DNA from: Actinomycetes bacterium
GTDB taxonomy: Bacteria > Actinomycetota > Acidimicrobiia > Acidimicrobiales > RAAP-2
Length of the DNA stretch: 33,721 bases
Reading direction: 5' to 3'
Assembly (NCBI GenBank): GCA_021818025.1
Contig: JAKAFH010000017.1
Location: 1 to 33,721 of the forward strand
Shown here: one piece after another, positions 1 to 33,721 of the stretch
How the letters are laid out: every line of letters begins with the position of its first letter
How positions within the stretch are numbered: the first letter of the stretch is position 1
Notes under the pieces: model-generated
Databases searched by the model: none
The model's input: the letters and a program-made list of their open reading frames with translations, nothing else
Told to the model about the DNA's origin: nothing
Translations under genes and position numbers: made by a program

Positions 1-634
1 TCTCGCGCAGCCCCGCGCGGTCGGCCTTGTTGATGACGAAGATGTCGGCGACCTCGAGGAGCCCGGCCTTGTTCGCCTGCATCGAGTCGCCCCAGCCGGG
101 GTTGGTCACCACGATGGTGGTGTCGGCCGCCGAGGCGATGTCGACCTCCATCTGGCCGACGCCGACGGTCTCGACGAAGACCACCGAGAACCCGGCGGCG
201 CCGAGGACCCGAATCGCGTCGGGCACCGCGAGCGAGAGCCCACCCAGGTGTCCACGCGTGGCCATCGAGCGGATGAAGACGTGCTCGTTGGTCGCGTGGT
301 CCTGCATGCGGATGCGGTCCCCCAGGATGGCGCCCCCGGTGAAGGGCGAGCTCGGGTCCACGCAGAGCACCCCGACCTGGTCGAACGGCTGGGTCCCGTC
401 AAAGGACCCAGCCGCGAGCGCAGTCTTGATCAGCTGGTCGGTGAGCGTGGACTTGCCCGCGCCCGGCGGGCCCGTGAGCCCGACGACGTAAGGCGCGGGC
501 GTCGCGTAGGCGCGCGAGACCGTCGCGCGCTGCTTCGCGCCGCCGGACTCCACGAAGGTGATGAGCCGGGCGAGGGCTGGGCGCGACCCGGTGGCCGCCG
601 CGGCGATCAGCTCGTCGGGGTCGCGCGAGATCAC
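1..634 (-). CDS. meaB: MeaB/ArgK-type G3E GTPase (methylmalonyl-CoA mutase chaperone), partial
   Basis: The 211 visible residues match the MeaB/ArgK family, GTPases that guard or load adenosylcobalamin-dependent acyl-CoA mutases such as methylmalonyl-CoA mutase. Seen in the sequence: the P-loop GPPGAGKST, the family signature DPSSPFTGGAILGDRIRM, a switch region with ETVGVGQ, and NKAD, the guanine-specificity motif, close to the window edge. The C-terminal part lies beyond base 1. The GTG start at 634 overlaps the murA stop (GTGA), so the gene is probably translated by coupling to murA. This start gives a normal MeaB N-terminus of about 55 residues before the P-loop. The mutase partner is not in the window. 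The family call is firm; the exact client mutase is unknown. Confidence 0.9.
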   Translation of the reverse strand, partial: MISRDPDELIAAAATGSRPALARLITFVESGGAKQRATVSRAYATPAPYVVGLTGPPGAGKSTLTDQLIKTALAAGSFDGTQPFDQVGVLCVDPSSPFTGGAILGDRIRMQDHATNEHVFIRSMATRGHLGGLSLAVPDAIRVLGAAGFSVVFVETVGVGQMEVDIASAADTTIVVTNPGWGDSMQANKAGLLEVADIFVINKADRAGLRE

Positions 635-1893
635 CGGAGTCGTTCGATCCGTGCGCCGAGACCGGTGAGTCGCCCGACGAAGTCGTCGTAGCCACGCTCG
701 ATGTGCTCGAGCCCCTCGACGGTCGTGGCGCCGTCGGCGACCAGGCCCGCGAGCACGAGTGCCGCGGCCGCGCGGATGTCGGCGCCGCGCACCGTCGTGC
801 CGACCAGGTGGTCGACGCCGCGGATCATCGCGTGGTGGCCATCGGTGGTGATGTTCGAGCCCAGCCGCACCAGCTCGTCGACGTAGCGAAAGCGCCCCGC
901 GAAGAGGTTCTCGGTCACGACCGAGACCCCGTCGGCCACGGCGAGCATGGTCGTGATGAGCGGCTTGTAGTCGGTCGCGACCCCGGGGTAGGGCAAGGTC
1001 GAGACGTCACAGCCGCGCAGCCGGCTCGGTCCGCGCACGACGACGCCCGGCCCGGTCACGTCCACGATCCCGCCCATCGCCTCGATCTTGTGCAGCAGCA
1101 TCTCCATGTGGTCGGCGCGCGCGTCGATGACCCGCACCGCGCCGCCGGTGATCAGACCGGCCGCGAGGTAGGTCGCCGCGACGACGCGGTCGGGGATGAC
1201 CTCGTGGTCGGCCGCGTGCAGCGTCTCGACGCCGTCGATGGTGAGCCGCGACGTGCCCAATCCCTCGATGCGCGCGCCCATGGCGATGAGCTGGCGACCG
1301 AGATCCTCGACCTCGGGCTCGCGCGCGGCGTTGTCGATGACCGACCGGCCCTCAGCCAGTACGCAGGCCATCAGCAGGTTGTCGGTCGCCGTGTGGCTCG
1401 GGTACTCGAGCGTGATGCGCGTCGCGCGCAGCCGCGCGCGGGTCGTCGTGGCGTGGATCGAGGTGCGGTCGTTGTGAAAGTCGGCGCCCATCGCCGAGAG
1501 GCCGTCGGTGTGGAAGTTGATCGGGCGCTGGCCGAAGTCGTCGCCCCCGGGCAGGGCCATGTGCGCCTCGCCGCAGCGCGCGAGCAGCGGGCCGAGCACG
1601 ACGATCGAGGCGCGCATCGCCTCAAAGAGGTGCGCGGGCGCGATGGGGTGCAGGTCGCGCGCGTCGGGAACCGTGATGGTGAGGCGGTGCTCGCCCGTCT
1701 CGACCACGCAGCCCACCGCCCGCAGCAGCTCGGTCATGACCGCGACGTCGCTGATCGCGGGCACGTTGCTCAGGTGGTGCACGCCGCTCGCGAGCAGGCA
1801 GGCGGCCATCTGCTTCAAAACGGCGTTCTTCGCGCCGAAGGCTTGGACATCGCCCGACAACGGACCCGCGGGCTTGACCAACAACGAACTCAC
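631..1893 (-). CDS. murA: UDP-N-acetylglucosamine 1-carboxyvinyltransferase, Asp-type
   Basis: MurA transfers enolpyruvate from PEP to UDP-GlcNAc, the first committed step of cytoplasmic peptidoglycan precursor synthesis. The product has 420 residues, the usual family length. The catalytic Lys22-Asn23 pair lies in GAKNAVLK. The mobile active-site loop reads PGGDDFGQRP, so Asp118 stands where E. coli has Cys115, the residue that fosfomycin alkylates. Asp-type MurA enzymes are known from mycobacteria and chlamydiae and are naturally resistant. I chose GTG at 1893 because the frame continues upstream without homology and because an AATACT hexamer lies six bases before it. The gene ends in a four-base overlap with meaB and diverges from glpX. 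In other actinobacteria murA also lies just downstream of the atp operon; here the glpX, CBS and small membrane protein genes separate it from atpC. Confidence 0.95.
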   Translation of the reverse strand: MSSLLVKPAGPLSGDVQAFGAKNAVLKQMAACLLASGVHHLSNVPAISDVAVMTELLRAVGCVVETGEHRLTITVPDARDLHPIAPAHLFEAMRASIVVLGPLLARCGEAHMALPGGDDFGQRPINFHTDGLSAMGADFHNDRTSIHATTTRARLRATRITLEYPSHTATDNLLMACVLAEGRSVIDNAAREPEVEDLGRQLIAMGARIEGLGTSRLTIDGVETLHAADHEVIPDRVVAATYLAAGLITGGAVRVIDARADHMEMLLHKIEAMGGIVDVTGPGVVVRGPSRLRGCDVSTLPYPGVATDYKPLITTMLAVADGVSVVTENLFAGRFRYVDELVRLGSNITTDGHHAMIRGVDHLVGTTVRGADIRAAAALVLAGLVADGATTVEGLEHIERGYDDFVGRLTGLGARIERLR

Positions 1894-1899
1894 CCATCC

Positions 1900-1905
1900 A
1901 GTATT
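1900..1905 (-). promoter_or_regulatory. Possible -10 element for leaderless murA
   Basis: On the minus strand AATACT is followed by exactly six bases and the murA GTG. The hexamer keeps the key A and T at positions 2 and 6 but lacks the first T of the consensus. It is the weakest member of the leaderless-promoter series in this window. Confidence 0.4.
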
Positions 1906-1953
1906 GCCGCTTCGACGAGGTGGCTCAGCCGGACCCCCTCTCCCGACGCGCAC

Positions 1954-1959
1954 TACGCT
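1954..1959 (+). promoter_or_regulatory. -10 element for leaderless glpX
   Basis: TACGCT is followed by seven bases and the GTG start of glpX, so transcription would begin at or next to the start codon. No Shine-Dalgarno sequence precedes this GTG. The promoter shares a 73-bp divergent gap with murA. Confidence 0.55.
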
Positions 1960-1966
1960 TCCTAGC

Positions 1967-2956
1967 GTGCAACCACCCTCGGTACCAGACCGCAATATCG
2001 CCCTGGAAATGATCCGCGTCACCGAGGCGGCGGCCATCGCCGCCGCCCGCTGGGCCGGTCGGGGCGACAAGATGGCCGCCGACGGCGCAGCCGTGGACGC
2101 CATGCGCTTCGTGCTCGGCGCGGTCGCCATGGACGGCATCGTGGTCATCGGTGAGGGTGAGAAGGACGAGGCCCCGATGCTCTACAACGGCGAGCACATC
2201 GGCAATGGGGAGCCCCCGATGGTCGACGTCGCCGTCGACCCCATCGACGGCACGACGATGACCGCCATGGGCCGCAAGGGCGCCGTCTCGGTCATCGCGC
2301 TCTCCGAGCGCGGCACCATGTTCAATCCTGGCCCCTGTGTCTACATGCGCAAGATCGCCGTCGGTCCGCGCGGGCGCGGCGCCGTCGACATCAACGCCAC
2401 GCCCACCGAGAACCTGCGCGAGCTCGCGAAGCGGCTCGGCAAGCCGGTTCAGGAGCTCGGCGTCGTCGTGCTCGATCGGCCCCGCCACCACGACCTCATC
2501 GGTGAGGTGCGCGAGGCGGGGGCGCGAGTCCTGTTGATCTCCGATGGTGACGTCACCGGCGCGATCGCGACCGGCTGGCCGAACTCGGGCGCCGACCTGC
2601 TGCTCGGCATTGGCGGGACGCCCGAGGGCGTCATCGCCGCCGCGGCGCTGAAGGGGCTGGGCGGCGAGATCCAGGGCGTGCTGCACCCGCGCGACGAGGT
2701 CGAGCGCGAGACCGCCATCGCGATGGGTTACGACCTGGACCGGGTGCTCACCACCGACGACCTGGTGACCGGGGACAACTGCTACTTCTCGGCGACCGCG
2801 GTCACCGACGGCGACTTCTTGAAGGGCGTGCGCTTCACCGAGTTCGGAGCGACCACCCAGTCGCTCGTCGTGCGCTCCCAGTCGGGTACCGTTCGCACCA
2901 TCGAGACCTTCCACCGGCACAACAAGCTCCAGGAGTTCACGACCCCCGCCTTCTGA
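1967..2956 (+). CDS. glpX: Class II fructose-1,6-bisphosphatase
   Basis: GlpX hydrolyses fructose-1,6-bisphosphate to fructose-6-phosphate, the gluconeogenic step that in many actinobacteria depends on this class II enzyme. The 329-residue product shows the family hallmarks: DRNIALEMIRVTEAAA at the N-terminus, GRGDK with AADGAAVDAMR (residues 31-47), the metal-binding GEGEKDEAPML (62-72) and DPIDGTT (91-97). The GTG at 1967 gives an N-terminus like actinobacterial homologues; upstream codons in the same frame run through the divergent murA region and carry no homology. It is the first gene of a short plus-strand group (glpX, CBS protein, membrane protein), but the CBS gene has its own promoter. 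Confidence 0.93.
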   Translation: MQPPSVPDRNIALEMIRVTEAAAIAAARWAGRGDKMAADGAAVDAMRFVLGAVAMDGIVVIGEGEKDEAPMLYNGEHIGNGEPPMVDVAVDPIDGTTMTAMGRKGAVSVIALSERGTMFNPGPCVYMRKIAVGPRGRGAVDINATPTENLRELAKRLGKPVQELGVVVLDRPRHHDLIGEVREAGARVLLISDGDVTGAIATGWPNSGADLLLGIGGTPEGVIAAAALKGLGGEIQGVLHPRDEVERETAIAMGYDLDRVLTTDDLVTGDNCYFSATAVTDGDFLKGVRFTEFGATTQSLVVRSQSGTVRTIETFHRHNKLQEFTTPAF

Positions 2957-2984
2957 TTCGTGAAGGAGTGCACGAGTCATCTCG

Positions 2985-3013
2985 TTGCGACTCGTATCGA
3001 CTCGCGTTAGGGT
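2985..3013 (+). promoter_or_regulatory. Sigma-70-type promoter of the CBS-domain gene
   Basis: TTGCGA (2985-2990), a 17-base spacer and TAGGGT (3008-3013) form a good housekeeping-type promoter. A leader of about 35 bases with AGGAGG (3043-3048) follows, so unlike several neighbours this mRNA is leadered. Confidence 0.65.
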
Positions 3014-3053
3014 CCGGCTACGAGGACTACTCGTGCGAGTTGAGGAGGCCGGA

Positions 3054-3485
3054 GTGAATGTAGCCAACTTGTTGGCGACCAAGGGGCGCGACGTCGCCAC
3101 CATTAATCAGGAGCGTTCGGTGCACGACGCGATCGCGATGCTCAAAGAGCGCGGGATCGGTGCCCTCGTCGTGACCGGCGGCACGGGACCGCTCACCGGG
3201 ATGCTGAGCGAGCGCGACGTGGTGCGCGCCTTCGCCCGCGAGGGCGCCGACGCCCTCGACCTGCGCGTGGCGGCGCTCATGACCACCGCCGTGATCACGT
3301 GCCACGAGTCGACGTCGCTCAACGAGCTCATGACCACCATGACCGACAAGCGCATCCGTCACGTCCCGGTCGTCGAGAACGGTCAGCTCGTCGGGCTCGT
3401 CTCGATCGGCGACGTGGTGAAGGCTCGCGTCGGCGAGCTCGAGGGCGAGCGGCGCGACCTGCTGGAGTACGTGAACGCTCGCTAG
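3054..3485 (+). CDS. CBS-domain pair protein
   Basis: A 143-residue protein made of two CBS modules (roughly residues 5-60 and 72-135), forming one Bateman unit. Such stand-alone proteins bind adenine nucleotides or related ligands and act as energy or nucleotide sensors, but the target cannot be read from the sequence. Seen: GIGALVVTG with LTGMLSERDVVRAF in the first module, and RIRHVPVVENGQLVGLVSIGDVVK in the second, split here only by description. AGGAGG five bases before GTG 3054 fixes the start; the frame is open upstream but overlaps the promoter. The C-terminus has no extra domain. Confidence 0.85.
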   Translation: MNVANLLATKGRDVATINQERSVHDAIAMLKERGIGALVVTGGTGPLTGMLSERDVVRAFAREGADALDLRVAALMTTAVITCHESTSLNELMTTMTDKRIRHVPVVENGQLVGLVSIGDVVKARVGELEGERRDLLEYVNAR

Positions 3486-3517
3486 CTAGAACGATAGGGT
3501 GAGGTCGGAGGTCACCC

Positions 3518-3880
3518 GTGGCGCGACTCGAGACGACGTCGATAGTTGTCCAGTTGCTCGGCGTGCACGTCACGGTGATCACGGGTGGCGGGGCCGTCGC
3601 GACCGCCGGCTCGGTGCTGGTCGCGGTCATCGTCGTCGTGCTCGCGTGGGCGTTCGGACACCTCGTGGGAACGCCCGCCTGGGCCTTTGCCGACGTCGGG
3701 CGAGCCAAGTGGCACTGGGTGCTCGCCATGACGCTGCTGTTCCTCGCGACCGACACGACGATCGTGATCGTCGCCCTCTACTACCTCGTCCGCGTCCGCC
3801 CGCGACTCAACGACGCGATGCGCCGAACCGACACCGTCGCTGGGCCGGTCAGTGACTCGCTAGTGCGCAGCCGCGCGTAG
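3518..3880 (+). CDS. Small two-helix membrane protein, unknown function
   Basis: I do not recognise a family. The 120-residue product has a long hydrophobic stretch at about residues 10-50 (Val, Ala and Gly rich, possibly one or two helices) and a second at about 68-93 (WHWVLAMTLLFLATDTTIVI and following), then a basic tail rich in Arg. Cytoplasmic-membrane location is inferred. GGAGG six bases upstream supports GTG 3518, and a TAGGGT hexamer at 3495-3500 could be its own -10. The 3' end overlaps the convergent atpC by 21 bases, so the two mRNAs are antisense there. Mycobacteria have a different gene (Rv1312) next to atpC, on the atp strand. Confidence 0.7.
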   Translation: MARLETTSIVVQLLGVHVTVITGGGAVATAGSVLVAVIVVVLAWAFGHLVGTPAWAFADVGRAKWHWVLAMTLLFLATDTTIVIVALYYLVRVRPRLNDAMRRTDTVAGPVSDSLVRSRA

Positions 3881-4291
3881 GCGCAGCTCGGCCCGCTCGA
3901 GCGCGGACTGCGCGAGGTAGAAGTTGGGGTGGTTCTCGGCGTCGCCCTTGGTCATCGCCGCGAGCTCGGCCTCGAGGCGCTCCTTGGCGGCCTGGGCTCG
4001 TGCCACGTCGATCTCGGACGTGCGTTCGGCCACACCCGCGAGCACCGTCGCGCGCGTCTCGCCCTCGTTGTCGCCGGGCCCGACCTGGAAGTAGCCGCCG
4101 TGCACCGCGAAGCCGAGTTCGCCCTCGTTGGTCTGGACCCGCACCACGCCCGCCACGATGTCGCCGACGGTCTCGGTGTGCTGGGGCAGGATCGTGAAGT
4201 CGCCGTCGGAGGAACGCGCGACGAGCGCGTTCGCCTCGCCGCGCCACAGCGCCGTCTCGGGCGTGACGATCTCAACCGTCAACGTGGCCAC
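3860..4291 (-). CDS. atpC: ATP synthase F1 subunit epsilon
   Basis: Epsilon is part of the rotating central stalk and damps ATP hydrolysis. The 143-residue product begins with the beta-sandwich domain (TVEIVTPETALWRGEA, SSDGDFTILPQHTETVGDI) and ends with a helical hairpin rich in Ala, Glu and Arg (about residues 90-143). The GTG start at 4291 lies two bases after the atpD stop, so coupling is expected. It is the last gene of the atp operon and converges with the small membrane protein gene, overlapping it by 21 bases. No hairpin followed by a T-run is visible at the end of the operon. Confidence 0.95.
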   Translation of the reverse strand: MATLTVEIVTPETALWRGEANALVARSSDGDFTILPQHTETVGDIVAGVVRVQTNEGELGFAVHGGYFQVGPGDNEGETRATVLAGVAERTSEIDVARAQAAKERLEAELAAMTKGDAENHPNFYLAQSALERAELRLRAAAH

Positions 4292-4293
4292 GA

Positions 4294-6625
<2,332 letters not shown>

Positions 6626-6649
6626 GTCTCCTCCTTCCTCGCTCGGGTC

Positions 6650-8167
<1,518 letters not shown>

Positions 8168-8182
8168 CACAGTTTCCTTTTC

Positions 8183-9094
8183 TTAATCGTTTTGCTTCAA
8201 AGCTGATTCGTACAAGTGGCCACTCGCGACGGCGTCGCGCAGTGTGGCGAGGCGGCCGCGGGTCGTGGCGTCCAGGCGCAAGTCGCCGACCTCCACGAGG
8301 ACCCCACCGAGCAGGTCGGGCTCCTCGGCGATCTGCAGCTCGACCGAGCTGCCCGTGAGCGAGCTGAGCGAGCGCGCGAGGTCGGCCTGGTCGCGCTCGT
8401 CGAGCGCGCGGGCGCTGTGCACGCGCGCGACGCGCCAGTTGCGCGCCTCGGCGACGTGGTCCACGAGGTAGTCGAGCGTGCCCACCACGTCGCGCGGACG
8501 CCCGCCGGTGACGACGTAGCGCGCGAGGGCGAGCGAGGCGGCGCTGACCCGGCCACTAAGCAGCTGGTCGGTCACCGCGACGCGCGCCTCGAGGGAGGCG
8601 TCGCGGTCCACGAGCAGGCGGCGCAGCTCCTGGCTCTCCTCGATGGTGCGCGCCCAGGTGAAGAGTTCGCGCTCGATCGCGGCGAAGTCGTCGGTCGCCA
8701 GGTCCTCGAGGAGGGCATCGGCGAAGCCGGCGACGCGCTTGCGCGCGCCGAGCAGCCCGAGGTTGCTCTGCTCGATGAACCCGTGGGCGGCGAGGTGGTG
8801 CGCGCTCTGGCTCAACTCACCGATCGCGCGCGGCACCTCTTGGGCGGGCGCCGTGGTCGCGGCGAAGACCGCGAGACGCAGGGTCGTGGTCGCCACCTTG
8901 CCCGCCAGCAGCTCGCGCACGATGGCCCCGCGCACCGGCCCGGCGATCGAGGTGTCCGCGAGCACGCCGCGCAGGTCGGCGCGGGTCAGGACGGTCTCCT
9001 CGAGCGCGACCAGGTCGCTGGCGACCGTCGTGAGGTCAGCCGCATCCAACGTTCCCAGGAGGGCGGCGGCGTAACCTTCGAGCTTGGGCAGCAT
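8183..9094 (-). CDS. atpH: ATP synthase subunit delta with duplicated N-terminal domain
   Basis: Delta joins the peripheral stalk to the top of F1. At 303 residues this protein is over 100 longer than the usual 175-185. The extra length is a repeat of the helical N-terminal domain: GYAAALLGTL at residue 7 and GFADALLEDL at 123; LRGVLAD at 41 and LRRLLVD at 157; ELLAGKV at 61 and QLLSGRV at 177; TLRLA at 71 and SLALA at 187. The spacing between copies is a constant 116 residues. The C-terminal b-binding domain follows from about 214 (LLGGVLVEVGDLRLDATTRG). In mycobacteria b and delta are fused and an extra region precedes delta; here b is a separate gene only two bases upstream. All five landmarks suggest tandem duplication. 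Confidence 0.95.
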   Translation of the reverse strand: MLPKLEGYAAALLGTLDAADLTTVASDLVALEETVLTRADLRGVLADTSIAGPVRGAIVRELLAGKVATTTLRLAVFAATTAPAQEVPRAIGELSQSAHHLAAHGFIEQSNLGLLGARKRVAGFADALLEDLATDDFAAIERELFTWARTIEESQELRRLLVDRDASLEARVAVTDQLLSGRVSAASLALARYVVTGGRPRDVVGTLDYLVDHVAEARNWRVARVHSARALDERDQADLARSLSSLTGSSVELQIAEEPDLLGGVLVEVGDLRLDATTRGRLATLRDAVASGHLYESALKQND

Positions 9095-9096
9095 GG

Positions 9097-9618
9097 TCAG
9101 CGACTCGTTCCGCGCTGCGCCTCGGCCGTGAGGGCGGCGACCGCCTCGCGGATGAGGTCCTGGTGGGTCTGCTGGTCGACCTCGCGTCCGACGATCTTGT
9201 TCACCAAGTCAAAGACGATCTCGCCGATGCGCGCCGAGGCCTCCTCGATGGCGCGCTGGCGCGCCGTGGCGACCTCGTCGCTGGCCGAGCCGACGATCCG
9301 GTCGTACTCGGCCTGACCCCGTCCGCCGGCCTCACTCTTGACCTGATCGGCGAGGGCCTGAGCGGCGGCGACAATCTCGCGTGCCTGGTCCCGCGCCTGG
9401 GCGAGCACCTTGGCGCGCTCGTCGCCCGCGGCGGCGGCCTCGGCTCGCGCCTGGTCGGCGGCCTCCAGCGACGCACGGATCTTCTCCTGACGTCCCTCCA
9501 TCGCCTTGTTGAGCGGCGGCAGCACGTACTTGGCCATGATGATCACGATCACGGCGAACACCAACAGCTCGACGAAGAACGTGCCGTTGGGGAGAAGGAA
9601 GATTGAAGAGCCAATCAT
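9097..9618 (-). CDS. atpF: ATP synthase Fo subunit b
   Basis: Subunit b is the membrane-anchored peripheral stalk. The 173-residue product has a single hydrophobic segment (about residues 14-35, FFVELLVFAVIVIIMAKYVL) followed by a long charged helix full of Ala, Glu, Arg and Gln that would form the right-handed coiled coil. Length is typical for a stand-alone b. The gene is separated from atpE by 73 bases holding a strong hairpin and from atpH by only two bases. GAGAG six to ten bases before the ATG is a modest ribosome binding site. Confidence 0.95.
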   Translation of the reverse strand: MIGSSIFLLPNGTFFVELLVFAVIVIIMAKYVLPPLNKAMEGRQEKIRASLEAADQARAEAAAAGDERAKVLAQARDQAREIVAAAQALADQVKSEAGGRGQAEYDRIVGSASDEVATARQRAIEEASARIGEIVFDLVNKIVGREVDQQTHQDLIREAVAALTAEAQRGTSR

Positions 9619-9650
9619 CTCGAGAGTCCTACTTTGACTTGTGGGTGAAC

Positions 9651-9686
9651 ACGTCGATCAGCCCACCACCGTGGGCTGATCGACGT
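9651..9686 (-). promoter_or_regulatory. Perfect 16-bp hairpin between atpE and atpF
   Basis: Arms 9651-9666 and 9671-9686 are perfectly complementary around the four-base loop GGTG (minus-strand reading). It begins just after the atpE stop and is not followed by a T-run, so it is not a classical terminator. A likely role is protecting the upstream atpE message or partly limiting read-through, which would favour the multi-copy c subunit over b. Confidence 0.75.
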
Positions 9687-9691
9687 CGGAA

Positions 9692-9958
9692 CTACTGCGC
9701 TTTGAAGACGTAGACGAAGACCACCATGAACAGCAGGTTGATGAAGTACATCGCCTCCACCAGACCGACCGTCAAGAAGAAGTACTGACGGGCCTTGTTC
9801 TCGATCTCGGGCTGACGCGCGATGGCCGCGATCGTCTGGCTACCGGCGAGACCGTCACCGATCGCCGCGCCGATGGCACCACCGCCGAGGGCGAGACCGC
9901 CACCGACGAGCGCACCGGCGATGCGTACCGCAGACGCAACCGAGTCTGTATTTGCCAT
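9692..9958 (-). CDS. atpE: ATP synthase Fo subunit c
   Basis: Subunit c forms the proton-driven ring. The 88-residue hairpin protein has two membrane helices: a glycine-rich first helix ([20 protein letters not shown], residues 17-36), the polar loop ARQPE (47-51), and a second helix with the proton-binding Glu68 in [10 protein letters not shown]. An Ala follows the Glu and no Gln sits in the first-helix position used by sodium-coupled rings, so proton coupling is inferred. GGAGGAAAG before the ATG gives a strong ribosome binding site, and a strong hairpin follows the stop. Both features fit high expression. Confidence 0.98.
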
Positions 9959-9983
9959 TTTAATCTTTCCTCCTGGGTTGGTT

Positions 9984-10748
9984 TTAGTGTGAGGCCTCTA
10001 CTGCGACGGGGTGCTCTTCCTCGTGGCTCGTGGCCATGCCGAAGTAGAGGATCGTCAAGAGCATGAAAATGAACGCCTGGATCGCACCGAGCAGTCCGGT
10101 GTCGAAGAGCTTCCAGCCGATCTCGAAGGGCGGGCTGACGTAGATCGGCAGCAGCGTGGTGAGCACCACGACGAAGAGGCCGCCGGAGAACAGGTTGCCA
10201 AAGAGACGGAAGGTGAGGGTGATCGGCTTAGTGATCTCCTCGACGATGTTGATCGGTGTCAGGGCGAGGTAGGGCTGGCCGTAGTGCTTGAAGTAACCCT
10301 TGAAGCCGCGGGCGCGGAACGACTCGATGTGCACCCAGACGATCACCAGCAGCGCCATGGCGAGCGGCAGGTTCACGTCGCCGGTCGGGGCGGGAAAGAT
10401 CGGACCCGAGACGCCGGGGTGCATCGCCGACGGGATGAAGTCGAGCCAGTTCGAGATGAGGATGAAGAGAAAGATCGTGACCGCGAGGGGCACGTAGCGA
10501 CGTCCCTTGGGCCCGATCGCCGACAGCGCCAGGTCGGTGACCTGCTCGACGAGAATCTCCCAGAAGAGCTGGAGCTTGCTCGGCACGCCGGCCGACACCC
10601 GCGCGCGCATGCGCAGTGCTAGAAAGAGGAAGATCGCCGCCGCGAGCAACGTCGACATCACGATGTCGCCGTCGATGGTCAGCCCGAACACTTTGAAGGT
10701 CGGGTGGACGCCAACCGTGATCGTCTTGGCGGCGTACAGCATCTTCAC
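9984..10748 (-). CDS. atpB: ATP synthase Fo subunit a
   Basis: Subunit a forms the two proton half-channels beside the c ring. The 254-residue product has five or six membrane segments and the essential Arg181 in [17 protein letters not shown] and [13 protein letters not shown] are further family signatures. GTG 10748 overlaps the atpI stop (GTGA) and has GGAGG six bases upstream (10755-10759), so I prefer it to the in-frame ATG at 10742. The C-terminus is acidic and His-rich ([14 protein letters not shown]). Confidence 0.97.
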
Positions 10749-11158
10749 TCTGGTCCTCCTTGGCTCGCCACCACGCGCATCACGTTGACCACGAACACGA
10801 TCTGATAAATCACGAGCCCTGACACAATACCGATTCCTAAGGGGGCGCTCAGCCAGAGCACGCCGAGCACCAGCACGGTCACGACCGCGAGGCGTCCGGT
10901 GGTCTTGCCACCGAGCTGGCGGCGCACGGCCTTGGAGCTCTGCTCGCCGCGCAGCTCGACGCGCGCGGCCTGGCGGTCGAGGAAGCGCAGGTTCGCCACC
11001 GCGAGCCCCACGCCGACCGCCACGCCGAGTGCGGCCAGTGGCTGGGAGAGGAAGAGGGCGACCACGAAGCCCACGAGTCCCGCCGCGAGCGCGGAGACGG
11101 TCGTCCGCCTCAAGAGGCGCGGCAACGTATTCGTAGGTAGGTTCTCAAGCACGGGCAT
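10745..11158 (-). CDS. atpI: AtpI-like ATP synthase assembly membrane protein
   Basis: A 137-residue hydrophobic protein directly before atpB, the place of atpI in actinobacterial atp operons. About four helices are visible: roughly residues 20-38 (VSALAAGLVGFVVALFLSQ), 41-58, 88-105 and 106-128. A basic linker rich in Arg, Lys and Gln separates the two pairs. AtpI proteins help assemble the c ring and, with AtpZ, have been linked to Mg2+/Ca2+ movement. Sequence conservation in this family is low, so the call relies on position, length and topology. Confidence 0.75.
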   Translation of the reverse strand: MPVLENLPTNTLPRLLRRTTVSALAAGLVGFVVALFLSQPLAALGVAVGVGLAVANLRFLDRQAARVELRGEQSSKAVRRQLGGKTTGRLAVVTVLVLGVLWLSAPLGIGIVSGLVIYQIVFVVNVMRVVASQGGPE

Positions 11159-11164
11159 TAGGTT

Positions 11165-11434
11165 TCAGAGGAAACGCCGGACTTGCTTCACTACGCTCAC
11201 CACGGCGGCGACCGTCCCCAACACTATCCCGAAAACGAGACCCCACGGAGCGGTCCCGAGCGCCCGGTCGATCCAGATCCCGAGCACGACGCCGACGGCC
11301 TCGGTGATCGCGATCGTGGTGCCGAGCGCGGCGAACGCGCCGAGCCCGATCCAGGTCCCGTCGCCGACGTCTTCGTGCTGGTCGGAGGATTCGTAGGGTT
11401 CCTCGGGACCGGCCGGGTGGGGGTCGTCGCTCAT
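11165..11434 (-). CDS. atpZ: AtpZ-like small membrane protein (ATPase gene 1 family)
   Basis: An 89-residue protein with an acidic N-terminal tail (DDPHPAGPEEPYESSDQHED) and two membrane helices, about residues 28-52 and 60-80. The pattern GIWIDRALGTAPWGLVFGIV, with a charged turn holding Asp and Pro between helices, is typical of AtpZ. AtpZ and AtpI act together in several bacteria as an accessory complex for Fo assembly or divalent-cation supply. The ATG overlaps the wecA stop (ATGA), and the atpI start is six bases downstream. Confidence 0.75.
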   Translation of the reverse strand: MSDDPHPAGPEEPYESSDQHEDVGDGTWIGLGAFAALGTTIAITEAVGVVLGIWIDRALGTAPWGLVFGIVLGTVAAVVSVVKQVRRFL

Positions 11435-12576
11435 TGGTGCACCGGCTCGTCGGCTGGCTCGGCCTCGAGCGCGCCGCGGTTCGTCCAGCGATTGAGCAGC
11501 GGGCTGAACCACGTGAGCAGGCCCACGAGCAGCAGGGCCACCCCGAAGGGGATGAAGACGTTGACCCGCGGCTCGAACAGCGGGAAGAGCACGAAACCAC
11601 ACAGCAGCGCCGTCCAGAGCCACAGGATGAACACCGTGCGCCGATGACCGTGGCCGAGACGCATGAGCCGGTGGTGGATGTGGTTCTTGTCCGGGGTGTG
11701 GAACCCCTGCCCGGTGGCCGTGCGGCGCACGAAGGCCCACACCGCGTCGATGAGCGGGACCCCGAGGATGAACACCGGAATGAGCAACGGCGCGAAGAAG
11801 AAGAACGTGACCCCGCTCGCGGGCGGGGTGCGCCCCCCGATCACCATCGTCGAGGCCGACATCAAGAGCCCGAGCATGAGCGCCCCGGCGTCACCCATGA
11901 AGAGCTTGGCCGGGTGGAAGTTGTCGCGCAGGAAGCCCACGCACACCCCGAAGGTCAGCGCCGCGATCAAGGGCCCGACGTTCGTGACCGGCAGCAGCCC
12001 GAGGTCCTCGAGGCGCAGCCCGTAGACGCACAGCGTCGCCGACGCGATCGCGACGATGCCGGCCGCCAGGCCGTCGAGCCCGTCGATGAGGTTGATGGCG
12101 TTGGAGATCGCAAAGACCCACACCGCGGTGATGACGGGCAGGATCGACGGGCCGAGCACGACGAAGCCGGCGAAGGGCAGCTTCAGCTGGTACATCGTCG
12201 CACCGCTGAAATACAGCACCGAGGCGGCGAGGAACTGCCCGGCGACCTTGGCGGGCGGGCTCATCTCGCGAAAGTCGTCCACCACGCCCACCACGAAGAT
12301 CACCCCGGTCGCGATGACGACCCCGAGCATCTCGTGAGACGACGAGATCACCATGCGCAGCTCGGGGATGAACACCGCCGAGACGAGCGCCACGCACAGC
12401 CCGACGAGCATCGCCGCGCCGCCGCCGTAGGGCGTGACGGTCTGGTGGACCTTGCGCGCGTCGGGCTGGGCCGTGTAGCCCACGCGCAGCGAGATCAGGC
12501 GCGCCGGGCGGTTGAGCAGCATGGTGACGAGGGCCCCGACGAACGCGACGACGGCGTAGGCGAGGATGTTGCGCAC
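11431..12576 (-). CDS. wecA: Undecaprenyl-phosphate N-acetylglucosaminyl 1-phosphate transferase
   Basis: The enzyme loads GlcNAc-1-phosphate onto undecaprenyl (or decaprenyl) phosphate, the first lipid-linked step of envelope polysaccharide synthesis; in mycobacteria the homologue starts arabinogalactan linker synthesis. The 381-residue polytopic protein shows the Mg2+-binding pair Asp100-Asp101 (VVDDF), NLIDGLDGL (162-170), GDAG (228-231) and HIHHRL (299-304), the last being diagnostic for the WecA/TagO branch rather than MraY. GTG 12576 follows the glyA stop by two bases. Position between glyA and the atp genes is the standard actinobacterial one. Confidence 0.93.
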   Translation of the reverse strand: MRNILAYAVVAFVGALVTMLLNRPARLISLRVGYTAQPDARKVHQTVTPYGGGAAMLVGLCVALVSAVFIPELRMVISSSHEMLGVVIATGVIFVVGVVDDFREMSPPAKVAGQFLAASVLYFSGATMYQLKLPFAGFVVLGPSILPVITAVWVFAISNAINLIDGLDGLAAGIVAIASATLCVYGLRLEDLGLLPVTNVGPLIAALTFGVCVGFLRDNFHPAKLFMGDAGALMLGLLMSASTMVIGGRTPPASGVTFFFFAPLLIPVFILGVPLIDAVWAFVRRTATGQGFHTPDKNHIHHRLMRLGHGHRRTVFILWLWTALLCGFVLFPLFEPRVNVFIPFGVALLLVGLLTWFSPLLNRWTNRGALEAEPADEPVHQ

Positions 12577-12578
12577 GG

Positions 12579-13868
12579 CTACCTCACGAAGGTGGCGTAC
12601 GGGTTGAACGAGGCGCAGAGTTCGGCCACGTCGGCGCGCACAGCGCTCACCGTCGCCTCGTCGGCGCGCCCGCGCAGGGCTCGCGCCATGAGGTCGGCGA
12701 CCTGGGTGAACTCACGCTCGCGCATGCCGGCCGTCGTCTGGGCGGCCGTGCCCACGCGCAGCCCGGACGTGATGAAGGGGCTGCGCGGGTCGTCGGGGAT
12801 CGTGTTGCGATTCGTCGTGATCCCCGCGCGGTCGAGGACTTCCTGAGCCTCCTTGCCCGTGAGCTCGGCGTCGAAGTCGCGCAGGTCGAGCAGCACCATG
12901 TGGTTCTCCGTCCCGCCCGAGACCAGGCGGAACCCGTGGTCGGCCAGCGCGGTGGCGAAGGCCCTCGCGTTGGCGACGATCTGCTCGGCGTAGGTCGAAA
13001 AGGACGGCAGGGCGGCCTCGCGGAACGAGACGGCCTTGGCCGCGATCGTGTTCTCGAGCGGTCCCCCCTGCTGGCCCGGGAAGACGGCCGAGTCGATCTT
13101 CTTCGCGTACTCGGCGCGCGCGAGGATGGCGCCCCCGCGCGGGCCGCGCAGGGTCTTGTGCGTGGTGAAGGTCACGACGTCGGCGTAGGGCACCGGGTTG
13201 GGGTGCGCGCCGCCGGCGATCAGACCGGCGACGTGGGCCGAGTCGAACATCAACAGTGCGCCCACCTCGTCGGCGATCTCGCGGAAGGGCGCCGGGTCGA
13301 TGCGCCGCGCGTAGGCCGTCGCACCGGCCACGATCAGCTTGGGCCGGTGCTCGAGGGCGAGGTCGCGCACGTTGTCGAAGTCGATGTGCTCGCCGGGGTT
13401 CTCGGGATCGTCGTTGCGCGGGGTCACCCCGTAGGAGACGAAGTGCCAGGCCTTGGAGGTCATCGACGCCGGTGAGCCGTGGGTCAGGTGGCCACCCTGG
13501 TCGAGGCGCATCGCGAGGATGGTGTCGCCCGTCTCGAGCAGTGCCTGGTAGACCGCCACGTTCGCGTTGGCCCCGCTGTGGGGCTGGACATTGGCGTGGT
13601 CGGCGCCGAAGAGGGCGGTGAGCCGGCGTCGAGCGAGGTCCTCGACCTCGTCGACGATCTGGTTGCCGCCGTAGTAGCGGCGCCCCGGGTAGCCCTCGGC
13701 GTACTTGTTGGTCAGGACCGATCCGGTCGCGGCCATGACCGCCGGCGAGGCGAAGTTCTCACTCGCGATGAGCTGCAGGGTCGAGGTCTGGCGCTGCCAC
13801 TCCTGGCCGAGCAACGACACCAGCTCGTCGTCGTTGGTTATCCATGCGTCGAACGGGGATGACTCCAC
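12579..13868 (-). CDS. glyA: Serine hydroxymethyltransferase
   Basis: GlyA interconverts serine and glycine while loading tetrahydrofolate with a one-carbon unit; it is a cytoplasmic PLP enzyme. The 429-residue product has LIASENF (34-40), the NKYAEGYPGRRYYGG region (54-68), DSAHVAGLIAGG (209-220) and the PLP Lys238 in TTHKTLRGPRGG. Family length is normal. GTG 13868 is preceded by GGAGAGAGG, a good ribosome binding site. Streptomyces also has glyA between tsaC and wecA. The gap to rpiB is 14 bases and to wecA two bases. Confidence 0.97.
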   Translation of the reverse strand: MESSPFDAWITNDDELVSLLGQEWQRQTSTLQLIASENFASPAVMAATGSVLTNKYAEGYPGRRYYGGNQIVDEVEDLARRRLTALFGADHANVQPHSGANANVAVYQALLETGDTILAMRLDQGGHLTHGSPASMTSKAWHFVSYGVTPRNDDPENPGEHIDFDNVRDLALEHRPKLIVAGATAYARRIDPAPFREIADEVGALLMFDSAHVAGLIAGGAHPNPVPYADVVTFTTHKTLRGPRGGAILARAEYAKKIDSAVFPGQQGGPLENTIAAKAVSFREAALPSFSTYAEQIVANARAFATALADHGFRLVSGGTENHMVLLDLRDFDAELTGKEAQEVLDRAGITTNRNTIPDDPRSPFITSGLRVGTAAQTTAGMREREFTQVADLMARALRGRADEATVSAVRADVAELCASFNPYATFVR

Positions 13869-13882
13869 GGCCGCCTCTCTCC

Positions 13883-14332
13883 TCAGGCCCGACGTTCGTC
13901 GAGCTTGGTCAGTTTCTCGATCCGTCCCAGGTGCCGACCCTCACCCGGCGCGGCGTCGAGCCAGGCGCGCAGCGCCTCGACCGCGACCGTCGGACCCGTG
14001 ACGCGACCACCGAAGCACAGCACGTTCGCGTGGTTGTGCTCGCGCGCGAGGTGCGCCGACGTGACGTCGTGCACGAGGGCCGCGCGAACGCCCGGCACCT
14101 TGTTGGCGGCGATGCAGATGCCGATGCCTGAGCCGCAGACCGCGACGCCGAGGTCGGCCTCGCCGGCGGCCACCGACCGGCCGACGGCCTCGCCGAAGTC
14201 GGGATAGTCGACGCTGTCCTCGCCGTTCTCGGTTCCCAGATCCGCGACGTCATAGCCCCATTGCTCGAGCGTGGCGGCAAGATGCGCCTTCAGTTCGTAG
14301 CCGGCGTGATCGGATCCCAGAGCGACGCGCAT
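13883..14332 (-). CDS. rpiB: Ribose-5-phosphate isomerase B
   Basis: RpiB interconverts ribose-5-phosphate and ribulose-5-phosphate in the pentose phosphate pathway. The 149-residue product has GSDHAGYELK (6-15), the catalytic Cys66 within VAVCGSGIGICIAANK, and REHNHANVLCFGGR. ATG 14332 is preferred over GTG 14341 because the residues ahead of MRVALGSDH are not conserved, and because a TAGGGT hexamer overlaps that GTG and sits seven bases before the ATG. It is the first gene of the long run that ends with atpC. Confidence 0.95.
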   Translation of the reverse strand: MRVALGSDHAGYELKAHLAATLEQWGYDVADLGTENGEDSVDYPDFGEAVGRSVAAGEADLGVAVCGSGIGICIAANKVPGVRAALVHDVTSAHLAREHNHANVLCFGGRVTGPTVAVEALRAWLDAAPGEGRHLGRIEKLTKLDERRA

Positions 14333-14339
14333 TACCCCC

Positions 14340-14345
14340 ACCCTA
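14340..14345 (-). promoter_or_regulatory. -10 element for leaderless rpiB-glyA-wecA-atp run
   Basis: TAGGGT on the minus strand is followed by seven bases and the rpiB ATG, without a Shine-Dalgarno sequence. If no inner promoter exists, this drives twelve genes down to atpC. It shares a 59-bp divergent gap with the carboxylase operon promoter. Confidence 0.6.
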
Positions 14346-14379
14346 CCCGTCGGTCATTTGCCCTCACCGGTGCCGGCCC

Positions 14380-14385
14380 TAGTAT
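14380..14385 (+). promoter_or_regulatory. -10 element for leaderless acyl-CoA carboxylase operon
   Basis: TAGTAT is followed by six bases and the GTG at 14392. A TTGCCC at 14358-14363 lies 16 bases upstream as a possible -35. The two divergent promoters are close enough to be controlled together; no clear operator palindrome is seen. Confidence 0.6.
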
Positions 14386-14391
14386 CGGCGC

Positions 14392-16029
14392 GTGGAGCGA
14401 CACCTCTTAGCCCCGGCGCTGGTCTCACGACTCGACATCGTCGGCGACGCCTTCCATCAGAATCGCACCGACATGCTCGAGCAGCTGTCGGTCATCGACG
14501 ACCTCCTTGACCAGGCCAACGCCGGTGGCGGCGAGCAGGCGATGGCCCGGCTGCGCAGCCGCGGCAAGATGCCGGTGCGCGAGCGCATCGCGGCCGTGCT
14601 CGACCCCGACAGCCCCTTCCTCGAGATCTCCGCACTCGCGGGCTACGACTCGGACTACGCCATGGGCGGCGGCATGGTCGTGGGCATCGGGGTCATCGCG
14701 GGCACCGAGTGCGTGATCATGGCCAACGACCCATCGGTGCTCGGCGGGGCGCTCACGATCTACTCGGCCAAGAAGTGGATGCGCGCCCTCGAGATCGCCC
14801 GGGACAACCAGATCCCCTACGTGAGCTTCGTGGAGTCGGCCGGCGCCGACCTGCGCGTGGGCAGCGGTGGCGGCGGCAAGATGAACACCGGCCACTTCGC
14901 CGAGAGCGGTCGCTTCTTCTACGACCTGATCGAGCTATCCAAGATGCGCGTGCCGACGGTGAGCGTCGTCTTTGGCTCCTCGACGGCCGGCGGGGCCTAC
15001 CAGCCCGGGCTCTCGGACTACAACATCGTGGTGAAGGACCAGTCCAAGATCTTCCTCGCGGGGCCGCCACTCGTGAAGATGGCCACGGGCGAGGAGACCG
15101 ATGACGAGACCCTGGGCGGCGCGCGGATGCACGCCGAGGTGTCCGGGCTCGGCGACTACTTCGCCGAGGACGAGATGGACGCGATCCGGCTGTGCCGCGA
15201 GGTCGTCTCGCACCTCAACTGGCGAAAGCGCGGCCCCGGTCCGTCGCTGCGCGTCGAGGAGCCGGTGCTCGATCCCGAGGAGCTGCTCGGCATCGTGAGC
15301 CGCGACCTTCGCCAGCCCGTCGACGTGCGCGAGATCATCGGGCGGGTCGTGGACGGCTCGCGCTTCGAGGAGTTCAAGGCGCGCTACGGCTCGACCATGA
15401 TCTGCGGCTGGGCCTCGATCCACGGCTACCCCGTCGGCATCCTCGGCAACAACGGCGTGATCTACCCGCACGCGGCCGAGAAGGCGGGTCAGTTCATCCA
15501 GTTGTGCAACCAGATCGACGTGCCCCTGATCTTCCTGCAGAACATCACCGGTTACATGGTCGGGCGCGAGGCCGAGGCCGAGGGGATCATCAAAAAAGGC
15601 TCCCAGATGCTCAATGCCGTCACGAACTCGACGGTGCCCCACCTGACCGTGATCGTCGGCTCCTCCTACGGCGCGGGCACCTACGGGATGTCCGGGCGGG
15701 CCTTTGGCAACCGGTTCACCTTCCTGTGGCCGACGGCCAAGATCGCCGTCATGGGCCCCAAGCAGATCGCCGGGGTCATGAGCCAGGTCCGCCGCGCCCA
15801 GGCCGAGCGCAAGGGCGAGCCCTTCGACGAGGACGAGGACGCCAAGATCGTCGCCATGGTCGAGGAGATGCAGGAAAAGGGTTCCCTCGCGTTGGCCGCC
15901 ACCGGCGTCGTGAGCGACGACGGCATCATCGATCCGCGCGACACGCGCACCGTGCTCGGCCTGTGCCTCTCGGTAGTGCGCAGCCGGCCGGTCGAGGGCG
16001 CCACGAGCTACGGGGTGTTCCGACTATGA
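14392..16029 (+). CDS. Acyl-CoA carboxylase carboxyltransferase (beta) subunit
   Basis: This is the subunit that moves the carboxyl group from carboxybiotin to an acyl-CoA. The 545-residue protein has the two crotonase-like halves of the family: ANDPSVLGGALT and SSTAGGAYQPGLSDY in the first half, IFLAGPPLVKMATGEE near its end, and IGRVVDGSRFEEFKARYG, QNITGYMVG and SSYGAGTYGMSGRAFGNRF in the second. The AGPPLVKMATGEE form and overall length resemble methylcrotonyl- and geranyl-CoA carboxylases more than the propionyl-CoA type. Substrate is therefore probably a branched or isoprenoid enoyl-CoA, by inference. GTG 14392 is a leaderless start. The stop overlaps the next ATG (ATGA), so the two subunits are translationally coupled. 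Confidence 0.9.
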   Translation: MERHLLAPALVSRLDIVGDAFHQNRTDMLEQLSVIDDLLDQANAGGGEQAMARLRSRGKMPVRERIAAVLDPDSPFLEISALAGYDSDYAMGGGMVVGIGVIAGTECVIMANDPSVLGGALTIYSAKKWMRALEIARDNQIPYVSFVESAGADLRVGSGGGGKMNTGHFAESGRFFYDLIELSKMRVPTVSVVFGSSTAGGAYQPGLSDYNIVVKDQSKIFLAGPPLVKMATGEETDDETLGGARMHAEVSGLGDYFAEDEMDAIRLCREVVSHLNWRKRGPGPSLRVEEPVLDPEELLGIVSRDLRQPVDVREIIGRVVDGSRFEEFKARYGSTMICGWASIHGYPVGILGNNGVIYPHAAEKAGQFIQLCNQIDVPLIFLQNITGYMVGREAEAEGIIKKGSQMLNAVTNSTVPHLTVIVGSSYGAGTYGMSGRAFGNRFTFLWPTAKIAVMGPKQIAGVMSQVRRAQAERKGEPFDEDEDAKIVAMVEEMQEKGSLALAATGVVSDDGIIDPRDTRTVLGLCLSVVRSRPVEGATSYGVFRL

Positions 16030-17960
16030 CCATGACGAGCGTCCTCGTCGCCAACCGGGGCGAGATCGCGCGGCGCGTGATCCGCGGCGCGCGTGCCCTG
16101 GGACTGCGCACCGTCGCGGTCTACGTCGACGGCGACGTGCGCGCGCCCTTCGTGACCGACGCCGACGTCGCGATCCGTCTCGCCACCGGCTACCTCGACG
16201 GCGCCGCCGTCATCGAGGCGGCCGTGCGCGCCGGGGCCGACGCGATCCACCCGGGCTACGGCTTCCTCTCGGAGAACGCCGACTTCGCCCGGGCCGTCAC
16301 CGCCGCCGGGCTCACCTGGGTCGGACCGCCGCCCGCGGTGATCGAGGCCATGGGCGACAAGCTCGCGGCCAAGGACCTCGCCCGGTCGCTCAACGTCCCG
16401 GTCCTCGTCTCGAGCGAGGACCCCGCCGACGCGCAGTCCGTCGGCTTCCCGCTGCTGGTGAAGGCCGCGGCGGGCGGCGGCGGCAAGGGCATGCGCCTGG
16501 TGACCTCGATCGACCAGCTCGAGGAGTCCGTCGCGGCCGCGCGGCGCGAGGCCCTCGGCGGCTTCGGTGACGACCGGGTCTTCCTCGAGCGCTACGTCGG
16601 CGCGTCGCGCCACGTGGAGATCCAGATCCTCGGCGACGCCCACGGCAACCTGGTGCACCTGGGCGAGCGCGAGTGCTCGATCCAGCGGCGCCACCAGAAG
16701 CTCGTCGAGGAGTCGCCCTCGCCCATCGTGGACCCGGCGATGCGCGCCGCGATGGGCGAGGCCGCCCTCACACTCGCGCGCGCCATCGGTTACCAGTCCG
16801 CTGGCACGGTCGAGTTCCTGGTCGACGACGCCACGCGAGACTTCTTCTTCCTCGAGGTGAACACGCGGCTCCAGGTGGAGCACCCGGTCACCGAGATGGT
16901 GACGGGCGTGGACCTCGTGCGCGAGCAGCTGCGCATCGCCGACGGCCATCCGCTGAGCGCCCCCGAATCCGCCACACCCAACGGCTGGGCGATCGAGGTC
17001 CGGCTCTGTGCCGAGGACCCCAGTGCCGGCTTCCTGCCGGCGACGGGCGTGCTCGCCGCCTTCGAGCCGGCCGACGCGCCCGCGGTGCGTTGGGAGTCGG
17101 GCGTCGAGCGCGGGTCGGTCGTCTCGGTCGCCTTCGACCCGCTGCTCGCCAAGGTCATCGCCCACGCCCCGACGCGCGACGAGGCCGCCGGCGTGCTCGC
17201 GAGCGCCCTCGAGCGACTCCACCTCGGCGGGGTCGTGACCAACCGGGACTTCCTCGCCGCCACCCTTCGCCACCCCGGCTTCCTCGCCGGAGACACCACG
17301 ACCGACTTCATCGAGCGCCACCGGCCCAGCCGCACGCTCGCGCTGAGTGAGGACGAGCTCACCGACGCCGCGGTCGCGGCCGCGCTCTGGCTCTCGGGAC
17401 GCCACCGCCACGACGCCACCGTGCTCGCCTCGGTGCCGAGCGGCTGGCGCAACGCGCGCCTGCCCGACCAGCGCGTCGAGCTGCGCCACGGGGAGCGGAC
17501 CATCGCCGTCGACTACCACGTGCGTCGCGACGGCACCGTCGCGACCTCGTCGGGTTCGGCCCGGGTCGTCGCCTGGACGCCGACGTCGATCGACGTGGCG
17601 GTGAACGACCGGCGCTGGCGCGCCCGGGTCAGCGCCGCCGCGCACCACCTCTACGTGCAGGTGCCCGGCGGCACCGTCGAGTTCGCCCTCGTGTCGCGCT
17701 TTCGCGTGCCCGGGGTCGTCGACACCGTCGGCGGCCTGCTCGCGCCGATGCCCGGCGTCGTGATCGACCTGCGCGCGAGCGTCGGCGAGCACGTGCGCGC
17801 CGGCGCGACCCTGGTCGTGCTCGAGGCGATGAAGATGGAGCACCCGATCACCGCCCCGACCGACGGCGTCGTGCGCGCCATCCTCGTTGGTCAGGGCCAG
17901 CAGGTGGACGGTGGCGCCGAGCTCCTCGACTTCGAGCCCGACGAGTCCGCCGAAGACTAG
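16026..17960 (+). CDS. Acyl-CoA carboxylase biotin carboxylase/carrier (alpha) subunit
   Basis: The alpha subunit carboxylates its own biotin with ATP and bicarbonate. The 644-residue protein starts with the biotin carboxylase N-domain (VLVANRGEIARRVIR, residues 6-20; HPGYGFLSENADF, 75-87), then the ATP-grasp domain with KAAAGGGGKGMRLV (146-159) and FLEVNTRLQVEHPVTE (275-290). A middle linker of about 120 residues follows. The C-terminal carrier domain has EAMKMEHP with biotinyl-Lys603. ATG 16026 overlaps the upstream stop; the open frame continues upstream only as a shadow of the beta-subunit gene. Full-length and apparently functional. Confidence 0.93.
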   Translation: MTMTSVLVANRGEIARRVIRGARALGLRTVAVYVDGDVRAPFVTDADVAIRLATGYLDGAAVIEAAVRAGADAIHPGYGFLSENADFARAVTAAGLTWVGPPPAVIEAMGDKLAAKDLARSLNVPVLVSSEDPADAQSVGFPLLVKAAAGGGGKGMRLVTSIDQLEESVAAARREALGGFGDDRVFLERYVGASRHVEIQILGDAHGNLVHLGERECSIQRRHQKLVEESPSPIVDPAMRAAMGEAALTLARAIGYQSAGTVEFLVDDATRDFFFLEVNTRLQVEHPVTEMVTGVDLVREQLRIADGHPLSAPESATPNGWAIEVRLCAEDPSAGFLPATGVLAAFEPADAPAVRWESGVERGSVVSVAFDPLLAKVIAHAPTRDEAAGVLASALERLHLGGVVTNRDFLAATLRHPGFLAGDTTTDFIERHRPSRTLALSEDELTDAAVAAALWLSGRHRHDATVLASVPSGWRNARLPDQRVELRHGERTIAVDYHVRRDGTVATSSGSARVVAWTPTSIDVAVNDRRWRARVSAAAHHLYVQVPGGTVEFALVSRFRVPGVVDTVGGLLAPMPGVVIDLRASVGEHVRAGATLVVLEAMKMEHPITAPTDGVVRAILVGQGQQVDGGAELLDFEPDESAED

Positions 17961-17966
17961 GTCGCC

Positions 17967-19733
17967 GTGGCCGACCCGATCCGCATCGCCAACTGCTCGG
18001 GCTTCTACGGCGACCGCCTGTCGGCCGCGCGCGAGATGGTCGAGGGCGGTCCCATCGACGTGCTGACCGGCGACTGGCTGGCCGAGCTGACGATGCTCAT
18101 CCTCGCGCGCACCCGGCTGAAGCACCCCGGCGGCGGCTACGCGCGCAGCTTCGTCACCCAGATGGAGCAGGTCATGGGGTCCTGCCTCGATCGCGGCATC
18201 AAGGTCGTCTCCAACGCCGGCGGCCTCGACCCGGACCACTGCGCGAGTGCGGTCGCCGAGGTCGCCGACCGGCTCGGGCTCGCGCCGCGCATCGCCTACG
18301 TGAACGGCGATGACCTGCTCGGGCGACTCGACGAGCTCGGCGCGAGCGGCTACGGCCTCGTCGACTTCGAGTCCGGCGAGCCCCTGACCTCGAGCGCACT
18401 GCTCACGGCCAACGCCTACCTGGGCGCCTTTGGGATCGTGGAAGCGCTCGATCTCGGCGCCGACATCGTCATCACCGGCCGGGTGACCGACGCGGCCGTG
18501 GTGTGCGGTCCGGCCGCGTGGCACCACCGCTGGGCGCGCGACGACTACGACGCCCTCGCCGGGGCGGTCGTCGCCGGCCACGTCATCGAGTGCGGCGCCC
18601 AAGCGACCGGCGGCAACTACTCGTTCTTCACCGAGGTCGCCGACCTGACCCACGTGGGCTTCCCCTGGGCCGAGGTCGCCTCAGACGGCTCGTGCGTGAT
18701 CGGCAAGCACGACGGCACCGGCGGCGAGGTCTCGATCGGCACGGTGACCTCCCAGCTGCTCTACGAGATCGCCGGCCCGCGCTACCTCGGACCCGACGTG
18801 ACGGCCCGCTTCGACACGATCGCCCTCGACCAGCTGGGGCCCGACCGCGTGCGCATCAGCGGCGTGCGGGGCGAGGCACCGCCGGCGACCTTGAAGGTCG
18901 CCACCAACGAGCTCGGCGGCTTCCGTCAGGACCTGCACATCGCCCTCACGGGCCTTGACGTCGAGCGCAAGGCCGCCGTCGTGGAGGCGGCTTTCTGGGA
19001 TGCCTGTCCCTACGGGCCCGAGGACTTCGAGCGGGTAACGACGCGCCTGTCGCGCACCGACAAGGTGGACCCGGCGACCAACGACGAGGCGGTCGCCCTG
19101 TGGCACCTCACCCTGCGCGACCGCGACGAGCGCAAGGTCGGCCGGGCGGTCGCCAACGCTGGCGTCGAGATCGCCCTAGCGACCATCCCGGGCTACTTCG
19201 GGATCGGCAACGCGCCCGGCGCAGCGACGCCCTTCGGGGTCTACCGCCCGGCCCTCGTCGCGGCCTCGGTCGTGGCCCAGTACGTGACGGTACTCGGCGG
19301 CGAGACCCGCGTCGTCGACTCGCTCGCCCCGGGCGCCGGGACCGCGCCGGGCGTCGACCAGGTCGACCACGGCCGGAGCGAACCCGTCGCGGGCCCGACG
19401 ACGCGCGTCGCCCTCGGGCGCCTCGTCGGGGCGCGCTCGGGGGACAAGGGCGGCCACGCGAATCTCGGGGTCTTCGCGCGCGACGAGCGCATCTGGGCCT
19501 GGCTCGACGGGTTCCTCTCCACCGAGCGACTGGCCGAGCTGCTGCCCGAGATCGCGACGCTGCGCGTGGACCGCTATCGCCTGGGGAACCTCTCGGCACT
19601 CAACTTCGTCATCCACGACCTGCTCGAGGAGGGTGTCGCCGCCTCGTCGCGGCTCGACAAGCAGGCCAAGGGCCTCGGTGAGTGGCTGCGCAGCCGTCTG
19701 GTCGACGCACCGAGTGAACTGGTCGACTCGTGA
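17967..19733 (+). CDS. AtuA-family protein (DUF1446), acyclic terpene utilisation-like
   Basis: The 588-residue protein belongs to the AtuA/DUF1446 family, named after the first gene of the Pseudomonas acyclic terpene (citronellol/geraniol) cluster. Its biochemical role is not established. Visible family features are IANCSGFYGDRLSAAREM near the N-terminus, LTGDWLAELTM, SNAGGLDP (about residues 72-79), ADIVITGRVTDAA, GHVIECGAQATGGNYSFF and, in the C-terminal domain, GRLVGARSGDKGGHANLG, typical of a second module often fused to AtuA. GTG 17967 is six bases after the carboxylase stop. Such genes commonly neighbour acyl-CoA carboxylases in actinobacteria, which supports a shared pathway. Confidence 0.85.
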   Translation: MADPIRIANCSGFYGDRLSAAREMVEGGPIDVLTGDWLAELTMLILARTRLKHPGGGYARSFVTQMEQVMGSCLDRGIKVVSNAGGLDPDHCASAVAEVADRLGLAPRIAYVNGDDLLGRLDELGASGYGLVDFESGEPLTSSALLTANAYLGAFGIVEALDLGADIVITGRVTDAAVVCGPAAWHHRWARDDYDALAGAVVAGHVIECGAQATGGNYSFFTEVADLTHVGFPWAEVASDGSCVIGKHDGTGGEVSIGTVTSQLLYEIAGPRYLGPDVTARFDTIALDQLGPDRVRISGVRGEAPPATLKVATNELGGFRQDLHIALTGLDVERKAAVVEAAFWDACPYGPEDFERVTTRLSRTDKVDPATNDEAVALWHLTLRDRDERKVGRAVANAGVEIALATIPGYFGIGNAPGAATPFGVYRPALVAASVVAQYVTVLGGETRVVDSLAPGAGTAPGVDQVDHGRSEPVAGPTTRVALGRLVGARSGDKGGHANLGVFARDERIWAWLDGFLSTERLAELLPEIATLRVDRYRLGNLSALNFVIHDLLEEGVAASSRLDKQAKGLGEWLRSRLVDAPSELVDS

Positions 19734-20533
19734 GCTCGCGCGCCGAGCTCGACGCGCTGGCGCGCGACCTCGCCGACGAGCAGGCGTCACTCGACGGCCT
19801 CGTCGCCGCGCTCGACGACGCCGCGTGGGGCCTCGACACGCCGGCCGCCGGCTGGACGGTCCTCGACCAGATTGGCCACCTCGCCTACTTCGACGCCGCG
19901 GCGGCCCTGGCGATGCGCAGCCCCGACGAGTTTCACGCCTCCCTCGAGGGCGTCGCGACCGCCGCGCTCGCCGGCGAGCTCGACGACCTCACGCTCGGGC
20001 CCTGGCGCGCGCTCGCGCCCGCGGCAGTGCTCGCGGGCTGGCGCGCCAATCGAGACGACCTCGCCGCCGCCGCCGCGGCCCTCGACCCGGAGCGGCGCGT
20101 CCCGTGGTACGGGCCGGCGATGAGCGCCGCGTCGTTTCTCACCGCGCGCCTGATGGAGACCTGGGCCCACGGCACCGACGTGGCTGACGCGCTCGGGACC
20201 CACCTGGCGGCGACCGACCGGCTCGTGCACGTCGCGCGCCTCGGGGTGATCACGCGGGGCTGGTCCTACGCAGTGCGCGGCGAGACGGCGCCCGAGGGCC
20301 GCGTGCGCGTCGAACTGACGGGCCCGAGCGGCGCCGCCTGGACCTGGGGCGACGCGCAGGCCGAGGACGTGGTGCGCGGGCCGGCCGAGGACTTCTGTCT
20401 CGTGGTGACCCAGCGGCGCCACCTCGAGGACACCGCGCTCGAAACCGGCGAGCTCGCACGACACTGGCTGATCCGCGCGCAGGCTTTCGCCGGCGGCGCC
20501 ACGACCGGCCCCAACCCAAAGGAGCGACCATGA
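19730..20533 (+). CDS. DinB-like metal-binding protein (TIGR03084 / maleylpyruvate isomerase N-terminal type)
   Basis: A 267-residue protein with an N-terminal four-helix DinB-like domain and a C-terminal sterol-carrier-like part. The conserved metal ligands appear to be His50 (DQIGHLAYFD), Glu143 and His147 (METWAHGTDV). The relatives act as thiol-dependent isomerases or are of unknown function; TIGR03084 proteins are frequent beside AtuA-like and acyl-CoA carboxylase genes in actinobacteria. GTG 19730 overlaps the upstream stop (GTGA), and ATGA joins it to the next gene. No direct evidence for its reaction. Confidence 0.8.
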   Translation: MSSRAELDALARDLADEQASLDGLVAALDDAAWGLDTPAAGWTVLDQIGHLAYFDAAAALAMRSPDEFHASLEGVATAALAGELDDLTLGPWRALAPAAVLAGWRANRDDLAAAAAALDPERRVPWYGPAMSAASFLTARLMETWAHGTDVADALGTHLAATDRLVHVARLGVITRGWSYAVRGETAPEGRVRVELTGPSGAAWTWGDAQAEDVVRGPAEDFCLVVTQRRHLEDTALETGELARHWLIRAQAFAGGATTGPNPKERP

Positions 20534-21306
20534 GTTTGGTCACCACCGTCATCGACCGCGGGGTCTGCACGATCACGCTGGCTGACGAGGCGCGGCGCAA
20601 CGCGCTCAGCGCCGCCATGCTCACCGAGCTGATGGACGCCATCGACGTCGCCGAGACCCACCCCCTCGTGCGCGTCGTCGTGGTGACCAACACGGGCCGT
20701 ACGTTCTGCGCGGGGGCCGACCTCAGCGAGCAGCGCGACGCCGCGCCCGGCACCCGCCCGCCGGTCGGGCTCGTCGACCTGCTCCAGCGGATCCGCCGGT
20801 CGCCCAAGCCCTTCGTCGGACGCATCGCGGGTCACTGCGTGGCCGGCGGCGTCGGGCTCGCCGCGTCCTTGGACGTCGCGATCGCGGTGCGCGAGGCCAC
20901 CTTCGGCTTCACCGAGGTGCGCCTCGGGCTCGCCCCGGCGATGATCGCCGTCGTCTGCCTGCCCAAGCTGCGCCGGGGCGACGCCCAGGAGCTCTTCTTA
21001 CGCGGGAACCGCTTCGACGCGGGCGAGGCCGCCCGTCTCGGATTGATCGCCCACGCGGTCGAGCGCGACGACCTCGACGCGACCGTCGAGGCGGTGGTGA
21101 ACGACCTGCTCGCGGGCGAGCCGGGCGCGATCGCCGAGATCAAGCGCCTGATCGAGGTGGTGCCCACCCTCGAGGACGATGAGGCCTTCGCCTGGACGGC
21201 CGAGCTCTCGGCACGGCTCTTCACGAGCGCCCCCGCGCGCGAAGGCATGAGCGCCTACCTCGACAAGCGACCGGCCAGCTGGGTGCGCCGCCTCGAGGCG
21301 AACTAA
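20530..21306 (+). CDS. Enoyl-CoA hydratase/isomerase, methylglutaconyl-CoA hydratase-like
   Basis: The 258-residue crotonase-fold protein has the first oxyanion segment FCAGADL (59-65), the second HCVAGGVGLA (102-111) and a catalytic Glu129 in FGFTEVRLGLAPAMI. The second Glu of two-base hydratases is not at its usual place, as in the GLAPA-type methylglutaconyl- or isohexenylglutaconyl-CoA hydratases (LiuC/AtuE). Coming after a carboxylase, it would hydrate the carboxylated enoyl-CoA. GGAGCG before ATG 20530 and the ATGA overlap indicate coupling. Its end overlaps convergent tsaC by four bases. The family call is firm; the substrate is inferred. Confidence 0.88.
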   Translation: MSLVTTVIDRGVCTITLADEARRNALSAAMLTELMDAIDVAETHPLVRVVVVTNTGRTFCAGADLSEQRDAAPGTRPPVGLVDLLQRIRRSPKPFVGRIAGHCVAGGVGLAASLDVAIAVREATFGFTEVRLGLAPAMIAVVCLPKLRRGDAQELFLRGNRFDAGEAARLGLIAHAVERDDLDATVEAVVNDLLAGEPGAIAEIKRLIEVVPTLEDDEAFAWTAELSARLFTSAPAREGMSAYLDKRPASWVRRLEAN

Positions 21307-21908
21307 CGCGGACCGAGCACGCGGGCGAGCTCGTCGAGGGGGATCGCGCCCGCGCGCACGAGCCGCCAGGGCTCGGTCGTGACGTCCACCACACTCGAGA
21401 CCGCCCCGCTTCGCTCGCCGCCGTCGAGCACGCCGGCGAGCGCGTCGTCACCGGCGAAGGCCGCGAGCACCGCCGCAGCGCTCGTGCACGGCGCCTCGCC
21501 GTGGCGATTCGCGCTCGTGAAGGCGATCGGCCCGACCGCGGCCACGATCGCGCGAAGCGTCTCGTCGTCGGGCACCCGCAGGCCGACGGCGCTCGTCGCC
21601 CCGACGAGACGGGCGAAGGCGGCGTTGGCCGCAACGACGATGGTGAGAGCCCCGGGCCAGTAGGCGTCAGCGAGCGCGGCCGCGCGCGCCGACCAGGTCA
21701 CCGCGAGACTCGCGATCGTGGCGACGTCGTCGAGGATCACCGGCAGCGCCACGCTCGTCGGGCGGTCCTTCAGGCGAAAGAGCCGGGCGACGGCCTCGGG
21801 GTGCGCGATCGCCGCGCCGACGCCGTAGACGGTGTCCGAGGCGAGGGCCACGATCGCGCCGCTCGCGAGGGCCTCGATCGCGCCCGCTCGGTCGAGCCGG
21901 GTGGTCAC
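21303..21908 (-). CDS. tsaC: L-threonylcarbamoyladenylate synthase (Sua5/YrdC/YwlC)
   Basis: The enzyme makes threonylcarbamoyl-AMP from Thr, bicarbonate and ATP for the t6A37 modification of ANN-decoding tRNAs. The 201-residue product consists of the YrdC domain only: SDTVYGVGA (24-32), LFRLKDRPTSVALPVIL (43-59), WPGALTIVV, GLRVPDD and TSANRHGE. It lacks the extra C-terminal domain of Sua5. GTG 21908 overlaps the prmC stop by four bases. It is the last gene of the rho run and converges on the enoyl-CoA hydratase gene. Placement after prmC matches other actinobacteria. Confidence 0.93.
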   Translation of the reverse strand: MTTRLDRAGAIEALASGAIVALASDTVYGVGAAIAHPEAVARLFRLKDRPTSVALPVILDDVATIASLAVTWSARAAALADAYWPGALTIVVAANAAFARLVGATSAVGLRVPDDETLRAIVAAVGPIAFTSANRHGEAPCTSAAAVLAAFAGDDALAGVLDGGERSGAVSSVVDVTTEPWRLVRAGAIPLDELARVLGPR

Positions 21909-22720
21909 GGTCGCCTCGCCACGAGCACCCGGGGCTTGCCGGCGAGATCGTCGTAGTCCACCACGTCGCGCAGTCCCGCCCCGAAGGCCTCGCGACGCAC
22001 GGCCTCGCGCTGGCCCTCGCCGTGCTCGACGACGAGGAAGCCCCCCGGTGCGAGCCAGGTCGGCGCGCCCGCGATCACCTCGGCGAGGTCGGCAAAGCCC
22101 GCCACGCCCTCGGCGTCACGAGCCACCAGCGCGCCCTCGGGCTCGAAGTCGAGCACTGGGTCCAGCGTCGTGCGCTCGAGCTCGCCGACGTAGGGCGGGT
22201 TCGCGACGATGAGCTCGACGCGCCCGGCGAGGGAGTCGTCGAGCCCCTCGTACCACGAGCCGCAAACGAAGGAGACCGCGTAGAGCCGGTGCTTGAGCGC
22301 GTTCTGGCGGCACAGCGCGAGCGCGTCGGGCGACTCGTCCAGCGCGATCAGGGTCGCCGAGACCCCGCGCTCGGTCAGCTCGGCGAGGATCGACAGCCCG
22401 ATCGCCCCGGTGCCACAGCCGAGGTCGAGCACGACCGGCGCGCGGTGGTTGGACTGGGCGAGGGCGTCGATCGCGTGTCCGACGAGCTCCTCGGTCTCGG
22501 GCCGCGGGATCAGCGCGCGGCGATCGACGTCCAGGTCGAGCCCGCGGAAGGGCCAGTGGCCGAGCACGTACTGCAGCGGCTCGCCCGCGAGCCGGCGGGT
22601 CATGGCGTTCTCGAGGGCGTCGCCGCTGGTCCCGAACTCCTCGGTCAGCCAGCGCGCCTCGCGCCGCTCGAGGCCGGCCGCGACCAGTCGCGCGAGCACG
22701 CTCGGCTCAGCGCCCGTCAC
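21905..22720 (-). CDS. prmC: Release factor glutamine N5-methyltransferase
   Basis: PrmC methylates the Gln of the GGQ motif in release factors. The 271-residue protein has an N-terminal helical domain that binds the release factor, GEPLQYVLGHWPFRG, IPRPETEELV (71-80), the SAM-binding LDLGCGTGAIGLS (98-110) and the catalytic NPPY (174-177). GTG 22720 lies inside the end of prfA (14-base overlap), so enzyme and substrate are translated in tandem. Nothing unusual was seen. Confidence 0.95.
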   Translation of the reverse strand: MTGAEPSVLARLVAAGLERREARWLTEEFGTSGDALENAMTRRLAGEPLQYVLGHWPFRGLDLDVDRRALIPRPETEELVGHAIDALAQSNHRAPVVLDLGCGTGAIGLSILAELTERGVSATLIALDESPDALALCRQNALKHRLYAVSFVCGSWYEGLDDSLAGRVELIVANPPYVGELERTTLDPVLDFEPEGALVARDAEGVAGFADLAEVIAGAPTWLAPGGFLVVEHGEGQREAVRREAFGAGLRDVVDYDDLAGKPRVLVARRP

Positions 22721-23786
22721 TCTCGGCCAGCTGACGGGCTCGCTTGTCGGCGAGCAGGGCGTCGACGTAGGTGTCGAGGTCGCCGTTGAGCACGGCGTCG
22801 AGGGTGTAGGTCGTCAGGTTGATCCGGTGGTCGGTGACCCGGTTCTCCTTGAAGTTGTAGGTGCGGATCTTCTCGCTGCGCCCGCCGCCGCCGAGCTGGG
22901 AGCGCTTTAAGTCCCCGAGTTCGCTCGCCTGGGCGTCCTGGGCGGCCTTCAAGAGCCGCGAGCGCAGCACGATCATGGCCTTGGCGCGGTTCTGGATCTG
23001 GCTCTTCTCGTCCTGCATCGACACCACGATGCCGGTGGGCAGGTGGGTGATACGCACGGCCGAGTCGGTCGTGTTCACGCTCTGGCCGCCGGGGCCCGAC
23101 GAGCGGTAGACGTCGATCTTGAGGTCGTTGGGGTCGAGGTCGACGTCGACCTCCTCGGCCTCGGGCAGGACCGAGACGGTCGCCGAAGACGTGTGGACCC
23201 GGCCCTTGGCCTCGGTGACGGGAACACGCTGGACGCGGTGCACGCCGGCCTCGTGCTCGAGGCGGGCCCAGGCGTCCTCACCCTTGATGAGATAGGTGGC
23301 CTCGTCGATGCCGCCCTGCTCGGTCTCGCGCTCCTCGACGACCTCAAGCTTCCAGCCCCGCAGCGCGGCGTAGCGGCGGTACATCTGGGCGAGGTCGCCC
23401 GCGAAGAGGTTCGCCTCCTCCCCGCCCTCGGCGCCGCGGATCTCGAGGATCACGTTGCGGCCCTCGTTGGGGTCGTGGGGCAGCAGGAGCGTCTCGAGGG
23501 TCGCCTCGAGCTCGGCGATGCGCGACTCGGCGCCGTTCACCTCGTCACGCCACTGCTCGCGGTCATCGCCGGCGGACTCGTTGAACATCTCGCGCGCCGT
23601 ATCGAGGTCCTCGCGCGCGCCGCGCAGCGCGACCCAGGCCGCGTTGATTTCGGCGAGGTCCTTGTGACGCCGTGACAGGTCACGCAGTCGCGTGAGGTCC
23701 TTGGCGACGTCGGGTTCGGCGAGGGCCGACTCGACGGTATGGAATTCCGCCTCGAGGGCGTCGAGGGTCTCGTCGAGTGAGCGCAC
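22707..23786 (-). CDS. prfA: Peptide chain release factor 1
   Basis: RF1 reads UAA and UAG and triggers peptide release. The 359-residue product has the codon-recognition tripeptide in the P-x-T form, PVT (189-191), and [10 protein letters not shown] with GGQ at 233-235. The PxT motif rules out RF2, which has SPF. GTG 23786 begins the conserved [15 protein letters not shown]; the frame continues upstream but only over rpmE in another frame. No strong ribosome binding site precedes it; rpmE ends 17 bases upstream. Confidence 0.96.
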
Positions 23787-23803
23787 GGCGGGTGTCCGAG
23801 GGC

Positions 23804-24031
23804 CTAGGCCTTCGGAGCGCGCGCCTTGGAGGTCTTCTGGGCGTAGCGGCGCTGGAAGCGCTCCACGCGGCCACCGGTGTCGACGAGCTTCTGCTTGCCG
23901 GTGAAGAAGGGGTGGCAGGCGTTGCACAGTTCGACGCTCATCACGGCCTTGGTCGAGCGGGTCGTGAAGCTGTTGCCGCACGAGCAGGTGACGGTGCAGT
24001 CGACGTAGTTGGGGTGGATGTCGGTCTTCAT
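23804..24031 (-). CDS. rpmE: 50S ribosomal protein L31, zinc-binding type
   Basis: A 75-residue ribosomal protein with the signature [20 protein letters not shown] and [20 protein letters not shown]. The zinc ligands are Cys16, Cys18, Cys36 and Cys39, so this is the zinc-containing form; in many bacteria a Cys-less paralogue replaces it under zinc starvation, and none is visible here. AAGGAG lies six bases before the ATG. The basic C-terminal tail ([10 protein letters not shown]) is slightly longer than in E. coli. Confidence 0.97.
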
Positions 24032-24068
24032 GTGACTCCTTAGCGCGAAGGGAGAGTTTAGCGGAAGT

Positions 24069-25775
24069 TCAGCTCGTCGGGCTCGGGCCCCGCCCGATCT
24101 CGGCCAGGAACTCGTCGTTGGAGCGGGTGGACTTGAGCTTGTCGATCAGCAGTTCCAGCCCGGCGGCGTCGCGGCCGTCGGCGGCGAGCCCGTTGAGCAC
24201 CCGGCGCAGCTTCCAGACCTGGGGCAGGGCCTCGCGGGTAAAGAGCAGCTCCTCGTGGCGCGTGGACGAGCCGTTCACGTCGATCGCCGGGTAGAGCCGG
24301 CGCTCGGCGAGGCGACGGTCGAGGCGCAGCTCCATGTTGCCGGTGCCCTTGAACTCCTCGAAGATGACCTCGTCCATCTTGGACCCGGTCTCCACGAGCG
24401 CCGAGGCGAGGATGGTGAGCGAGCCGCCCTCTTCGATGTTGCGCGCCGCCCCGAAGAACTTCTTGGGCGGGTAGAGGGCACCCGAGTCCACACCACCGGA
24501 CATGATGCGCCCCGTGGCCGGTGCGGCCAGGTTGTAGGCGCGCGCGAGGCGCGTGATGCCGTCGAGGATGATCACGACGTCGCGGCCCTGCTCGACGAGG
24601 CGCTTGGCGCGCTCGATGGCGAGCTCGGCGACGTGGGTGTGCTCGTCGGCCGGGCGGTCGAAGGTCGAGGAGATGACCTCGCCGTGGACGCTGCGGCGAA
24701 TGTCGGTGACCTCTTCGGGCCGCTCGTCCACCAGCAGCACCATCAGGTGCACCTCGGGGTTGTTGGCCTCGATCGACTGGGCGATCTGCTTCATGACCGT
24801 GGTCTTGCCGGCCTTGGGCGGCGAGACGATCAGGCCGCGCTGGCCCTTGCCGATCGGGGCGATCAGGTCGACGATGCGCGGGGTGAGGTCGGTCTTGCCG
24901 AGGTTGGTCTCGAGCTTGAGCTTCTCGTCGGGAAAGAGCGGGGTCAGGTCCTCGAAGCGCGGGCGCAGCTTGGCGACCTCGGGGTCGAAGCCCGCGACCG
25001 TGTCCACGCGCAGCAGCGCCGGGTACTTCTCGTTCGACCCGGCCGGGCGGTAGCCGCCGGTCACGGTGTCGCCCTTGCGCAGGCCGTAGCGGCGGACCTG
25101 GTTGATCGAGACGTAGACGTCCTGGGGCGAGGGGTGATAGCCCCGCGAGCGCAAGAAGCCGTACCCGTCGTCGCGCAGGTCGAGCAGGCCCTCGACGTCG
25201 AGCAACTCGCCGCTGTAGGGCTGGTCGGCGCCGGGCATGACCTCGGTCGGGAAGCGCTCGCGTCCGTTGCGGTTGCGCCGGTTGCGACGGTTGCGGGTGT
25301 TGGGCTCGGACGAGAAGTCGCGGGTGCGCTCGGTGCGCTCGGTGCGGTCGGTGCGCTCTTGGCGCGCCGGGCGCGCCGCAGCCGGGGCCGGGGCCGGGGC
25401 GGCCGTCTCGCCCGGGGTCGCGCCGTCGGTCTCGCTGGCGCTGGGCGCGGGCGACGGGGCCGGGGCGACGGGCTCGGCCGCGCTCGCTGGCGCCTCGGCG
25501 CGCACCGTGCGAGCCGGGGCGATGTCGGTCGCGAACTCGCCGAGCAGGGTCTCGAAGTCGTCGACGGGCGTCGCGACGGTGCGCCGCGAGCGCACCGAGC
25601 GCGAGGGCGTAGTCGCCGCCGAGGGCTCGACGTCGCTCTTCATGATCGCGTCGATGATGGCGGCCTTGGTGGCGCGGGCGCCGAGGTCGACGCCCTTCAC
25701 CTTGGCGATGGTCTGGAGATCGTCGCGAGACTTGGACTCGAGATCAGAACGATCCGGGGCGGGCTTCATAGCCAT
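24069..25775 (-). CDS. rho: Transcription termination factor Rho with long disordered insertion
   Basis: Rho is the hexameric RNA helicase that ends untranslated transcripts. The 568-residue product has an N-terminal SAP-like Rho_N helix domain (about 11-47), then an actinobacterial-type disordered insertion of some 130 residues: Ala/Pro-rich to 138, then TER/TDR repeats (142-151) and an Arg/Asn-rich patch (161-173) likely to bind RNA. The RNA-binding OSB fold follows (DGYGFLRS, 203-210), then the ATPase with P-loop PPKAGKT (319-325). ATG 25775 has AAAGGA upstream; the frame opens further upstream but those codons are in the leader. It has its own promoter and a leader of about 107 bases, as expected for autoregulated rho. 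Confidence 0.96.
25322..25357 (-). repeat. Four 9-bp tandem repeats inside rho
   Basis: Four consecutive units of the CGGTGCGCT type, with single changes in the first and third, encode the Thr-Glu/Asp-Arg repeats of the Rho insertion. Copy number could vary by slippage without shifting the frame. Confidence 0.75.
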
Positions 25776-25888
25776 GAAGATCCTTTCTCGTCGGCAGCAA
25801 TACGGCCGACTAAGGAAAATACGAAGAATGTCATCCTGGAAAGAGTTCCCCACGTCGGCGAATAGGGCCGGTCGCGGACGACTCCTTC

Positions 25889-25916
25889 AGTGTAGTCGAC
25901 GAACGCACCACCCCAA
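25889..25916 (-). promoter_or_regulatory. Promoter of the rho-rpmE-prfA-prmC-tsaC run
   Basis: On the minus strand TTGGGG (25911-25916), a 16-base spacer and TACACT (25889-25894) form a plausible promoter, giving a leader of about 107 bases before rho. The leader holds a small hairpin (TCGGC, nine-base loop, GCCGA) just before the ribosome binding site. Confidence 0.5.
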
Positions 25917-25940
25917 CATCACCGCGGGGACGGCCCCAAT

Positions 25941-26978
25941 CTAGGACAGCGCGCCGAGCAGGGCGTCGATGGTCGCGTCCACCACCGGCGGGTTCGATTC
26001 GGCGCGCAGCGCCGTGTCGGGGTCCTTCAGGCCGTTGCCGGTCAGCACGCAGACGACCGTCGCGCCCTCGGGCACGCCGAACTTGAGGAGCCCCGCCACC
26101 GAGGCCGCCGAGGCCGGTTCGCAGAAGATCGACTCGTAGCGCGCCACGTAGTGGTAGGCGTCGAGGATCTCGTCGTCGGTGACGGCGCGGATGTCCCCGA
26201 GGGACTCGTGGATCACCTCGAGGGCGGGCACCCAGCTCGCCGGATTGCCGATGCGGATCGCCGTGGCGATGGTCTCGGGGTGCTCGACGGGGTGTCCGAG
26301 CACGATGGGCGCGGCACCGGCGGCCTGGAAGCCCCACATCCGCGGCAAGTCCTCGATGCGCCCGGCCTCGTGGTACTGGGTGAAGCCGCGCCAGTAGGCG
26401 GTGATGTTGCCCGCGTTGCCCACCGGGATCGACAAGATGTCCGGGGCCGCGCCGAGCACGTCGACGATCTCGAAGGCGCCGGTCTTCTGGCCCTCGATGC
26501 GGTCGGGGTTGATCGAGTTCACGATCGTGATGGGCACGTGCTGAGTCAGTTCGCGCGCGAGGTCGAGGGCCTGGTCGAAGTTGCCGCGGATCTGGAGGAT
26601 CTTGGCGCCGTAGACCATGGCCTGGGCGAGTTTGCCCATGGCGATCTTGCCCTCGGGCACGAGCACGACGCAGTCCATCCCGGCCTTGGCCGCGTACGCG
26701 GCCGCGGCGGCCGAGGTGTTGCCCGTCGAGCCGCAGATCACGCTCTGGGCCCCGTTGGCCTTGGCCTTGGTGATCGCCATGGTCATGCCCCGGTCCTTGA
26801 ACGAGCCCGAGGGGTTGAGGCCCTCGAACTTCAGGTAGACGTTCGCCGAGAGGCGCGCGGAGAGCCGGTCGGCGCGGATCAGGGGCGTGTTGCCCTCCTG
26901 GAGGGTGACGACCTCGTCGACCCCGTCCAGGTTGAACCATTCGGCGTATTCGTTCAGCAGTCCGTTCCAGCCGGTCAC
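25941..26978 (-). CDS. thrC: Threonine synthase
   Basis: ThrC converts O-phosphohomoserine to threonine with PLP. The 345-residue product has the short form typical of actinobacteria: LQEGNTPLI (26-34), the PLP Lys61 in [37 protein letters not shown] as the phosphate-binding loop and [10 protein letters not shown] near the C-terminus. GTG 26978 overlaps the hom stop (GTGA) and GGAGGA lies upstream, inside hom. The homoserine kinase gene thrB, usually next, is absent: rho follows after 165 bases. Confidence 0.95.
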
Positions 26979-28276
26979 GCGCTTCCTCCGTCAATCACTC
27001 GAATGCAGGCGCCGATCGAGTCCACCGACTCGATGGCGGCCAAGTCCTCGACCGTCGCCTCGACGTCGCGCGCGAGCGCGTGGTGCGTGAGGAACGAGAG
27101 GCGCGCCTCGTTGCCGACCCCGAACTGCTCCATCGAGCGGATCGAGACCTGGTGGCGACCAAAGACGCTCGCGACGCTCGCGAGCACGCCGGGCTCGTCG
27201 GCGACGTCCAGCGAGAGGTAGAAGACGCTCGGCAGGTCGCCGGCGGGCACCCGCTCCAGGGTGTCATCGACCATGAAGGGCACGTCGTGACGCCCGCTCA
27301 CCCGGTTGCGCGCCGCGTCGAGCACGTCGCCGAGGACCGCCGTGGCCGTGGGCGCGCCGCCGGCGCCCTCACCGAGCCACATCAGCGGGCCGCTCACCGC
27401 GCCCTCGACGAAGACCGCGTTCATCGGCCCGTGCACGGCGGCGAGGGGGTGGTCGACGGGCACCATCGCGGGGTGCACGCGCCGAGACAGACCGTGCTCG
27501 CCCACGCGCTCGGCCACGCCGAGCAGCTTGATGACGTAGCCCGCGCGCTTGGCGAACTCGATGTCCACGGCCCGGATTCCCGTGATGCCCTCACGCGCGA
27601 TGCGCTCGTCGCGCAGTTCGGTGCCAAAGGCGAGTGAGGCGAGGATGAGTACCTTGGCGGCCGCGTCGAAGCCTTCGACGTCGGCCGTGGGATCGGCCTC
27701 GGCGTAGCCGCGACCCTGGGCCTCGGCCAGCGCGGTCAGGTAGTCCGAGCCCTCGGCGGTCATCTGCGAGAGGATGAAGTTGGTGGTGCCGTTCACGATG
27801 CCCATCACGCGCTCGATGCGCTCGCCCGCGAGCGACGTGCGCAGCGCGCGCAGGATCGGCACCGCGCCGCCGACCGCCCCTTCGTAGAAGAGGTCGGCGC
27901 CGTGCTCGTGGCCGAGCCGGGCGAGCGCGGTGCCGCGCGCGGCCATCAGGGCCTTGTTCGCCGTCACGACCGAGACGCCGCGGCTGAGTGCCGACTCGAT
28001 GTAGCTGCGGGTGGGCTCGAGGCCGCCGGCCACCTCGACCAGGATGTCGATGTCGCCCGACGCGGCGAGCCCCGCGGCGTCGTCGGTCACGAGGGACCTG
28101 GGGATGCCCGGGTGGTCCTTTTCGAGGTCGCGCACCGCCACCGCGACGAGCTCGAGGGAGGCCGTGGCGGCGTCCACCAGCGCGTCGTGGCGTTGCTGAT
28201 CGAGCAGCAGTCCGATGAAGGCTGAACCGACGAAGCCGGCGCCAATGACGCCAACTCGGATCACCGGGGTGGTCAT
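26975..28276 (-). CDS. hom: Homoserine dehydrogenase with ACT domain
   Basis: The enzyme reduces aspartate semialdehyde to homoserine for threonine and methionine. The 433-residue protein has the NAD(P) loop [13 protein letters not shown] (8-20), TANKALMA (105-112), [20 protein letters not shown] (161-169) and the catalytic region [16 protein letters not shown] (193-208, with Lys208). A C-terminal ACT domain (from about 345, [20 protein letters not shown]) is the expected site of threonine feedback inhibition. ATG 28276 stands six bases after a TAGCCT hexamer, so it is likely leaderless. It forms a two-gene unit with thrC. Confidence 0.96.
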
Positions 28277-28282
28277 CGATAC

Positions 28283-28288
28283 AGGCTA
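28283..28288 (-). promoter_or_regulatory. -10 element for leaderless hom-thrC
   Basis: TAGCCT on the minus strand, six bases, then the hom ATG. It lies in the 34-base gap after lysA, so hom and thrC can be transcribed independently of lysA. Confidence 0.55.
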
Positions 28289-28310
28289 ACCGTTGCGCGC
28301 CACGGCCCCG

Positions 28311-29579
28311 TTACGCCTCGAGGCGCACGAGGTCCTCGAAGGTCTCGCGACGCAGCACCACGCGCGGCGCGCCGTCGCGCACGAAGACGACTGCTGGTCG
28401 GGGCACGCGGTTGTAGTTCGAGGCCATCGCGTAGCCGTAGGCACCGGTCACCGGCGTGGCGACGAGGTCGCCGGACCCGGTCGACTCGGGCAGCCAGGCC
28501 TCGTCGATGATCACGTCGCCGCTCTCGCAGTGCTTGCCGACCAGACGGACCGCTTGGGGGCGCGGCTCGAGGGGCCGCGCGACGTCGAAGGCCTCGTAGC
28601 CCGAGCCGTAGAGCACCGGCCGGGGATTGTCGCTCATCCCGCCGTCGACCGCGAGGTACGTGCGCTGCACGACCCGCTTGCGCGTGCCGGTCCGGTAGAG
28701 CGTCAGCGCCGCCTGGGCGACGATGGCCCGGCCGGGCTCGGCGGTCAGGCGGACCCCAGGATCGACGCCGTGGGCCGCGGCGCTCGCGCGCAGGGCCTGG
28801 GCCCACTGGGTGATCGTGGGTGCGCGCTCGCCGGCCACGTAGGCGACGCCGAGGCCCCCGCCCACGCAGAGCTCGTCGAAGTCGTCGTCGCGCGTGAAGT
28901 CGGCGACAATCGCCATCGTCTCGCGAAAGCCGTCGAGCTCGAGGATCTGTGAGCCGATGTGGCTGTGCACGCCGTGCACGCGCACCCCGTGCAGGCTCGA
29001 CAGGGCCTCGATCGCGCGCCGGGCGTCCCCGGCCGCGACCGAGAAGCCGAACTTGGAGTCCTCCTGGCCGGTGCGGATGAACTCGTGGGTGTGGGCCTCG
29101 ACCCCGGGCGTGATGCGCACGAGGCAGTCGAGTCGCGCGCCGGCGCCGACCAGTTCACCGATCCGTCCGATCTCGTCGAAGTTGTCCACGACCACCCGGT
29201 GCACGCCGACCTCGATCGCCGTGGCGAGCTCGGTCGCGGACTTGTTGTTGCCGTGCATGATGATGCGCGACGCCGGGACCCCGGCGCGCAGCGCGAGGTC
29301 GAGCTCCCCGCCGGTCGCCACGTCCAGGCAGAGTCCCTCCTGCACGGCGACCCGGGCCATCGCCCCGCAGAGGAAGGCCTTGGAGGCGAAGGCGATCCCG
29401 TCGTCAAAGGCGCCCGCCGCCTCGGCGCAGCGCGCCCGCAGCGTCGCCTCGTCATAAACGAACAGCGGCGTCCCGTGGGTCTGGGCGAGCTCGCGCAGCG
29501 AGACGCCGCCGACGACGACGTCGTCCTCGAGCAGGGTCGTGGCGTCAGGCAAGAGTGAGACGTCGATCGGCTCGGCCAT
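28311..29579 (-). CDS. lysA: Diaminopimelate decarboxylase
   Basis: LysA decarboxylates meso-diaminopimelate to lysine with PLP. The 422-residue alanine-racemase-fold protein has the PLP Lys67 in FASKAFL, VHSHIGSQI, CVGGGLGVAY, TAEPGRAIV, and the C-terminal KHCESGDVI and GAYGYAMASNYN motifs that bind the substrate across the dimer. ATG 29579 stands six bases after TAGTGT with no ribosome binding site, so it is probably leaderless. In most actinobacteria argS lies directly upstream; here only a tRNA-Arg gene, on the opposite strand, occupies that place. Confidence 0.96.
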   Translation of the reverse strand: MAEPIDVSLLPDATTLLEDDVVVGGVSLRELAQTHGTPLFVYDEATLRARCAEAAGAFDDGIAFASKAFLCGAMARVAVQEGLCLDVATGGELDLALRAGVPASRIIMHGNNKSATELATAIEVGVHRVVVDNFDEIGRIGELVGAGARLDCLVRITPGVEAHTHEFIRTGQEDSKFGFSVAAGDARRAIEALSSLHGVRVHGVHSHIGSQILELDGFRETMAIVADFTRDDDFDELCVGGGLGVAYVAGERAPTITQWAQALRASAAAHGVDPGVRLTAEPGRAIVAQAALTLYRTGTRKRVVQRTYLAVDGGMSDNPRPVLYGSGYEAFDVARPLEPRPQAVRLVGKHCESGDVIIDEAWLPESTGSGDLVATPVTGAYGYAMASNYNRVPRPAVVFVRDGAPRVVLRRETFEDLVRLEA

Positions 29580-29585
29580 AGGCGA

Positions 29586-29591
29586 ACACTA
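29586..29591 (-). promoter_or_regulatory. -10 element for leaderless lysA
   Basis: TAGTGT on the minus strand is followed by six bases and the lysA ATG. Confidence 0.6.
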
Positions 29592-29675
29592 GTGAAGCGC
29601 CGGCCAGCTGCGACTCGGGCCATCACCGCACACGCGTCGCTCGCCGGGCTCGGCCTCGCCCCAGCCTCGGTCCGG

Positions 29676-29681
29676 TAGGCT
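29676..29681 (+). promoter_or_regulatory. Probable -10 element of tRNA-Arg
   Basis: TAGGCT lies ten bases before the first base of the tRNA. No convincing -35 is visible. Confidence 0.4.
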
Positions 29682-29691
29682 GGTCGAGCGA

Positions 29692-29769
29692 GTTGCCGTG
29701 GTGTAATTGGATAACATGCCACCCTCCGAAGGTGGAGACTTGCGAGTTCGAATCTCGCCGGCAACACCA
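29692..29769 (+). tRNA. tRNA-Arg (anticodon CCG)
   Basis: The acceptor stem GTTGCCG pairs with CGGCAAC (29759-29765). The anticodon arm is CCACC-CTCCGAA-GGTGG, with anticodon CCG at 29726-29728, which reads CGG. The T-arm holds GTTCGAATC. Discriminator A29766 is followed by an encoded CCA (29767-29769). In mycobacteria a tRNA-Arg also lies at this point of the block, before argS-lysA. Confidence 0.95.
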
Positions 29770-29779
29770 ACCCGACGAA

Positions 29780-29807
29780 GTCCCGGGCCAGCCGCGTCGG
29801 CCGGGAC
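29780..29807 (+). terminator. Possible hairpin terminator after tRNA-Arg
   Basis: GTCCCGG and CCGGGAC form a seven-base-pair stem eleven bases after the tRNA, with a 14-base loop. There is no T-run after it, so termination efficiency is doubtful. Confidence 0.25.
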
Positions 29808-29866
29808 CACGTCGCTAGCGGGTCGACACGGCCCGTGGCGCAGGGAATCGCGGGTGTGGGGGCGGC

Positions 29867-29872
29867 TAGTTT
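29867..29872 (+). promoter_or_regulatory. -10 element for leaderless sulfotransferase gene
   Basis: TAGTTT is followed by six bases and the GTG at 29879, without a Shine-Dalgarno sequence. Confidence 0.6.
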
Positions 29873-29878
29873 ACTTCC

Positions 29879-30892
29879 GTGGGAATCCTCGTTCTGGGTA
29901 TGCACCGGTCCGGCACGTCCGCGCTCGCGAGCGTCCTTGACGCCCTGGGCCTCGACGTCGGCGCACGCGACGGGCTGATGCGCGGCGACGTCGGCAACCC
30001 CGACGGCTACTTCGAAGTCCAGTCCGTCGCCGAGCTCGACGAGCGCATCCTCGCCGCCTACGGGGGGCGCTGGGACATCCCGCCGCTGCTCGCCCCGGGC
30101 TGGGCCAACGAGGTCGGGGCCCGCCAGTTCGCCGCCCAAGCGCGCGAGGTCTTTGACCGCTCCTTCGCGGGCTCGCACTTCGTCTTGAAGGACCCGCGCA
30201 TGTCGCTCCTGATGCCGATGTGGCGCCAAGCGCTGCTCGACCGCGTCGCGGTCGTGCTGATCGTGCGCGACCCCGCCGAGGTCGCCTGGTCGCTCGCGCT
30301 GCGCGACGGCATGGCCCCACTCACCGGGCTCGGCCTGTGGGCCGCCTACAACCGGGCGCTGCTCAGCGACCTCGACGGGCTCCCGGTGCACGTGTGCCAC
30401 TACCGCGACCTCGTCGAGCGGCCCATCGAGGTCGTCTCGGACATCGCGCGAAGCCTCAGCGCCTGGGGCGAGCTCGACGAGACCGACCCCGAGACGGGCG
30501 CCCAGCGCGTGCGACCCGACCTGCGCCGCGACACCCACCCCGGCGCCGACCCGATCCTCGCCGCTCCCCCGGCCTCGGTGACCGAACTCGCGACCTACCT
30601 CGGCACCCTCGACGGACGCCACGACGAATTCCACGCGACCGTGCCGGCCCCGGGCTGGTGGGAGGAGCCACTGCTCAACGAGCGGCGCGTCTTCGTCCAG
30701 CACTACGAGGCCGCCCTCGCCGAGCGCGACGCCACCGTGGCGGCGCTGCTCGCCGACAACGCGGCGCTTCGCGCCCAGACCGATGAATTGCGCGGCGAGG
30801 TCAGCGCCGCGATCGGCGCGGTGCGCGAACTCGAGGCGACTCGGGCTATCCGCGTCGCGCGAGCCTTCGGCCGCGGCCCGACCAAGCCCTAG
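29879..30892 (+). CDS. Sulfotransferase-family protein with C-terminal coiled coil
   Basis: The 337-residue protein has the PAPS-binding P-loop-like GMHRSGTSA (7-15) and the second PAPS-binding segment VLIVRDPAEVAWSLALRDG (126-144), as in bacterial sulfotransferases. LKDPRMSLLMPMWR (103-116) also fits this family, often found with surface-polysaccharide genes. Residues about 275-320 (EAALAERDATVAALLADNAA and following) are predicted to form a coiled coil, ending in a basic tail. Acceptor unknown. GTG 29879 is set by the leaderless -10 element. It is a single-gene unit at the edge of the conserved block and marks the start of accessory DNA. Confidence 0.75.
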   Translation: MGILVLGMHRSGTSALASVLDALGLDVGARDGLMRGDVGNPDGYFEVQSVAELDERILAAYGGRWDIPPLLAPGWANEVGARQFAAQAREVFDRSFAGSHFVLKDPRMSLLMPMWRQALLDRVAVVLIVRDPAEVAWSLALRDGMAPLTGLGLWAAYNRALLSDLDGLPVHVCHYRDLVERPIEVVSDIARSLSAWGELDETDPETGAQRVRPDLRRDTHPGADPILAAPPASVTELATYLGTLDGRHDEFHATVPAPGWWEEPLLNERRVFVQHYEAALAERDATVAALLADNAALRAQTDELRGEVSAAIGAVRELEATRAIRVARAFGRGPTKP

Positions 30893-31095
30893 CCGACCAC
30901 TCGAAACCGCTGGTCGCGTTGCATCCGCTCGGCTCGACGTCGAGCGCCTAGCGTTACGGTGACGGTCCCGACCACTCCCCAGCTTGGCCTCGACAGGGTC
31001 GAATTACAACTTCGTCCAAGCCAGCAGATGAAGTAGTGACGGATAGAGGTTTAATTACAACTATTAAACGGGGTAGTTGGATCTAAAGGGTAGAA
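30893..31095 (+). other. AT-richer gap before the hipBA-like locus with repeated AATTACAACT
   Basis: This gap is visibly richer in A and T than the rest of the window. It contains a perfect palindrome GCTCGACGTCGAGC (30932-30945), an inverted pair GCTTGG (30982-30987) and CCAAGC (31016-31021), and two copies of AATTACAACT (31002-31011 and 31053-31062) whose starts are 51 bases apart. An inverted partial copy TAGTTGG lies at 31074-31080. These look like binding sites for a regulator. Confidence 0.55.
31049..31069 (+). promoter_or_regulatory. Probable operator of the hipB-like gene
   Basis: GTTTAAT, seven bases (TACAACT), ATTAAAC: a perfect 7-bp inverted repeat 26 bases before the hipB-like ATG. 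Antitoxins of this family repress their own operon by binding such palindromes, so autoregulation is inferred. Confidence 0.55.
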
Positions 31096-31413
31096 ATGCA
31101 ACTTGCGCGAACCACCGAAGAGTTGGAAGTCGCGTTCGGAAGTTCGATTCAGCGCCTTCGCCACACCCATGGCCTCTCCCAGCGTGAGTTGGCCGATCGC
31201 GCCAACGTGTCTCTGAGCGCCCTGAAGAACCTCGAATACGGCCGCGGCTCGAGTCTGACGACCGTGGTGCAGATCGTTCGCGCGCTCGAGCGCCGCGAGT
31301 GGCTCGACGCGCCGGCACCTGTCGAACCCACCTTCAGCCCCATGGAGGCGCTGCGACGGGCCTCGGCCGCTGGACAGCCGCGCCGGGCTCGACCCAGCCG
31401 GTCCGGGTCGTGA
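31096..31413 (+). CDS. HipB-like XRE-family antitoxin/repressor
   Basis: A 105-residue protein with an XRE helix-turn-helix at about residues 14-66 (IQRLRHTHGLSQRELADRAN, VSLSALKNLEYGRGSSLTTV), followed by a short Pro/Arg-rich tail. In HipBA modules this protein binds DNA as a dimer and neutralises the kinase HipA. AAGGG five bases before ATG 31096 is a good ribosome binding site. Its stop overlaps the hipA GTG (GTGA), the usual coupled order antitoxin-toxin. It is intact although hipA is disrupted; it may persist as an orphan repressor. Confidence 0.75.
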   Translation: MQLARTTEELEVAFGSSIQRLRHTHGLSQRELADRANVSLSALKNLEYGRGSSLTTVVQIVRALERREWLDAPAPVEPTFSPMEALRRASAAGQPRRARPSRSGS

Positions 31414-31574
31414 CCTACGTCCCCGCCACCGTCCTCGGGGTCGCCGTCTGGGGACGTAGCGTCGGCGCCGTCGCGCTCGACCCGAGTACCGGGTTCTACG
31501 CCTTCGAGTACGACCAGGACTGGCTCACGAGCGGCACCGAGCTCGCCCCGCTGCACATGACCCGCCGCGCGGGG

Positions 31575-31760
31575 GTCTATGAGTTCCGTTGCAACCGAGT
31601 GCACTCTAGTGAGCCCGCTCATGCCGCACTCCTCACGGAGTTGTTCGACCCGACAGGTGCCGGGGTTCCCTTTCGCGTGTCTTCGCCAGCCGCTGAGTGA
31701 GACTCAGCCTGATGCTCGGCTCCACGCTTCACCGGGGCTCTGACTGAGCCCAGGCTCGCC
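31575..31760 (-). ncRNA. Predicted omega RNA (TnpB guide RNA), approximate bounds
   Basis: In IS605/IS607 elements the tnpB 3' end and the adjacent IS end form the guide-RNA scaffold, and the flanking host DNA supplies the guide. Here the scaffold would cover the end of tnpB (with a hairpin GCTGAGT-3-ACTCAGC at 31692-31708 and TGAGC-GG-GCTCA at 31610-31621) to 31597. The guide would start in hipA as TTGCAACGGAACTC, read leftwards from 31594. The left limit assumes a guide of about 20 bases and the 5' limit is arbitrary. Confidence 0.4.
31609..31619 (+). repeat. Subterminal motif of the IS, tnpB-side end
   Basis: GTGAGCCCGCT starts 12 bases inside the IS end. It matches, in inverted orientation, the motif at 33572-33582 (GTGAnnCCGCT in both) and overlaps a TGAGC/GCTCA dyad. 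It is a likely recombinase binding site. Confidence 0.5.
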
Positions 31761-32983
31761 CATCGGGCGAGATTGATGGCGGCGTTGTCGTCGCGCTGGT
31801 GTGACGAGGAACACCCCTCACAGGTCCAGTGCTCCAACCAGCCAATGTCCTGGACGTGACCACAGGCGTGGCACGTCTTTGACGACGGGAAGAACCGGTC
31901 GGCCTCGATCAAGGTGGACCCATACCAGGGGCACTTGTAGCGAAGTTGACGACGGATCTCGCCGAGGGCCGCGTCAGCGAGCCCCCGTCGGCGCGCACGA
32001 GCACCGGGCAGACCCTTCTGTTGCAGCAGTGACGCCGCATCAAGCCCTTCGACCACCACCACGCCGTGGGTCTTGGCGAGGTTCGTGGTGAAGACGTGGA
32101 TGGTGTGACGGCGTACGTGGGCGACCTGCGCGTGCAGGCGCGTGATCGTGGCGGCGGTCTCTCGATACTGGCGTGAACCACGGGTGCGACGGGATTGCTG
32201 GCGCTGGCGTCGACGCAGTTCACCGAGTCGGTGTTCGAGAGCGTGGGGATTGTCGAGCTCGCCGATCACCTCGTTGGTGGTAGCGACCGTCGCGAGCCTG
32301 CGCACCCCGACGTCGACGCCGACCACCGAGTCAGGTTGGGTAACGCCGGCGCGCTGGGGGCGAGCGACGCTCACCCGCACGGCGGCGACGAGGCGCGCTC
32401 CTTGGCGCGAGAGCGTGACCCCAAGGATCCTGGCTCGATTGAGTGCGATCAAGCGCTCGATGCGTCGGGTGTTCTCGTGGGTGCGGATGGTCCCGAGCAC
32501 CGGCAGGGTGAGGTGGCGCCGGTCCGCTTCGAGCCTCATTACCCCAGTAGTGAAGGAGAATCGGTCCCGGTCCCGGCCGCGCTTCTTGAACCGGGGAAAG
32601 CCGACCTTACGACCTTTGATCGTGCCCGCGCGCGACTGCTGCCAGCGCCAGTAGGCGTCGGTGGCGCCGCGCACGCCGTCGGCGAAGACCTCCTTGGAGA
32701 CCTCTCGCCACCAGACCGCACCGGTATCGGCGTTCACGCAGAGGCGGTCCTTCTGCGCGTTCCAGCGCTTTCTCATCGAGTAGAAGGAGGGAGGCGTCGT
32801 CGACTCGCCGGTCTCGCGGTAGTGCTCGAGGTCGCACCTGATCTGCTCGAGGGTCCAGTTAAAGGCCTTGCGCCGAGCGCCAAAGAACCGCGCTATCTGG
32901 GCTGACTGTTCGTCCGTGGGGTCGAGCGCGAAGGTGAAGGCCTGGACGATCTGGCCCTCGGGTGGGCAGTACCTAGGCGGCAT
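31619..32983 (-). CDS. tnpB: TnpB, RNA-guided nuclease of IS607-family element
   Basis: TnpB proteins are the RuvC-type, omega-RNA-guided DNA endonucleases ancestral to Cas12. The 454-residue product (from ATG 32983) has an N-terminal domain with FTFALDPTDEQ and a WRWQQSRAGTIKGRKVGFPR-like core, then the split RuvC site: Asp in VVGVDVGVRRLA, Glu in VVVVEGLDA and Asp in RDDNAAINLAR. The zinc-ribbon Cys pairs are CHACG and CEGC. All three acidic residues and the four Cys are present, so activity is plausible. The start lies inside the last codons of tnpA (11-base overlap), in another frame; the open frame further upstream is a tnpA shadow. The stop is 22 bases from the IS end. Confidence 0.93.
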   Translation of the reverse strand: MPPRYCPPEGQIVQAFTFALDPTDEQSAQIARFFGARRKAFNWTLEQIRCDLEHYRETGESTTPPSFYSMRKRWNAQKDRLCVNADTGAVWWREVSKEVFADGVRGATDAYWRWQQSRAGTIKGRKVGFPRFKKRGRDRDRFSFTTGVMRLEADRRHLTLPVLGTIRTHENTRRIERLIALNRARILGVTLSRQGARLVAAVRVSVARPQRAGVTQPDSVVGVDVGVRRLATVATTNEVIGELDNPHALEHRLGELRRRQRQQSRRTRGSRQYRETAATITRLHAQVAHVRRHTIHVFTTNLAKTHGVVVVEGLDAASLLQQKGLPGARARRRGLADAALGEIRRQLRYKCPWYGSTLIEADRFFPSSKTCHACGHVQDIGWLEHWTCEGCSSSHQRDDNAAINLARWASLGSVRAPVKRGAEHQAESHSAAGEDTRKGTPAPVGSNNSVRSAA

Positions 32984-33553
32984 CGTCTGATGCCTGAACG
33001 GCCGCCAACGCCTTCGCCGCTCGGTGCGCGGCGCCACGACGACCGTAGAGACGAGCGCAGAACGACGTCAACACCTCAGTCATGTCGCCAACGAGATCGT
33101 CGTCGACTTCGGCGTCATCGACCACGACCAGTCGTCGGCCATTGGCCCGCAGCGACGCCGCGACGTAGTCAGAACCGAAACTGGCGAAGCGATCACGACG
33201 CTCGACCACGATCGTCGTCACGGATGGGTCAGCGAGTAACGCGAGGAATGTGCGGCGCTTGGCGTTGAGACCAGAGCCGACCTCGGTCACAACCCGGTCA
33301 CTCGAGTGGCCCTGGGACGTAGCCCAGACACGCACACGCACCGCCTGACGATCGAGGTCGTCTCGGTGGTCGGCCGACGACACGCGTGGGTAGTCGACGG
33401 TCGAGTCCCGTTGCGACGGCGAGGTTGCGAGATCGCCGACGAGAATCAAGCGGCCGACCTGACGCACCGGCACCGGCAACGCCCCTCTCGGAACCACCGA
33501 TAGGCGGTCTGGGGATGTATCCCTTGCACGTTGGCCCACTCACTTAGGTTCAT
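32973..33553 (-). pseudogene. tnpA: IS607-type serine recombinase TnpA, frameshifted
   Basis: The N-terminal MerR-like helix-turn-helix (MNLSEWANVQGIHPQTAYRW, from ATG 33553) is in one frame and stops after 35 codons. The rest, beginning ALPVPVRQVGRLILVGDL, is in the next frame. One extra G in the four-G run at 33482-33485 would join them (REG-ALPVPVRQ). The catalytic domain keeps the nucleophile region YPRVSSADH but has DRFASFG where serine recombinases have Asp-Arg-x-x-Arg: Ser, from AGT at 33180-33182, replaces the second catalytic Arg. The C-terminus (DDDLVGDMTEVLTSFCARLY) is well conserved. Either defect should reduce or stop transposition. Confidence 0.85.
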
Positions 33554-33571
33554 TGCTCCGCAGTCTTGTGA

Positions 33572-33582
33572 AGCGGTGTCAC
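33572..33582 (-). repeat. Subterminal motif of the IS, tnpA-side end
   Basis: GTGACACCGCT on the minus strand, 14 bases inside the end and 18 bases before the tnpA ATG. It matches the motif at the other end in inverted orientation and is part of a TGTGA-7-TCACA dyad. It may also bind TnpA over its own promoter. Confidence 0.5.
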
Positions 33583-33721
33583 ATCAGTTGTCAACCCCGA
33601 TCTCGCGCGCGACACCTTCAACGGCCTGCCGGCCATGCTCGCCGATGCCCTCCCCGACCGCTTCGGCAACGCCCTCGTCACCGCCTGGATGAACGACCAG
33701 GGCATCGCCACCGATCAGATC

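Follow-up and report, generated by a model that had tools for sequence, protein, structure and literature searches.

Does an actinobacterial ATP synthase whose b and delta subunits are separate proteins share the doubled delta N-terminal domain of the mycobacterial b–delta fusion, and, if so, does it represent a stage directly before that fusion? The question is raised by the atpH gene in a 33,721-nt stretch of DNA (hereafter the window, meaning the whole stretch analyzed), in which a first-pass annotation had pointed to a tandem duplication within delta beside an unfused b. The precedent is the b–delta subunit of M. smegmatis, in which a duplicated delta N-terminal domain has already been described (PMC8617483): its linking domain is approximately 20% identical to its delta domain, the two bind the N-termini of alpha2 and alpha3 alike, and the third alpha is held otherwise. 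The authors of that study state that the advantage of having two alpha subunits held alike is not clear, and call b–delta unique to mycobacteria.

The atpH locus and its operon

The atpH gene occupies positions 8183..9094 on the minus strand (start codon ATG, 9094-9092; stop codon, 8185-8183), as seen from the open reading frame and its translation, and encodes a 303-aa protein (P0001) that matches the Pfam OSCP family with an E-value of 8.4e-29. It lies in an ATP synthase operon with the order a-c-b-delta-alpha-gamma-beta-epsilon, likewise on the minus strand, in which b and delta were called by Pfam and the remaining genes were named by eye from their translations; these include atpB (a subunit, 9984..10748), atpE (c subunit, 9692..9958), and atpA (alpha subunit, 506 aa, 6650..8170). 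Subunit b is encoded by a gene of its own, as had been annotated: atpF (9097..9618, 173 residues, ATP-synt_B E-value 8.8e-25) ends two bases (9095-9096) ahead of the atpH ATG. The source genome (2.06 Mb, 97.5% complete) contains one OSCP match, so that delta is found once. The nearest match to AtpH in our genome collection is 96% identical, and among 80 records of relatives many are labeled Acidimicrobiaceae or Acidimicrobiales and some carry other labels, such as Acidobacteria; we take the source to be Acidimicrobiaceae-like. Elsewhere in the window are a tRNA-Arg gene (anticodon ccg, 29692-29769, plus strand) and a gene (31619-33037, minus strand) whose translation, judged by eye, is a 472-aa TnpB-like (IS200/IS605 OrfB) protein with zinc-ribbon-like cysteine pairs.

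AtpH contains two copies of the delta N-terminal domain

The constant 116-residue offset noted in the first-pass annotation proved exact: within residues 5-95, 25 of the 91 positions carry the same amino acid as the position 116 residues further on (ungapped BLOSUM62 score 92), and the best of the alternative offsets from 90 to 149 scores -11. A Smith–Waterman alignment of residues 1-110 with residues 116-215 scores 105, against a mean of 29.6 (s.d. 5.4, maximum 59) in 2000 shuffles. Across 49 aligned sequences, column conservation in the first and second copies (D1 and D2) is correlated at offset 116 (r = 0.45); the remaining 20 offsets between 106 and 126 give values of -0.18 to 0.20.

Structure prediction places a six-helix bundle in both halves of the protein, rather than in only one. 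The AlphaFold2 model of AtpH (alignment of 49 sequences; pLDDT 89.6, pTM 0.84) has six helices per copy followed by an alpha/beta C-terminal domain, giving two copies of the domain, residues 3-104 and 114-221, and one C-terminal domain; the tandem duplication is thereby borne out. D1 (8783..9088, minus strand) comprises helices 3-13, 18-37, 39-45, 52-63, 69-81, and 84-104, and when modeled by itself (112 residues, 43 sequences) it is predicted with the same six helices at a pLDDT of 93.5. It is joined by a loop of residues 105-113 (8756..8782), where conservation is lowest (mean 0.449), to D2 (8432..8755), with helices 114-129, 134-153, 155-162, 168-179, 185-197, and 200-221. The C-terminal domain (residues 222-292, 8219..8431) has modeled strands at 222-227, 252-257, 265-269, and 272-275 and is covered by a Pfam match reaching profile position 171. 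Each half, searched alone as the first-pass annotation had suggested, matches the N-terminal part of OSCP, with scores (18.8 bits for D1, 21.9 bits for D2) that both lie below the cut-off of 22.3.

The duplication is thus real and goes beyond chance: the shuffles, the AlphaFold2 model, and the conservation correlation together rule out two helical stretches that happen to be alike. A false upstream extension of an ordinary delta from a wrongly chosen start codon is likewise ruled out, because D1 folds alone in prediction and because, in 28 of 29 family f1 loci compared (L033-L061), its profile match begins at residue 6-7 (the exception, L054, is cut at a contig end). Family and order codes such as f1 and f36 are the labels of the genome collection.

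Comparison with known delta subunits

Relative to canonical delta and mitochondrial OSCP (PF00213), D2 and the C-terminal domain make up an ordinary delta, which AtpH extends by one N-terminal domain at an offset of 116 residues. AtpH shows the three features of the PF00213 family that were checked: it scores 101.3 bits (cut-off 22.3) over two stretches, of which the principal one (residues 125-288) covers D2 and the C-terminal domain; it has the six-helix domain (here twice) and the alpha/beta C-terminal domain; and it is encoded in an F-type operon.

The best solved relative of AtpH, both by sequence (1.7e-12) and by fold, is the mycobacterial b–delta of M. smegmatis (PDB 7NJK, 7NKD, 7JG5; NCBIfam NF009961), with which it shares a second delta N-terminal domain ahead of delta, as the repeat, the models, and the fold matches all indicate. 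In VIA-align searches with the D1 model, the top match is M. smegmatis b–delta (Z 14.8, 2.5 A over 110 residues), and the mycobacterial chains align to D1 from their residue 179 on. Of 154 aligned chains, 40 reach Z ≥ 8, and the first 41 rows shown are delta, OSCP, or b–delta throughout (canonical delta and OSCP at Z 8.9-11.5, with one more at 5.9), the first unlike chain appearing at Z 5.5; values below about 13 may reflect an arrangement common in helical bundles, and the 11 rows above about 13 are all mycobacterial b–delta. The extra sequence that the annotation mentions ahead of delta in the mycobacterial fusion is a duplicate of the same kind, on the strength of this fold match and of the published account (PMC8617483). 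Foldseek gives weaker results for the short D1 domain (best E-value 0.0089, none ≤ 0.001), with the 34 best rows all being ATP synthase delta, OSCP, or b–delta. With the whole of AtpH, its 14 best matches are all mycobacterial b–delta, over 292-305 alignment columns, at low TM-scores (0.28-0.40 by query length) and an rmsd of 12.7-16.4 A, so that the placement of the domains relative to one another is not matched between AtpH and b–delta. In VIA-align with the whole model, the mycobacterial linking domain (170-286) is matched by D2 (108-222; Z 15.3) rather than by D1, which there superposes on bovine OSCP (Z 8.5).

The two proteins differ in their relation to b. In M. smegmatis, b and the doubled delta form one fused subunit, accompanied by a separate b', whereas here b has its own gene and one b-like gene lies upstream; b and delta are not in one frame, and AtpH scores only 57.4 bits against the fusion model NF009961 (cut-off 328). 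In being both unfused and doubled, AtpH resembles the 271-aa delta of Actinomycetia (NCBIfam NF009967, PRK13430), the names "Actinomycetia" and "mycobacteria-like" being ones that we presume for the compared genomes from the family models they match. All 22 unfused Actinomycetia loci picked by NF009967 are doubled according to our own profile. AtpH scores 135 bits against that model, below its cut-off of 200; its copies are 116 residues apart, compared with 89-90 in four Actinomycetia loci, and its D1 match starts at profile position 1, compared with 5-19 in the Actinomycetia deltas.

Distribution of doubled delta subunits

Within the source family, AtpH is matched in 60 of 61 genomes, and in 54 of the 61 as one piece spanning both copies (counts read by hand from the match listing). 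Among the remainder, two have matches in two pieces that together cover both copies, two have the match divided between contigs, one is truncated at the start, one matches only residues 117-290, and one has no match. In the order, NF009967 is matched by 141 of 148 genomes, one of which passes its cut-off. We examined 90 of these 141 with our own delta profile, sampling each family once or a few times and somewhat favoring long frames. Doubled delta is present in 17 of the 56 sampled families besides the source family: 15 have double forms only, 39 have single forms only, and two are mixed. In one mixed family (f77), an apparent single form, L097 (genome G442, 1288-2312), consists of a D1 frame (1288-1705) overlapping a frame with D2 and the C-terminal domain (1700-2312), reflecting either an assembly frameshift or a delta split into two proteins. 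In the other (f108), the AtpA of the single form L139 (G431) falls outside the order, with that of L017 from another family, reflecting either a foreign contig or a transfer. One b-like gene lies upstream in 34 of 37 doubled loci from order-mates outside the source family, and among single-copy loci with sufficient flanking sequence, 14 of 47 carry two b-like genes. Among other orders of the same class, where the examination covered matched genomes other than G057, G491, G517, and G526, all four loci (L265, L266, L268, and L269) are single.

Long, unfused deltas are known from Streptomyces and C. glutamicum. Outside the class, 41 of 396 phylum-sample genomes pass the NF009967 cut-off, and the best 30 matches to that model among the 396 are all doubled (22 unfused, eight fused to b), a set that demonstrates presence rather than frequency because NF009967 models the doubled kind. 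In the first phylum search, by contrast, each of the 30 best matches to PF00213 is single. Doubled deltas were also observed at L262 (G058, f14) and L271 (G203, f54), whose families are otherwise single-copy in the sampled loci; the AtpA sequences of these two loci lie closest to one another and to those of the single-copy families f20 and f14, rather than to the Actinomycetia set, so a stray Actinomycetia contig is not a simple answer. Among viral contigs, three pattern matches included no relative.

Our literature search, conducted on titles and abstract openings with thin coverage of subscription journals, returned nothing on a delta that is doubled but unfused in Actinobacteria or Acidimicrobiia. 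Such a search only weakly indicates that no description exists for this bacterial group; the mycobacterial doubling was already known.

Duplication without fusion to b

The annotation had proposed that AtpH shows a state in which the domain was already duplicated and b and delta had not yet fused. The first part of this proposal stands, in that duplication without fusion is widespread; it follows that duplication does not need fusion. The second part, that AtpH represents the stage directly before the mycobacterial fusion, is not supported: AtpH belongs to an Acidimicrobiales-like group, and unfused doubled deltas much nearer the fusion occur in f36, a mycobacteria-like family, and in other Actinomycetia-type families. 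All 121 genomes of f36 match the b–delta model and 42 pass its cut-off, and a single stop-free open frame covers the whole fusion in 33 of the 121, from eight genera (listing read by hand). In four others (G576, G588, G613, and G630), b and delta are separate pieces, and the delta still scores 316-346 bits against the fusion model; the unfused f36 deltas are nearer the mycobacterial fusion than is the AtpH studied here. Even a single genus, g195, contains five fused and three unfused genomes out of eight, so that fusion is patchy even within f36. A 2017 report (PMC5709465) records that delta and b are fused in Gordonia as well as in some mycobacteria. AtpH is thus an instance of an unfused, doubled delta that occurs widely, and no missing link before the mycobacterial fusion.

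The g195 genome G485 (L178/L263) gives conflicting signals: by AtpA it adjoins the unfused G288 (L171/L264; SH-aLRT 83), and by its D2 domain it groups with the mycobacteria-type fusion (99, quick tree). A transfer or a replacement inside the operon may have occurred.

Number of duplications

The distribution described above could have arisen through at least two independent duplications, one in Acidimicrobiales and one in Actinomycetia, a reading on which we find the evidence evenly poised. Support comes from a tree of 82 AtpA rows, from which sequences with fewer than 250 aligned residues were omitted and in which, beyond the focal groups, each family contributes one row per state. In this tree, single-copy lineages lie between the two doubled groups and the double/single character needs four changes as called, at least two of them forced by the starred branches. 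Counting L097 as double lowers the number to three; adding the four single same-class loci and two more doubled loci of the phylum leaves it at three, with at least two forced. Profile similarities point the same way: in hhalign comparisons, Acidimicrobiia D1 scores 142.6 against its own D2 and 126.4 against single domains, compared with 90.3 against Actinomycetia D1. These profile scores lean toward a separate Acidimicrobiia duplication. Actinomycetia D1, however, yields low scores with all of the other groups (73.7-99.4 over six comparisons), and the low D1–D1 similarity may therefore be an effect of rate alone. The difference in copy spacing (116 versus 89-90 residues) also favors separate events, weakly so because spacing varies inside the order (112 in L121, 143 in L129).

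Trees of the domains themselves (D1, D2, and single domains) were built in a quick version (110 rows from 68 of 181 loci) and a careful version of 65 rows, the latter after removal of long-branched or divergent loci (L119, L150, L151, L121, L122, L129, L178, L128, L176, L170, and L094), rows of odd composition (L005 and L016), and 15 loci for size (L086, L107, L109, L141, L153, L068, L075, L077, L105, L112, L133, L137, L064, L172, and L059). Acidimicrobiia D1 stands apart from Actinomycetia D1 in these trees, at weak forks. In the quick tree, a single group with SH-aLRT 99 takes in 26 of 29 Acidimicrobiia-type D1 rows; L119, L150, and L151 lie instead with single domains of other classes. In favor of separate duplications, the same tree joins Actinomycetia D1 and D2 (SH-aLRT 84), though with three Acidimicrobiales D2 rows inside; the 65-row tree lacks this join and instead puts Actinomycetia D1 beside an Acidimicrobiales D2 row, L055 (95/84), a placement that is hard to read as history.

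The AU tests, performed on a 97-column domain alignment, show no preference: a single D1 clade (p = 0.511), an Actinomycetia D1+D2 clade (0.513), and an Acidimicrobiia D1+D2 clade (0.512) are all retained. Phylogeny, a kind of check that the annotation had suggested, thus rejects neither one origin nor two. A single ancient duplication that predates the divergence of Acidimicrobiia and Actinomycetia, with D1 orthologous to the mycobacterial linking domain and later lost in many Acidimicrobiales families and in other classes, is a serious contender that we consider slightly doubtful. In its favor, constraining all D1 copies to one clade improves on the free tree by 0.30 log units, and the best fold matches of D1 are the mycobacterial b–delta chains; against it stand the changes required on the AtpA tree, the single state of all four loci examined from other orders of the class, the greater closeness of Acidimicrobiia D1 to its own D2 and to single domains, and, as a weak point, the spacing. 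A fuller history, slightly less likely than not, is one in which the domain was doubled at least twice in Actinomycetota (in Acidimicrobiales and in Actinomycetia), each event adding a second, equivalent grip on alpha, and in which fusion to b (mycobacteria, Gordonia) was a later, separate step in one line.

Selection on the two copies and a proposed role for D1

Both copies are maintained, D1 less strictly than D2. Mean conservation is 0.609 in D1 and 0.715 in D2, and 15 positions are conserved at ≥ 0.85 in both copies (49 sequences), with pairs that include G7/G123, A11/A127, L28/L144, L41/L157, L45/L161, D47/D163, R55/R171, and L63/L179. Helix 1 is the best-kept part of D1 (0.82; 0.79 in D2). 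Sixteen positions conserved at ≥ 0.9 in D2 fall below 0.7 in D1, for example E141, F145, R149, V204-D208, and W220. The dN/dS of D1 ranges from 0.17 to 0.51, below 1 in all seven pairs compared, and exceeds that of D2 in all seven; D1 is thus under purifying selection, weaker than that on D2, and evolves faster. Given this faster evolution and the positions that are conserved in D2 and not kept in D1, looser binding or another job for D1 is possible.

By analogy with M. smegmatis, AtpH is probably a working delta of tandem D1–D2–C-terminal domain architecture, with b separate, in which D1 would bind a second alpha N-terminal segment. D2 would bind the N-terminal segment of one alpha subunit, the C-terminal domain would hold the C-terminal ends of b, and D1 would grip a second alpha by its N-terminal segment in the manner of the b–delta linking domain. 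Two of the three alpha subunits would then be held alike, and the top of the peripheral stalk might be strengthened. By fold and by position in front of delta, D1 is the likely counterpart of the linking domain, and a shared role is therefore the most plausible one. The presumed partner of both copies is the N-terminal segment of the atpA product, which resembles those of relatives with single and with doubled delta (eight compared, its own included). Against an anchoring role, 39 of the 56 sampled families of the order have single forms only, so that many order-mates live without D1. The 16 positions conserved in D2 but not in D1, the low TM-scores of the whole-chain fold matches, and the VIA-align result in which D2 takes the place of D1 on the mycobacterial linking domain also speak against it. 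It is improbable that D1 is a decaying or purely structural spacer with no binding partner, as its lower conservation and faster evolution might suggest, given its dN/dS, its confidently predicted fold, the conservation of helix 1, and its retention in most of the family.

The occurrence of doubling without fusion in many other actinobacteria separates duplication from fusion as evolutionary steps. It also supplies natural comparisons, doubled with single and fused with unfused, sometimes within one family or genus, through which the second alpha anchor that we propose may be probed.
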